From Acidovorax delafieldii (GTDB lineage Bacteria; Pseudomonadota; Gammaproteobacteria; Burkholderiales; Burkholderiaceae_C): DNA of 64,000 bases. Below, in pieces: positions 1 to 64,000 of this stretch. The stretch is taken from contig NZ_VJWE01000018.1 of assembly GCF_007993815.1 (NCBI RefSeq), positions 186,001 through 250,000 on the forward strand. The letters are read 5' to 3'. The position numbers were made by a program, and so were the translations under genes. The first letter of the stretch is position 1. The number at the start of each line of letters is the position of its first letter. The notes under the pieces were generated by a model. That model was given only the letters and a program-made list of their open reading frames with translations. It searched no databases and was not told the origin of the DNA.

Positions 1-1
1 C

Positions 2-133
2 ACCTGCGTGACCCGCTGGCTGGACGGCGAGCCCGACCACCGCGACAGCTGCCTGAGCGCTGCAGAGCAAGCCACCCACGTCGCCGTGTGCTGCGCGCGC
101 AGCCACAGCGCCACGCTCACGCTGGACCTGTAG
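2..133 (+). CDS. PDR/VanB-type oxidoreductase, C-terminal end (partial)
   Basis: Only the last 43 codons are present; the gene enters from the left edge and stops with TAG at 131-133. The readable tail has the spacing of the C-terminal plant-type [2Fe-2S] ferredoxin domain of phthalate-dioxygenase-reductase/VanB family proteins: [17 protein letters not shown], then a CC pair and the ending LTLDL. In this family an FMN/NAD domain feeds electrons through the 2Fe-2S centre, usually to a Rieske oxygenase. It lies 32 nt before the flavodoxin-fold gene and probably belongs to the same transcript. The oxygenase partner would lie left of the window, which I cannot see. Confidence 0.75.
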
Positions 134-165
134 GCCCATCCCCCACAACCCGAAGGACCCCCGCC

Positions 166-753
166 ATGCGCATCCTCGTGATCTATTGCCACCCGGTAGA
201 GACCAGCTACAACGCCGCACTGCACACCGAGGTGGTGCAGCAGCTGCGCGGCGCGGGCCATGAGGTGGACGACTGCGACCTGTACGCCGAGGGCTTCAAC
301 CCCGTGATGACACGCGAAGAGCGCCTGGGCTACCACGAGGTGCCCAGCAACCAGTTGCCCGTGCAGGGTTATGTGGACCGCCTGCTCTGGGCCGAAGCCG
401 TGGTGTTCTGCTTTCCCACCTGGTGCTTTGGCATGCCGGCGATGCTCAAGGGATTTTTCGACCGCGTGCTCATGCCCGGCGTGGCCTTTGACATCAGCGA
501 CCCGCACAACGTCAAGCCCTCGCTCACGCACATCAAGCGCATCTCCGCCGTGGTCACCTACGGCCGCCCGCGCTGGACGGCCCTGTTCATGGGCGACCCG
601 CCGCGCAAGTCCATCACCCGCTACATGCGCCTGCTCACGGGCGGCAAGGCGCGGGTGGACTACCACGCCTACTACCACATGAACGTGGCCACACCGCCCC
701 GACTCGCGGCCTTCAAGGCCCGCGTGGGCCAGGCGATGGCGCGCTTTGCATAA
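166..753 (+). CDS. Flavodoxin-fold NAD(P)H-dependent oxidoreductase
   Basis: A 195-residue protein of the NQO/Kef ancillary (flavodoxin-like) family. The N-terminus has the beta strand and nucleotide loop ILVIYCHPVETSYN (residues 3-16), and FPTWCFGMPAMLKGFFDRV (about 83-101) is the FMN-contacting loop typical of these quinone/azo reductases. Upstream ATG/GTG codons in frame would run back into the preceding ferredoxin gene, so the ATG at 166, which starts exactly at the first beta strand, was chosen. It sits between the reductase tail and an amidohydrolase. A role as a flavin-dependent reductase in the same catabolic pathway is inference; the substrate is unknown. Confidence 0.8.
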   Translation: MRILVIYCHPVETSYNAALHTEVVQQLRGAGHEVDDCDLYAEGFNPVMTREERLGYHEVPSNQLPVQGYVDRLLWAEAVVFCFPTWCFGMPAMLKGFFDRVLMPGVAFDISDPHNVKPSLTHIKRISAVVTYGRPRWTALFMGDPPRKSITRYMRLLTGGKARVDYHAYYHMNVATPPRLAAFKARVGQAMARFA

Positions 754-776
754 GACAACGTTCTAAGGGCCACGGC

Positions 777-2096
777 ATGCACGCATCCAACACCCCCGAC
801 CACATCCTGCGCGCCCGGCTGCCGCGCTGGCTGCTGCCCTCCGCGTGGCCGCAGCAGGGCCACCAGCCCGCACTGGCCGATCTGCGCCTGGCCCAGGGCC
901 GCATCGTGCAGGTGCTGCCCCACGGCACCCAGCCTGCGCTACACGGCGCTGTGTGGGACGTGGCAGGCGCGCTGGTGCTGCCCGGCCTGGTCGATGCGCA
1001 CACCCACCTGGACAAGGCCTTCACCCTGCCGCGCATGGGAGAGGTCAAACCCGGCCTGCTGGGCGCCATCGAGGCCATGATGTTGGATCGCCAGGGCTGG
1101 ACCGAAGCCGACATCCACGCCCGCGCCAGCCGCGCGCTGCAATGGGCCTACGACGCAGGCACCGTCCACCTGCGCACCCACTGCGACTGGTGGGAGCCCG
1201 ACGCGCAGCCGCTGGCCTGGAACGTGTTGCACGCACTGGCCCACGACTGGGCCGACCGCATCACGCTGGAGCGCGTAAGCCTGATCCCCTTGCATCTGTA
1301 CACGGACCGCAGCGCCGCCCTGCGGCTGGCGGCCACCGTGGCTGCGAGCGGCCCTGGCGCCTTGCTGGGCGGCTTTGTGCACTCTACCAACTGGGACCCG
1401 CAGGCGCTGCGCCACCTGTTGGAAGCCGCACAACACCATGGCCTGAACGTGGACCTGCATGTGGACGAAGAACTGCACCCCGGCGCCCAGGGCTTGGCGA
1501 CCACCGCCGCACTGCTCAAAGAACTGCGCTTTGAAGGCCATGTGGTCTGCGGCCACACCTGCGCGCTGGCCGCACAGGACGAGGCCACGGCCCTCGCCAC
1601 GCTCGATGCCGTGGCACAAAGCCCCATCACCCTGGTCACCCTGCCCATCACCAACCTGCTGCTGCAGGACGCCACCACCGGCCGCACGCCGCGCCAGCGT
1701 GGTCTGACGCTGGTGAAGGAGGCCCGTGCACGCGGCATCCCGGTGCTGGTCGCCAGCGACAACGTGCAAGACCCGTTCTGCCCCGTGGGCAGCTTTGACC
1801 CGCTGGAAGCCCTGGCCACGGGTGTGCTGGCTGCGCAGCTGGATGCACCTTTCGACCAATGGAGCGAATCGCTGTGCCGCGCCGACTGGCTGTGCACCGG
1901 CCGCACTGGCACCACGGCGCTGCCGCTGCAGCCTGGCACGGTGGCTGACCTGCTGGTCTTCACGCAGGCTGACCACTGGGGCTTTCCATCGCGCGCACAA
2001 AGCCGTGTGGTGCTGCGCCAGGGCCGCGTCGCCAGCGGCCATGCACCGGCTGCCTGGCATGTGCCAACCACCCAATCCGCAAGGAGCCTCGCATGA
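777..2096 (+). CDS. Cytosine-deaminase-like amidohydrolase
   Basis: A 439-residue metal-dependent hydrolase of the amidohydrolase superfamily, closest in pattern to CodA-type cytosine/isocytosine deaminases. Visible metal and active-site positions are the HxH pair in VDAHTHLDK (H75, H77), H228 in LHVDEE, H260 in CGHTC and D328 in VASDNVQDP. The length is normal for the family. The stop overlaps the next start as ATGA (2093-2096), so it is translationally coupled to the RidA gene. Given the neighbours (RidA, creatininase, THI5-type importer) it probably opens or deaminates a cyclic nitrogen compound. The exact substrate cannot be read from sequence. Confidence 0.85.
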   Translation: MHASNTPDHILRARLPRWLLPSAWPQQGHQPALADLRLAQGRIVQVLPHGTQPALHGAVWDVAGALVLPGLVDAHTHLDKAFTLPRMGEVKPGLLGAIEAMMLDRQGWTEADIHARASRALQWAYDAGTVHLRTHCDWWEPDAQPLAWNVLHALAHDWADRITLERVSLIPLHLYTDRSAALRLAATVAASGPGALLGGFVHSTNWDPQALRHLLEAAQHHGLNVDLHVDEELHPGAQGLATTAALLKELRFEGHVVCGHTCALAAQDEATALATLDAVAQSPITLVTLPITNLLLQDATTGRTPRQRGLTLVKEARARGIPVLVASDNVQDPFCPVGSFDPLEALATGVLAAQLDAPFDQWSESLCRADWLCTGRTGTTALPLQPGTVADLLVFTQADHWGFPSRAQSRVVLRQGRVASGHAPAAWHVPTTQSARSLA

Positions 2097-2557
2097 GCCC
2101 CACATCTGCGCCAGGTATCGCCCAGCCCCTGGCCCGCTACGCCGCGTGGCGCCGCGCAGGCGACTTCATCTACCTGAGCGGGATCATTGCCGTGGACCCT
2201 GCCGCCAGCCGCATTGTGCGCGGCTACGACGACATCCCGCATGAGGCCGCCACGCTGATTGGCCGCACGGGCGAGTTCAGCAGCGACATCAAGGAAGGCC
2301 CCATCCTCGCGCAGAGCTGGTATGTGCTCGACCGCATCCGCCAGACCATCGAGGCCGCAGGCGGCCAGATGTCCGACGTGTTCAAGCTGGTGCAGTACTT
2401 CAAGAACCTAGACCACTTCCCGCAGTACAGCCGCGTGCGCAAGCTGTTCTTCCCCGGCGATCCCCCCGCCTCCACCGTAGTGGAAGTAAGCGGCATGCTG
2501 CCCACGCCCGACATCCTCATCGAGGTGGAGGCCACGGCCTACCTCCCTTTGCGCTGA
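2093..2557 (+). CDS. RidA family protein (YjgF/YER057c/UK114)
   Basis: A 154-residue RidA-fold protein. The body shows the usual trimer-forming order: an AGDFIYLSG strand, a long loop, then helix VLDRIRQTIEAAGGQMSDV and the closing strand with VEVSGMLPTPDILIEVEATAYL. Family members deaminate reactive enamines/imines or act as aminoacrylate deaminases in pyrimidine breakdown (RutC). The loop after the first strands is longer than in short RidA proteins, as in several catabolic-operon paralogues. The 4-nt overlap with the amidohydrolase and the 29-nt gap to the creatininase gene argue for a pathway-specific role, clearing an unstable product of ring cleavage (inference). Confidence 0.85.
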   Translation: MSPTSAPGIAQPLARYAAWRRAGDFIYLSGIIAVDPAASRIVRGYDDIPHEAATLIGRTGEFSSDIKEGPILAQSWYVLDRIRQTIEAAGGQMSDVFKLVQYFKNLDHFPQYSRVRKLFFPGDPPASTVVEVSGMLPTPDILIEVEATAYLPLR

Positions 2558-2586
2558 CAACGCCTTCCTTCACGAAAGAACCACCC

Positions 2587-3450
2587 ATGCTGCACGGCTA
2601 CAACCCGCCCCACCGCTACCTGCCCTACCTGAGCTGGACCGAGATCGCCGACCTGCCGGACAAGGAGAACACCGTCATCGTGCTGCCCACAGGCGCCACA
2701 GAACAGCATGGCCCGCACCTGCCGTGTGCGGTGGACACGGTGATCAGCGCGGGGGTGGTGGGCCATGCACTGGCCCGCCTGCCGGCCGATGTGCCTGCGT
2801 TCGCGATGGCCCCCATCACCTACGGCAAGTCCGAAGAGCACCTGCACTTTCCCGGCACCGTCACGCTCAGCGGCGAGACCCTGCTGGCCACCATGAACGA
2901 GGTGGGCGAGTCGGTGTACCGCGCGGGCTTTCGCAAGCTGCTGTTTGTCAACGGCCACGGCGGCCAGCCGCAGGTGATGGAGATGTGCGCGCGAGAGCTG
3001 CGCCTGCGCCATGGCGACTTCATTGTGGTGCCCAGCTTCACCTGGCGGGTGCCGCATGTGGCGGGCAAGTACCTGTCCGACACCGAAAAGAAACTGGCCA
3101 TGCACGCAGGCCACGCCGAGACGGCGCTGATGCTGGCGCTGGCCCCCGACACCGTGCACATGGAGCGTGCGGTAGTCAACTACCCGCCCGTTTTTGACTC
3201 GTCCCTGCTCTCACCCGACGGCCGCCCAGCCTGCGCCTGGAGTGCGCGCGACTTCGGCCCCAGCGGAATCATTGGCGACCCGCTGCCCGCCACGGCCGAA
3301 CAGGGGCACGCCATCCTCGACTCGCTGGCCGTGAGCTGGGCCGCCGCCATTACCGAGCTGCATCGGTTGCAGTGGGCGCCACGCCCAGAGCCCACCTGGG
3401 GCCGCGCCCATCACACCGGCCACGTGGAGCACTCCAGCGCACTGGCCTGA
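2587..3450 (+). CDS. Creatininase-family amidohydrolase
   Basis: A 287-residue protein of the creatininase/MftE-like family. The metal-ligand signature PTGATEQHGPHLPCAVDT gives E39, H41 and D50. It is followed by the conserved GKSEEHLHFPGT loop, the NGHGGQ motif near residue 121 and AGHAETALML with a conserved Glu. Family members hydrolyse cyclic amides such as creatinine, or formamide side groups such as FAPy in riboflavin and deazaflavin pathways. It is the fifth gene of the operon and precedes the ABC transporter genes. I infer hydrolysis of an amide formed in heterocycle breakdown; true creatininase activity is not established. Confidence 0.85.
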   Translation: MLHGYNPPHRYLPYLSWTEIADLPDKENTVIVLPTGATEQHGPHLPCAVDTVISAGVVGHALARLPADVPAFAMAPITYGKSEEHLHFPGTVTLSGETLLATMNEVGESVYRAGFRKLLFVNGHGGQPQVMEMCARELRLRHGDFIVVPSFTWRVPHVAGKYLSDTEKKLAMHAGHAETALMLALAPDTVHMERAVVNYPPVFDSSLLSPDGRPACAWSARDFGPSGIIGDPLPATAEQGHAILDSLAVSWAAAITELHRLQWAPRPEPTWGRAHHTGHVEHSSALA

Positions 3451-3536
3451 AACCTGCGAACGCCACCGCAAAACCTTTTCGCCTTCCCCTTCGTTGTCCC
3501 TTCGTTCCACCTCCACCACCCTACCGGAGTACCACC

Positions 3537-4535
3537 ATGATGAAGACCGCCTCCCACCTTTCCAAACTTGGTGCAGCCGCGCTGCTCGCTGTTGGTGCCG
3601 TCGGCACCATGCAGGCCCACGCGCAGGAAAAGTTCACCTACATGACCAACTGGTATGCGCAGGCCGAGCATGGCGGCTTCTACCAGGCGGTGGCTACGGG
3701 CCTGTACAAAAAGTACGGGCTGGATGTGACCATCAAGATGGGCGGCCCGCAGGTCAACATCGTGCAGATGATGGCCGCCGGCCAGGCCGAATGCGTGATG
3801 GGGTCGAGCGACCTGCAGATGATCCAGATGCGTGAAGGCGGCGTGCCCGTGGTCAATGTGGCGGCCATATTCCAGAAGGACCCGCAGGTACTCATCGCGC
3901 ACGAGGACGTGAAGAAATTCGAAGACCTCAAGGGCAAGACCATCCTGATCGCCTCGTCGGCCCAGCGCGGCTACTGGCCCTGGCTCAAGGCCAAGTACGG
4001 CTTCACCGACTCACAGACGCGCCCCTACACCTTCAACATCCAGCCCTTCGTGGCCGACAAGAACGCCGCCCAGCAGGGCTACCTGACGTCCGAGCCGTTT
4101 GCGATTGCCAAGGCGGGCGTCAAGGCGAACACGCTGATGTTCAGCGACCAAGGCTACCCAGCCTACGCCACCACCATCTCGTGCATGGAAAAGACGGTGA
4201 AGGACCGCAGCGCCGCCGTGGCCTCGTTCGTGAAGGCATCGATGGAAGGCTGGAAGAGCTACCTGGCCGACCCCGCCCCGGCCAACGCGCTCATCAAGAA
4301 GGACAACCCCAACATGACCGACGAGCAGCTCGCCTACAGCGTGGCCAAGCTCAAGGAAATGGGCATGGCCACGGGTGGTGACGCCGCCACCATGGGCATC
4401 GGCATCATGACCGACGCACGCGCCAAGGCCAGCTACGACTTCCTGGTGGACGCCAAGCTCATCGACCCTGCCAAGGTGAAGCTGGCCGAGACCTACACCA
4501 CGTCGTTCGTCAAAGACCTCAAGGTTCTTCCTTGA
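3537..4535 (+). CDS. ABC transporter substrate-binding protein, THI5/NMT1 (SsuA-like) type
   Basis: A 332-residue periplasmic binding protein. The start at 3537 follows a CGGAG Shine-Dalgarno and gives a classical signal peptide with cleavage predicted after AHA near residue 29; the longer in-frame extension is Pro/Arg-rich and unlikely. The mature part begins FTYMTNWYAQAEHGGFYQA and continues with GLDVTIKMGGPQVNIVQMM, the pattern of NMT1/THI5-like proteins that bind pyrimidine precursors, sulfonates or related small molecules. It is followed by a repeat element and then the ATPase and permease, making a complete importer. The ligand is unknown; a nitrogen heterocycle is the simplest guess. 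Confidence 0.88.
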   Translation: MMKTASHLSKLGAAALLAVGAVGTMQAHAQEKFTYMTNWYAQAEHGGFYQAVATGLYKKYGLDVTIKMGGPQVNIVQMMAAGQAECVMGSSDLQMIQMREGGVPVVNVAAIFQKDPQVLIAHEDVKKFEDLKGKTILIASSAQRGYWPWLKAKYGFTDSQTRPYTFNIQPFVADKNAAQQGYLTSEPFAIAKAGVKANTLMFSDQGYPAYATTISCMEKTVKDRSAAVASFVKASMEGWKSYLADPAPANALIKKDNPNMTDEQLAYSVAKLKEMGMATGGDAATMGIGIMTDARAKASYDFLVDAKLIDPAKVKLAETYTTSFVKDLKVLP

Positions 4536-4536
4536 T

Positions 4537-4622
4537 CCCCCCTGAGTCGCTTCGCGCCTTCCCCCAAGGGGGACAACGCCCTCGCTGCGGGGCGGCCCTT
4601 GCTCGGCGTTCGCTGGCTCGGG
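4537..4622 (+). repeat. Dispersed intergenic repeat, CCCCCTGAG family, copy 1
   Basis: Fills the gap between the binding-protein stop and the ATPase gene. It begins CCCCCCTGAGTCGCTTCGCG, has an internal CCCCCAAGGGGG inverted repeat, and continues with GCGGGGCGGCCCTTGCTC. Related copies on the opposite strand lie at 21475-21556 and 25987-26092 and share the order CCCCCTGAG, a C-rich/G-rich arm pair, then a GGCGGGGC-like segment. Being short, imperfectly palindromic and between genes, it resembles a REP-like element. Confidence 0.7.
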
Positions 4623-4732
4623 CCGCGCCAGTTTCCAGCGGCTAGCGCCAAGCCAAGTGCTACGACAGATAAGCCCCATCGCCCTGACACAGCGGCCAGC
4701 CTCCCCGGCCACATCCATCGAAAGGCACCACC

Positions 4733-5563
4733 ATGTCCATTCCCGCTGCCTCGCCACCTCTGGCACCCGCGCCGCGCCCCACACCCGCCGTGGAGGTGCT
4801 CTCTGCCGAAAAAACCTACCCCAATGGAACCCAGGCCCTGCTGCCGGTGGACCTGACCATTGAGGAAGGCGAATTCGTCACCCTGCTCGGCCCCTCGGGC
4901 TGCGGCAAGAGCACGCTGCTGAAAATGGTGGCGGGCCTGCTGGAGCCCACCGACGGTCGCCTACACCTGTGGCGTAAGCCCGTGGCACAGCTGGACGAAA
5001 GCGGCAAGAAGATGGCGTTTGTCTTCCAGTCGCCCACGCTCATGCCCTGGGCCGGTGTGCAGACCAATGTGCGCCTGCCACTGGACCTGGCGGGCGTGCC
5101 GCGTGCAGAGGCCGATGCCCGCGTGACCGAGGCGCTGGCTCTGGTGGGGTTGTCGAAATTTGCCCATGCGCTGCCCCGCGCGCTGTCCGGCGGCATGCAG
5201 ATGCGCGTGTCGATTGCGCGCGGCCTGGTCACCCAGCCCGACCTGCTGCTGATGGACGAGCCCTTTGGCGCACTCGACGAAATCACGCGCCACAAGCTCG
5301 ACGCCGACCTGCTGGATCTGTGGCGCAAGAAGAAGCTCACTGTGATCTTTGTGACGCACTCGATCCACGAGGCGGTGTTCCTCTCCAGCCGCGTGGTCAT
5401 GATGGCCGCGCGCCCGGGCCGCGTGGTCGAAGAGTTCCGCATCGATGCGCCCTACCCCCGCACGGCCGACTTCATGGTCTCGCCCGAATTCAGCCGCTAC
5501 GCCAAGCTGCTGCAGGACAGCCTGCTGCGCGCCAGCGTGGACACCGAGGAGACCGTGGCATGA
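4733..5563 (+). CDS. ABC transporter ATP-binding protein (SsuB/TauB type)
   Basis: A 276-residue nucleotide-binding subunit with all motifs: Walker A GPSGCGKST at 53-61, Q-loop FVFQSPTLMPW, signature LSGGMQMRVSIARGL, Walker B LLLMDEPFGALDE and the H-loop in FVTHSIHEAV. The first ~20 residues are a Pro/Ala-rich tail before the fold starts, as is common in this nitrate/sulfonate/taurine/THI5 group. It overlaps the permease start by ATGA at 5560-5563. It energises import by the binding protein at 3537 and the permease at 5560. Confidence 0.92.
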   Translation: MSIPAASPPLAPAPRPTPAVEVLSAEKTYPNGTQALLPVDLTIEEGEFVTLLGPSGCGKSTLLKMVAGLLEPTDGRLHLWRKPVAQLDESGKKMAFVFQSPTLMPWAGVQTNVRLPLDLAGVPRAEADARVTEALALVGLSKFAHALPRALSGGMQMRVSIARGLVTQPDLLLMDEPFGALDEITRHKLDADLLDLWRKKKLTVIFVTHSIHEAVFLSSRVVMMAARPGRVVEEFRIDAPYPRTADFMVSPEFSRYAKLLQDSLLRASVDTEETVA

Positions 5564-6480
5564 GCACCCCTTTCCCTTCCGCACCCATGGCGTCGCCCGT
5601 GGTCACCGCCCACCCCGCAGCCGCCCCGCGCTCAGCGCCTGCACCAGTCGCTGCCAAACCTGCCGCCAAGGCCACACCCAAGCGCCCGCCGCTCATGGCC
5701 CAACCCCGCGTGCAGCGCGTGGTCTACCCCGTGCTGGTCGGCCTGGTGCTGATCGCGCTGTGGCAGGGGCTGGTCACGGCCATGGAGCTGCCACCCTACC
5801 TGGTGCCCTCGCCCATCCTGATGATGAAGACGCTGTTCACCGACTGGGCCGCCCTGGGCGGCTCGCTGTGGGTCACCGTCAAGATCACGGTGCTGGCCTT
5901 TGTGGTGGCCACCGTGGCGGGTGTGCTCATCTCGTTCCTGTTTGTGCAGAGCAAACGCATCGAGACGGCGCTCTTCCCCTACGCCGTGCTGCTGCAGGTC
6001 ACGCCCATCGTGGCCGTGGCGCCGCTCATCATCATCTGGGTGAAGGACCCGACCGCATCCATGGTGATCTGCGCCGCACTGGTCGCCCTGTTCCCCATCA
6101 TCAGCAACACCACGCTGGGTTTGCGCAGCGTGGAGCCTGACCTGCAAAGCTACTTCCAGCTCAACCGCGCCACGCGGCTGCAGACGCTGCTGCGCCTGCG
6201 CATCCCCAGCGCGCTGCCCTACTTTTTTGGCGGGCTGCGCATTTCCAGCGGCCTCGCGCTCATCGGCGCCGTGGTGGCGGAGTTTGTGGCGGGCACCGGG
6301 GGCCAGGGTGCGGGGCTGGCGTACCAGATTTTGCAGGCCGGCTTTCAGCTCAACATCCCGCGCATGTTTGCTGCACTGCTGCTGATTTCGCTCACTGGCG
6401 TCGCCTTGTTCGTGCTGATGGCCTGGCTCACCCGTGTCGCCCTGGGCGGCTGGCACGCCAGCGAAACGTCGCACGACTAG
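5560..6480 (+). CDS. ABC transporter permease (SsuC/TauC type)
   Basis: A 306-residue integral membrane subunit. After an Ala/Pro-rich cytoplasmic N-terminus of about 45 residues there are six predicted membrane helices, and the EAA-type coupling loop is visible around FQLNRATRLQTLLRLRIPSALPYFFGGLRI. The ATG at 5560, overlapping the ATPase stop, was preferred to the much earlier in-frame starts inside the ATPase gene. It forms the channel of the THI5-type importer. About 100 nt separate it from the FAD oxidase gene, which has its own strong Shine-Dalgarno. Confidence 0.9.
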   Translation: MSTPFPSAPMASPVVTAHPAAAPRSAPAPVAAKPAAKATPKRPPLMAQPRVQRVVYPVLVGLVLIALWQGLVTAMELPPYLVPSPILMMKTLFTDWAALGGSLWVTVKITVLAFVVATVAGVLISFLFVQSKRIETALFPYAVLLQVTPIVAVAPLIIIWVKDPTASMVICAALVALFPIISNTTLGLRSVEPDLQSYFQLNRATRLQTLLRLRIPSALPYFFGGLRISSGLALIGAVVAEFVAGTGGQGAGLAYQILQAGFQLNIPRMFAALLLISLTGVALFVLMAWLTRVALGGWHASETSHD

Positions 6481-6581
6481 CCCTTTCAACCCCATCGCCA
6501 ACACACCGCGCGCAGCCACTGGCGCGCGGCACGGGCTTCCTTTTGCCCAAAACGGCCACCAGCGGCCAAGGAGATACCGAT

Positions 6582-7967
6582 ATGACCACCACCGCCCATC
6601 AACTGCCCGACCTGCTGCCCGATCTGGACTGGATTGCCGACCCGCTGCGCGTGGGCCGCCTCTCACAGGACTTTGCCTGGTTTAGCCCCGTGCTCAAACG
6701 CGACCTGGCGGGCAAGCGTGGCGACATCGCCGTGCGCCCACGCACCGAAGCAGAAATCCGCCAGGTGGTAGCCGCATGCGCCAGCGCGGGCATCCCTCTC
6801 ACCGTGCGCGGCAGCGGCACCGGCAACTACGGCCAGAGCACGCCACTGCACGGCGGCGTGATCCTGGACCTGTCGGGCTACAACGCCTTTGGCTGGGTGC
6901 GCGGCGGCGTTGGCCGCGCGCAGTCTGGCATTCGGCTGGCAGACTTTGACACACAGGCCAAGCCCCACGGGCAAGAGCTGCGCTGGCTGCCCAGCACCTA
7001 CCGCAGCGCCACGCTGGGCGGGCTGTTTGGCGGCGGCTTTGGGGGCGCAGGCTCCATCAACCACGGCCCGCTGGCCGCGCCTGGCAACGTTCTGGCCGTG
7101 CGTGCGATGACGGTGGAGCCCGAGCCGCAGGTCATCGAGTTGCGCGGCCCCGAGGCCATGCTGCTGCACCACACCTACGGCACCAACGGCATCGTGCTGG
7201 AGCTGGAAGTGGCCCTGACCCCCGCCGTGGAGTGGACCGAATGCATCGCCACCTTCGAACAGTTTGACGCCGCGCTGGACTTTGCCGACCGCTTTGGCAG
7301 CGCCCCCGGGCTGGAGAAAAAAGAGGTGTGTTTTCTGGCCGCGCCCATCCCGCAATACTTCACCAGCCTGGCCGAGCACCTGCCTGCCGATCAGCATGCG
7401 GTGCTGCTGCTGGTGGCCCCGCACTCAGAAGCCGGCATGCGCGACATGGTGGCCCAGCACGGCGGCCAGGTCACCTACCGCAAGACGGCCGACGAAGTGG
7501 CCAGCAGCCACAAGACGCTGCTCGAATACACCTGGAACCACACCACCCTGCACGCCCTCAAGGTGGACAAGGGCCTGACCTACATCCAGAGCGGCTTCAA
7601 CCCCATGCACCGCCTCAAGCAGGTGAAGGCGCTGGAGGCCGCGCTGAAGGGCGAGGTGATGATGCACCTGGAGTTCTTGCGTACCAAGGAAGGCGCCTTC
7701 AACTGCAGCGGCCTGCAGATCATCCGCTACACCACCGAAGAGCGCCTGAACCAGATCATGCAGATCTACCGCGACCACGGCGTGCAGATCAACAACCCAC
7801 ATGTGTACATCGTGGAAGACGGCAAGCAGAACAACCTGGACCCGGCCGTGGTGGGCATGAAGCGCCGCTTTGACCCCCAGGGCCTGCTCAACCCGGGCAA
7901 GCTGCGCAGCTGGTACACGGCCGAACCCACAGCCCCCGTGCAGACACCTGTACGCCAAACAGCGTAG
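6582..7967 (+). CDS. FAD-linked oxidase (PCMH-type FAD-binding oxidoreductase)
   Basis: A 461-residue protein. The start at 6582 is preceded by AAGGAGAT. Residues 48-95 carry the first half of the VAO/PCMH fold (AVRPRTEAEIRQVVAACASA, then VRGSGTGNYGQ, which lines the FAD pyrophosphate). The GGLFGGGFGGAGSINHG stretch is the second FAD loop. The C-terminal half ends with RRFDPQGLLNPGKL, as in glycolate oxidase GlcD and D-lactate dehydrogenase relatives. It is the last gene of the operon and may oxidise a hydroxy-acid or alcohol released from the imported compound (inference). ureD begins 92 nt downstream. Confidence 0.85.
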   Translation: MTTTAHQLPDLLPDLDWIADPLRVGRLSQDFAWFSPVLKRDLAGKRGDIAVRPRTEAEIRQVVAACASAGIPLTVRGSGTGNYGQSTPLHGGVILDLSGYNAFGWVRGGVGRAQSGIRLADFDTQAKPHGQELRWLPSTYRSATLGGLFGGGFGGAGSINHGPLAAPGNVLAVRAMTVEPEPQVIELRGPEAMLLHHTYGTNGIVLELEVALTPAVEWTECIATFEQFDAALDFADRFGSAPGLEKKEVCFLAAPIPQYFTSLAEHLPADQHAVLLLVAPHSEAGMRDMVAQHGGQVTYRKTADEVASSHKTLLEYTWNHTTLHALKVDKGLTYIQSGFNPMHRLKQVKALEAALKGEVMMHLEFLRTKEGAFNCSGLQIIRYTTEERLNQIMQIYRDHGVQINNPHVYIVEDGKQNNLDPAVVGMKRRFDPQGLLNPGKLRSWYTAEPTAPVQTPVRQTA

Positions 7968-8059
7968 AGAAAACGGGTGGCGCGTGTCGCACCCACGGGC
8001 CTCTACCGCTTACCTGCAGGGCATAATCAGCTACTCATTTAGTAGCAAACCATCGAAAC

Positions 8060-8896
8060 ATGCCCTGGCACGCCCGCCTTCAGCTCGACTACACGGCAGA
8101 ACACAACGCCCGCACGGTAGCCCGCTACGAGCACAACGGGCCGCTGCGCATCCTGCAAAGCCTGTACCCCGAGGGCGACGCCATCTGCCACAACGTGCTG
8201 GTGCACCCGCCCGGCGGTCTGGTGGGCGGCGACACGCTGGACATCACCGCCACCGTGGGCCCCGGCGCCCATGGCCTGGTCACCACGCCCGGTGCCACGC
8301 GCTTCTACCGCTCCACCGGCCCGCTGGCGCTGCAACGCAGCCACCTCACCCTGGCCGAAGGCGCGCGCCTGGAATGGCTGCCGCTGGAGGCCCTGTGCTA
8401 CAGCGCCTGCCATGCTGAAAACCACCTCACGCTGAGCCTCGCCCCCGGCGCCGAATGCATCGCCTGGGACGTGACCGCACTAGGCCTGCCGCACGCGGGC
8501 CAGCCGTTTGAACAAGGCCGCTTCACCCAGCACCTGGAAGTGCCCGGCCTATGGCTGGAGCGCGGCGTCGTCGACGCCGCCGATGACCGGCTGCTGAGCA
8601 GCCCCTTGGGCTTGGGGGGCCACCGCTGCATGGCCAGCATGTTCTTTGCCGCAGGCCCCCCACTTGACCGGACGCGCCGCGACACCGCACTGGACGCGGC
8701 CCGTGCGGTGATGGATCAGCACCCCCTGGTCAAGGCCACCGCAGGCGCCACCAGCCCCAACGACCGCATGGTGGTGGTGCGCGTGCTGGCGCCGCAGGTG
8801 GAGCCCGCGATGAGGCTGCTCAAGGCCGTGCGGGTGGTTTGGCGGGAGGTGTTGTGGGGGTTGGAGGGGGAGGCGCCCAGGATTTGGGCGATGTAG
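8060..8896 (+). CDS. ureD: Urease accessory protein UreD
   Basis: A 278-residue UreD/UreH. The family pattern is clear: ARLQLDYTAEHNARTVARYE at the N-terminus, GPLRILQSLYPEG, then HPPGGLVGGDTLDI (about residues 50-63), TTPGATRFYRS and LEWLPLEALCY. UreD scaffolds the UreDFG complex that activates apo-urease with nickel and CO2. It is complete but stands alone here. The rest of the urease set starts about 37 kb downstream, whereas ureD normally precedes ureA in Burkholderiales. A 6-bp hairpin (GCTACT/AGTAGC, 8031-8047) lies just upstream. Confidence 0.93.
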   Translation: MPWHARLQLDYTAEHNARTVARYEHNGPLRILQSLYPEGDAICHNVLVHPPGGLVGGDTLDITATVGPGAHGLVTTPGATRFYRSTGPLALQRSHLTLAEGARLEWLPLEALCYSACHAENHLTLSLAPGAECIAWDVTALGLPHAGQPFEQGRFTQHLEVPGLWLERGVVDAADDRLLSSPLGLGGHRCMASMFFAAGPPLDRTRRDTALDAARAVMDQHPLVKATAGATSPNDRMVVVRVLAPQVEPAMRLLKAVRVVWREVLWGLEGEAPRIWAM

Positions 8897-8955
8897 GTGG
8901 GCCGCGTGAGGCGGCGCATGTGGCCGACGACAATCCGGCTGAATTGAAAGGTTGT

Positions 8956-9147
8956 ATGGACGCCCTTTTTGAACTGATCACGATGTTGGCGTTTCACTGG
9001 CGCATTGGACTCGCGGTGCTTTTTGCGCTGATTTCAGCCGTCTTTTTGGCTATCAACATCAGTTGGTTCACCGGGTGGTACGGCGTGTTGCTAGTGATAT
9101 TCAGCTTTGGCGCAGGGCTGATTTGGGAAAGCGCCCCCAGGGATTGA
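8956..9147 (+). CDS. Small two-helix membrane protein
   Basis: A 63-residue ORF. After MDALFELITM it has two hydrophobic segments (about residues 16-36 and 41-57) separated by a short Trp-rich turn (SWFTGWYG), ending in WESAPRD. I recognise no family. The longer reading frame upstream is Gly-rich and reads the end of ureD in another frame, so the internal ATG at 8956 was chosen. The DNA here is visibly poorer in G+C than the flanking genes. It could be a small orphan membrane protein or a decaying remnant. Confidence 0.45.
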   Translation: MDALFELITMLAFHWRIGLAVLFALISAVFLAINISWFTGWYGVLLVIFSFGAGLIWESAPRD

Positions 9148-9191
9148 TTTCGAAAGCCGATGATTTCCAACATCCGCGTAGGGATTGGCAT

Positions 9192-9569
9192 CTACTGCCG
9201 AAAATCCCCCTTCTGCCTGACCATCTGTTTGAGGTTCTTGAGCTTTCGAGGGGCACGCTCCGTCCACATGATTTCCGCCCCATCTGCCAGCTCTTCGTAG
9301 ATAGGCAGGACATCAGTGATACCTACCAACCTCCATTGAACAGGTACACCTTCGGGCCCACCCTTGTAGGGTTTCGAGTTCTCGCGAGCAACCGACAGAC
9401 CCTTTTGATGGGCTTCATCGAGGTTTGACGCACGTACAAGAACGGTGTTTTCCCAAGACAGGAATCGAGCTTCATCATCGTCTTTCCTGTCGTCATTCAA
9501 CTCCACGAAGCGCAGCAGGTAGGAAACCACATACCAGCCCACAGGTGAAATATTCTTGTCGTATTCCAT
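9192..9569 (-). CDS. DUF4288-like protein
   Basis: A 125-residue cytoplasmic protein. SPVGWYVVSYLLRFVEL at the N-terminus, then ENTVLVRASNLDEAHQKG and later WRLVGITDVLPIYEELADGAEI, fit the DUF4288 pattern (a strand with WYV, a charged VRA..DEA helix, a closing ELxDGxEI strand). Function is unknown. It is charged, lacks a signal peptide and is in AT-richer DNA together with the small membrane protein at 8956, suggesting recent arrival of this patch. It is convergent with that gene and lies downstream of alaC on the same strand. Confidence 0.6.
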   Translation of the reverse strand: MEYDKNISPVGWYVVSYLLRFVELNDDRKDDDEARFLSWENTVLVRASNLDEAHQKGLSVARENSKPYKGGPEGVPVQWRLVGITDVLPIYEELADGAEIMWTERAPRKLKNLKQMVRQKGDFRQ

Positions 9570-9717
9570 TGAAGAATTCCATGCATGGGGCCGCTACAGC
9601 CTGTCAATTGAAATGCTCTGCAGCGGTTTTTTCGGACACCGAACGGTGGCCCCGTTCAAGGCCAACCGCTCGGAGTCCGTGTGTAGTGTGATCCTCAAAC
9701 CGGCAGTTCTCGCTGGC

Positions 9718-10944
9718 TTACACCGGCGCCACAGTTGGCACCTTCAGTAAGCCATCGGCCTTGAACATCCCCCGAATCCCCCGCACCGCCTGCCGAATCC
9801 GCGCCTCGTTCTCGATCAACGCAAACCGCACGTACTCGTCCCCCTGGTCGCCAAACCCAATGCCAGGCGACACACACACCTTGGCCTTGTCCAGCAACTG
9901 CCGCGCGAACTCCAGCGAACCCAGCGCGCGGTAGGGCTCGGGGATGCGGGCCCAGATGTACATGCTGGCCTTGGGGCAGTCCACGGCCCAGCCGGCTTCG
10001 GTGAGGCCCTTGTAGAGCACGTCGCGGCGGCGCTGGTACTGGGCGGCGATGTCTTTCACGCACTGCTGGTCGCCCTCCAGTGCGGCAATCGCCGCGACCT
10101 GCAGTGGCGTGAAGGTGCCGTAGTCGTGGTAGCTCTTGATGCGGGCGAGCGCGGCCACGAGGTCGGGGTTGCCCACCATGAAGCCCACGCGCCAGCCGGC
10201 CATGTTGTAGCTTTTGCTGAGCGTGAAGAACTCCACCGCCACGTCCTTGGCGCCGGGCACTTCCATGATGCTGGGCGCGCGGTAGCCGTCGTACACGATG
10301 TCGGCGTAGGCCAGGTCGTGCACCACCAGGATGTCGTGCTTCTTGGCCAGGGCGATCACGCGCTCGAAGAAGCCCAGGTCCACACACTGCGCGGTGGGGT
10401 TGCTGGGGAAGCCAAAGATCATCATCTTGGGCTTGGGGTAGCTGCCGCGGATGGCCTTTTCCAGCTCGGCAAAAAAGTCCACATCGGGCGCCACGGGCAC
10501 GCTGCGGATGTCGGCACCGGCAATCACCGCACCGTAGATGTGGATGGGGTAGCTCGGGTCGGGCACCAGCACGGTGTCGCCCCGGTCCAGCGTGGCCAGC
10601 ATGAGGTGGGCCAGGCCTTCCTTGGAGCCGATAGTGACGATGGCCTCGGTATCGGGGTTGATGTCCACCGCGTAGCGGTCCTTGTACCAGTGGCTGATGG
10701 CGCGGCGCAGGCGCGGGATGCCTTTGCTGGCGCTGTAGCCGTGGGTGTCGGGCCGCTGGGCCACTTCGGTGAGCTTGGCGACGATGTGCGGTGGTGTGGC
10801 CCCGTCGGGGTTGCCCATGCTCATGTCGATGATGTCTTCGCCCCGGCGGCGGGCGGCGAGCTTGAGCTCGGCCGTGATGTTGAAGACGTAGGGAGGGAGG
10901 CGATCGATGCGCGCAAAACGGCGCTTGCCCTGCGATGCAGACAT
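9718..10944 (-). CDS. alaC: PLP-dependent aminotransferase, AlaC-type
   Basis: A 408-residue fold-type-I class I/II aminotransferase. [20 protein letters not shown] contains the PLP lysine in [15 protein letters not shown] the conserved Asn, and [15 protein letters not shown] the Asp-Tyr pair. The N-terminus [20 protein letters not shown] is typical of AlaC (YfdZ), the pyruvate-glutamate transaminase group in proteobacteria. In many Burkholderiales this gene heads an operon with hom and thrC. Here the next ORF downstream is DUF4288, so that partner block is absent from this place. Confidence 0.85.
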
Positions 10945-11118
10945 GCGGTGTGACTTTCACGTAAGCGCCCGGAACCGTCCGAGCGACGTGGCTGGCAGAA
11001 AGGCCAGCCCGCAGCCAATGTAGCGCAAGCTGCGGGCAGCACTCCAGCCCTTTGTGCGCAGTGTGGCGGCAATGCCGCAGTGGGGACGAGGGCTTGCCGC
11101 CGCCTCTACGATGGGCGC

Positions 11119-11865
11119 ATGAACACCCTCCCATCCACCAACCCCACTGCCCTGCCTGCCGACCATCCCTTTGCCCAGGTGCAGGTGCTGGCCTTCGACA
11201 TCTTTGGCACCGTGGTGGACTGGCACGGCAGCATTGCGCGCGAGGTGCGGGCACTCTATCCCCAGGTGGATGCCGATGCGTTTGCACTGGCGTGGCGCGC
11301 GGGCTACCAGCCCGCCATGGCGCGGGTGATGCGCGGCGAACAGGGCTGGACGTTGATCGATGCCCTGCACCGGCAGATCCTGGACGAGATCCTTCCGCGC
11401 TTTGGGCTGGCACACCTGGGCGATGCCGAGCGCCACCACCTCAACCGCGCGTGGCACCGGCTCCATGCCTGGCCCGACAGCGTGCGGGGGCTGACGCGGC
11501 TCAAGCAGCGCTACACCATCACCACGCTATCGAACGGCAACATCGGCCTGCTGACCGACATGGCCAAGCGCGCCGGGTTGCCCTGGGACTGTGTGTTGAG
11601 CGCCGAGGTGTTCAAGGCCTACAAGCCGCATCCCGACACCTACCTGGGCGTGGCGCGGGTGTTTGACCTGCCACCACAGCAGGTGGCGCTGGTGGCGGCG
11701 CACCACGATGACCTGGCCGCTGCGCGGGGCTGTGGCCTGCGCACGGCGTACATCGAACGGCCACACGAGTTTGGCGTGGCACAGCCCAAGGATGTGTCGC
11801 CGCAGCTCGGCAATGACTTGCACGCCAAGGACCTGGCCGATCTCGCCCACATGCTGGGATGCTGA
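11119..11865 (+). CDS. Haloacid dehalogenase type II-like hydrolase (HAD superfamily)
   Basis: A 248-residue HAD protein. The nucleophile motif LAFDIFGTVVDW places the catalytic Asp at residue 27. TTLSNGNIGLL is motif II, with the Ser-Asn-Gly-Asn typical of L-2-haloacid dehalogenases, and FKAYKPHPDTYL carries the motif III lysine. The last acidic motif is VAAHHDDLAAA rather than the usual SSNxWD. That departure means true dehalogenase activity is uncertain; a small-molecule phosphatase or dehalogenase is possible. It is divergent from alaC across 174 nt, and its end is only 28 nt from the convergent cyclase gene. Confidence 0.8.
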   Translation: MNTLPSTNPTALPADHPFAQVQVLAFDIFGTVVDWHGSIAREVRALYPQVDADAFALAWRAGYQPAMARVMRGEQGWTLIDALHRQILDEILPRFGLAHLGDAERHHLNRAWHRLHAWPDSVRGLTRLKQRYTITTLSNGNIGLLTDMAKRAGLPWDCVLSAEVFKAYKPHPDTYLGVARVFDLPPQQVALVAAHHDDLAAARGCGLRTAYIERPHEFGVAQPKDVSPQLGNDLHAKDLADLAHMLGC

Positions 11866-11893
11866 ACGGCCAGCGGTGCGGTGTCCGCGCGCG

Positions 11894-12976
11894 TCAGTGC
11901 GCCACCAGCAGCTGCACAAACATCTGCACCTTGGCGCGGCATTCGGCGCTGATGGAGGTGAACTCCAGCCCGGCCACCCATTCGTCGCCCTCTTGCTTGA
12001 GGGTGATGACCCGCGCATACACATCGGCCACGCGGTAGTCCACCAGCGGCAGCTCGAACTCCAGCTTGATCTCGCTGTGGGGCTCCAGCGGCTCGATCAG
12101 CTCGACCAGCAGGCCGTGGTAGCCAATGTCGCGGATGGCACCGTGCACGATGTGGGGCACCACGATCTTGTCCTGCATGCGCTGGCACAGGCAGGGCAGG
12201 CGCGCGTCCACACGGTGGCTGCGGCGGAACTCCTGGCGGGGCACCTTGAGCTTGTGAGAAGGGATGGCAATCAGCTCACGCAGGCTGACAGGCTGCGTGC
12301 GCCCCTTGACGAACACCTGCATGGGCGCGGACGCCGACACCAGCCCCCAGCAGCGCTGGTAGGTGGAGTCGCTGATGAGCACCTGGCCCCGCAGGCTCAG
12401 CGCCTCGATGCGCGACGCCAGGTTCACGGCCTCGCCGATCACCGTGTATTCGGAATACACATCCGAGCCAAAGCGCCCGGCCATCACCGTGCCCGTGTTC
12501 ACGCCAATGCCCAGAAACACCTCCGGCAGGCGCTCGGTCAGGTGGGCCAGGTTCAGCTCGCGCATGGCGATCTGCATCTCCACCGCACACAGCAGCGCGC
12601 GGTCCACATCGTCGTCTCGAGCCACCGGGGCGCCGAACAGCACCATGATCGAGTCGCCCATGAATTTGTCGATGGTGCCCTGGTACTTGAACACCACCTC
12701 CGACAGCCGTGCCAGGCAGCGGTTGAGCGCCGCAATGACCACCGACGCGGGCTGTGAGCCCGACAGCGCAGTGAACCCGCGCAGGTCGGCCAGCAGGATG
12801 GTGACCTCGCGCGGCGCCACCTCCAGGCCGTTGGCGGCAGCACCTTCGGGGTTTTCCATACCGTGCAGGATGCCCGCCATCTCGGCCTGCGCCGCCTCGC
12901 CCAGAGGCTTGCCGGTTTCGCGTTCGATCAGCGCCTGCAGGCGGCGCACAGCGTCGTGGTGGAATTCTTTGTGCAT
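11894..12976 (-). CDS. Class III adenylate cyclase fused to a PilZ domain
   Basis: A 360-residue cytoplasmic fusion. Residues about 55-230 form a class III nucleotidyl cyclase: ILLADLRGFTAL and KFMGDSIMVLFGAP hold the two metal Asp residues, the Lys in DKFMGD favours adenine, and YTVIGEAVNLASRIEAL holds the transition-state Asn and Arg. The C-terminal ~110 residues look like PilZ: FRRSHRVDARL supplies RxxxR, and RDIGYHG matches (D/N)xSxxG except that the Ser is Gly. It may therefore make cAMP under c-di-GMP control, or the PilZ part may have lost binding. A sigma70-like promoter is visible upstream. Confidence 0.85.
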   Translation of the reverse strand: MHKEFHHDAVRRLQALIERETGKPLGEAAQAEMAGILHGMENPEGAAANGLEVAPREVTILLADLRGFTALSGSQPASVVIAALNRCLARLSEVVFKYQGTIDKFMGDSIMVLFGAPVARDDDVDRALLCAVEMQIAMRELNLAHLTERLPEVFLGIGVNTGTVMAGRFGSDVYSEYTVIGEAVNLASRIEALSLRGQVLISDSTYQRCWGLVSASAPMQVFVKGRTQPVSLRELIAIPSHKLKVPRQEFRRSHRVDARLPCLCQRMQDKIVVPHIVHGAIRDIGYHGLLVELIEPLEPHSEIKLEFELPLVDYRVADVYARVITLKQEGDEWVAGLEFTSISAECRAKVQMFVQLLVAH

Positions 12977-13066
12977 GGAGGTCTGGGGCGTGGAGCGGCC
13001 GGGTTTTTGTGGGTGGGGGTAAGAACCTGTTCAGGTTCTAAAGGCAATGCCTGCCATTCACCACCC

Positions 13067-13095
13067 AGAATAGGCGCCGCCCCACGGCTGGTCAA
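13067..13095 (-). promoter_or_regulatory. Sigma70-type promoter of the cyclase-PilZ gene
   Basis: Read on the minus strand, TTGACC (13095-13090) and TATTCT (13072-13067) are separated by exactly 17 nt, a near-consensus pair. It points at the cyclase gene starting at 12976, leaving a leader of roughly 85 nt that contains the AGAACCT hairpin. Confidence 0.6.
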
Positions 13096-13221
13096 CCGGT
13101 GAAAACACCCCGGGCAAAGCAGCAACAGCGAGGTCAGCGGCACCTGCCCGCTATCAGCAAACCGGTGTGGGGCGTGCCAGCAGCGCCGCAGCGCTTCCCA
13201 GTAGAAGAATTCGGCCTTTTT

Positions 13222-13260
13222 GGCTGGAAGCGCTACATCCATAAGCATCAAATGCTATCA
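13222..13260. repeat. AGCGCT dispersed repeat, diverged copy
   Basis: GGCTGGAAGCGCTACATCC followed by ATGCTATCA and a nearby ATAGCAATTGAT. It resembles the family seen at 22272, 27613, 36881, 47355 and 57481 but is degenerate. It lies at the end of the phosphodiesterase gene. Confidence 0.5.
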
Positions 13261-13290
13261 ACAACATAGCAATTGATGCGTCTTCCGCCG

Positions 13291-14079
13291 TCACCTGGCA
13301 GTCACCCGGTCCACACACACAAACTCGCCCACCGCGCCGTCATAGTCCCACCGTGCCGCCACCCTCGCCTGGCCGTCTGGCGCAGCGCCCGATGCCTCAG
13401 TGCTGAGCACCACCAGGCTGTTGGGGCTGCCGTGCCGCAGGCGGTGCGACACTGCCGTGCCCGCGCTGCTGGCCCACAGCCCCGGCATTGGCTGCAACAG
13501 GCGCGGCTGGTGCACGTGGCCGGACAGCAGCATTTGCGCACCGGCAATGCGCCAGCGCTCCACGGCTTCGTCGGCGCGATGGGGGCGGTGGTCGCGGTCC
13601 TCGGCGTCGCGGGCCACCAAGGGGTGGTGGCTGGCCACGATGCGCCATGCACCAGGTGGGGCGCGCGCCAGCAGCAGCGCCACATGCTCGATCTGGGCAG
13701 ACGACAGGCTGCCGCGCTCGTGCCGCCAGGCACGCGTGGTGTTCACGCCCACCACGTAGAACGCTCCCATCTGCCGTACCGGCTCTTGGTCCATGCCGAA
13801 CTGTTCAGAGAACCTTTCGTACGAACGGCCCCAGCGCATCCACCACGCAAACAGGGGCAGGTCGTGGTTGCCCGCCAGCACCAGGGTGCTGCGCGCATGC
13901 AGGCCCTGCACAAACCGCGCGGCCTGCTCAAACTGCTCGGCAGTGGCGCGCTGCGTGAGGTCGCCCGACACCACCACCATGGCCACCCCCAGGCGTTGCG
14001 CCAGCCGCTGCACAGCAGCACACACCAACGGGTCGTGCGCACCGAAGTGCAAGTCCGACAGGTGCATCAGAACAGTCAT
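13291..14079 (-). CDS. Metallophosphoesterase, CpdA-like (class III cNMP phosphodiesterase type)
   Basis: A 262-residue calcineurin-like phosphoesterase with all five metal motifs in order: DLHFG (residues 9-13), VVSGDLT, LAGNHD, ASHHPL and SGHVHQPRL. The arrangement and length match CpdA/Icc enzymes that hydrolyse 3',5'-cAMP. The ATG at 14079 puts the first motif right at the N-terminus; the earlier starts overlap the upstream gene. It follows the lipid-kinase gene by 43 nt and is followed by the cyclase-PilZ gene, so a cAMP-making and a cAMP-degrading candidate are adjacent. Substrate identity is inferred. Confidence 0.78.
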   Translation of the reverse strand: MTVLMHLSDLHFGAHDPLVCAAVQRLAQRLGVAMVVVSGDLTQRATAEQFEQAARFVQGLHARSTLVLAGNHDLPLFAWWMRWGRSYERFSEQFGMDQEPVRQMGAFYVVGVNTTRAWRHERGSLSSAQIEHVALLLARAPPGAWRIVASHHPLVARDAEDRDHRPHRADEAVERWRIAGAQMLLSGHVHQPRLLQPMPGLWASSAGTAVSHRLRHGSPNSLVVLSTEASGAAPDGQARVAARWDYDGAVGEFVCVDRVTAR

Positions 14080-14122
14080 GGCAGGTGGTCGCAGGCAGTG
14101 GGCAGGCGCAAGGGGGACCCCA

Positions 14123-15214
14123 TCATGCAGGCAGCAAGCCGGGGGCGGGGGTAGTTCCGGGCGCAGGCGTGTCGGTTGCGGAGGCTGCGAAAGCAATCTC
14201 TTCTGGTGGTGGGGTCTGCGCTGCACCATCACGCACCAGCGGGCTCGGTGCCACCAGCCACAGCGGCCGCGCACTGATGCGGAAATGCAGGGGCGGCGCC
14301 ATCCACTCCCGCTCGCCATCAAACGCCACCTTGACCTGCGGGGGCCGCCAGCTGGCGGGCGCCACGGTCAGCTCGGCACACGCCATGCTGACCACCGCGT
14401 TGTCCTTGTCGAGCTGGCCGGTGGCCGCGTTCCACACGGTGCGGGCGATGGCCCAACGCCCCTGGGGCTTGAGCATCACCACGGCCAAGTGCCCGCCGTC
14501 TGCCACCTTCTGCGCCTGCGGCAGGCCCATGCGGTCCAGCTGCAGGGGGTTGTTGCCCACAAACAGGGTGGTGACCAGATGCTCCTCCTGGTGCGCCTCA
14601 GCGCCCTGGTGCGTCTTCATCACCACGCGCCAGCGGCGGCCCGATGCGGGACGAAACAGGCTCCACACCGCCGCCGCTATGGCCACCCAGCGCTTGCGGC
14701 CAAAGCGGCGCGATGCCATCTCGCGGTCGGCCAGCATCTTGGGGTACAGGCCCACGCTGGCGTTGACCACAAACATGCGGCGGTTCACAAACCCCACCTG
14801 CACCGGCCGCAGGTCCCCGGCATGCAGCGCCTGCAGCAGGTCCTGCACGGCGGTCTCGGGGTCCAGCGCCAGACCGTGCTCGCGGCTGAAATAGTTGAAG
14901 GTGCCCATGGGCACCACCCCCAGCGGCACCCCGGCGCGCAGCGCGGCCGACGCCACCGCGTTGATGGTGCCGTCACCCCCGGCGGCCACCACCAGTCCGC
15001 CATCATCCTGCGCGGCCTGGGCGGCTTGCTCGGCCAGCTGCACGATGTCGGCGCGCCGGTCAGGCACGTGCCACACCACGTCGTGCGCCTGCAGGGCAGG
15101 CACACCTTCGAGCTTGGCGCGCAGCAGGTCCAGGTCGGCACCTGGCCGCCGGGGCACCACCAGATGGATGGGGCCACGGGGCTGGGGAGGGAGGGTGTGT
15201 TCCGAAGGTGTCAT
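14123..15214 (-). CDS. Diacylglycerol kinase family (YegS/LCB5-like) lipid kinase
   Basis: A 363-residue protein. The catalytic glycine loop AAGGDGTINAVASAAL and the following GVVPMGTFNYFSREHGL (family pattern GxxPxGTxNxxA) identify a DAGK-catalytic domain in the N-terminal half, here with FSR replacing the usual FAR. The C-terminal part has the beta-sandwich typical of the family. These enzymes phosphorylate diacylglycerol or related lipids with ATP. It is divergent from a PAP2 phosphatase, the chemically opposite activity, and probably co-transcribed with the phosphoesterase downstream. Confidence 0.85.
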   Translation of the reverse strand: MTPSEHTLPPQPRGPIHLVVPRRPGADLDLLRAKLEGVPALQAHDVVWHVPDRRADIVQLAEQAAQAAQDDGGLVVAAGGDGTINAVASAALRAGVPLGVVPMGTFNYFSREHGLALDPETAVQDLLQALHAGDLRPVQVGFVNRRMFVVNASVGLYPKMLADREMASRRFGRKRWVAIAAAVWSLFRPASGRRWRVVMKTHQGAEAHQEEHLVTTLFVGNNPLQLDRMGLPQAQKVADGGHLAVVMLKPQGRWAIARTVWNAATGQLDKDNAVVSMACAELTVAPASWRPPQVKVAFDGEREWMAPPLHFRISARPLWLVAPSPLVRDGAAQTPPPEEIAFAASATDTPAPGTTPAPGLLPA

Positions 15215-15526
15215 TCAAAAACTCTGCAACAAACAAGAGCAACCCCACACCGCGCTGAGCCAATCGCAGCGACCGGGCGAGCCCGCAGGCCCACACCACA
15301 CCATGAGCGCCAACACGGATTGCAGGGCACTCCATGGTGACAAACGGCTGACCCCCGTGCAGCCGGTAGCCACGCCTACCCTTTGTCAGCCGGCTCCGAC
15401 AGCGGCAGCGACGATGCAATACACCCACCATGCAACGGGATGCTGGGAACTTCGGTACAACCCACGGCTTCTCTCCATGGGCCGCCTGCCCTGCGGGTGC
15501 ATCCGAAGAAAGGACCCACTATCTCC
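15215..15526. other. Divergent intergenic region, lipid kinase / PAP2 phosphatase
   Basis: 312 nt between divergent starts. I see no gene, no clear sigma70 pair and no member of the two repeat families. The right end carries AAGAAAGGA, a usable Shine-Dalgarno for the PAP2 gene. Confidence 0.5.
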
Positions 15527-16378
15527 ATGACCACAACCTCCAGCGCTTTGACCGCCACCGACATCGGCGCCCTGCTGGCGCAACACCCCCTGGGCTGGTG
15601 GATGGCTGGCGTGCTGTCGTTTGCCCTGCTGGGTAGCGTCGCCTTGACCGGCTTGCGCCGCCTGCGACAACACGCAGGCGCCCCGCTGGGCCGCATGTTT
15701 CCGGCGCAAGCGCGCTGGGTGTTGGTGGCCGCCATGGCCACCTCGGCCTGCACGCTGGCTCTGGCAGGTGCCACGCTGGCAGAGCTGGCCGAAAGCGGGC
15801 GCGCCCCGGGCACCTGGGGCGCACTGGACGACGCACTGGCTGCAGGCCTGCAAGCACAGGCATCCGCAGCCGTGCTGCAATGGTTTGCCACCCTCACCCA
15901 CCTGGGCGACACCTGGGTGCTGACCGCGCTGGCGCTGGGCGTGGCCGCCCTGCTGTGGCTGCGCCGGCACCGCCTGCTGGCCACCGGCTGGCTGGTGGCC
16001 ATGGCGGGCAACGGCGCGTTGACCAAGGTGCTGAAGCGTCTGTTCGAGCGCGTGCGGCCCGAGCACACGCACGGCATCGCCGAGGCCAGCGGCTACAGCT
16101 TTCCCAGCGGGCACAGCAGCGCATCGATGGTGGCCTATGCCATGCTGGCCTACCTGGCCACGCGGCTATTGCCCCGCGCCTGGCACCTGCCTGCGGTGGT
16201 GCTGGCCGGCGCGCTGATCTTCACCACCGGCTGGAGCCGTGTGGTGCTGCACGTGCATTACGCCAGTGATGTGCTGGCAGGCTGGCTGCTGGGCGGCACG
16301 TGGATGGTGTGCACGGTGCTGATCATGGAGAGCGTGTCGCGCTGGCGCGGCGCGGCGCCCACGGCGACGCGCCGCTGA
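15527..16378 (+). CDS. PAP2-family phosphatase (membrane)
   Basis: A 283-residue integral membrane protein. The three acid-phosphatase motifs are present: KVLKRLFERVRPEHTHG (KX6RP type), SYSFPSGHSSAS (PSGH) and SRVVLHVHYASDVLAGW (SRxxxxxHxxxD). About six membrane segments surround them. Family members dephosphorylate phosphatidate, undecaprenyl diphosphate or similar lipids at the periplasmic face. The start at 15527 follows AAGAAAGGA; the 48-codon extension upstream has no membrane or signal features. It converges with the CocE gene (22-nt gap). Confidence 0.88.
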   Translation: MTTTSSALTATDIGALLAQHPLGWWMAGVLSFALLGSVALTGLRRLRQHAGAPLGRMFPAQARWVLVAAMATSACTLALAGATLAELAESGRAPGTWGALDDALAAGLQAQASAAVLQWFATLTHLGDTWVLTALALGVAALLWLRRHRLLATGWLVAMAGNGALTKVLKRLFERVRPEHTHGIAEASGYSFPSGHSSASMVAYAMLAYLATRLLPRAWHLPAVVLAGALIFTTGWSRVVLHVHYASDVLAGWLLGGTWMVCTVLIMESVSRWRGAAPTATRR

Positions 16379-16400
16379 GCCGCCGCCCGGGCGCCCTGGT

Positions 16401-18302
16401 TCACCGCGCGGGGGAGTCCTCGGCAGACGCCATGGGCTGCATCGGCAAGACCACACAGGACGCACGCCCCGGCCCCATGTGCACGGTGTTGAACGCCACC
16501 ACCCGTGGCCCCGCACTGCCCTCCGGAGCGCCGGTGTTGGGGTTGACGTCGAACCGCGGGAAGTTGCTGCTCGAGATGTCGAGCCGTATCCGATGGCCCC
16601 GGCGGAAGAGGTTGGACGTGGGCATGGGCTCGATGGTGATCTCCACCACTTCGCCAGGCGCCATCAGCCCCGGCTGCTCCCACGAGTCGCGGTAGCGGCA
16701 GCGCAGGATGCCGTCGGTGAGGTTCATCGCATAACCCTCGGGGTAGTCCTCGCTGGGCGGGTACTGGTCGATCAGCTTGGCCGTGAAGTCGGTGTCGGAT
16801 GCGGTGGACGACACCCACAGCGCGATGGTCACCGGGCCGGTGATCTCCACATCGCTGTCGAGCGGCGGCGTCTGGAACACCAGCACGTCGTCCCGGCCCG
16901 CCAGCGGCCCGAACGGCGCCTGCGCACCGAACAGCCCGTCGTGCGTGCGCTGGTCGTAGGCACCGGCCACCATCAGCGGTTCGCCCGAGGTGACGGAGCC
17001 CCCGATGGTGGGTACCGGCCTTGCGGGGTCGAAGCAAAAACCGGCCTGGGCCTCGGCCTGCGGTACGGACTGCGACAGCAGCCCGCCCGGCGCGAGGTAC
17101 CAGGGCACCAGCGTGGTCGCCGGTACAGGCCAGCGGGCCGCGCTGCGCCAGACGCCGCCATGGTCGAGCCGGCCTTGCGGCGTGCGCCGACCCGTGCCCC
17201 CGCCCATGCGGAAGTAGCGCACGGCATCGTCCTGCCCCTCGGGCAGCGGGTGCCCGCGCAGCCAGTGGTTGAACCACGCGAGCCGCATGTGCACGTAGTC
17301 GGGTGCAAGCGTGCCATCCAGCACCGCATCGCGGCCGAAGTCCACATCACCCGCGTACGGCACGCTGCGCTCGCCATGCGTCCAGGGGCCCAGCACCATG
17401 CGCACGTCGCCCTGCCCGCGCTGCGAGAGCCCGAGGTAGTTGTCGGTGGTGGTCTGCGCATACGGGTCCCACCAGCCGCACATCAGCATCACGGCCACGC
17501 CTTCGAAGGCGCCGTAGTGGCCTGCCGCATACAGCTCGGGCTGGCGCCAGTGGTCATCGAAACTGCCGCGCTCCCATTGGCCGAAGAGATAGTCCTCGTA
17601 CTCGGGCGCCCACTGCAGCGGCGAATCGCCGCGCGTCCAGGGCAGGCGCAAGAACCATTCGCCGATGTCTGCCTGGTCGAGCGCCTGGCGCGCGGCGTCG
17701 CTCAGGCTGTTGCTGCCGCTGCGCGCATTGCGCAGGGCCCACACGGCCTGCTTGAGCTCGAAAGCGCCCCCATGGCGGATGCCGCCCCGGTAGGCATTGG
17801 CAAAGCCGCCGCATTCGAGAAACATGGCCTTGAGCCCGGCGGGCCGCTGGCTGGCCAGCGCCGTCTGAGTGTGTGCCGCGTACGACAGGCCGTAGGTGCC
17901 CACGGAGCCGTTGCACCAGGGCTGCGCCACGATCCAGGCCATGGTGTCGGCGCCGTCGTGGGCCTCGCCCAGGTACTTGGTGAACTGCCCTTCGGAGTCG
18001 AAGCGGCCCCGGCAGTCCTGCACCACCACCGCGTAGCCCTCGCGGGCAAACCGCTCGGCCACCTCGCCGCGCCGCAGGGGTGCGGGGTTGGCGGCGGTGC
18101 GCTCGCGCCGGGTGGGTTCGTCTTTGCCGTAGGGTGTGCGCTCCAGCAGCACCGGCAGGGGGCCGGTGTGGCCGGCCGGCAGATACACATCGGTGGCCAG
18201 GTGCACGCCATCGCGCATGGGCACCCGACAGGTGTGCCGCACCACCCCGCCCACACCGGCCGGGGCAGCGGACGGAGCCATTGGATTCATCATCGTGGTC
18301 AT
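16401..18302 (-). CDS. CocE/NonD family hydrolase
   Basis: A 633-residue alpha/beta hydrolase of the X-Pro dipeptidyl-peptidase S15 group. The N-terminal fold has MRDGVHLATDVYLPAG, an RTPYGKDE segment and VVQDCRGRFDSEG; the nucleophile elbow is GLSYAA (GxSYxG-like, with Ala at the last position). The C-terminal jelly-roll has GPVTIALWVSSTASDTDFTA and RGHRIRLDISSSNFPRFDVN, the PepX_C signature. Relatives are alpha-amino-acid ester hydrolases, cocaine esterase and glutaryl acylases. No signal peptide is visible. It starts 14 nt after the Bug binding protein and is probably its operon partner. Confidence 0.87.
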   Translation of the reverse strand: MTTMMNPMAPSAAPAGVGGVVRHTCRVPMRDGVHLATDVYLPAGHTGPLPVLLERTPYGKDEPTRRERTAANPAPLRRGEVAERFAREGYAVVVQDCRGRFDSEGQFTKYLGEAHDGADTMAWIVAQPWCNGSVGTYGLSYAAHTQTALASQRPAGLKAMFLECGGFANAYRGGIRHGGAFELKQAVWALRNARSGSNSLSDAARQALDQADIGEWFLRLPWTRGDSPLQWAPEYEDYLFGQWERGSFDDHWRQPELYAAGHYGAFEGVAVMLMCGWWDPYAQTTTDNYLGLSQRGQGDVRMVLGPWTHGERSVPYAGDVDFGRDAVLDGTLAPDYVHMRLAWFNHWLRGHPLPEGQDDAVRYFRMGGGTGRRTPQGRLDHGGVWRSAARWPVPATTLVPWYLAPGGLLSQSVPQAEAQAGFCFDPARPVPTIGGSVTSGEPLMVAGAYDQRTHDGLFGAQAPFGPLAGRDDVLVFQTPPLDSDVEITGPVTIALWVSSTASDTDFTAKLIDQYPPSEDYPEGYAMNLTDGILRCRYRDSWEQPGLMAPGEVVEITIEPMPTSNLFRRGHRIRLDISSSNFPRFDVNPNTGAPEGSAGPRVVAFNTVHMGPGRASCVVLPMQPMASAEDSPAR

Positions 18303-18315
18303 GGAAGGTCCTGCC

Positions 18316-19317
18316 TCAGTCGAGCTTGAGGTTGCGGTCCTTGACCAGCTTGGCCCAGCGCGCCGTGTCTTCCTGGATGAAGCGGCCGAGCTCCTGCGGC
18401 GTGGTGGGCGCGGGCTCCGCACCCTGCGCCACCAGCGAGGCGGTCACCTCCGCATCGGCCAGCGATGCGCGCAGCACCTTGCTGATTTTTTGCACCGCCT
18501 CCGCCGGCGTGCCCGTGGGCGCGAACAGGGCGTACCAGATGTCGTACTCGAAGTCCTTGAGGCCCGCCTCGGCCATGGTCGGCACCTGCGGGAAGGCGCG
18601 CGAGCGCTTGGCGCTGGCCACCGCCAGCGGCACCAGCTTGCCCGCCTTGATATGCGCAGCCACGCTGGGCACCGCATTGATGCCCAGCTGCACATGCCCG
18701 CCCGCCAGCTCGTTCACCGCCGGGCCGCCGCCCTTGTACGGGATCTGCACCATGCGCGTGCCGGTGGCCGCCTGGAACATCTCCATCGACAAATGCCCCG
18801 GGCTGCCGTTGCCGCTGGTGCTGTAGTTCAGGCCGCCGGGGTTCTTGCGCGCCAGCTCGATAAGCTCCTGCACCGTGCGGACCTGCAGGCTCGGGTGCGT
18901 GGTGAGAATGGGCACGTTGACCACCACCCGCCCCACCGGCACGAAGTCGCGCGACGGGTTGTACGTGAGCTTGCTGGACAGCAGCGGCGCCGTCACCATG
19001 CCGGAACCTGCGCCCATGAGCAGCGTGTACCCGTCGGCCGGCGCCGAGGAGACCGCCTGGAAGCCGTGCGCACCGGGCCGGTTGTCGATGACGACAGGCT
19101 GCCGCCACTGGTCCGACATCTTGCGTGCCACCACACGCATGGCCGTGTCCGCAGCTGCCCCTGCCGGAAACGGAATCACGATGCGCACGGGCTTCTCGGG
19201 GAACTCGGCCGCGCCCGCGATCAGCGGGTGGCACAGCATGAAGGAACACAACAGCGCGAGCGTTTGCGGCATGCGGGACAACCAGGGAATCATGCGGTGC
19301 TTGTTATCAGAAATCAT
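18316..19317 (-). CDS. Bug-family (tripartite tricarboxylate transporter) substrate-binding protein
   Basis: A 333-residue periplasmic binding protein. The hydrophobic leader LALLCSFMLCHPLIAGAA ends in a signal cleavage site, then FPEKPVRIVIPFPAGAAADT is the typical first strand and loop of Bug/TctC proteins. Later VVIDNRPGAHGF, GGGPAVNELAGGHVQLGI and FAPTGTP support the assignment. The ATG at 19317 overlaps the porin stop by 11 nt; a second Met a few codons in is possible. No TctA/TctB membrane genes are nearby, so the permease must be elsewhere or the protein has another role, as with many orphan Bug proteins. Confidence 0.88.
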   Translation of the reverse strand: MISDNKHRMIPWLSRMPQTLALLCSFMLCHPLIAGAAEFPEKPVRIVIPFPAGAAADTAMRVVARKMSDQWRQPVVIDNRPGAHGFQAVSSAPADGYTLLMGAGSGMVTAPLLSSKLTYNPSRDFVPVGRVVVNVPILTTHPSLQVRTVQELIELARKNPGGLNYSTSGNGSPGHLSMEMFQAATGTRMVQIPYKGGGPAVNELAGGHVQLGINAVPSVAAHIKAGKLVPLAVASAKRSRAFPQVPTMAEAGLKDFEYDIWYALFAPTGTPAEAVQKISKVLRASLADAEVTASLVAQGAEPAPTTPQELGRFIQEDTARWAKLVKDRNLKLD

Positions 19318-20320
19318 GGCGAACTCCCGCGCCAATGGCGCGCACGGACACATTGCTGCGGCTCGAATCGACGCCGTCGCGGTCGATGAAGGCCTGCAGC
19401 TCGGTGCGTTTGGACAGGGCATAGGTATAGGCTACCTGCTGGCGCTTGCGCAGGCCGCGCAGCGACGCCTGCACATCGCGCTGCATCACGTTGACGACGA
19501 TGGCGTGCTGGCCAGCTGAAAAGCGGGTGCCCACCAGCCAGTAGTCCACATCGGCGCGGGTGGTGGCCGACGTCCTGGCGTACGTATCGCGGCCCAGCAG
19601 CACATAGGGCTCGATCGCGCCGAAGTCGTAGCGCACGCCGGCCTGCCATTTGCTCGAGAACTCGTTGGCCAGCAGTCCACCGGGGCGCGTGTCCTTGCCG
19701 TAGCCGATGCCTGCCGACCAGGGCCCGTCGGCATAGTTGAGGCCCAGGTCCAGCGACTTGGCGCCGTTTTCCTGCTCGGGCGTCTTGGCATCGCCGCGCA
19801 GGTAGTAGCGCGCCCGCAGGTTGACGCCGCCCCAGGTGGGGCTTTGGTAGCCGATGGCGTTGGACGTGCGGTTGCGCGCGTTCAGGATGGAGGTGCCGAT
19901 GGCCGTGGCCCCGGCATCGTTGGCGGCGAACGAGGTGATGCGCGTGACTTGCGAGTACAGCGGCGAACCGGTCGGGTTGGCGGAGTCGAGCCGCCCCAGC
20001 GCCACCGTGCCCAGGCTGCCGCGCAAGGCGGCATAGCTGTTGCGAAACGCTGGCGTGGTGGCGGCGCCGGAGTCGGCTTCGAGCCCCATCTCCAGACCGA
20101 ACAAGGCGGCCAGGCCATCGCCCAGGTCTTCCTTGCCGCGAAAGCCCAGGCGGGATGCGTTGTCGCGCTCTTCCGTGACGGAACCGGCGTTGCCGGTCTT
20201 GACATTGTTGACGGTGAGTCGCACCTGGCCATAGACCTGCAGGTCCTGTGCGGCAGCGGGCCCCGCAGCCGAAACGGAAAGGCCGCAGGCGGCCAGCGCG
20301 AAGGGAAATGAGCGCCTCAT
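19307..20320 (-). CDS. Gram-negative outer-membrane porin
   Basis: A 337-residue precursor. After MRRSFPFALAACGLSV a signal peptide ends at AAAQ, and the mature protein starts DLQVYGQVRLTVNN. Alternating strand patterns, GFRGKEDLGDGLAALFGLEM and a C-terminal Phe (GAGVRHDF) are hallmarks of 16-stranded trimeric porins of Burkholderiales. The start follows a clean AAGGAG. The open frame continues far upstream antisense to the LysR gene, but signal peptide and RBS fix the start at 20320. It is the first gene of the porin/Bug/CocE operon, giving outer-membrane entry for the substrate. Confidence 0.9.
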   Translation of the reverse strand: MRRSFPFALAACGLSVSAAGPAAAQDLQVYGQVRLTVNNVKTGNAGSVTEERDNASRLGFRGKEDLGDGLAALFGLEMGLEADSGAATTPAFRNSYAALRGSLGTVALGRLDSANPTGSPLYSQVTRITSFAANDAGATAIGTSILNARNRTSNAIGYQSPTWGGVNLRARYYLRGDAKTPEQENGAKSLDLGLNYADGPWSAGIGYGKDTRPGGLLANEFSSKWQAGVRYDFGAIEPYVLLGRDTYARTSATTRADVDYWLVGTRFSAGQHAIVVNVMQRDVQASLRGLRKRQQVAYTYALSKRTELQAFIDRDGVDSSRSNVSVRAIGAGVRHDF

Positions 20321-20519
20321 GAAATCTTGCTCCTTGAAGGGGTGGTGCCAGGTTGGCTGATGACGCCGCCGATTCTGTGGAGCGAGGTGCTCGGCCACAA
20401 CGCTATGACGAACGCTGATGACCCTATGCAATAGACCGCAGGTTTGCGCTGTCGTGGCAGCAGTGCAAAGATGCAGGCTGGCTGCCTGCATACCCGAACG
20501 TCTGCCCCTTTTCCACCCC

Positions 20520-21440
20520 ATGAACTTCAAGCAACTCGAGGCCTTCCAGGCCATCATGCTCAGCGGCTCCACCACCGGCGCGGCCGAGCGCATGGGGCTG
20601 TCGCAGCCCGCCATCAGCCGCTTGCTGGCGCAGCTGGAGGAGGACCTGGCCCTGCGTCTGTTCGTGCGCGGAAAAGGCCGCCTGAGCCCCACGGCCGAAG
20701 CCCATGCGCTGCTGCACGACGCCCAGGTGCTGATGGATTCGGCCCAGTGCTTTCGCCGCCATGCCGAACAGTTGCGCCTGGGCGGCTTCAAGCGGCGCCT
20801 GCTGAAGGTGGCGGTGCCCAGCACGCTGGCCACCACGCTGATGCCGCTGCTGGCCAAGCGCTTCATGCAGGCGCACCCGGACGTGGTGCTGGAGGTGCTG
20901 TCAGGCTCGTACAACGACACCGAGCGCGCGCTGCTGAGCCGCGATGCGGACATCGGCCTCGTGCGCCTGCCCATGGAAATGCAGGGACTGAGCACCCGCG
21001 CCAGCCTGGACTCCGAAGCCGTGTGCATCATGCCCCGGGGCCATGCGCTCGAAGGCCTGGCAGAGGTCAGCCCCACCGACCTGATCGACGTCAGCCTGAT
21101 CCTGCTGGGGCGCCAGCGGCAGATCCGCCACGACATCGACATGGCCTTTCGCCAGCGGCGCGTGCAGCCGCGCGTGGCGCTGGAGGTGCACTCCATCAGC
21201 GAGGCCTGCGCCCACGTGGCCCAGGGGCTCGGGGTCTCGATCGTGAACGCCTTGCTGGCGCAGCACTGCCCGTACGAGGCGATCACGTCGCGCCCGTTCA
21301 GGCCCCGCATCGCCTACCAGCTGGGCATCGCTACGGTGAACAACGCACCGGCTTCGCCGTTGCATGACACCTTCACGCGACTGCTGGTGGAGGCGATGGA
21401 AGCACCTTCCCCCGCCGTGGCATTGCCTTCAGCTCTCTGA
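20520..21440 (+). CDS. LysR-family transcriptional regulator
   Basis: A 306-residue LTTR. The N-terminal winged HTH is MNFKQLEAFQAIMLSGSTTG then AAERMGLSQPAISRLLAQLE, followed by LFVRGKGRLSPTAEA, and the rest is a periplasmic-binding-like effector domain. It is divergent from the porin/Bug/CocE operon across 199 nt and is the obvious candidate regulator of it. The intergenic region carries repeated CTATG motifs (around 20402 and 20426), but I cannot define an operator with confidence. It converges on urtE, with a repeat element in between. Confidence 0.88.
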   Translation: MNFKQLEAFQAIMLSGSTTGAAERMGLSQPAISRLLAQLEEDLALRLFVRGKGRLSPTAEAHALLHDAQVLMDSAQCFRRHAEQLRLGGFKRRLLKVAVPSTLATTLMPLLAKRFMQAHPDVVLEVLSGSYNDTERALLSRDADIGLVRLPMEMQGLSTRASLDSEAVCIMPRGHALEGLAEVSPTDLIDVSLILLGRQRQIRHDIDMAFRQRRVQPRVALEVHSISEACAHVAQGLGVSIVNALLAQHCPYEAITSRPFRPRIAYQLGIATVNNAPASPLHDTFTRLLVEAMEAPSPAVALPSAL

Positions 21441-21474
21441 AACTGGCACGCCCCTCGCTAATGCACCCGTGGAA

Positions 21475-21556
21475 CTGGCCCCGCCAGGCCACCGGGTGCG
21501 TCCCCTCCCGCGCAGCGAGAGACGGGGCAGGCGACCCAGGCGACTCAGGGGGTGCG
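21475..21556 (-). repeat. Dispersed intergenic repeat, CCCCCTGAG family, copy 2
   Basis: On the minus strand it reads CACCCCCTGAGTCGCC, then a GTCTCTCGCTGCGCGGGAG inverted arm region and GGTGGCCTGGCGGGGC. It fills the 120-nt gap between the convergent lysR and urtE genes. Confidence 0.65.
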
Positions 21557-21559
21557 CTC

Positions 21560-22252
21560 TTAAATCGCCACGAGGTTGCGAATGCCTTTGGCCTCCATCT
21601 CGCTACCTGGCCCGCGGGCAATGACTTCGCCGCGCTCCATCACCAGGTACTCATCGGCCAGTTCCTGCGCAAAGTCGTAGTACTGCTCGCACAGCAAGAT
21701 GGCCATTTCTCCCTGGTCGGCCAGCATGCGGATCACGCGGCCGATGTCCTTGATGATGCTGGGCTGAATGCCCTCGGTGGGCTCGTCCAGGATGAGCAAA
21801 CGCGGGCCAGGGGCCAGCGCGCGGGCAATGGCCAGCTGCTGTTGTTGCCCGCCCGACAGGTCACCGCCCCGGCGCTTGAGCATCTGCTTGAGCACAGGGA
21901 AGAGTTCGTACAGGTGTGCAGGCACCGGCGTCGATCCGCTTTTGTAGGCCAGGCCCATGCGCAGGTTTTCTTCCACGGTCAGGCGGCCGAAGATTTCGCG
22001 GCCTTGCGGCACAAAGCCGATGCCTGCGCGCGCCCGGTCGTAGGGCGTGGCTTTGTCGATGGGTTTGCCGTCGAAGCTGATGCTGCCGCTCTTGATGGGC
22101 ACCAGCCCCATGAGGCTTTTGAGCAGCGTCGTCTTGCCCACGCCGTTGCGGCCGAGCAGCACAGTGACCTTGCCCGGGGTGGCGGTGAGGCTCACGTCAC
22201 GCAGGATGTGGGAGCCGCCGTAGTACTGGTTGATGTTCTGGACGGTGAGCAT
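21560..22252 (-). CDS. urtE: Urea ABC transporter ATP-binding subunit UrtE
   Basis: A 230-residue LivF-type ATPase: Walker A LLGRNGVGKTTLLK (about 31-44), Q-loop FVPQGREIF, signature LSGGQQQQLAIARAL and Walker B LLILDEPTEGIQPSII. The N-terminus QNINQYYGGSHILRDVSL and the EGIQPSII segment are characteristic of UrtE. Together with UrtD it powers high-affinity urea uptake. It is the last gene of the minus-strand urtABCDE cluster. In many Burkholderiales ureD follows directly; here a repeat element and a convergent lysR gene follow instead. Confidence 0.93.
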   Translation of the reverse strand: MLTVQNINQYYGGSHILRDVSLTATPGKVTVLLGRNGVGKTTLLKSLMGLVPIKSGSISFDGKPIDKATPYDRARAGIGFVPQGREIFGRLTVEENLRMGLAYKSGSTPVPAHLYELFPVLKQMLKRRGGDLSGGQQQQLAIARALAPGPRLLILDEPTEGIQPSIIKDIGRVIRMLADQGEMAILLCEQYYDFAQELADEYLVMERGEVIARGPGSEMEAKGIRNLVAI

Positions 22253-22271
22253 GGTGACTTGGGGTGTTTTT

Positions 22272-22309
22272 GGCCGCTAGCGCTAGTTCAATATGCGCCG
22301 GCAGCTATA
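22272..22309 (-). repeat. AGCGCT dispersed repeat, copy between urtD and urtE
   Basis: Minus strand: ATAGCTGCCGGCGCATATT followed by GAACTAGCGCTAGCGGCC. It shares the order ATAGCTGC, GCGCATAT, ACTAGCGCT, GCGGCC with copies at 36881 and 57481. It separates urtD and urtE inside the operon. Confidence 0.75.
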
Positions 22310-22328
22310 TTTTTGATAGTGAATACTT

Positions 22329-23204
22329 TTACCGGCCGAGGTACACCTCGATCACGCGCTCGTCGGCCTGCACCTGGTCGAGCGTGCCTTCGGCCAGCAC
22401 CGAGCCATCGCACAGCACCGTCACCTTCTCTGAGATGGTGCGGATGAAGCCCATGTCGTGCTCCACCACCATGAGCGAGTGTTTTCCCTTGAGCGTGAGG
22501 AACAGCTCCGCAGTGCGGGCGGTTTCTTCATCTGTCATGCCGGCCACGGGTTCGTCCAGCAGCAGCAGCTTGGGGTCCTGCATCAGCAGCATGCCAATCT
22601 CCAGCCACTGCTTTTGCCCGTGGCTCAGGTTGCCCGACTGGCGCGTGACGCTGTCGGCCAGGTGAATGGTGTGCAGGATCTCGGCCAGGCGGTCCGACTG
22701 TGCGGAGTCGAGCTTGAAGAACATGCTGGACTTCACGCCCTTGTGGGTCTTGAGCGCCAGCTCCAGGTTCTCGAACACGCTGAGCTGCTCGAACACCGTG
22801 GGCTTCTGGAACTTGCGGCCGATACCCAGGCTCGCAATCTCGGGCTCGTTGTGGCGTAGCAGGTCGATGGTGGAGCCAAAGAACACCGTGCCTTTGTCGG
22901 GCCGGGTCTTGCCGGTGATGATGTCCATCATCGTCGTCTTGCCCGCACCATTGGGGCCAATGATGCAGCGCAGCTCGCCGGGTGCGATGTCCAGGCTCAG
23001 GCCGTTGATGGCCTTGAAGCCGTCAAAGCTGACATGCACGTCTTCCAGGTACAGGATGCGGCCGTGGGTCACGTCCACTTCGCCCGGCGTGGCAATGCGC
23101 GAGAAGCCTGCAGCGCGGCCACCCGACTCGGTCTGACCCAGTGCGACGGGCGCCAGCGTCTTCTGCAGCCGCCGCGCGCCTTCTTCCATCAGATCGGGCG
23201 TCAT
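22329..23204 (-). CDS. urtD: Urea ABC transporter ATP-binding subunit UrtD
   Basis: A 291-residue LivG-type ATPase. A ~50-residue N-terminal extension precedes YLEDVHVSFDGFKAINGLSL; Walker A is IIGPNGAGKTTMMD, the signature LSHGQKQWLEIGMLLM and Walker B LLLLDEPVAGMTDEE. The LSHGQKQWLEIGM variant is diagnostic for UrtD. The chosen ATG (23204) overlaps the urtC stop by 4 nt; the long frame upstream is read from inside urtC. It pairs with UrtE to energise the UrtBC channel. Confidence 0.93.
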   Translation of the reverse strand: MTPDLMEEGARRLQKTLAPVALGQTESGGRAAGFSRIATPGEVDVTHGRILYLEDVHVSFDGFKAINGLSLDIAPGELRCIIGPNGAGKTTMMDIITGKTRPDKGTVFFGSTIDLLRHNEPEIASLGIGRKFQKPTVFEQLSVFENLELALKTHKGVKSSMFFKLDSAQSDRLAEILHTIHLADSVTRQSGNLSHGQKQWLEIGMLLMQDPKLLLLDEPVAGMTDEETARTAELFLTLKGKHSLMVVEHDMGFIRTISEKVTVLCDGSVLAEGTLDQVQADERVIEVYLGR

Positions 23205-24340
23205 TGCGCGGCTCCCTTCGTTGTTGTCATTTTTGCCTTGAGCTTCTTGACCAGCCCCACCACACCGTCGGGCAGGAACAGCGTGACCGCAATGAACAGC
23301 GCGCCCAGAAAGTACAGCCAGAACTCCGGCGCCGTCACCGTGAGCCAGCTCTTGGCACCGTTGACGATGAACGCCCCCACGATGGGTCCGATGAGTGTGG
23401 CGCGCCCGCCCACGGCCGCCCATACGGCGATCTCGATGGAGTTGGCGGCGCTCATCTCGCCGGGGTTGATGATGCCGACCTGGGGCACATACAACGCCCC
23501 CGCCACGCCGCACATCATGGCGCTGATGGTCCAGATGGTGAGCTTGTAGGGCAGCGGCGAATAGCCCGAGAACATGACACGGCTCTCGGCATCGCGCACC
23601 GCCTGCAGCACGCGGCCAAACTTGCTGCGCACCAGCCAGCGCGCCAGCAGGAAGAAGCCCAGCAGCGACAACCCCGTCAGCACAAACAGCGTCATGCGCA
23701 TGTTCTGCGTGGCAATGGGCGTACCCAGGATGCGCTTGAAGTCGGTAAAGCCGTTGTTGCCGCCAAAGCCGGTTTCGTTGCGGAAGAACAGCAGCATGGC
23801 CGCATACGTCATGGCCTGGGTGATGATGGAGAAGTACACCCCCTTGATGCGCGAGCGGAAGGCGAAGTAGCCGAACACAAACGCGATCACGCCCGGCACG
23901 GCCACGATGAGGATCAGCGTGGCGATGAAGCTGTCGGACAGCGCCCAGTGCCAGGGCAGTTCTTTCCAGTCAAGGAACACCATGAAGTCCGGCAGGTCGC
24001 TCTTGTAGTTGCCGTCGCGGCCGATCTGGCGCATGAGGTACATGCCCATGACATAGCCGCCGAGCGCAAAGAACAGGCCATGACCCAGGCTCAGGATGCC
24101 GGTGTAGCCCCAGATCAGGTCCATGGCCAGCGCACAGATGGCGTAGCACATGATCTTGCCGAGCAGCGCCACGGCGTAGTCCGACAGGTGGAACATGCTG
24201 CTTGCGGGCACCCAGAGGTTGAGCACGGGGGCCACGGCGCACACCACGATGAGCGCCACGATAAAGGCCGACCAGCCACCGCGCGTGAGCAGCGGCGCCG
24301 GTGCGGGCAGTTGGATGTTGGGAGAGGTTGGCGTAGTCAT
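23201..24340 (-). CDS. urtC: Urea ABC transporter permease UrtC
   Basis: A 379-residue LivM-type permease with about ten membrane helices. MDLIWGYTGILSLGHGLFFA and GGYVMGMYLMRQIGRDG are typical of UrtC, and a long periplasmic loop (about residues 115-150) follows. The start at 24340 lies 20 nt after the urtB stop, and translation is coupled to urtD. With UrtB it forms the membrane channel for urea. Confidence 0.92.
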   Translation of the reverse strand: MTTPTSPNIQLPAPAPLLTRGGWSAFIVALIVVCAVAPVLNLWVPASSMFHLSDYAVALLGKIMCYAICALAMDLIWGYTGILSLGHGLFFALGGYVMGMYLMRQIGRDGNYKSDLPDFMVFLDWKELPWHWALSDSFIATLILIVAVPGVIAFVFGYFAFRSRIKGVYFSIITQAMTYAAMLLFFRNETGFGGNNGFTDFKRILGTPIATQNMRMTLFVLTGLSLLGFFLLARWLVRSKFGRVLQAVRDAESRVMFSGYSPLPYKLTIWTISAMMCGVAGALYVPQVGIINPGEMSAANSIEIAVWAAVGGRATLIGPIVGAFIVNGAKSWLTVTAPEFWLYFLGALFIAVTLFLPDGVVGLVKKLKAKMTTTKGAAQ

Positions 24341-24360
24341 GATCAGTCGTCTCTGGTGCT

Positions 24361-25941
24361 TCAGTCGGCCGTACGCCCTTTGACCGCGAAGATGCCCTGG
24401 GGCCGCTTCTGGATGAAGATGATGATGAACACCAGCACCGCAATCTTGGCCAGTACCGCGCCCGCCCAGCCTTCGAGGAACTTGTTCAGGATGCCCAGGC
24501 CCAGCGCGGCATACACCGTGCCCGCCAGCTGGCCCACGCCGCCCAGCACCACCACCATGAAGGCATCGACGATGTAGCTCTGCCCCAGGTCCGGCCCCAC
24601 GTTGCCCACCTGGCTCAGCGCGCAACCCGCCAGGCCCGCAATGCCCGAGCCCAGCGCAAAGGCCATGGTGTCGATGCGCGCCGTGTTCACGCCCATGCAA
24701 GAGGCAATGGGGCGGTTTTGCGTCACACCACGCACGAACAGGCCCAGGCGCGTGCGGCCGATCAGGTAGCCCATGCCCAGCAGAACGGCGATGGCAAAGC
24801 CGATGATGACGAGGCGGTTGTAGGGCAGCGTAAGGTTGGAGAGCACCTGCACGCCACCGCTCATCCACGCGGGGTTTTCCACACCCACGTTCTGCGCGCC
24901 AAAAATCGTGCGCACCAGTTGCATCAGCACCAGGCTGATGCCCCAGGTGGCCAGCAGCGTCTCCAGGGGGCGGCCGTACAGAAAGCGCAGCACGCCGCGC
25001 TCCAGCACCGCACCCACGGCTGCCGAGGCGCCAAAGGCCAGGGGCAGCGCAGCGACCAGGTACCAGTCGAACGCACCCGGAAAATACTTCTGGAAGATGC
25101 CCTGCACCACATAGGTGGCGTAGGCGCCAATCATCATCAGCTCGCCGTGGGCCATGTTGATCACGCCCATCAGGCCGTAGGTGATGGCCAGGCCCAAGGC
25201 GACGAGCAGCAGGATGGAGCCCAGGCTGATGCCCGAGAACGCGGCGCCCAGGCGCTCGCCCCAGGCGAGCTGGCCTTCCATGGCGCGCAGTGCGGCCTGC
25301 AGTGCGGCCTTGACCTTGGCGTCTTCTTCGATGGTGACGCGTTCGTTGAGCAGCAGCCGCGTATCAGGTGTGGCGCTGAGCGACAGTGCCTGGGCGGCCG
25401 CGATGCGTTGTGCGGGGTCGTCGCTGCCCAGCAGCGTGGCGGCACGCGCCAGCTCCAGCTGGGTCTTGATCTTGTCGTTGGTCTCCTGCGCCAGTGCCTT
25501 GTCGAGCAGGGGCAGACGGCCTGCATCCGGCTCCTTGGCCAGCGCCTTGGCAGCGGCCATGCGCTGGGTTTCGTCCTTGCCAAACAGCGCCAGGCCCGCC
25601 AGGGCCGTGTCGATCTCGCCGCGCATGCGGTTGTTGTTGATGATGTCTTCGGCATCGGCGGGCACAGGGACCTCGGCGCCAGTGACAGGGTCGATGCCCT
25701 TGTCATCGCGCACGATCAGCGCCTTGCCATCGGCCACCTTCACCGCGTCGTCGGCCAGCGCCTGCAAGAAGGCGGCGGTGCGTTCGCTGGGCTCCACCAC
25801 GGCCTGCTGCACGGCGGCCACACGGTCGTCGGTGTCACCAGCGGCCATGGCCAGGGCCTGCTCGGCGGTGAGTGCTTGTGCCTGCGCAGTTGCGTAGAGC
25901 AAGAGGCAGACAATGAGGCGAGATACGAAAGAGAAATTCAT
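24361..25941 (-). CDS. urtB: Urea ABC transporter permease UrtB
   Basis: A 526-residue protein, long because of a soluble N-terminal part of about 225 residues after the signal sequence (FVSRLIVCLLLYATAQAQA). That part has several Ala/Leu-rich helical segments of about 40 residues, resembling HEAT-like units, as is usual in UrtB. The C-terminal LivH-type permease begins near LGSILLLVALGLAITYGLMG and has about eight helices, with the motif NMAHGELMMIGAY. It is separated from urtA by 153 nt containing a repeat element. Confidence 0.92.
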   Translation of the reverse strand: MNFSFVSRLIVCLLLYATAQAQALTAEQALAMAAGDTDDRVAAVQQAVVEPSERTAAFLQALADDAVKVADGKALIVRDDKGIDPVTGAEVPVPADAEDIINNNRMRGEIDTALAGLALFGKDETQRMAAAKALAKEPDAGRLPLLDKALAQETNDKIKTQLELARAATLLGSDDPAQRIAAAQALSLSATPDTRLLLNERVTIEEDAKVKAALQAALRAMEGQLAWGERLGAAFSGISLGSILLLVALGLAITYGLMGVINMAHGELMMIGAYATYVVQGIFQKYFPGAFDWYLVAALPLAFGASAAVGAVLERGVLRFLYGRPLETLLATWGISLVLMQLVRTIFGAQNVGVENPAWMSGGVQVLSNLTLPYNRLVIIGFAIAVLLGMGYLIGRTRLGLFVRGVTQNRPIASCMGVNTARIDTMAFALGSGIAGLAGCALSQVGNVGPDLGQSYIVDAFMVVVLGGVGQLAGTVYAALGLGILNKFLEGWAGAVLAKIAVLVFIIIFIQKRPQGIFAVKGRTAD

Positions 25942-25986
25942 GGAGGGGCCAGTCGGTCAATATGCAAAGGCCCATGCAGAGGGCAG

Positions 25987-26092
25987 GGCCTAGACCAGGG
26001 CCCCCGCGCAAGGGCCGCCCCGCCGCGCTGGGGGCGTCCCCCTCCCACGCGCAGCGTGAGAGAGGGGGAAGCGGCGTAGCCGCTCAGGGGGA
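25987..26092 (-). repeat. Dispersed intergenic repeat, CCCCCTGAG family, copy 3
   Basis: Minus strand: CCCCCTGAGCGGCTACGCCG, then a CCCCCTCTCTCACGC / GCGTGGGAGGGGG inverted pair and GGCGGGGCGGCCCTTGCG. The last segment matches copy 1 (4537-4622) closely. It sits inside the urt operon between urtA and urtB and may influence expression of the distal genes. Confidence 0.75.
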
Positions 26093-26094
26093 GA

Positions 26095-27357
26095 TCACTT
26101 CTTCTCAGGTTCGTCTTTTTTCTTGTCGTTGCCTTCGATGTAAGGAGACCATGGCTTGGCCTTCACGGGGCCGGGGGTCTTCCACACCACGTTGAACTGG
26201 CCGTCGGCCTTGATCTCGCCGATGAACACGCTCTTGTGCAGGTGGTGGTTCTTCTCGTCCATCTTGGAGACGATGCCCGACGGTGCCTTGAAGGTCTGGC
26301 CGGCCATGGCGGCAATCACCTTGTCCACATCGGTGCTCTTGGCCTTCTCGACAGCCTGCTTCCACATGTTGATGCCGATGTAGGTGGCTTCCATCGGGTC
26401 GTTGGTGAGCGGCTTGTCCTTGTGGCCGGCAATGCCCTTGGCCTTGGCGTAGTCGCTCCACTTCTTGATGAACTCGGTGTTGGCCGGGCTCTTGATGGAC
26501 TGGAAGTAGTTCCAGGCGGCCAAGTGCCCCACCAGCGGCTTGGTGTCCACACCGCGCAGCTCTTCCTCGCCCACCGAGAAGGCGACCACGGGCACGTCCT
26601 TGGCCTTCAGGCCCGCGTTGCCCAGTTCCTTGTAGAAGGGCACGTTGGAGTCACCGTTGATGGTGGAGACCACGGCCGTCTTGCCGCCCTGGCTGAACTT
26701 CTTGATGTCGGCCACGATGGTCTGGTAGTCGGAGTGGCCAAACGGGGTGTACTTCTCGTCGATGTCGCTGTCCTTCACGCCCTTGCTCTTGAGGTAGGCG
26801 CGCAGGATCTTGTTGGTGGTGCGGGGGTAGACGTAGTCGGTGCCCAGCAGCACCCAGCGCTTGGCGCTGCCGCCGTCCTTGCTCATCAGGTAGTCCACTG
26901 CGGGGATGGCCTGCTGGTTGGGCGCGGCGCCGGTGTAGAACACGTTCTTGGACAGCTCTTCACCTTCGTACTGCACGGGGTAGAACAGCAGGCCGTTCAT
27001 TTCTTCCACGACCGGCAACACCGACTTGCGCGACACCGAGGTCCAGCAGCCGAAGATGACCGAGACCTTGTCCTGGCCCAGCAGCTGCTTGGTCTTTTCG
27101 GCGAACAGGGGCCAGTTGGAGGCTGGGTCCACCACCACGGGTTCGAGCTTCTTGCCCAGCACGCCGCCCTTGGCGTTGATCTCGTCGATCGCCATGAGCA
27201 CGGTGTCTTTCAGCACGGTCTCAGAGATGGCCATGGTGCCCGACAGGCTGTGCAGGATGCCGACCTTGATCGTGTCCTGGGCGTGGGCTGGCAGCGCAGA
27301 CAGGCCAGCGAGCGTAGCGACGGCCGCGAGGGCCTTGAGGGAATAACGACGTTGCAT
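26095..27357 (-). CDS. urtA: Urea ABC transporter substrate-binding protein UrtA
   Basis: A 420-residue periplasmic binding protein. MQRRYSLKALAAVATLAGLS ends in the cleavage site AHA near residue 26, and DTIKVGILHSLSGTMAISET followed by VLKDTVLMAIDEINAKGGV is the UrtA/FmdD signature. Other family stretches are FGCWTSVSRKSVLPV and GLLFYPVQYEGEE. The C-terminus is Lys/Asp/Glu rich (DKKKDEPEKK). It binds urea (or short amides) and delivers it to UrtBC. The frame extends upstream, but the signal peptide fixes the start. Confidence 0.95.
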   Translation of the reverse strand: MQRRYSLKALAAVATLAGLSALPAHAQDTIKVGILHSLSGTMAISETVLKDTVLMAIDEINAKGGVLGKKLEPVVVDPASNWPLFAEKTKQLLGQDKVSVIFGCWTSVSRKSVLPVVEEMNGLLFYPVQYEGEELSKNVFYTGAAPNQQAIPAVDYLMSKDGGSAKRWVLLGTDYVYPRTTNKILRAYLKSKGVKDSDIDEKYTPFGHSDYQTIVADIKKFSQGGKTAVVSTINGDSNVPFYKELGNAGLKAKDVPVVAFSVGEEELRGVDTKPLVGHLAAWNYFQSIKSPANTEFIKKWSDYAKAKGIAGHKDKPLTNDPMEATYIGINMWKQAVEKAKSTDVDKVIAAMAGQTFKAPSGIVSKMDEKNHHLHKSVFIGEIKADGQFNVVWKTPGPVKAKPWSPYIEGNDKKKDEPEKK

Positions 27358-27774
27358 GTGTGCTTCTCCGGTGGTGGTTTCAATCAGGAAATCAATCAAA
27401 CCGCTTCGCCCGGTGGGCCCCGATGTGGAGCCCCTGTGGATCGGGCGATGGAATGGATTCTGGAGAGCGGGGCCGGTTGGCGAAATACGCCGGGTGGCGT
27501 ACAAGCCCCGCTGAGAGCCCGCATCACAAGGGGGCCGTTGCGAGGCGACTCACCCCCCCCCCGATGCACGCCACAGGCGCACAAGGGCAAGGATGGCATT
27601 CACTATGAAAACAATAGCTGTCACGGCATGTACCACTAGCGCTACCAGCCCATTTCATGCAAAAACCTTGGCCTGCAAAGGTTGTGGGGCCTCCGTAGAA
27701 TCCAAGGGTTTTCCCTAGTTTTGCGCGCCTGGGCCCATCGGCTCTGGTGCCGCTTTCTTGTCCCTCTGCGCTCC
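27358..27774. other. Divergent intergenic region urtA / MFS exporter
   Basis: 417 nt without a gene. It should hold the urtA promoter region. I looked for a sigma54 site (GG-N10-GC) and an NtrC-type palindrome upstream of urtA and found none that is convincing. The region contains a run of ten C residues (27553-27562), a copy of the AGCGCT repeat (27613-27650) and a TTGGCCTGCAAAGG/CAAGGG-rich stretch before the MFS gene. Confidence 0.6.
27613..27650 (+). repeat. AGCGCT dispersed repeat, copy upstream of the MFS gene
   Basis: AATAGCTGTCACGGCATG, then TACCACTAGCGCTACCAGCC. It shares the ATAGCTG...GCAT...CACTAGCGCT layout with the copies at 36881 and 57481 (minus strand). Confidence 0.7.
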
Positions 27775-28959
27775 ATGAACCTCCCCCTGCTGGCCCTGGC
27801 CATTGCCGCTTTTGGCATTGGCACCACCGAATTCGTGATCCTGGGGCTGCTGCCCGAAGTGGCAGGTGACCTGTCCGTCTCCATCCCCGCCGCCGGCATG
27901 CTGGTGTCGGCCTACGCACTGGGCGTGGCTGTGGGTGGACCGCTGCTGGCGGTGGCCACCGCGCGCTGGCCGCGCAAGACCACGCTGACCTGGCTGATGG
28001 TGCTGTTCATCGTGGGCAATGTGGGTTGCGCGCTGGCCCCCAGCTATGCGTGGCTGATGGTGGCGCGCGTGGTCACCTCGTTCTGCCACGCCGCGTTTTT
28101 TGGCATTGGCGCCGTGGTGGCCGCCAGCGTGGTGGAGCCCCACAAGCGCGCCCAGGCCATGGCGCTGATGTTCACCGGGCTCACGCTCGCCAACGTGCTG
28201 GGCGTGCCGCTGGGCACGCTGCTGGGCCAGCACCTGGGCTGGCGCTCCACCTTCTGGGCGGTGGTGGTGATTGGGGTGCTGGCCGTGGCCGCCGTGGTGC
28301 GCTGGGTGCCACACCTGCGCCACCAGATCAGCGGCAGCGCGCTGGGCGAGTTCCGCGTGCTGCGCATTCGCCAGGTGTGGCTGGCGCTGGCGGTGAGCGT
28401 GCTCGCATCCACCAGCATGTTCACGCTGTTCACCTACATCACGCCCATCCTGCGCGACGTGACCGGTGTCTCCCCCCAGAACGTGAGCGGCGTGCTGCTG
28501 CTGTGCGGCGTGGGCCTGACCATTGGCAACCTGCTGGGCGGCCGCCTGGCAGACTGGAAGCTGCTGCCCTCGCTGATGGGCATCTTTGCCGTGCTGGCGG
28601 GGGTGCTGGCAGCGTTTTCGTTCACCAGCGTGTGGCTGTGGCCTGCCGTCATCACCGTGGTGGTGTGGGGCATGGTGTCGTTCGCGGCGGGCACGCCGCT
28701 GCAGGCGCGGGTGGTGTCGCAGGCGGGCGACGCGCCCAGCCTGGCGTCCACGCTCAACATCGGCGCATTCAACCTCGGCAATGCCATTGGTGCCTGGCTG
28801 GGGGGCGCGGTCATCACGGCCGGGTGGTCGCTGCAGACCATTCCGCTGGTGGCGGCCGCCGTCACGCTGAGTGCGCTGGCGCTCACGGCCTACATTGCCT
28901 GGCTGGACCGGCAGCCCACGCACAAGGCTCCGGCGCTGGCCGACTGCAAGGCAGCCTAA
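27775..28959 (+). CDS. MFS transporter, DHA1 family (AraJ/NepI-like efflux)
   Basis: A 394-residue major-facilitator protein with 12 predicted helices. LALAIAAFGIGTTEFVILGL followed by LPEVAGDLSVSIPAAGMLVS is the helix 1-2 pattern of AraJ/YdhP-type sugar, nucleoside or drug exporters. Motif C-like GIGAVVAASVVEPHKRAQAM and GNLLGGRLADW also fit. The start at 27775 places the first helix immediately at the N-terminus. It is divergent from urtA, and its stop overlaps the convergent darcynin gene by 4 nt. The exported compound is unknown. Confidence 0.85.
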   Translation: MNLPLLALAIAAFGIGTTEFVILGLLPEVAGDLSVSIPAAGMLVSAYALGVAVGGPLLAVATARWPRKTTLTWLMVLFIVGNVGCALAPSYAWLMVARVVTSFCHAAFFGIGAVVAASVVEPHKRAQAMALMFTGLTLANVLGVPLGTLLGQHLGWRSTFWAVVVIGVLAVAAVVRWVPHLRHQISGSALGEFRVLRIRQVWLALAVSVLASTSMFTLFTYITPILRDVTGVSPQNVSGVLLLCGVGLTIGNLLGGRLADWKLLPSLMGIFAVLAGVLAAFSFTSVWLWPAVITVVVWGMVSFAAGTPLQARVVSQAGDAPSLASTLNIGAFNLGNAIGAWLGGAVITAGWSLQTIPLVAAAVTLSALALTAYIAWLDRQPTHKAPALADCKAA

Positions 28960-29294
28960 GCCGTTTCGGCGCGCTCGAACGCCACATAGCCGTCTTCGAT
29001 GGCAGGCAGGATCTGCAGCACCTCGAAATACGGCACGGTGAGCAGGGGGGAATCGCGCAGCCGCTCCATGAAGTCGTAGTGCTTGAGCGGGTCATCGGTT
29101 TCCACCAGCATCAGGTCGCTGCAGGGCGCTGCGAAGGCCTCGGCATCGAAGTGGCGCAGGCGCAGGGCTCCCTGGTAGCGGGGCAGCAGGTCATGCAGGT
29201 GCGCCTCACCCAACTCACGCCTTTGCTCACGGGGCAAACGCAGCCACTCGGGCAGTGCACGCAGGTGGATGAAGAAGGCATAACGGGTTGCCAT
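28956..29294 (-). CDS. Darcynin-family protein
   Basis: A 112-residue cytoplasmic protein. RYAFFIHLRALPEWLRLPRE at the N-terminus, FDAEAFAAPCSDLMLVETDD in the middle and MERLRDSPLLTVPYFEVLQI near the end match the darcynin family, a ferredoxin-like fold found in proteobacteria and of unknown biochemical role. It is encoded 54 nt downstream of an SDR gene on the same strand and probably forms a two-gene unit with it. Confidence 0.75.
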   Translation of the reverse strand: MATRYAFFIHLRALPEWLRLPREQRRELGEAHLHDLLPRYQGALRLRHFDAEAFAAPCSDLMLVETDDPLKHYDFMERLRDSPLLTVPYFEVLQILPAIEDGYVAFERAETA

Positions 29295-29348
29295 GGGGTG
29301 ATCTCCTGGGGTCGATGAGAAGACAGGTGTTGAGCCAGCAGGCTTGGA

Positions 29349-30125
29349 TCAAGCCGTGCGCAGCAGGCGGGCCAGCAGCCCGGGTGCCCAGCGCTGCAAG
29401 TGCCAGGCCGCGCGCGCCTTGCCGATGCGGATGTCGGCGTGCCCCGCCATCAGGCCGCGGACCAGTGCCTGTGCAGCGACATCGGCAGGGATCTTGCCGC
29501 GCCCTCGGCCCCGGGTCATGGGCGTGTCCACCAGCGGCATCACAGCGTGAACCACCCGCACTGGGCTGCCTTGCATCTGCACCCGCAGCGCCTGGGTGAA
29601 CAGGTCCAGCCCGGCCTTGGTGGCGCTGTAAACCGCCGCCGTGCGCTTGGGGCAAGAGCCCAGCACCGACCCGACATTGACCACCCATGCGCGCTGCTGG
29701 GCCTGCAAATGGGGCAGCAACGCACGCGTCAGCGCCATCGGCGCCAGCAGGTTGATCCCGACCTCCGCGCGCATGTCCTGTGCCCTGTAGCCGGCATCGT
29801 CCACCCGCAGGTCGTGCTGGACGCCTGCGTTGTTCACCAGCGCGCCAATATCGGGATAGCGCAGCAGCCACTTCGCCGCCAGGCCGTCCATCTCTTCGAT
29901 GCGGGACAGGTCGGCCACCCAGGGCTCGATCAGTCCATGGACATCTGCCAGCGCCTGCAGCGGCTCGGCCTGCCGTGCCACGGCCAGCACGGGTACGCCG
30001 CACCGTGCCAGCTCCAGGGCCAGCGCCCGGCCAATGCCCGAGCTGGCGCCGGTGACGATGGTGCGTGGCAAGGGGCCTGCGGACGTGGCTTGGCGTGCGG
30101 TGGTGGGGGTGAGAGCGTGTGACAT
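29349..30125 (-). CDS. SDR-family NAD(P)-dependent oxidoreductase (DltE-like)
   Basis: A 258-residue classical short-chain dehydrogenase. The dinucleotide motif is TGASSGIGRALALELARCG, NNAGVQHD follows the fourth strand, VNVGSVLGS carries the catalytic Ser, and YSATKAGLD the Tyr-x-x-x-Lys. The order and length suit DltE/YohF-type SDRs. The ATG at 30125 was chosen; in-frame ATGs up to 39 nt upstream are possible. It is divergent from a Crp-family regulator gene, which could control it. Substrate is not predictable. Confidence 0.82.
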   Translation of the reverse strand: MSHALTPTTARQATSAGPLPRTIVTGASSGIGRALALELARCGVPVLAVARQAEPLQALADVHGLIEPWVADLSRIEEMDGLAAKWLLRYPDIGALVNNAGVQHDLRVDDAGYRAQDMRAEVGINLLAPMALTRALLPHLQAQQRAWVVNVGSVLGSCPKRTAAVYSATKAGLDLFTQALRVQMQGSPVRVVHAVMPLVDTPMTRGRGRGKIPADVAAQALVRGLMAGHADIRIGKARAAWHLQRWAPGLLARLLRTA

Positions 30126-30250
30126 GGGCCGCACTCTAGGCATGGCGTCGTCCGTCGTCATCAACCCAGGTTAATTGGCGAACGAAGGAGGCTCTCACCC
30201 TCAGGCGCGGCGGAAACTTCGCCACGCTGCCACGCGGCATACTGCGCGCC

Positions 30251-30850
30251 ATGGCCCCCATCCCGCACCCCGCCTTCTGGTCGCTCCTCACACAGGCGGC
30301 GGGCACGCAGGCCCTGCCCGACTGGGCCACGGCAGAGCGCGCCATCACCACGCACGCGGTACAGACAGGCGGCACGGTCTTTCTGCAGGGGGTGCAGCAC
30401 CCGTATGTTTACGCTGTTCAAGCAGGCTTGTTCAAGCTGAGCTACCTGCAGGATGACGGCACGGAATGGATCAAGTCGTTTGCCGAAGAAGGACGCTTTT
30501 TTGCCAGCGTGTCCGCCCTGCAGCCGGGCGGCCGCACGGCCTTCATGGTGACGGCCATCGAGTCCGCCACCCTGGAGCGCATCGACCACGGCGTGCTGCT
30601 CGCGCTGGCCGAACGCCACCTGCCCTGGGCAAAGGCGCTGTACCAGCTGACCCTGGTGTACGCCGCGCGCAAGGAGGCGCGTGAGCGCGAACTGCTCACC
30701 CTCACCCCCGAGGGCCGCTACCGTGCCTTCCTGGCATCACACCCCAACCTGGCGCTGCGCATCCCGCAAAAAGACCTAGCCCGCCACCTGGGATTGACGC
30801 CCGTCGGGCTCAACCGCATTGCCGTGCGCGTGCGGCGCAGCGTCACATAG
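30251..30850 (+). CDS. Crp/Fnr-family transcriptional regulator
   Basis: A 199-residue protein. The N-terminal cyclic-nucleotide-binding-type beta barrel runs roughly from residue 15 to 110 (FLQGVQHPYVYAVQAGLFKL, then EEGRFFASVSAL), followed by the dimer helix. The C-terminal HTH reads IPQKDLARHLGLTPVGLNRI. There are no Cys residues for an iron-sulfur cluster, so it is not an oxygen-sensing FNR, and the phosphate-binding motif of CRP is not obvious. It lies between a divergent SDR gene and the iorBA genes and may regulate either. Confidence 0.8.
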   Translation: MAPIPHPAFWSLLTQAAGTQALPDWATAERAITTHAVQTGGTVFLQGVQHPYVYAVQAGLFKLSYLQDDGTEWIKSFAEEGRFFASVSALQPGGRTAFMVTAIESATLERIDHGVLLALAERHLPWAKALYQLTLVYAARKEARERELLTLTPEGRYRAFLASHPNLALRIPQKDLARHLGLTPVGLNRIAVRVRRSVT

Positions 30851-30970
30851 CCGACATTCGCCGGCAGCGCAGCGCTGCGCAGTGGCGCTAGGATGGCCCC
30901 CTGCCCTTGCCACGCGGTGATTGCCATCGAAGGCGCCGGCGTGCACTTTCTCAACCGCTCAGGACAACCC

Positions 30971-33241
30971 ATGGTGAAACGACGCACAGTGCTTCTCGGT
31001 GGCGCCGCAACAGCCGGCGCGCTGGTCATCGGCTGGGGCGTGGTGCCCCCGCGCCAGCGGCTGCACACCGCGCAGCCCCTGCCCCAGGGCACAGGCCAGG
31101 TGGCTCTGAATGGCTGGCTCAAGGTAGCCGCCGACAACACAGTGACGGTGATGATGGCCAAGTCCGAAATGGGCCAGGGCGCGCACACCGGGCTGGCCGC
31201 CATCCTGGCGGAAGAGCTGGACGCCGACTGGGCCCAGGTGCGGCTGGAGATGGCGCCCATCGACGACATCTACAACAACCTGGCCACGGTGGTGGACGGC
31301 CTGCCGTTCCACCCCGACAACGACGGCTCCATCAAGGCCGTGGCGGGCTGGCTGACCGCCAAGACCATGCGCGAAGTGGGCGTGATGATGACGGGCGGCT
31401 CCAGCAGCATCAAGGACCTGTGGCGCCCCATGCGCGAGGCCGGTGCCCACGCGCGCGCCATGCTCATCAATGCAGCCGCCGTGCAGTGGAAGGTGCAGGC
31501 CGCCGAATGCAAGGCCAGCGCTGGCGTGGTGGAACACGCGGCAGGCCAGCGCGCCACGTTTGGCGAGCTGGCCGCACTGGCGGCGCAGCAGCCGCCACCG
31601 GGCAAGGTGCCCCTCAAGGCGCCTGCTGAATTCAAGCTGATCGGCAAGCCGCTCACCCGCATCGAGGCGCCCTCCAAGCTCGACGGCAGTGCGGTGTTTG
31701 GCATCGATGTCCACCCGCCCGGCCTGCTGTACGCCAGCGTGGCGATGTGCCCCACGCGGGGCGGCAAAGTGGTCCAGTTCGATGGCGCAGCCGCGCAAAA
31801 AATGCCCGGGGTGAAGCAGGTGCTGGCCGTAGCGCCGTACCACGGCGGCACTGGCGGCGTGGCCGTGATTGCCGACACGCCCTGGCACGCCAAGAAGGCC
31901 GCCGCCGCAGTCACCGTGCAGTGGGACCATGGCCCCGCCGCCACGCTGTCGAGCGCCGCCGTCATGACCCAGCTGACCCAGGCGCTGGACCAGGCCCAGG
32001 GCTTTGGCTACCACAGCGTGGGCGATGTGGAGCAGGCCCTGCAAGGCGCTGCAACCACCCTCACTGCCGACTACCGCGCGCCTTACCTGGCCCACGCCAC
32101 CATGGAGCCCATCAACTGCACCGTACAGTTCAGGGATGGCGCGGCCAGCGTGTGGACATCCACCCAGGTACCGGGCCTGGCGCGCATGGCGGCCGCCAAG
32201 GCCCTGGGCATCGACGACACCAAGGTGACCGTGCACCAGCTGCTGCTGGGCGGTGGCTTTGGCCGGCGGCTGGAGGTGGACTATGTGGCCCAAGCCGCCG
32301 CCATTGCCAAGGCCGCGGGCGGCGCGCCGGTGCAGACGCTGTGGTCCCGCGAGCAGGACATGCAGCACGACTTCTACCGCCCCGCCTGCGTGGCCCGGTT
32401 CAAGGCCGGGCTGGACGCACAGGGCCAGCTGGTGGCCTGGCACAACGTGTCGGCAGGCCAGGCCATCGTGCCGCAGGTGCTGGCCCGCACCTTTGGCCTG
32501 CCGGGCGCCGGGCCGGACAAGACCGCATCCGAAGGCGCGTTCGACCAGCCCTACGAGTGGCCCCACGCACGCATTGCCCACGAGATCATCGACCTGCCGC
32601 TGCCCGTGGGCTTCTGGCGCTCGGTGGGGCATTCGCACCAGGCGTTCTTCAAAGAGAGTTTTGTGGACGAAGCAGCCCACGCCGCCAAGAAGGACCCGGT
32701 GGCCTTTCGCGCCGCGCTGCTGCAAAAACACCCGCGCCACCTGAAGGTCCTGCAAAAGGCGGCCGAGCTGGCGGGCTGGGGCCAGCCCTTGCCGCCGGAT
32801 GCGTCGGGCGTGCAACGGGCGCGCGGCGTGGCGCTGCACCAGTCGTTCGGCTCCATCGTCGCGCAGGTGGCCGAGGTGTCGGTGGGTGCCGACAAGGCCA
32901 TCCGCGTGCACCGCGTGGTGTGCGTGGTCGACTGCGGCGCGGCCATCAACCCCAACCTCATTGCCCAGCAGATGGAAAGCGCCGTGGTCTTTGGCCTCAC
33001 CGCTGCGCTATGGGGCGAAGTGACGATCAAAGACGGCCAGGTGCAGCAGAGCAACCTGCACGACTACCCGCTGCTGCGCATGGCCGACTGCCCCCGCGTG
33101 GAAACCCACATCATCGCCAGCGCCGAGCCCCCCGAGGGCGTGGGCGAGCCCGGTATGCCGGCCATTGCACCCGCCGTAGCCAATGCCTTGTTTGCCCTCA
33201 CCGGCCAGCGCCTGCGCGCGCTGCCGCTCAAGCTCAGCTGA
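30971..33241 (+). CDS. iorB: Molybdopterin-binding large subunit, isoquinoline 1-oxidoreductase beta-like
   Basis: A 756-residue xanthine-dehydrogenase-family large subunit of the IorB/aldehyde dehydrogenase type. The N-terminus [20 protein letters not shown] is a Tat-like signal, pointing to periplasmic or membrane-associated location. Moco-binding stretches include [40 protein letters not shown] and [19 protein letters not shown] with the catalytic-loop Glu. It hydroxylates N-heteroaromatics or oxidises aldehydes; the substrate is unknown. The gene precedes the small [2Fe-2S] subunit, whereas the usual order is small then large. No XdhC-like maturation gene is nearby. Confidence 0.85.
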
Positions 33242-33261
33242 CCCGACGCACCGGAGCCCCC

Positions 33262-33723
33262 ATGACCACCACCATCAACCTCAACGGCAAACCCGTCGCT
33301 GTCAACGCCGAACCCGACACGCCCCTGCTGTGGGTGCTGCGCGGCGAACTGCAGATGAACGGTACCAAATTTGGCTGCGGCATGGCGCTGTGTGGCGCCT
33401 GCACGGTGCACCTGAACGGCGAGCCGGTGCGCGCCTGCATCACGCCCCTGTCGGCCGTGGGCAGCGCCCAGGTCACCACCATCGAGGGCCTGCAGGGTCC
33501 CGAAGCCTCTGCACTGCGCACCGCATGGACCGCGGTGGATGTGGCGCAGTGCGGCTACTGCCAGAGCGGGCAGCTGATGTCGGCCTGTGCCCTGCTGAAG
33601 AAAACGCCGCAGCCTACCGATGCCGACATCGACGCCGCCATGTCGGGCAATGCCTGCCGCTGTGGCACCTACCCGCGCATCCGGGCGGCGATCCACCAGG
33701 CTGCGCGCGGGCCTCAGGGCTGA
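33262..33723 (+). CDS. iorA: [2Fe-2S] small subunit, isoquinoline 1-oxidoreductase alpha-like
   Basis: A 153-residue two-domain iron-sulfur protein. The N-terminal plant-type cluster has Cys residues in [17 protein letters not shown] and VRAC; the C-terminal helical cluster has [13 protein letters not shown] and [11 protein letters not shown]. It passes electrons from the molybdenum centre of IorB to an acceptor, probably a cytochrome. It follows iorB by 20 nt and has no FAD subunit partner, as expected for the isoquinoline oxidoreductase group. Its end overlaps the convergent diguanylate cyclase gene by 10 nt. Confidence 0.88.
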
Positions 33724-34769
33724 GAGATCCCCCCTCCCAGGTCGAGCGAAACCTGCTCGACCACGCCCCCTTTTTCGGGTGGCATGTCGGCGCAGTACAC
33801 GGCATTGCGCCCTGTGCCCTTGGCTTGGTAGAGGGCCTGGTCGGCACGGTTCACCAGCTCTTCAAAATTCATCCCCGAGCCCTTGTACAGGGTGGCTACG
33901 CCAATGCTCACGGTGACGGCCACCTCCTGCCCTTCGTCGCCCACGCACACCAGCAAGGACTCGACCTCGCGGCGCAGCGACTCTGCCACTTGCAACGCGC
34001 TCGCGCTGTCGGTCTCGGGCAGCACGATGACAAACTCCTCGCCCCCAAACCGCGCGACGATGTCCACACCGCTGCGCTTGTGCCCAGCACACACCTGGGC
34101 CACGGCACAGATCACGCGGTCGCCCGCCAGGTGGCCGTACAGGTCGTTGACGGTCTTGAACAGGTCGATGTCTGCCACCAGCACGGACATCGGGTGCCCA
34201 AAACGCTCCGTGCGCTTGTATTCCTTGGCACCCAGCTCCATCAGCGTGCGGCGGTTGGACAGGCCCGTGAGCGAGTCGTTGGCGGCCAGCCGCTCCAGCG
34301 TGGCGTTGAGCTGCTGCAGCAGGCGGTTCTGCTCGGTGAGCTGCTGGTTGATCTGGGCGATCTCGGTCTCGCGGCACTTGCGGTCGTGGATGTTGAACGT
34401 GACGCCGATCAAGCGCTTGCCGGGCGTCTCGCTGTGGCCGTCCATGATGCGGCCATAGTTGGCAAACCAGATCCACTCGCCACTCTTGGAGCGCAGCCGG
34501 AACTCACACCGGTACTGCGGCGTGACGCCCGTCAGGTGGTCGGCCACGGCCTTGCGCACGGTGTCGATGTCGTCGGGGTGGAACAGGCCGTAGATGTCCT
34601 GCACGCCCGAGACGATTTCATCCTCGGAGAACCCCAGCTCTTCAAACGTCTTGGTCGCCTTGCGCGTGACGTTGCCGGTGATGAGGTCGTTCTCCCACAG
34701 GTCGAGCCCGGCGGCCTCCAGGGCCAGCTCCAGCCGCTCCTTGTTCAGGTCCGCCTCACCCATGGCCAT
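33714..34769 (-). CDS. PAS-GGDEF diguanylate cyclase
   Basis: A 351-residue cytoplasmic protein. Residues about 10-130 form a PAS fold ([20 protein letters not shown] ... [19 protein letters not shown]), followed by a short coiled-coil linker ([20 protein letters not shown]) and a GGDEF domain with the active-site variant [23 protein letters not shown] contains the metal and guanine-site residues. The position of the inhibitory RxxD site, five residues before GGEEF, reads SGVD, so product inhibition of the usual type is probably lost. It should make c-di-GMP from two GTP. ATG 34769 follows AAAAGG; ATG 34763 is an alternative. Confidence 0.87.
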
Positions 34770-34826
34770 GACCACCTTTTTTCACAGCGTTCCGTTTCTC
34801 TCGTGCGTCGGTGCGGGCTGCAGGGT

Positions 34827-36011
34827 TCAGCCGGGCGGCATGCCACCCGCGTAACCGATATTGCGCAGCAGCGCGGCAAACGATGCCACGACACCAGGGG
34901 TGTTGTAGAGCTGGGGCGCAGTCTGCACCGCAATCACGCTCACCTGGTTGCCGGTGCTGCGGCCCGTTGTGGCATCGAAATACTGGGCCAGGTCGTCGCT
35001 CGCGTTCGAGAAACCGCGCCCCGTGCTCTCGGAGTAGTAGCAGATCGAGTCGGGCGCAATGATGTCGGGGGGGGTGCTGGCCGCCGAATACATGATCAGG
35101 TTCTCGTTGAGGTTGTAGAGGTAATGTGTCTCGGTGCTCTGGGCCGGGTCGGGTGCATTGTCCAGCCGGATGATGCCCGAGTCCAGCGACGCGCTGGACG
35201 TGGACTGGCTGACCGAGGTGATGAAAAAGTTGGTGACCACGGCGCGCGCGGCACGGCCGGTGAGGTTCTGGATGCCCGCCGCCACGGCCTGGGTGCTGAG
35301 CGGTGCGACCGCCTGCAAGAGCTGCAGGCCCAGCTGGCGTGCCTGCTCCAGCGTGCCCGGAATGTAGCTGCCCGACAACGCGAACTGGTTGCCTGCGTTG
35401 GAGGGCCACATCGCAATGCCCGAGTACCCGCCAAAACCGCCCACCACCCCGCCCGCCAGCGACTCGATGCCCGACGCTGTGCCGGAGCCCAGCACCGCGT
35501 ACTCCGCCGCCACGAGCGTGGACGCATCGCTGGCCAGCACGGCGGGACTGGGCGCTGGCCCGGAAGGGGCGGTGAAGGTGGTCTGGGGCAGCTCAGGCAC
35601 GGCACGGCCTGCGCCATCGCCGTTCACCACCCAGATGCTGCCGCCCGACATGGCCGCGCCAATCAACGGCACCAGCGAATTGATGGGCCCGATCTCCACC
35701 GGGATGAAGGCGCCTGGCTGCATGCCGGTGTACGCCTGCATCACGGCCACGGTGTTGCTGATGGAGTTTTGCACCGCCGTGAGGGTGAGGTTGTCGGCCG
35801 CGTCGGGCGAGCCCATGATGGCCAGCACACAGGCATTGGTGGCGCCGTCGTAGTCCTGCACCTGCACCGTGCCCGTGTAGCCTTGGTCTGCCAGCTGCTG
35901 CACGATGGCGCAGGCGTCTTGGTAACTGCCACCACCGCCGCTGGCCAGCACGGCCGCCCCGGTGGCGATCGCCTGGAAATCGGTCAGGCCATAGAAATAG
36001 ACATTGCCCAT
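34827..36011 (-). CDS. DUF917-family protein
   Basis: A 394-residue protein of the DUF917 family, often annotated as related to hydantoinase/S-methyl-thiohydantoin desulfurase. The glycine-rich N-terminal AVLASGGGGSYQDA and the central VVNGDGAGRAVPELPQTTF (family form DGDGxGRAxPE) are the main markers. The start at 36011 follows a GAGAGGGGG purine stretch; an earlier in-frame Met is less likely. The middle is unusually rich in Ala, Gly and Ser. It is isolated between two signalling genes. Function is unknown; a role on cyclic amide-like substrates is inference. Confidence 0.7.
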   Translation of the reverse strand: MGNVYFYGLTDFQAIATGAAVLASGGGGSYQDACAIVQQLADQGYTGTVQVQDYDGATNACVLAIMGSPDAADNLTLTAVQNSISNTVAVMQAYTGMQPGAFIPVEIGPINSLVPLIGAAMSGGSIWVVNGDGAGRAVPELPQTTFTAPSGPAPSPAVLASDASTLVAAEYAVLGSGTASGIESLAGGVVGGFGGYSGIAMWPSNAGNQFALSGSYIPGTLEQARQLGLQLLQAVAPLSTQAVAAGIQNLTGRAARAVVTNFFITSVSQSTSSASLDSGIIRLDNAPDPAQSTETHYLYNLNENLIMYSAASTPPDIIAPDSICYYSESTGRGFSNASDDLAQYFDATTGRSTGNQVSVIAVQTAPQLYNTPGVVASFAALLRNIGYAGGMPPG

Positions 36012-36178
36012 CGGGCCCCCCTCTCTTATTTGGATGAAAAGCACGATATCCGAGCCCCGTCGAAAGTCAATGACCGGGATACCACGGGGGGATCGGCACC
36101 ACGGCAGGGCCTGCACTCTGGTTTACGGCGGCATCATCGCCTATGCTGTGCACCAAGTTGTTTTCCGCTACCCCCACC

Positions 36179-36865
36179 ATGAGCACCCCCGAAAAATCCC
36201 CCGTTTACGGTACCGAAGACCTTTTGATCAGCCTGTGCAACTCCGTCACCCGCGTGCTGGGCGTGGCTACACACAGCCAGATCCACTATTCCGGCATGGT
36301 GCAGCGCATCAGCAAGACCTGCCTGAAACCCGACATTGGCTGCTTTGTGCTGTTTGACGGCGGCTTCTCGGGGTTGGTGATCATCAATTTCTCAGGCCAG
36401 GCGGCGATGGAGCTGTACGCCAACTACCTGCTGAACATGGGCATGTCCAAGGATGACCTGGTCAGCTCTTACACCTCCGACGAGGTCAGCAACGTGATGG
36501 GCGAGCTGATGAACCAGGTGGTGGGCGACTTCACCGGCAAGGTGCGCCGCGAGCTGCAGACCCACATCACACAAAACCAGCCCAAGATGCTGGTGCTGAA
36601 CAAGCAGGTGCAGCTGTCGGTGGACGCCAACCTCGACAAGCCCGAGGCCCGGCGCGTGACCTTCTACACCAGCAACAACAACATCTTCTACCTGGAACTC
36701 GCCATCGACCGCACCGAGTTCATCAAGCTCTACGACTTTGAAGCGCAGGAAGCTCCCGACCCGGACGCGCTGATGGCCCAGTCGCAAGAAGCACCGCCCG
36801 TGCCCGCCCCACCGCCAGCCGGCCAGGACGACACGGATGCGCTGCTCAAGTCGCTGGGGATGTAG
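36179..36865 (+). CDS. DUF3334-family protein (CheX-like)
   Basis: A 228-residue protein. GTEDLLISLCNSVTRVLGVA, KTCLKPDIGCFVLFDGGFSG and SDEVSNVMGELMNQVVGDFT match DUF3334, which resembles the CheX/CheC phosphatase fold; the helix E...N pair in GELMNQVVGDF is like the CheX active helix (ExxN). The C-terminus after residue 195 is Pro/Ala-rich and disordered, ending DDTDALLKSLGM, a short amphipathic tail. It may act on a phosphorylated receiver domain, but that is not shown for the family. It stands alone, divergent from the DUF917 gene. Confidence 0.72.
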   Translation: MSTPEKSPVYGTEDLLISLCNSVTRVLGVATHSQIHYSGMVQRISKTCLKPDIGCFVLFDGGFSGLVIINFSGQAAMELYANYLLNMGMSKDDLVSSYTSDEVSNVMGELMNQVVGDFTGKVRRELQTHITQNQPKMLVLNKQVQLSVDANLDKPEARRVTFYTSNNNIFYLELAIDRTEFIKLYDFEAQEAPDPDALMAQSQEAPPVPAPPPAGQDDTDALLKSLGM

Positions 36866-36880
36866 AAACACTACAAAAAA

Positions 36881-36919
36881 GATAGCTGCCAGCGCATGAA
36901 ACACTAGCGCTTGCAGCCA
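36881..36919 (+). repeat. AGCGCT dispersed repeat, intergenic copy
   Basis: GATAGCTGCCAGCGCATG, then AAACACTAGCGCTTGCAGCC. One of the better copies, immediately after the DUF3334 gene and flanked by A-rich (left) and T-rich (right) sequence that can extend a stem. Confidence 0.75.
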
Positions 36920-37072
36920 CTTTTTCTCAAATATGCGCCCGAAGTGCCTGCGGCGCTCCTCCGGCCAGCCCAGCGGGCCCGTCCTACAAACGCCGTCACG
37001 AAGTACTGACGATGCTTCCCGGTCACAGGCCTAAGCTGAAAAACCCAGCTGTTGATCGGAAAGGAGCCCCCA

Positions 37073-37399
37073 ATGCCACGTGCAGCCTGGAGCGCCAAAC
37101 GCGAGCGCCAGTACGAACACATCAAGGACAGCCTGCTGGAACGCGGTGAGAGCGAAAGCACCGCCGAAGAGATTGCCGCGCGCACCGTGAACAAGGAGCG
37201 CGCGCAACATGGCGAAGCCCGCACGGCCAACCCCAAGACCCTGAAAGCCACGCCGGCCCCTGTGCGCGGCGGCAAAAACTCACACCGCGGCCCGCAGGGC
37301 CGCACGCGCGAGCAGTTGTACGAGGACGCCAAGCGAGAGAACATCCGGGGTCGCTCCCGGATGAACAAGCAGCAACTGGAGCAGGCGCTGGCGCGCTGA
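37073..37399 (+). CDS. Small basic protein with Rho_N-like C-terminus (ChaB-like/plasmid-stabilisation type)
   Basis: A 108-residue, strongly charged protein preceded by AAGGAGCCCCCA. AAWSAKRERQYEHIKDSLLE and RGESESTAEEIAARTVNKER form the helical N-terminal half, as in proteins commonly labelled plasmid stabilisation protein. The C-terminal TREQLYEDAKRENIRGRS followed by RMNKQQLEQALA is a short Rho N-terminus-like helix-extended-loop-helix. It probably binds nucleic acid (inference). It is a chromosomal orphan, convergent with mgtA. Confidence 0.7.
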   Translation: MPRAAWSAKRERQYEHIKDSLLERGESESTAEEIAARTVNKERAQHGEARTANPKTLKATPAPVRGGKNSHRGPQGRTREQLYEDAKRENIRGRSRMNKQQLEQALAR

Positions 37400-37423
37400 C
37401 CCGGGCCCGCGCCAGGCGCCCGC

Positions 37424-40150
37424 TCACTGCCAGCCGTAGCGCCGCACGTACCAGCGCTTCATCACGGTCGTCAGCAGCACGTAGCCCGCCAGAATGCCCA
37501 CCAGCCACGGAAAGTAAGCCAGCGGCAGCGCCTGCAGCTTGAAGTGCCCGGCCAGCGGCCCCATGGGGATGAAGATGCCCACCGCCATGATGAGCACCGT
37601 GGCTGCAAGCAGCGGCACCGAGGCCACGCTTTGCACAAAGGGCAGCTTGGGCGTGCGGATCATGTGCACGATCAGCGTCTGCGTGAGCAGCCCCACCACG
37701 AACCAGCCCGACTGGAACAGCGTCTGCGCCTCGACGTTGTTGGCACCAAACACGTGCCACATGACGGCGAAGGTGGTGATGTCGAACACCGAGCTGATGG
37801 GCCCGAAGAACACCATGAAGCGGCCGATGTCGCTGGGGTTCCACTTCAACGGGTTGCGGATGAGCTCCTCGTCCACGTTGTCAAACGGGATGGCGATCTG
37901 CGACAGGTCGTACAGCAGGTTCTGCACCAGCAGGTGCAGCGGCAGCATGGGCAGGAAGGGTAGGAACGCGCTGGCCACCAGCACCGAGAACACATTGCCG
38001 AAGTTGGAGCTGGCCGTCATGCGGATGTACTTGAGCATGTTGCTGAAGGTCTTGCGGCCTTCCATCACGCCCTCTTCCAGCACCATCAGGCTTTTCTCCA
38101 GCAGGATGATGTCGGCCGCCTCCTTGGCAATGTCCACCGCGCTGTCCACGCTGATGCCGATGTCGGCCGCACGCAGCGCGGGGGCGTCGTTGATGCCGTC
38201 ACCCATGAAGCCCACCACATGGCCGCCCGCGCGCAGCGCGCGCACCAGCCGCTCCTTGTGCAGTGGCGAGAGCTTGGCAAACACGTTGTGGGTGTCGGCT
38301 GCGCGCGCCAAGGTGGCGTCGTCCATGGCGTCCACGTCCTTGCCCAGCAACACGCCCTGCACCGCCAGGCCCACCTCGCGGCAGACCTTGAGCGTCACCA
38401 GCTCGTTGTCGCCGGTCAGCACCTTCACGGCCACACCGTGCGCGGCCAGCGCCTTGAGCGCAGGGGCGGTGGATTCCTTCGGTGGGTCCAGAAACGCCAC
38501 GTAGCCGATCAGCGTGAGGCCCGATTCATCGGCCACGCTGTACACCGTCTGCTGGGGCGGCGTCTCCTTCATGGCCACGGCGACCACGCGCAGGCCCTCG
38601 TTGTTCAGACCGCGCGTCACCTCCAGCACCCGTGCGCGCAGGGTGGCGTCCAGCGGCAGGTCTTGCGCGCCGGTGTCTTCCACCACACGGACATGGGTGC
38701 ACACGTCCAGCATCTCCTCCACCGCACCCTTGCAGATGAGCTCGTGGTGGTCGTTGCGCTCGCTGACGATGACCGACATGCGCCGGCGCACGAAGTCGAA
38801 CGGCACCTCATCGACCTTGCGGTAGTCCTGCGCCAGGCGCAGGTCGGTCTGCAGCTCCACATGCTCCAGCACGGCGTGGTCCAGCAGGTTCTTCAGGCCG
38901 CTCTGGTAGTGGCTGTTGAGGTAGGCAAAGGCCAGCACCTCGTCACTGTTGTGGCCAAACACGTCGGTGTGGCGCTCCAGAAAGATCTTGTCCTGTGTGA
39001 GCGTGCCGGTCTTGTCGGTGCACAGCACGTCCATGGCGCCAAAGTTCTGGATCGCGTCCAGCCGCTTGACCACCACCTTCTTGCGCGACAGCAGCACGGC
39101 GCCCTTGGCCAGCGTGCTGGTCACGATCATGGGCAGCATCTCGGGCGTGAGGCCCACGGCCACCGACAGCGCAAACAGAAACGCCTCCAGCCAGTCGCCC
39201 TTGGTAAAGCCGTTGACCACCAGCACGATGGGCACCATGACCAGCGCAAAGCGGATCAGCAGCCAGCTCACGCTGTTGACGCCTGCCTGGAACGCGGTGG
39301 GCGTGCGGTCGGTGGCCGTGACGCGGGTGGCCAACGTGCCAAAGTAGGTGTGGTTGCCCGTGGCCACCACCAGCGCCGTGGCCGAGCCCGAGACCACGTT
39401 GGTGCCCATGAACAGCAGGTTGGTGGCGTCCAGCGCACTCGTGCCGGGCTGGCTGCGCTCGGCAAATTTTTCGACCGGCAGCGATTCGCCCGTCATGGCC
39501 GACTGGCTCACGAACAGGTCCTTGGCCGTGAGCACGCGGCAGTCCGACGGGATCATGTCGCCCGCCGACAGCACGATGTGGTCGCCCGGCACCAGCTGGT
39601 GGATGGGCAGTTCGCGCGGCGTGGCTGCGGCCTCCGCGCCGCTGCGGCGCAGCACCGTGGCGGTGTTGCTGACCAGCGACTTGAGGCGCTCGGCCGCGCG
39701 GTTGGAGCGGCCCTCCTGCACAAACCGCAGCAGCGTGGAGAGCACCACCATGGCCAGAATCACGACGGTGGCCTCGTGGTCCTCGGTGAGGTACGAGATC
39801 AGTGCCAGCACCGTGAGCAGCACGTTGAACGGATTCTTGTAGCAGTGCCACAGGTGCAGCCAGGCGGGCAGCGGCTTTTCGTGCTCCACCTCGTTGGGGC
39901 CGTGCTGGGCCAGGGCGGCGGCGGCCTGGGCGTCACTCAGACCCGCAGGGTCGGACTGCAGGCGCTCGATCAGTGGGGGCAGGTCATCGCTGGCGGCGCG
40001 CTGCAGCTCGCGGCTGAGCAGGTCGGGCGAGGTGGCGGGGGTGGGCGCGCGGCCCAGGGTCAGCGTGTCCAGGATCAGCCGCCGCGCAAAGTGGCGCGTC
40101 ACATGGCGGGTGTGCAGAAAGCGATCGAACAGGTGGTGCAGGAAGCTCAT
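37424..40150 (-). CDS. mgtA: Magnesium-translocating P-type ATPase MgtA
   Basis: A 908-residue P3B-type ATPase, the normal length for MgtA. The phosphorylation motif is CTDKTGTLTQDKIFLERH, the actuator loop MTGESLPVEKF, the nucleotide region carries KGAVEEMLDVC, and the hinge is MGDGINDAPALRAADIGISV. About ten membrane helices are visible, and FQSGWFVVGLLTQTLIVHMI near the end is typical of MgtA/MgtB. It imports Mg2+ at low external magnesium. In enterobacteria its mRNA leader senses Mg2+, and this gene too is preceded by short ORFs and hairpins (40161-40392). No PhoP box was identified. Confidence 0.95.
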   Translation of the reverse strand: MSFLHHLFDRFLHTRHVTRHFARRLILDTLTLGRAPTPATSPDLLSRELQRAASDDLPPLIERLQSDPAGLSDAQAAAALAQHGPNEVEHEKPLPAWLHLWHCYKNPFNVLLTVLALISYLTEDHEATVVILAMVVLSTLLRFVQEGRSNRAAERLKSLVSNTATVLRRSGAEAAATPRELPIHQLVPGDHIVLSAGDMIPSDCRVLTAKDLFVSQSAMTGESLPVEKFAERSQPGTSALDATNLLFMGTNVVSGSATALVVATGNHTYFGTLATRVTATDRTPTAFQAGVNSVSWLLIRFALVMVPIVLVVNGFTKGDWLEAFLFALSVAVGLTPEMLPMIVTSTLAKGAVLLSRKKVVVKRLDAIQNFGAMDVLCTDKTGTLTQDKIFLERHTDVFGHNSDEVLAFAYLNSHYQSGLKNLLDHAVLEHVELQTDLRLAQDYRKVDEVPFDFVRRRMSVIVSERNDHHELICKGAVEEMLDVCTHVRVVEDTGAQDLPLDATLRARVLEVTRGLNNEGLRVVAVAMKETPPQQTVYSVADESGLTLIGYVAFLDPPKESTAPALKALAAHGVAVKVLTGDNELVTLKVCREVGLAVQGVLLGKDVDAMDDATLARAADTHNVFAKLSPLHKERLVRALRAGGHVVGFMGDGINDAPALRAADIGISVDSAVDIAKEAADIILLEKSLMVLEEGVMEGRKTFSNMLKYIRMTASSNFGNVFSVLVASAFLPFLPMLPLHLLVQNLLYDLSQIAIPFDNVDEELIRNPLKWNPSDIGRFMVFFGPISSVFDITTFAVMWHVFGANNVEAQTLFQSGWFVVGLLTQTLIVHMIRTPKLPFVQSVASVPLLAATVLIMAVGIFIPMGPLAGHFKLQALPLAYFPWLVGILAGYVLLTTVMKRWYVRRYGWQ

Positions 40151-40160
40151 GGCGGTCTCC

Positions 40161-40238
40161 CTAGCAGCAAGCGCTGACGGCGTTGCGCGTCACGGGCAGC
40201 GGTGCCGTGTGCGCAGAAATGTTGATGAAACGGAACAT
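40161..40238 (-). CDS. Short leader ORF immediately upstream of mgtA
   Basis: A 25-codon ORF encoding MFRFINISAHTAPLPV and a tail ending NAVSACC. It has a strong Shine-Dalgarno (AGAAGGAG, about 9 nt before ATG) and ends 10 nt before the mgtA start, so translation of mgtA could be coupled to it. It contains a Pro-Leu-Pro stretch. Its Shine-Dalgarno directly follows a stem-loop (40254-40271) that could occlude or expose it. I know no family for this peptide; it may be a second regulatory leader peptide. Confidence 0.55.
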   Translation of the reverse strand: MFRFINISAHTAPLPVTRNAVSACC

Positions 40239-40253
40239 GGTGAGTCACTCCTT

Positions 40254-40289
40254 CTGGCCAGCACCGGCCAGAGGCGTGAGGCTCACGCC
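40254..40289 (-). promoter_or_regulatory. Two tandem hairpins in the mgtA leader
   Basis: On the minus strand, GGCGTGA-GCC-TCACGCC (40289-40273, perfect 7-bp stem) begins one nucleotide after the stop codon of the MgtL-like ORF. Next comes CTGGCC-GGTGCT-GGCCAG (40271-40254), which abuts the Shine-Dalgarno of the following short ORF. Position and strength suggest a switch that couples translation of the MgtL-like peptide to expression of the downstream ORF and mgtA (inference). Confidence 0.6.
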
Positions 40290-40290
40290 G

Positions 40291-40392
40291 TCACGCGAGC
40301 CATCGCCCCGGGCCCTGGGCCTGGTATGCAAAGTTCAATGGGGATGTGGTGTGGGGCGGCGCTTCGGAGCGCCTGCGCGGGTCTGGGTCCAT
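40291..40392 (-). CDS. MgtL-like Mg2+-sensing leader peptide
   Basis: A 33-codon ORF beginning MDPDPRRRSEAPPHTT and ending GPGRWLA, preceded by a perfect AGGAGG four nucleotides before ATG. Salmonella MgtL begins with the same five residues, Met-Asp-Pro-Asp-Pro, and also has an Arg-Arg-Arg block. In enterobacteria the acidic/proline N-terminus destabilises the ribosome at low Mg2+, changing mRNA structure and allowing mgtA transcription. Here the peptide is longer and the Arg block comes directly after MDPDP. It sits 240 nt before mgtA with a hairpin right after its stop. Identity is inferred from position and N-terminal similarity. Confidence 0.7.
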   Translation of the reverse strand: MDPDPRRRSEAPPHTTSPLNFAYQAQGPGRWLA

Positions 40393-40433
40393 GGGGCCTC
40401 CTGGGTAGTGGTTGCAATACAGGCTGGGCCGGC

Positions 40434-40679
40434 TTAAAGCGGCCGCGCCCGGCGGCGCAATGCCCGCGCAGGCGGCTGGCCATGCAGGTAGCAGCGAATG
40501 CGGTGCGTGGGCCACAACGTGGTGCCGTCAAGTTCGGCCACGGCTTGCAGGCTGTCAGCGGCCCCATGGGCAGGGCCCTGTGCGCCTGAAGGCAGCAATG
40601 CAGCATGCTCGGCGCGTTCAGCGCCAGGCGCCACCGCACGCTGGAAAAGGCGGGGCAGATCCACAACAAAAAAACGCAT
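40434..40679 (-). CDS. Hypothetical 81-residue protein in the mgtA leader region
   Basis: An ORF starting MRFFVVDLPRLFQRAVAPGA, with CAAGGACAA as a plausible Shine-Dalgarno 8 nt upstream. The C-terminus is Arg-rich (RALRRRARPL). I recognise no family. Codon use looks ordinary, but the region is so GC-rich that several frames stay open by chance. It lies 41 nt upstream of the MgtL-like ORF and may be the first cistron of the mgtA transcript, or not a gene at all. Confidence 0.35.
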   Translation of the reverse strand: MRFFVVDLPRLFQRAVAPGAERAEHAALLPSGAQGPAHGAADSLQAVAELDGTTLWPTHRIRCYLHGQPPARALRRRARPL

Positions 40680-41077
40680 GGCCGTTGTCCTTGGCAGGCA
40701 GGGCGGAGCACGCAGACGCAGATGGGCGCCAGGGGGCACCGTCACAGCAGGCGGGACATGCCCCAGCCAAAGGGGCGCGGCCCGTGCAGACGGCACAGAT
40801 GCAGCAAAGCGGCAAGACGGTAAAGCCACCCACACCGCCATGGCCGACGGGGGCGCACGGGGTACAACAGGGGCTGGGAGAGACGGGGCCGGAGCTTGCA
40901 CAAGGCAATCCACGGCCCAGGAGCGGGCGTCAGGAGGCCTGGCAGGCAGCAGCCGTCACGGCTTGCTGGGGTTCACTGCAACAACTGGCACTTTCCACGC
41001 TGGGGCTCCGGAAATGAAGGTGCGCGATTATTGCGCTGCAACATGACGAGGTCAATGCGTTTTTTTGGTCCCGACGG
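40680..41077. other. Intergenic region upstream of the mgtA leader
   Basis: About 400 nt with overlapping open frames on both strands but none with a convincing Shine-Dalgarno or protein character. It probably contains the mgtA promoter. I saw no clear -35/-10 pair and no M-box-like structure. Confidence 0.4.
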
Positions 41078-42151
41078 TCACCCTTCAAACTGGGGATGCA
41101 ACTGCCGGATGCGGTTCATGGCCATGGCCGCTGCAGCAGTGCGTGTTTCCACCCCCAGCTTGGCAAACACACGCTCCAGGTGCTTCTTGACGGTGGCAGG
41201 GCTGGCGCCCAGGATGTCGCCGATGTCGCGGTTGATCTTTCCCTTGACCACCCAGTACAGCACCTCGGCCTCGCGCGCGGTGAGCTTGAAGGACAGGCTC
41301 ATGGATTCGATGATCTTGGCATCCGACACCTCGCGCATCACGATGAGCCAGTCGCCGCCCCCGGCGCTGTCGCCAGCCTGCTGGTGCAGGCGGAAGGTCA
41401 GCCTGCGGGCACCCTGCTCCACCGCAAGGCGCGGGGGCTCGGCCAGCGAAGCGGCCAGCAGCTCGGCCGCGTTGTCGGCCAGCACATGGCGACGCAGCCA
41501 GGCCTGCACCGGCTCGGGCGCCCATTGGCCGAAGGCGGTGGGCGCGCCGTCCGGGCCCACTTCACCAAAGTAACTTTGCAGCAGCTCGCGCGCCAGCGGG
41601 GTCTGCCACACGATGCGGCCGTCCACCGCGCGCACGGTGATGCTGGCGTAGCCGAAGGCATCCAGCGCGTTGCGCGCCTCGCGGGCCTGGCGCGCGTCCT
41701 GCCGGGCCTTGCGGGCAGAGCCCAGGTGCACCCCCATGCGCGCCATCACCTCGCGCGGCTTGATGGGCTTAGTGACGTAGTCCACGCCGCCCGCCTCCAG
41801 CGCGGCGACCAAGTGTTCGGTCTCGGTCAGGCCGGTCATGAAGATGATGGGAATGTGTGCCGTGACGGGCGATGCCTTCAAGCGCCGGGCCACTTCAAAG
41901 CCGTCCACGCCGGGCATCATCGCGTCCAGCAACACGATGTCGGGCAGGGCCTGCGCGGCGCGCTGCAAGGCGGCCTCGCCATGCGTGGCCACCAGCACGG
42001 TGTAGCCCGACTCATCGAGCGCGTCGTGCAAGACGGCCAGGTTGTCCGGCACGTCGTCCACGATCAGCACCACATCGCTGTCGGTGCGGTCCAGCGCGGC
42101 ACCCGGCGCGCCCGGGGCCTGGAAGGAAGGTGGGTTAGCGGTGGTCATCAC
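41078..42151 (-). CDS. Response regulator, REC-PAS-LuxR
   Basis: A 357-residue regulator. The receiver domain (about 27-145) has the acidic pair in LIVDDVPDN, phospho-acceptor D76 in IVLLDAMMPGVDG and the Lys in YVTKPIKP. A linker of about 130 residues with a PAS-like pattern follows, then a LuxR/FixJ HTH: LTAREAEVLYWVVKGKINRD, IGDILGASPATVKKHLERVF. Its start overlaps the stop of the permease-kinase gene by ATGA, making the two a cognate pair. Likely targets are the nearby ure genes or the distant urt genes (inference). Confidence 0.88.
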   Translation of the reverse strand: MMTTANPPSFQAPGAPGAALDRTDSDVVLIVDDVPDNLAVLHDALDESGYTVLVATHGEAALQRAAQALPDIVLLDAMMPGVDGFEVARRLKASPVTAHIPIIFMTGLTETEHLVAALEAGGVDYVTKPIKPREVMARMGVHLGSARKARQDARQAREARNALDAFGYASITVRAVDGRIVWQTPLARELLQSYFGEVGPDGAPTAFGQWAPEPVQAWLRRHVLADNAAELLAASLAEPPRLAVEQGARRLTFRLHQQAGDSAGGGDWLIVMREVSDAKIIESMSLSFKLTAREAEVLYWVVKGKINRDIGDILGASPATVKKHLERVFAKLGVETRTAAAAMAMNRIRQLHPQFEG

Positions 42152-45100
42152 GAGGGTGCCTGTTCCAGGATCTGGCCCATGGCATCGAACTGGAACTGCT
42201 TGGCCAGCTGCCGCATGGTGTCCACAAAAGCGCTGTGCGCGGGCTGGCTGCGTTCAATGTCATCCAGGGTGTTGAGAATGCCCCGGTAGTAGCCCAAAGA
42301 CACTGCCTGCGCCAAAGCCGCCAGCGCAGTGGTATCGGGGTATGTGAGGGGTGCGGGCGCCGCAGAGGCCGCTGTGGGCGCTGGCCCGGTGGGGGCCTCG
42401 GCAGCCTCGTCGTATTGCCATTGCAGGCCCAGGCGGCGCTCCAGCCAGTCCAGCAGCTCGCTGTGGCGCACGGGCTTGACGATGAAGTCTTCGGGGCTGA
42501 TCTCCACGTCATTATCGAGCGCCTTGTCGAAGGCATTGGCGGAGACGATGGCACATTGCACGTCCGGCAACCGCATCTGCCGCACACGTCGCAGCGTCTC
42601 CCAGCCGTCGATGCCCGGCATGGCCAGGTCCATGAAGATGGCATGCGGCCGGTAGCCCGTGGCCAGCAGGTCCAGCGCGTCGTGGCCGCTGGCCGCCTGG
42701 CGCAGCTCAAAGCCCAAGGGTTCCAGCAGTTGCAGCAGCAGTTCGCGGTCGGGCTCCTCGTTGTCCACCACCAGGATGCGGCGGCGCTCGCCAACATACC
42801 CCCTGCGGGCGCGCTGGGCTTGCACCGCCACGGGCGCCGCCGCCTTGCCCAGCACATCCCCATGCACCTCGGGCAGGAACAGCTTGACGTGGAACACCGA
42901 GCCTACGCCCGGCGTGCTGCTCACCGTCAGCTCGCCGCCCATGAGCGCGGTGAGCATCTTGGCAATGGTCAGGCCCAGGCCTGCGCCCGGCGCGGCCGTG
43001 GTGCTGCCGCCGCCCGAGCCGCCGCGTGCAAAGGGCTCGAAGATGCGCTCGATCTCCTCGGCCGTGAGGCCCGGCCCCGTGTCCTGCACCTCGATGCGTG
43101 CCATCTCGCGCGCATGGCGCACGCGCAGCGTGACAGTGCCGTGCGCCGTGAACTTGACGGCGTTGCCCAGCAGGTTGATGAGGATCTGGCGCAGCCGCTT
43201 GTCATCGGCACGCACCACTTCCGGAATCACGCCTTGCACATCAAACGTGAACGCCAGGCCCTTGGCGGCAGCTTGCAGTTCGAACAGGCTGGCCATCTCG
43301 TGCAGCCCGTCGGCAAAGCGCATGGGCGCCACGTCGAGCGTGAGCTTTCCCGACTCGATGCGCGCGATGTCGAGCGTGCCTTCGATGAGCGACAACAAAT
43401 GCTCGCCGCCACGGCGGATCACATGCACCGCCTGCTTGCGGTGCGGCGGCACGCCCGCGTCTTCGCCCATGAGCTGGGCATAGCCCAGGATGGAGTTGAG
43501 CGGCGTGCGGATCTCGTGGCTGATGGCGCTGATGTAGCGGCTCTTGGCCTGGTTGGCCTGGTCGGCCGCGCGCTGGGCCGCCTCGGCCACCTGGCGCGCC
43601 TGCTCGGCCACGCTGCGCGCTGTCTGCAGCGCCTCGTCGGTCTGGCGGTGCAACTCGATCTCGCGCACCAAGAGGCCGGTTTGGCGATTGGATTCCTCCT
43701 GCGCCACCTGGCGGCTCTTGTGCGCCAGCACCAGCCACCAGGCAACGATGCCCGAGATGACCAGCAGCGCGAGATACGCCTTGAGCAGACCCGAGCGCAG
43801 CGCCACTTCGGGTGCAGCCATCACCTCGGTGTCCGTGGCCGCCTGGGCGATGGTGTTGAGCTCCTGGTGGTACAGCAGGCCCATAACCGAGGCCAGCAGC
43901 GGCGCAATCACCAGCATCAGCAGCAAAAAGTGCCCCAGGCCCGTGTCCAGGTACCGCCACATGGCGCGCGGCAGCACCCAGCGCAAGGCGGCCGACCACT
44001 GCACCGCCATGCTCGCGTGGGGCTTGCACAGGTCGCCGCAGCGCGCATCCAGCGTGCAGCACAGCGAGCAGATGGCGCCCCGGTACGCGGGGCACTGCGC
44101 CATGTCGGGCGCTTCGTACTCGCGCTCGCAGATCACGCAGCGCTGCACGGTGGTGCGCCGGTAGCTGCCCACCTCTGCGCCCAGCCCCCCTTCGGCATTG
44201 CGGCGCAGCGGGCCATGCAGGGGCACCGCCATCACGTCGGCCAGCGCAACGGGCTCGGACTGGCGCGCAATGTAGTAGCGCCCCCCGGTGGCCCAGGCAA
44301 TGAGCGGCGCGGTGACAAAGGCCACCGCCATCGCAATCACCGCCGAAAACGCCTGCGGCAGCGGGCCGAACAGCCCCAGGTGCGCGCTGATGGACAGGAT
44401 GGACGCCAGCGCCATCGAACCCACGCCCACCGGGTTGATGTCGTACAGATGCGCGCGCTTGAACTCGATGCCCTTGGGCGACAGGCCCAGCGGCTTGTTG
44501 ATGACGAGGTCGGCCACCACGGACATGATCCAGGCGATGGCAATGTTGGAGTACAGCCCCAGCACCTCGCCCATGGCGCGGAACACGTTCATCTCCATCA
44601 GCATGAAGGCAATCAGCGTGTTGAACACCACCCACACCACCCGCCCCGGGTGGCTGTGCGTGAGGCGCGAGAAGAAGTTGGACCACGCCAGCGAGCCTGC
44701 GTAGGCGTTGGTCACGTTGATCTTGAGCTGCGAGACCACCACAAACAAGGCCGTGGCCGCCACCGCCCAGCCGTAGTTGGGGAACACATATTCATAGGCG
44801 GCCAGGTACATCTGGTTCGGGTCCACCGCCCGGTCGGCGGGGACCATGTGGGTGAGCGCCAGATAGGCGAGCAGCGCGCCGCCCAGCATCTTGAGAACCC
44901 CCAGCACCACCCAGCCCGGCCCGCCCACCAGCACCCCCAGCCACCAGCGCCCGCGCGTGGCAGGCGTGCGGGCGGGCATGAAGCGCAGGTAGTCAGCCTG
45001 CTCCCCCATCTGGGTGATGAGTGCAATGCCCACCGTGAGCGCCGCACCAAACAAGGGCAGTTGGAACGTGGCGCCGCGCATCAATTCACCACCGTAGTGC

Positions 45101-45786
45101 ACAACCCCGGAAAACGCACCAGGATCGCGCACCAGCACGTAGGCAAACGGCACCACCAGCATCACCAGCCACAGCGGCTGCGTCCACACCTGCAGGCGGC
45201 TGATGGCTGACACACCGTGGGTGACCAGCGGAATCACCACAATGGCGCAGATGAGGTAGCCCCAGGTGGGCGGGATGTCGAGTGCCAGCTCCAGCGCATA
45301 GGCCATGACGGCGGCTTCGAGCGCGAAGAAGATGAAAGTGAAGCTGGCGTAGATCAGCGAGGTGAGCGTGGAGCCGATGTAGCCAAAGCCCGCGCCGCGC
45401 GTGAGCAGGTCCATGTCCACCCCATAGCGCGCCGCATACACGCTGATGGGCAGCCCCGCCAGGAAGATGATGAGCCCCGTGGCCACGATGGCCCAGAAGG
45501 CATTGATGAAGCCGTACTGCACCAGCAGCGTGGCGCCCACGGCCTCCAGGATCAGGAACGAGGCCGCACCAAACGCCGTGTTGGCCACCCGCCATTCGGA
45601 CCATTTGCGAAAGCGCTGGGGGGTGTAGCGCAGCGCGTAGTCCTCCATGGTCTCGGTGGCCACCCAGCTGTTGTAGTCGCGCCGGACCTTCACGACCTGC
45701 TGCGGCGCCTGCGCGTCGGCATCCGGCCCCAAGGCTGCTGCCGAGGCCGCGTCGGGCGGTGCAAGGGGGGCGGTGGAAAGGGGCAT
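42148..45786 (-). CDS. NCS1-type permease / Cys-rich module / hybrid histidine kinase fusion
   Basis: A 1212-residue sensor. Residues about 40-530 are a complete NCS1 (nucleobase/cytosine permease-like) transporter of about 12 helices (RVANTAFGAASFLILEAVGA; GLPISVYAARYGVDMDLLTR). Residues 550-587 hold eight Cys: CVIC, QC, CSLCC, RC and LC. Two further helices and a coiled coil lead to the kinase: H757 in SAISHEIRTPLN, N-box LINLLGNAVKFT, G-boxes DTGPGL and GAGLGLTIAK. A receiver follows with D1053 in FMDLAMPG, then a ~90-residue tail. It probably senses a nitrogen compound through the permease part and signals to the coupled LuxR-type regulator. Start 45786 avoids running into the divergent ureA. 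Confidence 0.88.
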   Translation of the reverse strand: MPLSTAPLAPPDAASAAALGPDADAQAPQQVVKVRRDYNSWVATETMEDYALRYTPQRFRKWSEWRVANTAFGAASFLILEAVGATLLVQYGFINAFWAIVATGLIIFLAGLPISVYAARYGVDMDLLTRGAGFGYIGSTLTSLIYASFTFIFFALEAAVMAYALELALDIPPTWGYLICAIVVIPLVTHGVSAISRLQVWTQPLWLVMLVVPFAYVLVRDPGAFSGVVHYGGELMRGATFQLPLFGAALTVGIALITQMGEQADYLRFMPARTPATRGRWWLGVLVGGPGWVVLGVLKMLGGALLAYLALTHMVPADRAVDPNQMYLAAYEYVFPNYGWAVAATALFVVVSQLKINVTNAYAGSLAWSNFFSRLTHSHPGRVVWVVFNTLIAFMLMEMNVFRAMGEVLGLYSNIAIAWIMSVVADLVINKPLGLSPKGIEFKRAHLYDINPVGVGSMALASILSISAHLGLFGPLPQAFSAVIAMAVAFVTAPLIAWATGGRYYIARQSEPVALADVMAVPLHGPLRRNAEGGLGAEVGSYRRTTVQRCVICEREYEAPDMAQCPAYRGAICSLCCTLDARCGDLCKPHASMAVQWSAALRWVLPRAMWRYLDTGLGHFLLLMLVIAPLLASVMGLLYHQELNTIAQAATDTEVMAAPEVALRSGLLKAYLALLVISGIVAWWLVLAHKSRQVAQEESNRQTGLLVREIELHRQTDEALQTARSVAEQARQVAEAAQRAADQANQAKSRYISAISHEIRTPLNSILGYAQLMGEDAGVPPHRKQAVHVIRRGGEHLLSLIEGTLDIARIESGKLTLDVAPMRFADGLHEMASLFELQAAAKGLAFTFDVQGVIPEVVRADDKRLRQILINLLGNAVKFTAHGTVTLRVRHAREMARIEVQDTGPGLTAEEIERIFEPFARGGSGGGSTTAAPGAGLGLTIAKMLTALMGGELTVSSTPGVGSVFHVKLFLPEVHGDVLGKAAAPVAVQAQRARRGYVGERRRILVVDNEEPDRELLLQLLEPLGFELRQAASGHDALDLLATGYRPHAIFMDLAMPGIDGWETLRRVRQMRLPDVQCAIVSANAFDKALDNDVEISPEDFIVKPVRHSELLDWLERRLGLQWQYDEAAEAPTGPAPTAASAAPAPLTYPDTTALAALAQAVSLGYYRGILNTLDDIERSQPAHSAFVDTMRQLAKQFQFDAMGQILEQAPS

Positions 45787-46011
45787 GGGCAAAGGACGAC
45801 GGCAGCCCTTGCAAGTGCAGTTTCCATGCCACGATTCGCCTTCACGTCCAGCGCACCTTCGCCCTCTGGCGTATGGCGGGCACGGGGCTTGCTGCCTATG
45901 ATGAATCCGCTGCCCTTCGGACCGCATGGCCATCGATGACGATTGCCCCGTGTGTCCGGCCTGGACAACCCGCCACACGAGCCCACCCCTCCTTACATTG
46001 AGCAGAACGAC

Positions 46012-46314
46012 ATGGAACTGACCCCTCGTGAGAAAGACAAGCTGCTGATCTTCACTGCCGCCCTGCTGGCCGAGCGCCGCAAGGCCCGGGGGCTGAAGCT
46101 CAACTACCCCGAGGCCGTCGCCCTGATCAGTGCCGCTGTGATGGAAGGCGCGCGCGACGGCAAGACCGTGGCGCAGCTCATGAGCGAAGGCCGCACCGTG
46201 CTGACCCGCGCGGACGTGATGGAAGGCATCCCCGAGATGATTCCGGACATCCAGGTGGAGGCCACCTTCCCCGACGGCACCAAGCTCGTCACCGTCCATC
46301 AGCCGATCGTCTGA
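46012..46314 (+). CDS. ureA: Urease gamma subunit UreA
   Basis: A 100-residue protein, the standard length. [39 protein letters not shown] and [20 protein letters not shown] are the gamma-subunit signatures. The ATG at 46012 matches the universal [10 protein letters not shown] start; the longer frame is leader sequence. It is the first gene of the main urease operon and is divergent from the permease-kinase gene across 225 nt, where ureD or urt genes would often be found. Confidence 0.97.
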
Positions 46315-46355
46315 CCCCTCCCCAACACGTCCCCCTTCCCTCTGTGGAGCCCCCC

Positions 46356-46970
46356 ATGCGCATCACACTCTCACACCGTCACACAGCCGCTCTTCTTTTC
46401 ATAGCAGCCAGTGCAATCAGTTCTAGCGCCATCGCCCATACCGGCGCTGAATCCCACATCCACAACAGTTTTCTGAGCGGCTTGGCCCACCCCCTGTTCG
46501 GCCTGGACCACCTGGCCGCCATGGTGGCCGTAGGCCTGTGGAGCGCCCTGTCCGCGCGCCATGCTGGACGCGAACTGCTGTGGGGCCCCATGGGCTTTGC
46601 GGCCATGTTGCTGGCAGGCGCCGTGCTGGGCCTGCAGGGCCTGGCATTGCCTGCGGTGGAGCCGATGATTGCCGTGTCGCTGCTGGCCACGGGCCTGCTC
46701 GTCGTGTCGCGCCTGCGCGTGCCCGGCCTCATGGCCGCGCTGGGCGTGGGCGTGTTTGCCGTCTTTCACGGCGTGGCCCACGGCGTCGAGCTGGCGGGCA
46801 GCCACAGCGCCTGGCAAACCCTGGCGGGCATGCTGACGGCCACCGTGCTGCTGCATGGCGCGGGGCTGGCGGCAGGCTGGGCACTGCGCCATCGCACCGT
46901 GTGGCTCAGCCGCGCTGCAGGCGCTGCCGTGGCGCTGATGGGTGGCGCCCTGCTGGCCCAGATGGCCTGA
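46356..46970 (+). CDS. ureJ: HupE/UreJ-family nickel transporter
   Basis: A 204-residue membrane protein with a signal sequence and about six helices. The first mature residues are HTGAESH, followed by [20 protein letters not shown], the HupE/UreJ hallmark (HPxxGxDH), then [13 protein letters not shown]. Such proteins supply nickel to urease or hydrogenase. The DNA encoding the end of the signal peptide (46400-46430) resembles the dispersed AGCGCT repeat. Located between ureA and ureB. Confidence 0.9.
46400..46430 (+). repeat. AGCGCT-like repeat inside the ureJ signal-peptide coding region
   Basis: ATAGCAGCCAGTGCA...TTCTAGCGCC matches the copy at 36881 (ATAGCTGCCAGCGCA...CACTAGCGCT) in order and spacing. 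In frame it encodes [12 protein letters not shown], the h- and c-region of the signal peptide. Confidence 0.5.
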
Positions 46971-47031
46971 CAGGTCTGACTGGCGTCATGCATACCGACA
47001 CAGCAGCAGCTTCCCCCTCAAGGACCCGACC

Positions 47032-47337
47032 ATGATCCCAGGCGAACTCTTTACCGAACCCGGCGAGCACGCGCTCAACACCGGCCGCCGTACGCTGACC
47101 GTGGTGGTGCGCAACACCGGCGACCGGCCCATCCAGGTGGGCTCGCACTACCACTTTGCCGAGACCAACGACGCCCTGGGCTTTGACCGTGCGGCTGCAC
47201 GCGGCATGCGGCTCAACATCGCATCCGGCACCGCCGTGCGCTTTGAACCCGGACAGGAGCGCACCGTGGAGCTGGTGGACTACGCAGGCGAGCGCCGCGT
47301 ATTCGGCTTTCAGGGGCTGACCCAGGGCCCGCTGTAG
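47032..47337 (+). CDS. ureB: Urease beta subunit UreB
   Basis: A 101-residue protein of standard length. [40 protein letters not shown] and [20 protein letters not shown] are the beta-subunit signatures. The start ATG at 47032 corresponds to the universal MIPGE start. Together with UreA and UreC it forms the (alpha-beta-gamma)3 holoenzyme. A repeat element separates it from ureC. Confidence 0.97.
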
Positions 47338-47354
47338 CAACTTCAAGCCCAATT

Positions 47355-47393
47355 GGCCGGTAGCGCCGGTATCAATTGCCCCAGCAGCTATCA
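47355..47393 (-). repeat. AGCGCT dispersed repeat, copy between ureB and ureC
   Basis: Minus strand: TTGATAGCTGCTGGGGCAAT, then ACCGGCGCTACCGGCCAATT. A diverged copy occupying most of the 93-nt ureB-ureC gap. Confidence 0.65.
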
Positions 47394-47430
47394 AAAACAT
47401 AGTAAACCGTTCTTGCGGAGCACCCCTCAC

Positions 47431-49149
<1,719 letters not shown>

Positions 49150-49160
49150 GGTCGCTTCCC

Positions 49161-49640
49161 ATGAACGCCTTGCTGCAAGACCTGCGGATCCGCCTGGACG
49201 ACCTGACCGATCCCCGCATCGAAGCCTTCATGCAGGAGCATTTGAAGGACATGCGTGCCACCTCGCCACCGGAGAGCGTGCACGCGCTCGACATGGTGCA
49301 ACTGCGCCAGCCTGAGATCCGCTTCTGGACGGCCTGGCGCGGCGAGGGCGAGCTGGTGGGTACCGGTGCACTCAAGCACCTGGATGCCGACCATGCCGAA
49401 CTCAAGTCCATGCGCACAGCAGCCAGCGTGCGTGGCCAGGGGGTGGGCCGGGCCGTGCTGGAACACATCCTGGGCCAGGCGGTGGACCTGGGCTACCAGC
49501 GCATCAGCCTGGAAACGGGCACCCAGCCCTTCTTTGAACCCGCGCACCAGCTGTACCTGCGCTATGGCTTTACCGACTGTGCACCGTTCGGCAGCTACCG
49601 GCCCGATCCCCACAGCCGCTACATGAGCCGCGCCCTGTAG
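49161..49640 (+). CDS. GNAT-family N-acetyltransferase
   Basis: A 159-residue acetyltransferase. The acetyl-CoA loop is AASVRGQGVGRAVLEHILGQ (about residues 79-98; the R/QxxGxG/A motif), followed by SLETGTQPFFEPAHQLYLRY and GFTDCAPFGSYRPDPHSRYM. The second half resembles PhnO/YsnE-type acetyltransferases. It begins 11 nt after ureC and precedes ureE, so it is embedded in the urease operon. Its target is unknown, and it is not a known requirement for urease maturation. Confidence 0.85.
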   Translation: MNALLQDLRIRLDDLTDPRIEAFMQEHLKDMRATSPPESVHALDMVQLRQPEIRFWTAWRGEGELVGTGALKHLDADHAELKSMRTAASVRGQGVGRAVLEHILGQAVDLGYQRISLETGTQPFFEPAHQLYLRYGFTDCAPFGSYRPDPHSRYMSRAL

Positions 49641-49715
49641 CGCATCCGCGCATCGCCTTTCGGCCAGGGCCACAATGTTGACCTCGCCTTTCCGGCTCCG
49701 CCCTTCCCTCTTGCC

Positions 49716-50381
49716 ATGATCCAGGTCTCCAAACTTCTCCCCCAAGGCCAAGGCCTCGCTCCCGTACTGCTCAAGCGCGCCACCACCATCGAGCTGGACT
49801 GGGACGTGCGCCAGAAAAGCCGCTTTGCAGCCACCGACTCGGCCGGACGCGCACTGGGCATCTTCCTGCCCCGTGGCACCCTGGTGCGCGGCGGCGATGT
49901 GCTGGTGGCCGAAGACGGTTCCATGGTGCGCGTGATCGCAGCGCCGCAGCCGGTGCTGGTCATCACCCACTGCCAACACCACGGCACACCGTTTGACCTG
50001 ACCCGCGCCGCCTACCACCTGGGCAACCGCCACGTGCCCATCGAGCTGCAGCCCGACCACCTCAAGATCGAGCCTGACCACGTGCTGGCCGACATGCTGC
50101 GCGCCATGCACCTCATCGTGAACGAGCAAAACCTGCCGTTTGAACCCGAAGGCGGTGCCTATGCTGCGGGGCATGGCGGCGGGCACCACCATGGGGGTCA
50201 CGGCCATAGCCACGATCACGACCACGAGCATGGTCACGCGCACGATCATGGCCATGACCACGGGCACGCCCACACAGAGGTACCGGCTGCGGCCACGCCC
50301 CCAGCCCGAGGCCGCACGGTGTCCATCCCCGTGGTGGCCCAAGGGCACGTGCACGGCCCGAACTGCAACCACGACCACTGA
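49716..50381 (+). CDS. ureE: Urease accessory protein UreE (nickel chaperone)
   Basis: A 221-residue UreE. The N-terminal domain has [20 protein letters not shown] and [13 protein letters not shown]; the metal-binding domain has [20 protein letters not shown] with the conserved His, then [13 protein letters not shown]. The C-terminal ~60 residues include a long histidine/aspartate tract ([20 protein letters not shown]) that binds several Ni2+ ions, making this UreE longer than the ~150-residue forms. It delivers nickel to UreG. The gap from the GNAT gene is 75 nt. Confidence 0.95.
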
Positions 50382-50391
50382 GCCAACGCCC

Positions 50392-51102
50392 ATGCGCCTG
50401 GACCGCCCCACGCCGCTGCCGGCCGCCAGCTTTTTGCAGCTGATGTGGCTGGCCTCCCCTGCACTGCCGGTGGGCGGGTTTTCTTATTCCGAGGGGCTGG
50501 AAAGCGCCATTGAAAATGTGGGCCTCGCCAGCGAAACCGCCGTGGGTGACTGGCTGCAGGACCAGCTCCACATCACCCAGGCCCGGGGCGACATGGCCCT
50601 CATCGCCAAGGCTGTGGGTGCGTGGCGGCGCGCCGACTGGGCGCATGTGCGCGAACTCAACGACTGGGTGCTGCACACCCGAGAAACGAGCGAACTGCGC
50701 CTGCAGACCGAGCAAATGGGCCGATCGATGGCCGACTGGCTGCGCAATCAGAACCAGGGCGACGAGACCCTGATGCCCGCCGTGCGCCACCTGGCCGCAT
50801 TACCCCCCACCTACCCTGTGGCATTCGCACTGGCCGCATCCACCACCCAGGCGCCCGTGCGCGACGTCCTGCTGGCCTACGCTTTTGGCTGGGCGGAGAA
50901 CATGGTGCAGGCCGCCCTCAAATCCATGCAGCTGGGCCAAAGCGCCGGCCAGCGCATCCTGGCCCGGCTGGCCGATGCCATCCCAGCCGCAGCCGACCAT
51001 GCCATCGGGCTGATGGACAGCGAGCGCCAGGCCTTTTCGCCCATGCTCGCCATCCTGTCAGCCCAGCACGAAACCCAATACTCCCGCCTCTTCCGATCAT
51101 GA
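50392..51102 (+). CDS. ureF: Urease accessory protein UreF
   Basis: A 236-residue Ure[21 protein letters not shown] and [20 protein letters not shown] are the family start, with later [24 protein letters not shown] and [20 protein letters not shown] segments. It bridges UreD and UreG in the activation complex and gates GTP hydrolysis. It starts 10 nt after ureE, and its stop overlaps ureG (51099-51102). Confidence 0.95.
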
Positions 51103-51779
51103 CCACCAGCAACCTGCACCACATCCCGAACCGCACCAAGAATCTGCCGCCCCTGCGCGTGGGCATCGGTGGCCCCGTCGGCTCCGGCAAGACCACGCTG
51201 CTGGAAATGCTGTGCAAGACCATGCGCGATGACTACGACCTCATCGCCATCACCAACGACATCTACACCAAGGAAGACCAGCGCCTGCTCACCGTGAGCG
51301 GCGCGCTGCCCGCAGAGCGCATCCTGGGTGTGGAAACCGGCGGCTGCCCCCACACCGCCATCCGCGAGGACTGCTCCATCAACCTCGAAGCCATCGACCG
51401 CATGCTGGGTGAGTTCCCCAACGCCGACATCGTGTTTGTGGAAAGCGGCGGCGACAACCTGGCCGCCACCTTCAGCCCCGAGCTGAGCGACCTCACCATC
51501 TACGTCATCGACGTGGCCGCTGGCGAAAAAATCCCCCGCAAGGGCGGCCCTGGCATCACCAAAAGCGACCTGTTCATCATCAACAAGACCGACCTGGCCC
51601 CCCACGTAGGCGCCAACCTGGATGTGATGCACGCCGACACCACCCGCATGCGCACCAACGCCCAGGGCCTCAAGCCGTTTGTGATGACCAATCTCAAAAC
51701 CCTGGCCGGCGTGGCCGATGTGGTCAAGTTCATCGAGACTCGGGGCATGCTGAAAAAATCAGCACCCGCAGTCGGCTAG
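51099..51779 (+). CDS. ureG: Urease accessory GTPase UreG
   Basis: A 226-residue SIMIBI GTPase. The P-loop is [20 protein letters not shown] (about residues 21-40), the metal-binding CPH-type motif [19 protein letters not shown], with [18 protein letters not shown] and the specificity motif [12 protein letters not shown]. It hydrolyses GTP to drive nickel transfer from UreE to urease. It overlaps ureF by ATGA, and its TAG stop lies in a TAGAAT sequence just before tRNA-Ser. Confidence 0.97.
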
Positions 51780-51798
51780 AATTCGCGCCTTCCCTCCC

Positions 51799-51886
51799 GG
51801 AGACTTGGGTGAGTGGTTTAAACCAGCAGTCTTGAAAACTGCCGACGGGCAACCGTCCGTGAGTTCGAATCTCACAGTCTCCGCCA
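51799..51886 (+). tRNA. tRNA-Ser (anticodon UGA)
   Basis: An 88-nt tRNA with encoded CCA. The acceptor arms GGAGACT and AGTCTCC pair fully. The anticodon stem CAGT/ACTG encloses the loop CTTGAAA with TGA at 51833-51835, a long variable arm (GACGGGCAACCGTC) follows as expected for serine, and the T-loop is GTTCGAATC. It begins 19 nt after ureG. TAGAAT at 51777-51782 could be its -10 box, overlapping the ureG stop codon, though a -35 is not clear. Confidence 0.97.
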
Positions 51887-52102
51887 GTTCTTGGCCCGGC
51901 GCAGCTACAACAGCGAAATGTGCGCAAAGGCCAGTGCAGCAACATGTCTGTGGCTGACCACCCCTCACCCAACCCAATTCACAAGAACGCATCTGCCCCC
52001 TAGACTGCGTTTTTACTGAACCTTGCCGCATCCATGGGCAGGGTGGAGAAATTGGGTACGGGCCTGCGGCCTGAAGTGACCAGCCATGTCGAGGAGAGAA
52101 AG

Positions 52103-52537
52103 ATGTTGTCGTCGGCCCTCTACGCATCGTTCTTTTTCACGGTGGCCCTGCTGGTCACCACCGCCTACTTCTTGATGGGTGGTCTGCCGCTTCTTACGCT
52201 GAAACATGACACCCCACTGGACGCGCGGTTCGTTCGGGGGTTTTTCAACGTGTACTACCGTGCTGCGTTCTGGGCGTCGCTGGGGGCGTTTGTCAGTTAT
52301 GCGCTTTGGGGCAGGTACCCCTTTGCCATCGGCGTGGCGGTCAATGCCTGCATCGTCTCGCTGCTGCGCAAGCACTTGTTGCAAGCCATGCAGCAGCTCG
52401 GTGCACAGATCGAGGCGAGTAGCGACGGAGCGATTCACCACTTTCGCCGCGTGCATTCGGCGGCGCTCTTTGTCAACCTGGTTCAGCTGGTGGCGATCGT
52501 TTGGGGACTGTTGTGGTTGTCCCAGCAGCTCAAGTAG
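52103..52537 (+). CDS. Small integral membrane protein, about four helices
   Basis: A 144-residue protein preceded by GAGGAGAGAAAG. MLSSALYASFFFTVALLVTT is the first helix; further hydrophobic segments lie at about 58-78, 85-100 and 120-141, with a short charged helix (RKHLLQAMQQLGAQIEASSD) before the last. I recognise no named family. Such short four-helix proteins are common in Comamonadaceae. It follows the tRNA by 216 nt and has no obvious functional neighbours. Confidence 0.7.
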   Translation: MLSSALYASFFFTVALLVTTAYFLMGGLPLLTLKHDTPLDARFVRGFFNVYYRAAFWASLGAFVSYALWGRYPFAIGVAVNACIVSLLRKHLLQAMQQLGAQIEASSDGAIHHFRRVHSAALFVNLVQLVAIVWGLLWLSQQLK

Positions 52538-52589
52538 ACCTGCCGGTGGGGTGCCACGCTGGGCCTGTGCCCTGCGTGTGGCCTTTCTT

Positions 52590-52763
52590 TCACCTCGCCA
52601 GTCCCGCTCCCTGCGGTGCGATGGGAGTCAAATCTTCAGGGCGGCATACCTCTTCGCTGTGCGCCAACCGAATCCACAGACCGGTGCGTTTGATGATGAC
52701 GTAGTCCACGCTCACCGTTCTGCCTTTGTAGAGAAATTGCGTGCCGGGTTTGTACAGAATCAT
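52590..52763 (-). CDS. Small conserved-looking hypothetical protein
   Basis: A 57-residue ORF: MILYKPGTQFLYKGRTVSVD, then YVIIKRTGLWIRLAHSEEVC. The alternating hydrophobic/charged pattern looks like a small SH3-like beta barrel (a KGRTVxVDYVI turn), so it may be a real protein. The longer frame upstream is Arg/His/Pro-rich and unlikely. The Shine-Dalgarno is weak. It lies downstream of the terminator at 52916 on the same strand. Function unknown. Confidence 0.5.
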   Translation of the reverse strand: MILYKPGTQFLYKGRTVSVDYVIIKRTGLWIRLAHSEEVCRPEDLTPIAPQGAGLAR

Positions 52764-52915
52764 TCTTGTGGTGTAGCGCGCGGGGATGGCTGGGTGATGA
52801 CGGCATCGCCCGTACCGCAATGGTGCCGACAGATGGACACTGGGGCTTCGCGGCTCGGCAAAAGGCCTACGGCACAGTCGCTTTTTCACCCCCGTGTTGA
52901 TGCCTTAGGGCGGGC

Positions 52916-52942
52916 AAAAAAAAGCCCGCAGGCTGCGGGCTT
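52916..52942 (-). terminator. Rho-independent terminator
   Basis: On the minus strand the stem AAGCCCGCA / TGCGGGCTT (9 bp, loop GCC) is followed by a further run of T (eight in all, the last two of the stem included). It should end transcripts coming from the diguanylate cyclase gene at 53103-54854, about 160 nt downstream of its stop. Confidence 0.85.
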
Positions 52943-53102
52943 AACACTTGCGCGATGCAAGCGGGAGGGATGTCGAGGGAATCGACAGACCAATGTTAGG
53001 ACGGTGACCAATGTGGGCATGTAGGACAGGACCGATTCCTCCAAGCTCCGTCGATCAGCAGCAGAAAGGGATCGTGGGTTAAGCGCCCGGACAGCCCTAC
53101 GT

Positions 53103-54854
53103 TCACGTTCCGTAAATCCTTGCGCAGCCCCGCCCCGTGGCCTTGGCCAGGTACATCGCGGAATCGGCCTTGCGCAGGAGTTCTTCGGCCTCGGTGCCGT
53201 CACCGGGCGACAGGACAATACCGATGGACGCGCCGATTTGCAGCGCATGCGCTTCGATCTCGGTGGGCCGGCCCAGGGCTTGAACCAGGCGGTCGGCCAG
53301 GCGGTACGCACTGTCACCGTCCGATACGCCCCGCTGCAGCAACGCGAACTCATCGCCGCCCAGGCGCGCCACCACATCGTCCTCGCGCGCGGCCTGCGTC
53401 AGTTGCCGGGCCACCCAAACCAGCAACTGGTCACCTACGGCGTGCCCGTGGCGGTCATTGACGGGTTTGAACCCATCCAGATCCACGTACAAGACAGCGA
53501 AGCCACGGCCCGACCGGTGCACGTCGGTGGCTGCGGCCTGCAATGCTTGCAAAAAGGCGGTGCGGTTGAGCAAGCCCGTCAAGCCGTCGTGCTCTGCCAC
53601 ATGGCGGATCTGCTGCTCGGCCTGCTTGCGCTGGGTGACATCGGTGAAGGTGCGCAGCGCGCCGCCGCCTTTGATGGGCACGGTCTGGACCTCCAGGATG
53701 CGGCCATCGGGCCGGGGACGGTCATACACCTGGGGCTGATCGACCCCGCCATTGCTGTGTCGCAGCAGGTCCTGCACTTCCTGCGATGCGCCCTGGAATT
53801 CGCCACGAGCCCGCAGGTAGGCCAGCACATTCACCAGCGTGGGCTTGGATGCCATCAGCTCGGCCGGCAGGTCCAGCAGTTCCATGGCCCGGCGGTTGCA
53901 CAGCTCGACCACCCCCGTGGCGCTGATCTTGGCCACGCCCTGGTCCATGTGCTCCAGCGTGGCTTCGAGCAGGATGGATTTCTCCCGCAATTGCGCCTCG
54001 CTGTCGCGGGCGCTGCGTTCGGCCTGCGCCAGCAAGCGCTGCTGGCGCTTGAGCTCGGTGATGTCCACATGGGCGTAGAACACCGTGCCGTCGCTGCCCT
54101 GCTTTGCGATGACGCGGCTCCAGCGGCTGCGGGGCAAGGGCACCTCAAACGGCGCCCCAGCAAAACGCATGTGCTCCTGCAAGATCGACAGGCCGTCGTA
54201 AAAAGGCGCCATATCTCCCTGGCCTTCGACGGACCAGGCGTGGCGGTACACCTCGTCGAACGCTTTACCCGCGGCAGCCGTACGGTCCGACAGGCTATAC
54301 ATCTGCATAAAGGGCTGGTTGACCCACTGGATGCGCTGATCTTCGGCACAGATCATCAGCCCATCGGGAATGCGGTCAAACAGTTCGGAGCTTTCAAACA
54401 GCGGACTGCGCAGGTAGCCGGGCTCATGGATGTCGGCCTCGGCCGGCGTAGCGAGCGTGGCTTGCGCGCTCTGCACCGGCAGCGCCTCGGCACGCCACAC
54501 GCGCACCCGCCCCACGCCTTCAATGGGCAACGACGACACATGCACGCGCAGCCCCCGGTGATCGAAGCTGTAGGGGCGGGTCTGCGCCCGGTGGCGCTCG
54601 ACCCCGGCGGTGATGTAGCGCTCGATGTTGGGCAGCTCCTGGGCATCGAGCCGCTGGTTATAGAAGCGGCGCAGGTTGGCTTCGTAGGGCTCACCCTCGT
54701 ACACATGCCCCTCGTGCTCCGGGAAGAACTTGAAGAAGGTCCTGTTCCAGGCCACCGTGCGGTCGCTGTCGTCAAACGCGCACAGCGCCACGTCCAAACC
54801 ATCCAGGGTGTCACCCAGGGCACGGATGAGGCGGAGGCGAGAAGCGTCAGGCAT
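53103..54854 (-). CDS. Multi-PAS diguanylate cyclase
   Basis: A 583-residue cytoplasmic protein. PAS-like regions lie at about 1-130 (AWNRTFFKFFPEHEGHVYEG), 175-290 (IPDGLMICAEDQRIQWVNQP) and 310-430 (LEATLEHMDQGVAKISATGV), followed by GGDEF with VDLDGFKPVNDRHGHAVGDQ and the active site ARLGGDEFALL. The inhibitory-site motif RxxD (REDD) sits five residues before the active site, so product inhibition should work, unlike in the enzyme at 33714. The ATG at 54854 was chosen. An FNR-type site and a -10-like box upstream suggest oxygen-dependent expression. Confidence 0.87.
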   Translation of the reverse strand: MPDASRLRLIRALGDTLDGLDVALCAFDDSDRTVAWNRTFFKFFPEHEGHVYEGEPYEANLRRFYNQRLDAQELPNIERYITAGVERHRAQTRPYSFDHRGLRVHVSSLPIEGVGRVRVWRAEALPVQSAQATLATPAEADIHEPGYLRSPLFESSELFDRIPDGLMICAEDQRIQWVNQPFMQMYSLSDRTAAAGKAFDEVYRHAWSVEGQGDMAPFYDGLSILQEHMRFAGAPFEVPLPRSRWSRVIAKQGSDGTVFYAHVDITELKRQQRLLAQAERSARDSEAQLREKSILLEATLEHMDQGVAKISATGVVELCNRRAMELLDLPAELMASKPTLVNVLAYLRARGEFQGASQEVQDLLRHSNGGVDQPQVYDRPRPDGRILEVQTVPIKGGGALRTFTDVTQRKQAEQQIRHVAEHDGLTGLLNRTAFLQALQAAATDVHRSGRGFAVLYVDLDGFKPVNDRHGHAVGDQLLVWVARQLTQAAREDDVVARLGGDEFALLQRGVSDGDSAYRLADRLVQALGRPTEIEAHALQIGASIGIVLSPGDGTEAEELLRKADSAMYLAKATGRGCARIYGT

Positions 54855-55191
54855 GGTCAGGAGGTTGGATACGGCACTGTCAGCACAAGCCCGTGCAACA
54901 CACTGGCCCAGGTGGCAAGGGGTCTGCCAACGCCGACGCACAGCGCCGGTCGCTTCATTGTGCGGAACCGTCCTTACAGCAAACCGTCTGAGGTCCACGG
55001 ACAAGCTGAAGGCAGCGGTTTATGTTGTGCTAGCACCACAAAACCTTGATGCAAGTCAAGAACCAACCGAGACCAGCGCAGATGCCAGGCCCCGTCGTCG
55101 TTACGGCTGGAAACTGATCCATAGCGTGACCGGAACCCTGTCGCGCCTGCGTTCCGCTATGGTGGGTGTTTTGTACCCCGGAGCTAGCCGC
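54855..55191. other. Divergent intergenic region, diguanylate cyclase / I78 lipoprotein
   Basis: 337 nt without a gene. It holds the FNR-type box described separately at 55046-55059. In-frame extensions of both neighbouring genes run into it but lack coding character. Confidence 0.5.
55019..55059 (-). promoter_or_regulatory. FNR/ANR-type box and -10 of the diguanylate cyclase promoter
   Basis: TTGATGCAAGTCAA at 55046-55059 matches the FNR consensus TTGAT-N4-ATCAA at nine of ten specified positions. On the minus strand CATAAA (55024-55019) is a plausible -10. A transcription start near 55012 would place the box centre about 40.5 nt upstream, the class II FNR activator position. This points at the diguanylate cyclase gene. 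The box is near-symmetric, so action on the I78 gene (start 55192) cannot be excluded. Confidence 0.55.
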
Positions 55192-55527
55192 ATGATGAAA
55201 AAAACCACCCCTTTTGCCGTCGCCTGTTGCCTGGCCCTGGGAGCAGCTGTGACTGGGTGTGCGGGTTACGGACAAACACCCGCACCACCCGCCAGCACGG
55301 CACCGACAGGCGCGGCGCCTGGAGGCATGTGCAATGCCCAGCCCGCGCAGTTTGCAGTGGGACAAAACAGCACGGCATCGATCGTGGAGTCTGCACGGCA
55401 GCGCTCGGGCGCGCAGACGGCGCGCATCCTGCGCCCAGGGCAAATCATCACCAAGGAATACGACACCCAGCGGCTGAACCTGGAGGTAGACGGCAATGGC
55501 CGCATCCTTGCGGCAAAGTGTGGCTGA
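55192..55527 (+). CDS. Peptidase inhibitor I78-family lipoprotein
   Basis: A 111-residue lipoprotein precursor. MMKKTTPFAVACCLALGAAV leads to a lipobox at VTGC (Cys about residue 22), followed by a Pro/Ala linker. The mature domain reads CNAQPAQFAVGQNSTASIVE, then RILRPGQIITKEYDTQRLNL and ends VDGNGRILAAKCG. This is the I78 pattern: an N-terminal Cys and a C-terminal Cys bracketing the inhibitory loop around IITKEY. It may protect the envelope from serine peptidases, a role inferred from the family. Confidence 0.85.
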   Translation: MMKKTTPFAVACCLALGAAVTGCAGYGQTPAPPASTAPTGAAPGGMCNAQPAQFAVGQNSTASIVESARQRSGAQTARILRPGQIITKEYDTQRLNLEVDGNGRILAAKCG

Positions 55528-55608
55528 GCTTGCCCCCGGCTGCTGACTGGTCTGGGGGCCTGCCAACAATCCCCGGGAGATCGTAAACCGGCTTTGACGG
55601 GGCCTCCG

Positions 55609-56859
55609 TCAGTCCGCCAGGAACAGCTCCTGCAGATCGCTCAGAAAGTCGAAGCCCCGCTCGGTAGGCCGTACATGCGCCATGTCGCGCTCGATCAGGC
55701 CCTTGCGCTCGGCGACCTCCAGGCCCTTGGCGATGGCGGTCAAAGGCAGGCCTGTGCGGGCCATGAAGTCTTGCAGCGCAAAGCCTTTGCGCAGGCGCAG
55801 GGCGTTGAGCATGTACTCAAACGGCAGATCGGCGCGGCGCACCTCGTCGTCCTGCGCCACGGCATGGCCTGCCAGGGCGTTGTCCATGTAGCGCGCGGGG
55901 TCCCGAAAGCGCACCTGTCGCACCACGCGGTGCGCAAAGCTCAGCTTGCTGTGCGCGCCCGCGCCGATGCCCAGATAGTCGCCAAACTGCCAGTAGTTGG
56001 TGTTGTGAAAACACTGGTGGCCCGGCTGCGCATACGCAGAAATCTCGTACCGCGCCATGCCCGCCTGCCCCGTCATCTCCGTGATGCGGTCAAGCATGGC
56101 GTAGGCCTGGTCGTCCTCGGGGATGGCTGGGGGGAACTTGGCGAAGTAGGTGTTGGGCTCGATGGTGAGGTGGTAGATGGAGATGTGCGGCGGCTTGAAG
56201 GCCAGCGCCGTTTGCAGGTCCTGCTCCAGCTCTGGCAGCGTCTGGCCCGGCAGCGCGTACATGATGTCGAGGTTGAAGGTGTCGAAGGACGCGGCGGCCT
56301 CTTCCACCGCCGCCATCGCCTGGGCGCGGTCATGCACGCGGCCCAGAGCCTTGAGGTGCTGGTCGTTGAAGCTCTGCACCCCCACCGACAGGCGTGTGAC
56401 GCCCGCCGCACGGAAGGCGCGAAAACGGTCTTTCTCGAACGTGCCGGGGTTGGCCTCCATCGTGATCTCGCAATCGGGCTCCAGCCGCAGGCGGGCGCGG
56501 ATGTCGCCGATCAGCCGGTCGATGGCGGCAGGCGAGAACAGGCTGGGCGTGCCGCCACCGATGAAGATGCTGTGCACGGACCGACCCCAGACCAACGGCA
56601 GCGCAGCCTCCAGGTCGGCCATCAGGGCGTCGATGTAGCGCTGTTCGGGCACCTCGGCGCCGGTGCTGGCACCCGCGCGGAATTCGTGCGAGTTGAAGTC
56701 GCAGTACGGGCATTTCTTGAGGCACCAGGGCAGGTGCACGTACAGCGACAACGGCGGCAGGCTGGGCAGCTGCAGCAGGCCCGGGCGCATGTAGTGCTGG
56801 ATGTCACGCACCACAGCGGGTTCGGCGTCGCCCTGCGGCGTGATCGGAATATGAACCAC
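55609..56859 (-). CDS. hemW: Radical SAM heme chaperone HemW
   Basis: A 416-residue radical SAM protein. The cluster motif is WCLKKCPYCDFNSHEF (CxxxCxxC), followed by FIGGGTPSLFSPAAIDRLIG, EANPGTFEKDRFRAFRAAGV and RLSVGVQSFNDQHLKALGR. HemW resembles the oxygen-independent coproporphyrinogen oxidase but delivers heme to proteins; the N-terminal extra Cys of HemN is missing here, which favours HemW. It is the last gene of the rph-rdgB-hemW block, 13 nt after rdgB. Confidence 0.9.
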   Translation of the reverse strand: MVHIPITPQGDAEPAVVRDIQHYMRPGLLQLPSLPPLSLYVHLPWCLKKCPYCDFNSHEFRAGASTGAEVPEQRYIDALMADLEAALPLVWGRSVHSIFIGGGTPSLFSPAAIDRLIGDIRARLRLEPDCEITMEANPGTFEKDRFRAFRAAGVTRLSVGVQSFNDQHLKALGRVHDRAQAMAAVEEAAASFDTFNLDIMYALPGQTLPELEQDLQTALAFKPPHISIYHLTIEPNTYFAKFPPAIPEDDQAYAMLDRITEMTGQAGMARYEISAYAQPGHQCFHNTNYWQFGDYLGIGAGAHSKLSFAHRVVRQVRFRDPARYMDNALAGHAVAQDDEVRRADLPFEYMLNALRLRKGFALQDFMARTGLPLTAIAKGLEVAERKGLIERDMAHVRPTERGFDFLSDLQELFLAD

Positions 56860-56872
56860 GTTCAGCGCCCTT

Positions 56873-57472
56873 CTACAACCAACGTTCGCGCATCAATGCC
56901 AGCATCTGCGCGGCCGAACGGCCCCGGTGGCTGTGGGCGTTTTTCACCTCCACGGGCAGCTCGGCAAAGGTCTTGCCGAACTCGGGGATGAACATCACGG
57001 GGTCGAAGCCAAAGCCGTTGCTGCCCCGGGGTTCGGTAGTGATCTCGCCCACCACGCGGCCCACGGCGATCAGCGGTTCGGGGTCTTGCGGGCTGCGCAC
57101 GGCGACCAGGGAGCTGACCATGGCGGCGCGGCGGTTGGTCACGCCTTGCAGTTGCTCCAGCAAAGCGCGAACGTTGTTGTCGTCGCTTTTCTCGTAGCCG
57201 AACTGGGTGCAGTAATACGCCGTGTCCACGCCAGGCAGGCCGCCAAAGGCATCCACGCACATGCCGGCATCGTCGGCCAGCGCCGGCAGGCCCGTGTGCT
57301 CCGATGCAAACCGTGCCTTGGCCAGGGCGTTTTCGACAAAGGTGCGGAAGGGCTCCTCGGCCTCGCCCACGCCCAGATCGGCTTGGCGCACCAGCTCCAC
57401 GCCCAGGGGCGCAAACATGGCCTGCAACTCTGCCAGTTTGCCGCGGTTGTTGGATGCTAGAACAATTTTCAT
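56873..57472 (-). CDS. rdgB: RdgB/HAM1-family XTP/dITP pyrophosphatase
   Basis: A 199-residue housecleaning nucleotidase. The N-terminal MKIVLASNNRGKLAELQAMF has the SNN-x-GK motif; PALADDAGMCVDAFGG holds the metal Asp pair; and GSNGFGFDPVMFIPEFGKTF contains the base-binding GFGFDP. It removes dITP, XTP and other non-canonical purine nucleotides. ATG 57472 is preferred to a TTG two codons upstream. A repeat element fills the gap between rph and this gene. Confidence 0.93.
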   Translation of the reverse strand: MKIVLASNNRGKLAELQAMFAPLGVELVRQADLGVGEAEEPFRTFVENALAKARFASEHTGLPALADDAGMCVDAFGGLPGVDTAYYCTQFGYEKSDDNNVRALLEQLQGVTNRRAAMVSSLVAVRSPQDPEPLIAVGRVVGEITTEPRGSNGFGFDPVMFIPEFGKTFAELPVEVKNAHSHRGRSAAQMLALMRERWL

Positions 57473-57480
57473 AATCAAAA

Positions 57481-57520
57481 CGGCCGCAAGCGCTAGTGGA
57501 ATATGCGCCAGCAGCTATCA
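57481..57520 (-). repeat. AGCGCT dispersed repeat, copy between rph and rdgB
   Basis: Minus strand: TTGATAGCTGCTGGCGCATA, then TTCCACTAGCGCTTGCGGCC. It is the most consensus-like copy in the window. It occupies the whole 49-nt gap between the rph stop and the rdgB start, so it may serve as the untranslated spacer between these co-transcribed genes. Confidence 0.8.
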
Positions 57521-57521
57521 A

Positions 57522-58256
57522 TTAAGGAGTATTTTGCAACGCTTGCTGCTGCAGCTGCACCAGTTGGGCAATGCCCTGTTCGGCCAGGCCCAGCAGCTGA
57601 TCCATCTCGGCACGGGTAAAGGCCACGCCCTCGGCCGTGCCCTGCACCTCCACATAGTGGCCCGCGCCGGTCATCACCACGTTCATGTCGGTGTCGCAAT
57701 CCACGTCTTCCACATATTCCAGGTCCAGCAGCGGCGTGCCCTGCACGATGCCGACCGAGATCGCCGCCACGGGTTGCAGCAGCGGCGACTGGGTGATCTT
57801 GCCGCTGGCCAGCAGCTGGTTGACCGCATCCTGGGCCGCGACCCAGGCGCCGGTGATGGCAGCCGTGCGCGTGCCACCATCGGCCTGGATCACGTCGCAG
57901 TCGAGCTGGATGGTGCGCTCGCCCAGCAGTTGAAGGTCAAACACGGCGCGCAGGCTGCGGCCGATGAGGCGCTGGATCTCCTGCGTGCGGCCAGTCTGCT
58001 TACCCCGTGCGGCCTCGCGGTCGCTGCGGGTGTGGGTGGCGCGCGGCAGCATGCCGTACTCCGCCGTGACCCAGCCCTCGCCGCTACCGCGCTTGTGCGG
58101 GGGCACACGCTCTTCCACCGAGGCGGTGCAGAGCACCTTGGTGTTGCCAAACTCGATCAGCACCGAGCCTTCGGCGTGCATGGTGTAGTGGCGCGTGATG
58201 CGCACAGGGCGCATTTGGTTGGCGGCGCGGTTGCCGGTGCGGATGAAGGTGGTCAT
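57522..58256 (-). CDS. rph: Ribonuclease PH
   Basis: A 244-residue phosphorolytic exoribonuclease. [60 protein letters not shown] and [20 protein letters not shown] are the family motifs. It trims 3' ends of tRNA precursors with phosphate. ATG 58256 aligns with the usual N-terminus. It is followed by rdgB and hemW on the same strand and preceded by the PP2C phosphatase gene (125-nt gap). Confidence 0.95.
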
Positions 58257-58381
58257 GTGATTCTCTGTATGGAGCGGGTCGCCCACCTGCGTCATGAGGT
58301 GGGCGATGGAAGGCGAAAAAACCTGGTTCCATGCATTCGCATGGAGGGAGCCTGGATGCAACCCACAGCGCCGATGGCAGT

Positions 58382-59284
58382 TCAGGCCTTGCGGGCAGCA
58401 GAGCGACGGATGGCTTCGTTGATTTCGGCGATCGACCGCTCGATGGCCGCATCGTCCAGGTCATCCACCAGCCCATCAAGCGGGCCCGCCTGGATGGTGG
58501 ACGCAAACACGTCGTCGCTGATGCTGTCCGTGGACACCCCTTGGGTGGACTCGAACGCATCTGGCGTCTCCCACTCCAGAGCCACCACGGTCACGTTGTC
58601 ACTGCTGTCCCCGGCTTTGCGAAGGGCATCTTCCACCAGCTCGGGCACAGCGTGCGACACGGTGTTGCGGCCCAGCTGCTTGGCGATGTCTTCGTCGCTG
58701 AGCGTGCCCCACAGGCCGTCTGAGCACAACAGAATGCGGTCGCCCTGCTCCAGGTACACAGGGCCGGTGATGTCGTAAATGGGCTTGGTGGGCGAACCCA
58801 GGCAGGTGAACAGCACGTTGCGGTTGATCTTGTCCAGACCAGGGGGCGGCGTGTTGCGCAGCTCCATGTACGAGTGGTCCCGCGTACGGGTCAGCAGATC
58901 GCCATCGCGCACCATGTACAGGCGCGAGTCTCCGCAATGGATCCAGGTGGCGGTACCGGCCTGCAACACCGTCGCGACCAAGGTGGTGCGCGGTGTGTCG
59001 AGCATGCCTTTCTCTGTGGCGTAGCGCAGGATCTGGTGGTGTGCCGCGAGCAACGCGCCGGACAGGAACTCCTGCACATCCTTGAGCTGGGGCTTGGCCT
59101 GGCGCTGGAACAGCGCCGAGATGGTCTGCAGCGCGATCTGCGCAGCCACTTCACCTTCAGGGTGGCCACCCATGCCGTCGGCCAATACAAACAGGCCCGA
59201 TTCGCGCGTGTAGCAATAGCCCATGCGGTCTTCGTTCTTCTCGCGGCCGCCACGGCGGCTGATCTGGAATACCGAGAACTTCAT
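58382..59284 (-). CDS. PP2C-family serine/threonine phosphatase
   Basis: A 300-residue protein. [20 protein letters not shown] and [20 protein letters not shown] supply the first metal Asp residues, [10 protein letters not shown]-like [20 protein letters not shown] the next, and [20 protein letters not shown] plus [15 protein letters not shown] the remainder. The C-terminal 55 residues are acidic ([15 protein letters not shown]) and outside the fold. It is encoded directly after the Ser/Thr kinase and is expected to reverse its phosphorylations. Confidence 0.92.
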
Positions 59285-59366
59285 AAGGACTCACGCAAAA
59301 AAGGATGCACCCGGGCGCCATCCGTGGACATGTACCTCGCCCGAACCCGCATTGCGTGCGTCTGGT

Positions 59367-60383
59367 TCATTTGGGCTTGGCTCCGATACCGGTGGCTTCA
59401 CCCACCTTCTGCACATTTTTCTTGGTGTCAGACACCAGAGTGTCCAATTGCAGCCGCATCTTCTCGGCCACCGTGAGCTTGGTGTAGCGGCGCTCACCCT
59501 CACGGCTGAGCTCTTTTTGCAAGGCAAACACCGACTGGGGGCGGGACAGCGGGTCAAGCGCCATGCACCACTCCACCACCTCGATCAGGTTGTCGGAATA
59601 CACGCCACGCAACTTGGTCAGGGCGAGCGACAGGCGGTCCTTGTCCACGCGCTGCGGCGCCTCGTTGGGCGGAAAGCCCTGCATGCAAGCGTAAATGCAG
59701 GCGCCGATGGCGTAGATGTCGGTCCACGGCCCCATCTGCGAATCGCGCCGGTACATCTCGGGCGCAGCAAAGCCGGGGGTGTACATGGGGCGGATGAAGT
59801 TGCCTTCCTTGCTCAGCACTTCGCGCGCCGCGCCGAAGTCGATCATCACGGCCTTGTTGTCGTCGGTGATGAAGATGTTGGCGGGCTTGATGTCCAGGTG
59901 CAGCATCTTGTGCTGGTGCACGATGCGCAGGCCGCGCAGCACTTCGTCGAACAACGAGCGGATGGTGGACTCGCGGAACACCTTCTGTGTCTTGAGGTCG
60001 CGGGCGGTGATGATGAAGTCCTGCAGGGTCGCGCCCTCCAGGTAGTTCATCACCATGTAAACGGTTTCGTTCTCGCGGAAGAAATTGAGCACGCTCACCA
60101 CGGAGGCGTGCGAGATCTGCGCCAGCGAGCGGCCCTCTTCAAAGAAGCTCTTGAGCCCCAGGCGGTACAGCGAGAGCTTTTCGGGCGGCACCTTCGGAAG
60201 CAACTCACCAGGAGCGCGAGTCGCCAGGGACGAAGGAAGGTACTCCTTGATGGCCACCTGTTGGCCTTCGGCGTCGAGGGCCAGATAGACCACACCAAAA
60301 CCACCGGAGGACAACCGGCGCACCACACGGTAACCGCCAATTGCGGTATCGGGCGGCAAGGGGGCCGGTTTGATTTTTGACAT
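59367..60383 (-). CDS. Eukaryotic-like Ser/Thr protein kinase
   Basis: A 338-residue kinase with no membrane anchor. The glycine loop is RLSSGGFGVVYLALDAEGQQ, the ATP lysine lies in VAIKEYLP, the catalytic loop is HLDIKPANIF (HxD with Leu in place of Arg, i.e. a non-RD kinase), and DFGAAREVLS begins the activation segment. A ~60-residue tail follows the kinase domain. It is paired with the PP2C gene downstream and divergent from yicC (75 nt). Substrates are unknown. Confidence 0.9.
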   Translation of the reverse strand: MSKIKPAPLPPDTAIGGYRVVRRLSSGGFGVVYLALDAEGQQVAIKEYLPSSLATRAPGELLPKVPPEKLSLYRLGLKSFFEEGRSLAQISHASVVSVLNFFRENETVYMVMNYLEGATLQDFIITARDLKTQKVFRESTIRSLFDEVLRGLRIVHQHKMLHLDIKPANIFITDDNKAVMIDFGAAREVLSKEGNFIRPMYTPGFAAPEMYRRDSQMGPWTDIYAIGACIYACMQGFPPNEAPQRVDKDRLSLALTKLRGVYSDNLIEVVEWCMALDPLSRPQSVFALQKELSREGERRYTKLTVAEKMRLQLDTLVSDTKKNVQKVGEATGIGAKPK

Positions 60384-60458
60384 ATTTTGCGAAGATGATT
60401 CGGGGGTAAGGCGGAACCCGGATAATCGCCGGATCGCAAGCAACCATCAAAAAGTCCA

Positions 60459-61376
60459 ATGCCAGTTTACAGCATGACCGGATACGCCAGCGCACAGCAT
60501 GGCGCATCTGCCACTGGCGCTGAAACCGACGCCCGCGCCCCCCAGACGCGCCGGCTGGGACTGGAAATCCGATCCGTCAACAGCCGCTTTCTGGACCTGT
60601 CGTTTCGCCTGCCTGACGAGCTGCGCGCCATGGAGCCCACGCTGCGCAGCCTGCTCACAGCGCGCCTGAAACGCGGCAAGGTCGAAGTGCGAGCCGCCCT
60701 CGACACCGACGACAGCAACAGCCTGCAAGACCCGCCAGCGCGACTGCTGCAGCGGCTCAACTCTTTGCAGGACTCCGTCAAGGCCTGGCTGCCCAGCGCC
60801 GCCCCCCTCACCGTGGCCGACGCCCTGCGCCTGTGTGCCAATGCACATTCGGGCACCGAGGACTGGAGCGAAGCCGTTCCGGCCCTCGCCGAAGAAGCCC
60901 TGACCGCCTTGCTGGCCGCCCGCGAACGTGAGGGCAAGCGCCTCGCGACCATGCTGCTGGATCGCGTCAAGCAGCTGCGGGCCTTGGCCGAACAGGCCGT
61001 CCCCATGGTTCCGCTGCTGGTGGAGCAGCAACGCCTGCGCTTCATGGAGCGCTGGAAAGAGGCGATGGCCCTCACCGACGGCTCTACCCTCCCCGAGGCT
61101 GCCCGTGACCGCGCATTGACCGAGGCCACGGCGTTTGCCATCCGCATCGACGTGGCAGAAGAGATCACGCGGCTGGATTCGCACCTGGATGAAATCGAGC
61201 GCCTGCTGAAAAAAGGCGGCGAAGTGGGCAAACGCCTGGACTTCCTGATCCAGGAACTCCACCGCGAAGCCAACACGCTGGGCTCCAAATCTGCCGCGCT
61301 CGACCTCACCCGCATCAGCGTGGACATGAAGGTGCTGATCGAGCAGATGCGCGAGCAAGTGCAAAATATCGAATAA
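60459..61376 (+). CDS. yicC: YicC-family endoribonuclease
   Basis: A 305-residue protein. YSMTGYASAQHGA at the N-terminus, RLGLEIRSVNSRFLDLSFRL and the C-terminal EIERLLKKGGEVGKRLDFLI followed by QELHREANTLGSKSA are the YicC_N and DUF1732 signatures. YicC has been linked to RNA cleavage and sRNA turnover in E. coli. It is next to gmk, as in many proteobacteria. A short repeat-like sequence lies in the 36-nt gap (61387-61406). Confidence 0.92.
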   Translation: MPVYSMTGYASAQHGASATGAETDARAPQTRRLGLEIRSVNSRFLDLSFRLPDELRAMEPTLRSLLTARLKRGKVEVRAALDTDDSNSLQDPPARLLQRLNSLQDSVKAWLPSAAPLTVADALRLCANAHSGTEDWSEAVPALAEEALTALLAAREREGKRLATMLLDRVKQLRALAEQAVPMVPLLVEQQRLRFMERWKEAMALTDGSTLPEAARDRALTEATAFAIRIDVAEEITRLDSHLDEIERLLKKGGEVGKRLDFLIQELHREANTLGSKSAALDLTRISVDMKVLIEQMREQVQNIE

Positions 61377-61412
61377 CACTCATTTTTTGATAGCGCCTGG
61401 CGCACATCAACC

Positions 61413-62033
61413 ATGGACTATCCAGGAAATCTCATCGTCGTGGCAGCACCCAGTGGTGCCGGCAAATCCAGCTTGGTCAAGGCCTTGCTGGAGCTGGACT
61501 CGCATGTCCACCCCTCCATCTCTCACACCACCCGTGCGCCCCGCGGCCAGGAAAAGCATGGCCGCGAATACTTCTTCGCGTCGGAGTCCGAGTTCGATGC
61601 CATGGTGCAAGGCAACGCGTTTGTCGAATGGGCCCATGTGCACGGCAACCGCTATGGCACCTCCAAGAAAGCCATTGAAGAGCGCATTGCCCAGGGCTCA
61701 GATGTGATTCTGGAAATCGATTTCCAGGGCGCACTGCAGATCAAGCAGGCATTTGCCAATGCGGTACTGGTTTTCATCCTCCCGCCCAGCTGGGAAGAAC
61801 TGCGATCGCGGCTGGAGCGGCGGGGCGAAGACTCTGCGGATGTCATCGAGGTACGCCTCAAAAATGCTGCCATCGAGATGGCCCAGGTCAGCAAATTCGA
61901 CTTCGTTATAATCAATGAGTTGTTTGAGCGCGCGCTTTTCGACCTGAAAGCCGTAGTTCACGCCCAGCGACTCAAGTACGCCGCCCAGCGCCGCGCCCGT
62001 GCTGACACCTTCCAGTCGCTCAATATCACCTGA
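61413..62033 (+). CDS. gmk: Guanylate kinase
   Basis: A 206-residue nucleotide kinase. The P-loop is [20 protein letters not shown] (about residues 9-28). [20 protein letters not shown] binds GMP, and [20 protein letters not shown] holds the conserved Asp. It phosphorylates GMP to GDP and precedes rpoZ by 15 nt, with spoT following, the common proteobacterial order. Confidence 0.96.
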
Positions 62034-62048
62034 ATCCCGGAGTAAACG

Positions 62049-62252
62049 ATGGCACGCATCACCGTAGAAGACTGTCTGGAAAAGATCCCCAACCGCTTCC
62101 AGCTCGTACTGGCCGCCACGTACCGCGCCCGCATGCTCAGCCAAGGCCATGCTCCACGCATCGAAAGCCGCAATAAGCCCGCCGTGACTGCCCTGCGTGA
62201 AATCGCCGAAGGCAAAGTGGGTCTGGAGATGCTCAAGAAGGTTCCCGGTTGA
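62049..62252 (+). CDS. rpoZ: RNA polymerase omega subunit
   Basis: A 67-residue protein. [59 protein letters not shown] are the omega signatures. It stabilises the beta-prime subunit and forms part of the ppGpp site 1. It is preceded by CCGGAGTAAACG and followed by a strong terminator, so the gmk-rpoZ transcript ends before spoT. Confidence 0.96.
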
Positions 62253-62280
62253 ACGTTCTGCTGGGCAATGCCCACCCAAA

Positions 62281-62307
62281 AGCACCGCGCCAGCGGTGCT
62301 TTTTTTT
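62281..62307 (+). terminator. Rho-independent terminator after rpoZ
   Basis: Stem AGCACCGC/GCGGTGCT (8 bp, loop GCCA) followed by seven further T. It lies 28 nt after rpoZ and about 43 nt before spoT, so spoT must have its own promoter or depend on read-through. No clear -35/-10 pair was seen in the short remaining gap. Confidence 0.9.
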
Positions 62308-62349
62308 GCCCGAAAGCCCTCTGGCGCAGTCCCGCGCTACATTTAAGGC

Positions 62350-64000
62350 ATGAACGCGGTGCTCAATTCACCTTCTGCAACGCAGCCCCGCCCGGGTGAC
62401 CTATCTCCGGCAGGCAATCTATCGGCAGCCGCTGCGGCCGCCAATGCGGCTGCGGCCAGCTTCGCAGCACTGACCGATAGCCTGGACTACCTGGACGCCG
62501 TCAGCATCGAGCAGGTGCGCCAGGCGTACCGTTTTGCCGACGAAGCCCACCTGGGGCAGCTGCGCAACAGCGGTGAGCCCTACATCACCCATCCTATTGC
62601 AGTGGCTGCGCAGTGCGCGGCTTGGAAGCTCGATGCCCAGGCGCTGATGGCCGCGCTGCTGCACGACGCCATGGAAGACTGCGGCGTGACCAAGGCCGAC
62701 CTGATCGACCGGTTTGGCGCCCCGGTGGCCGAACTGGTGGATGGCCTTACCAAACTGGACAAACTGCAGTTCAACACTCGCGAAGAAAATCAGGCCGAGT
62801 CGTTTCGCAAAATGCTGCTGGCCATGGCGCGTGATGTACGCGTCATCCTCATCAAGCTGGCCGACCGAACGCACAACATGCGCACGCTGTCGGACATGCC
62901 GCGCAGCAAATGGGGCCGCATCTCGTCCGAGACGCTGGAAATTTACGCGCCCATTGCTCACCGCCTGGGCCTGAATCAGACCTATCGTGAGCTGCAGGAC
63001 CTGGCCTTCCGACACCTGCACCCCTGGCGCTATGCCACACTGGCCAAGGCCGTCAACAAATCCCGCAACCGCCGGCGCGATCTGGTTCAGAAGGTGCAGG
63101 CCGAAGTGGATGCCGCCTTCTCCAAGATCGGCATGAAGGTGCGCCTGGCAGGCCGCGAGAAAACGCTGTATGCCATCTATCAAAAGATGGACCTCAAGCA
63201 CCTGAGCTTTGCCCAGGTGACGGACATCTACGGCTTTCGAGTCATCGTGCCGACTGTGACCGATTGCTACACCGCCTTGGGTGTACTGCACCAGATGTAC
63301 AAGCCGGTACCTGGAAAGTTCAAGGACCATATTGCCATTGCCAAACTCAACGGCTATCAGTCTCTGCACACCACCCTGGTGGGCCCCTCGGGCGTGAACA
63401 TCGAGTTCCAGATGCGCACCGATGAGATGCACGTGATTGCCGAAGCCGGCGTGGCAGCACACTGGCTGTACAAGGCCCAGGACGGGGAAGGTACGGCAGC
63501 CGAGCGCCTTGGCACCAAGTGGCTGCAGTCCTTGCTGGACATACAGAACGAAACACGGGATGCGGCGGAGTTCTGGGATCACGTCAAGGTGGACCTGTTT
63601 CCCGATGCGGTCTACGTCTTCACACCCAAAAGCCAGATCATGGCGTTGCCGCGCGGCGCCACGGTGGTGGACTTTGCCTATGCCATTCACAGCAATGTGG
63701 GTGACCGGACGACCGCCGCCAAGATCAATAACGAGCAGGTTCCGCTGCGCACCGAACTCAAGAACGGGGATGTGGTGGAGATCATCACCGACCCCGTTTC
63801 CACACCCAACCCAGCGTGGCTTGGTTTTGTGCGCACGGGCCGGGCACGGTCCAAGATCCGCCATTACCTCAAAACCTTGGCCCAAACCGAGTCCGAAGGG
63901 CTGGGTGAAAAACTGTTGACCCAAGCCATCCGAGCGGAAGGCCTCGAACAACTGCCCCCCGTCAGCGCTGAGACCCAACCGCTGTGGGACAAGCTGCTGC
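62350..64000 (+). CDS. spoT: Bifunctional (p)ppGpp synthetase/hydrolase SpoT (partial, 3' end outside)
   Basis: The first 550 codons are present and the frame is open to the window edge. After an Ala-rich N-terminus the HD hydrolase domain shows GEPYITHPIAVAAQ, LLHDAMEDCGVTKADLIDRF and LIKLADRTHNMRTL. The synthetase domain has REKTLYAIYQKMDLK, TDIYGFRVIVPTVTDCY and FKDHIAIAKLNGYQSLHTTL. A TGS domain (VFTPKSQIMALPRGATVVDF) follows. The intact HD motif (HDxxED) argues for a bifunctional Rel/SpoT enzyme. The C-terminal ACT/zinc-finger region would lie beyond 64000. Confidence 0.95.
   Translation, partial: MNAVLNSPSATQPRPGDLSPAGNLSAAAAAANAAAASFAALTDSLDYLDAVSIEQVRQAYRFADEAHLGQLRNSGEPYITHPIAVAAQCAAWKLDAQALMAALLHDAMEDCGVTKADLIDRFGAPVAELVDGLTKLDKLQFNTREENQAESFRKMLLAMARDVRVILIKLADRTHNMRTLSDMPRSKWGRISSETLEIYAPIAHRLGLNQTYRELQDLAFRHLHPWRYATLAKAVNKSRNRRRDLVQKVQAEVDAAFSKIGMKVRLAGREKTLYAIYQKMDLKHLSFAQVTDIYGFRVIVPTVTDCYTALGVLHQMYKPVPGKFKDHIAIAKLNGYQSLHTTLVGPSGVNIEFQMRTDEMHVIAEAGVAAHWLYKAQDGEGTAAERLGTKWLQSLLDIQNETRDAAEFWDHVKVDLFPDAVYVFTPKSQIMALPRGATVVDFAYAIHSNVGDRTTAAKINNEQVPLRTELKNGDVVEIITDPVSTPNPAWLGFVRTGRARSKIRHYLKTLAQTESEGLGEKLLTQAIRAEGLEQLPPVSAETQPLWDKLL

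Follow-up and report, generated by a model that had tools for sequence, protein, structure and literature searches.

The window, a 64,000-nt stretch of the Acidovorax delafieldii genome, carries on its minus strand, on which all features located below lie, a gene for a 908-residue Mg2+-importing P-type ATPase (37424..40150). The product matched TIGR01524 with 1362.9 bits (cut-off 610.75), bearing out the earlier note, which had named the gene mgtA. Two short open reading frames (ORFs) precede it. The leader ORF (MDPDPRRRSEAPPHTTSPLNFAYQAQGPGRWLA, 33 aa, 40291..40392, including the TGA at 40293-40291) begins with MDPDPRRRSEAPPH, ends with WLA and follows the Shine-Dalgarno (SD) sequence AGGAGG (40397..40402). 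Its prolines occur at codons 3, 5, 12, 13 and later, with none at 7 or 9, and codons 1-5 are the part presumed to destabilize ribosomes. ORF2 (MFRFINISAHTAPLPVTRNAVSACC, 25 aa, 40161..40238), which contains AGAAGGAG, starts 52 nt past the leader stop and ends 10 nt before the mgtA ATG (40150); its TAG overlaps the mgtA SD (TAGGGAG).

Several predicted RNA elements overlie these ORFs. Within the leader ORF is hairpin P1 (GGCGC..GCGCC, 40358..40373), the 5' base of which is leader nt 20 (own fold z −1.81). Segment A, the tail of the leader ORF (40294..40315), is predicted to pair with segment B (40265..40287) as an antisequestor. Segment B is also the 5' arm of a sequestering hairpin whose 3' arm, segment C (40239..40259), part-buries the ORF2 SD (AAGGAG, 40248..40253). 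The region from the leader stop to ORF2 folded at −27.9 kcal/mol (z −3.07). P1 and the A:B pairing were absent from the earlier note, which had described the 33-codon ORF with its AGGAGG, two hairpins and a second short ORF ending 10 nt before mgtA; all of these were found in place. Its hairpin 2 is TCTGGCC/GGCCAGA (40272-40253). Its hairpin 1, a perfect 7-bp stem (GGCGTGA/TCACGCC, 40289-40273) 1 nt past the leader stop, occurs as drawn only in the two nearest genomes (L001 and L002) and was rejected as a conserved element; all five own-genus loci share a different stop-codon hairpin.

Neither the leader ORF nor ORF2 matched a family in Pfam or NCBIfam, and an Rfam scan of the region returned nothing relevant. 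Rfam RF01056, the mgtA Mg sensor, had no match in the genome; among 14 control genomes, E. coli alone matched. The next ORF upstream (40434..40913), without a Pfam match, carries the C-terminal motif ..LWPTHRIRCYL.. At 14 of the 20 leaders examined for it, in the window's own genus, Delftia, L121 and Variovorax, an upstream ORF closes 34-57 nt before the leader (210 nt in L004) and carries a C-terminal motif resembling W[PTS][TS][HR]R[IV]R; no such ORF was seen at L039, L042, L249, L260 or L171. Given this recurrence, the leader is perhaps intergenic within an operon.

Conservation of the leader upstream of mgtA

A close mgtA orthologue (at least 82% over the query stretch) was present in 5 of 47 own-genus genomes, and each was preceded by an MDPDP leader with an identical AGGAGG. 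The first eleven residues of these leaders are MDPDPR[RW]RSEA, and the remainder drifts in sequence and in length (32-42 aa). The RRR of MDPDPRRR, to which weight had been given previously, is RWR in the other three own-genus species. The start and stop of ORF2 and the TAGGGAG overlap are kept in all five loci, and the frame survives a change of length, to 36 aa in one species. The five ORF2 sequences displayed neither synonymous bias nor conserved residues; in the absence of such bias, the reading frame alone appears to matter. ORF2 is probably a coupling ORF. We also considered that it may be a decayed MgtE_N-like gene, an idea prompted by its N-terminus only. Three more distant own-genus copies of mgtA (64-70%) were read (L005-L007; a fourth was left out), all without a leader. 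About 90 nt upstream of mgtA, L005 instead has the 10-residue ORF MPDPEYWPPA, whose SD is weak and which may be a shortened form of the leader within this genus.

Beyond the genus, the survey was anchored on mgtA rather than on the peptide motif; the labels Variovorax, Delftia and Stenotrophomonas come from named records with such leaders. In Variovorax, 54 of 101 genomes held 57 copies of mgtA, of which 48 were preceded by an SD and a short M[DE]P ORF, mostly starting MDPAS or MDPAP. An M[DE]P leader, starting MDPDPAGR, preceded 20 of 24 mgtA copies in 51 Stenotrophomonas genomes. Of 52 listed places, 41 were examined as the family sample: G000, G017, G328, G259 and G167 belong to the other sets, and G238, G282, G192, G204, G314 and G151 were left out, as was a second mgtA-like copy of G033 (C86, 66%) from the survey. 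Four of these 41 further copies had a leader, including a Delftia-type MDPDPSRS, and 37 had none. The conservation of MDPDP or MEPDP, which the earlier note had proposed as a check, is complete in the five own-genus loci and extends to most Variovorax (as M[DE]P) and Stenotrophomonas copies and to Delftia, but does not reach most of the family sample.

We then compared mgtA loci with background sequence. Within 1.2 kb upstream of mgtA, an SD-preceded short ORF with at least two acidic residues and at least two prolines in positions 2-6 was found at 19 of 116 loci, defined by at least 60% identity, and was lacking at the other 97. In the remaining 1.48 Mb of the same loci there was a single ORF of this kind, which makes the density upstream of mgtA ∼210 times higher. 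A 38-nt leader pattern matched four times in 399 whole genomes of the family, three times before mgtA; the reversed control did not match. Looser patterns say little alone since their controls match half as often or nearly so: SD + M[DE]P[DE]P matched 16 times versus 8 for the reversed control (349 genomes of the order) and SD + MDPDP 5 times versus 2 (350 genomes of the class). Many of the genome-wide matches resemble chance or coding starts. Overall, the MDPDP leader before mgtA is real and conserved. Among the matches listed in a search of the open-licence literature, no description of a leader of this type in Burkholderiales or Xanthomonadales was found.

The 48 mgtA-anchored Variovorax leaders were analyzed by codon. 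At codon 2, 46 leaders have Asp and the other 2 have Glu, and all 48 have Pro at codon 3, with several synonymous codons used at both positions; as the set was selected by M[DE]P, the synonymous freedom is the one unconditioned observation at codons 1-3. The fourth residue varies among Ala (35 leaders), Asp (12) and Gly (1), and the fifth between Ser (25) and Pro (23). Judged from these residues, the acidic/proline motif is weaker in Variovorax, with Asp4 in 12/48 and Ser5 in 25/48. The pN/pS ratio was 0.70 over codons 4-12 and 0.79-1.12 in the tails, and codon-level conservation of the leader ORF in the larger Variovorax set was limited to the first codons. Of the synonymous-biased substitution suggested beforehand as a check on both short ORFs, there was none in ORF2, and in the Variovorax leaders it was confined to the first codons.

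Predicted pairings around the leader stop codon

In most of the leaders folded, the stop is followed by a strong hairpin that has the SD of the next cistron within its 3' arm or adjoining it; this hairpin was not seen in L038, L186, L187 or L174. The identity of the next cistron varies: it is ORF2 in the own genus, an MgtE_N-like gene in Delftia, L121 and Stenotrophomonas, mgtA itself in many Variovorax loci and a barrel gene in others, as also in L171. The distance from leader stop to next start was 38-64 nt in the leaders measured, with the exceptions of L038 (224 nt) and L186/L187 (no clear start found). The median unpaired probability of the SD was 0.28 at 36 leader loci versus 0.43 at 55 leaderless mgtA loci (p 2e-6), and the median minimum free energy (MFE) of the region was −27.4 versus −15.5 kcal/mol (p 7e-12), in a comparison restricted to leaders within 100 nt of their assigned next start (thereby excluding L160 and L038) and to leaderless loci with a good SD. 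In L160 the next gene was assigned as mgtA; the same genome also supplied L196, in which a start lies closer, at +57. L149 and L155 were dropped from the next-start folding survey as their next start was not recognised. Ten representatives gave p 1.7e-4 for SD pairing and 9e-5 for MFE; the representatives for this test, and for the stop-spanning and forced-state tests below, were chosen by hand, and a single genus supplied several of them.

A small protein gene with its own buried SD lies between leader and mgtA in L037, L118, L119, L121, L039, L040, L042, L048, L105 and L181. In L121 and L037 its product resembles the MgtE intracellular N domain (PF03448, E 2.6e-5 and 0.0017, respectively, both below the curated cut-off); the Stenotrophomonas gene (L039) had no Pfam match, its MgtE_N likeness being by eye only. 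In the Variovorax loci L091, L093, L199, L202, L206, L239, L249, L259 and L262, the leader is followed by a gene for a barrel-like, probably secreted protein; the two tested had no Pfam match, and "barrel" is a guess. L171 (1510 onward) has an MDPDP leader and an 11-bp RBS-burying hairpin before a gene of this kind; its 3-kb locus contains no mgtA. In L174 (about 1509, minus strand), a MDPDPCSSGSAAARQS leader with an SD lies upstream of an OprB-family porin gene (PF04966, 6.7e-25), and no clear RBS hairpin was found.

Segment B is complementary not only to C but also to A, and the A:B hairpin encloses the leader stop codon; A:B and B:C are thus predicted to be mutually exclusive. Relative to 500 shuffles of the tail, A:B had z-scores of −4.5 in the window, −5.3 in L004, −4.2 in L008, −3.5 in Delftia L037, −3.7 in L091 and −2.8 in Stenotrophomonas L042. 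Other leaders scored more weakly, with about 0 for L152 and L086, and L121 gave +1.2 with a narrow arm and −4.7 in a wider test. Among L001, L004 and L008, the outer part of A:B is built from largely different base pairs, and the hairpin is kept nonetheless. The median z for stop-spanning complementarity was −2.21 in 106 leaders (67% below −1.5; some loci are represented twice), versus 0.10 (8% below −1.5) at 128 ends of open frames of at least 100 codons near leaderless mgtA. Seventeen representatives yielded p 1e-8, although five of them (L093, L186, L187, L039 and L171) had z above −1.5.

When A:B or B:C was forced in 19 leaders, an A:B hairpin occupying at least three quarters of the B arm was obtained in 18, and L143 had no stop-spanning A:B. 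The two forced states lay within 5 kcal/mol of each other in 12 of these 18 leaders and further apart in 6. Segments A and B of the window folded alone at −37.0 kcal/mol (z −4.91). In an unconstrained 80-nt fold of the window, the SD hairpin persisted alongside the inner A:B stem even without ribosomes, and the calculated opening of the SD without ribosomes was clearly above that of shuffled tails in only 7 of 36 leaders. Both results count against the switch; to work, it would need A:B to form first, co-transcriptionally. The search for compensatory change revealed no double changes in two Variovorax subgroups; in a third, A:B had 7 cells in 5 pairs, hardly higher than the up to 6 in 4 of slid controls.

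A hairpin at a fixed place in the leader

P1, as GGCGC..GCGCC or shorter, occupies a fixed place in three genera, where its 5' base falls within nt 19-21 of the leader ORF. With the base allowed at nt 17-21, it was found in 4/4 distinct own-genus heads (0.33 expected from dinucleotide shuffles), 46/47 Variovorax heads (4.87 expected) and 14/14 Stenotrophomonas heads (3.75 expected). It was not above chance in the two Delftia leaders, L121, L038 and L171 taken together (1/5 versus 1.18 expected). In Variovorax, codon 8 is CGC in 47/48 leaders, Ala11 is GCG in 45/46, and codon 7 ends in G in 48/48 despite a varying residue. The apparent peptide motif R8-x-x-A11-P12 thus seems to be largely an RNA feature. 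Two natural frame shifts, in L209 (from about codon 10) and L261 (from about codon 6), abolish the peptide motif and keep P1, which suggests that P1 functions at the RNA level.

When Pro3 occupies the P site, the ribosome's leading edge is presumably at about nt 22, the foot of P1. P1 would then sit at the mRNA entrance and may lengthen the dwell of the ribosome there. In E. coli, EttA-EQ2 is reported to trap ribosomes on mgtL with Pro3 in the P site (PMC11282234). The genome of the window encodes an EttA-type protein (948.3 bits; cut-off 806.75). In the mgtL ORF of E. coli K-12 (L277, 232-285), nt 21-36 can pair into a 5-bp hairpin whose place matches that of P1; the Serratia (L103) and Rouxiella (L108) leaders have no hairpin there.

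A candidate translational attenuator and its relatives

The reading that we favor, at a probability of about two in three, is that the leader is a translational attenuator governed by an ORF on which ribosomes abort. With ample Mg2+, ribosomes would reach the leader stop and cover A and the stop region; B would pair with C, hiding the ORF2 SD, and translation of ORF2 and, by coupling, of mgtA would be low. In low Mg2+, ribosomes would be destabilized on the acidic/proline start and drop off, freeing A. On leaving RNA polymerase, A would pair with B before C is made; the SD in C would remain accessible and mgtA would be translated, in the own genus with ORF2 relaying the effect. Both the response to Mg2+ and the direction of control are inferred, low Mg2+ as the cause of abortion being borrowed from MgtL and MgtQ. 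From the predicted folds, the output looks to be translational, through a buried ribosome-binding site (RBS) as in Salmonella mgtQ, rather than the Rho-type control of transcription associated with MgtL.

A few enterobacterial leaders are known to use intrinsic ribosome destabilization for regulation. Like MgtL of E. coli and Salmonella, the leader described here is a short ORF before mgtA starting M-[DE]-P-D-P, with presumed Mg2+-dependent ribosome drop-off. In MgtL, EPDP is reported to cause the drop-off, with a toeprint at Pro3 in the P site (PMC11282234), completion of the leader represses mgtA (PMC11282234, PMC11552253), and prolines alternate at positions 3, 5, 7 and 9 (PMC6460261). The own-genus leaders differ in having 32-42 codons rather than 17, with a variable tail, in lacking Pro7 and Pro9, in carrying RRR at 2/5 loci and RWR at 3/5, and in the lack of a match to RF01056; moreover, the apparent output is a buried RBS near the leader stop instead of Rho-dependent termination. 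We do not file the leader as MgtL because it departs from the alternating prolines, the RRR and the Rfam model. The system equivalent to MgtL that the earlier note had proposed stands in its leader ORF, SD, hairpin 2 and coupling-ORF start and stop, all conserved, and falls in hairpin 1 and the RRR; an apparently translational output takes the place of the Rho-type control of MgtL.

MgtQ of Salmonella is described as an 8-aa upstream ORF (uORF) between mgtC and mgtB whose Asp2 and Glu5 free the buried mgtB RBS (PMC8092293). The leader shares with it an acidic position 2 and, in MDPDP leaders, a second acidic residue soon after, and a downstream RBS buried in a predicted hairpin. Alternative stem-loops through which aborted translation frees the RBS of a Mg2+ transporter gene may be a further likeness: the competing pairing is predicted in 18 of 19 leaders, and calculated opening of the SD is clear in only 7 of 36 and not in the window's own sequence. 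It differs in being four to five times longer, and in preceding mgtA, an MgtE_N-like gene, a barrel gene or a coupling ORF instead of lying between mgtC and mgtB. Furthermore, segment A is the tail of the ORF itself and the competing hairpin encloses the stop codon. On the attenuator model, zero translation would leave mgtA on, whereas an mgtQ start-codon mutant is reported to be low (PMC8092293). By analogy, the leader would be MgtL-like in N-terminus and place and MgtQ-like in output. In amino-acid attenuators of the trpL type, the position of the ribosome in a leader ORF selects between two exclusive RNA pairings. The likeness lies in this selection; the signal there is tRNA charging and the output a terminator, versus ribosome abortion and RBS occlusion here. 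The CorL uORF of corA also controls a Mg2+ transporter, and its efficient translation represses, but it is reported to have a UUG start, few acidic or proline residues and a Rho output (PMC11552253).

An alternative, which we judge unlikely, is that the same RNA switch responds to the supply of proline or the activity of EF-P, with the progress of the ribosome set by how slowly the prolines at codons 3, 5, 12 and 13 are decoded and not by acidic destabilization. Consistent with this, Pro3 is present in all 48 Variovorax leaders, themselves selected by M[DE]P, whereas Asp4 is mostly lost, and MgtL is reported to respond to Pro codons and EF-P (PMC6460261). By contrast, Ser replaces Pro5 in 25 of those 48 leaders, position 2, part of the selection, is only Asp or Glu, and Pro-Pro occurs solely at codons 12-13, where P1 explains the conservation, L209 and L261 keeping the hairpin without the peptide motif.

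Somewhat less probable still is transcription attenuation as in E. coli mgtL, in which Rho would load at a site uncovered by translation of the leader, leaving the RBS hairpin a secondary role. MgtL of E. coli has the same peptide start, and its published output is reported to be Rho (PMC11552253). However, the spacing of 38-64 nt from leader stop to next start (L038 and L186/L187 excepted) compares with 140 nt in E. coli, the hairpin sits directly on the next SD, and RF01056 is unmatched in the genome. We consider it improbable that the leader and ORF2 constitute a constitutive coupling device that fixes the level of mgtA translation without sensing Mg2+. Such a device would fit the unconserved ORF2 peptide but not the acidic/proline start, kept despite free synonymous change, and two exclusive pairings of similar energy in 12/18 leaders would be superfluous for simple coupling. 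Finally, a chance ORF starting MDPDP in GC-rich DNA, as the merely ∼2-fold excess of the bare patterns over reversed controls might suggest, is taken as refuted by the ∼210-fold enrichment upstream of mgtA and the conservation across genera.

More tentatively, and with the odds somewhat against it, the attenuator may represent a class of Mg2+ sensors widespread in Burkholderiales and Xanthomonadales. In this class, P1 (nt 19-21) would meet the ribosome when Pro3 is in the P site, an mRNA roadblock that times abortion on M-D-P; the stop-codon hairpin would turn abortion into opening of the RBS; and the same module would control mgtA, MgtE_N-like and outer-membrane barrel genes. The fixed place of P1 makes this specific mechanical idea testable. 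A ribosome-destabilization signature with drifting sequence spans several Burkholderiales genera and Stenotrophomonas, and its likely output is translation, not transcription. The leader starts found in nature, MDPDP, MDPAS, MDPAP and MEPAS, with or without P1, provide a test set for the determinants of ribosome drop-off and for the tuning of the response to Mg2+.
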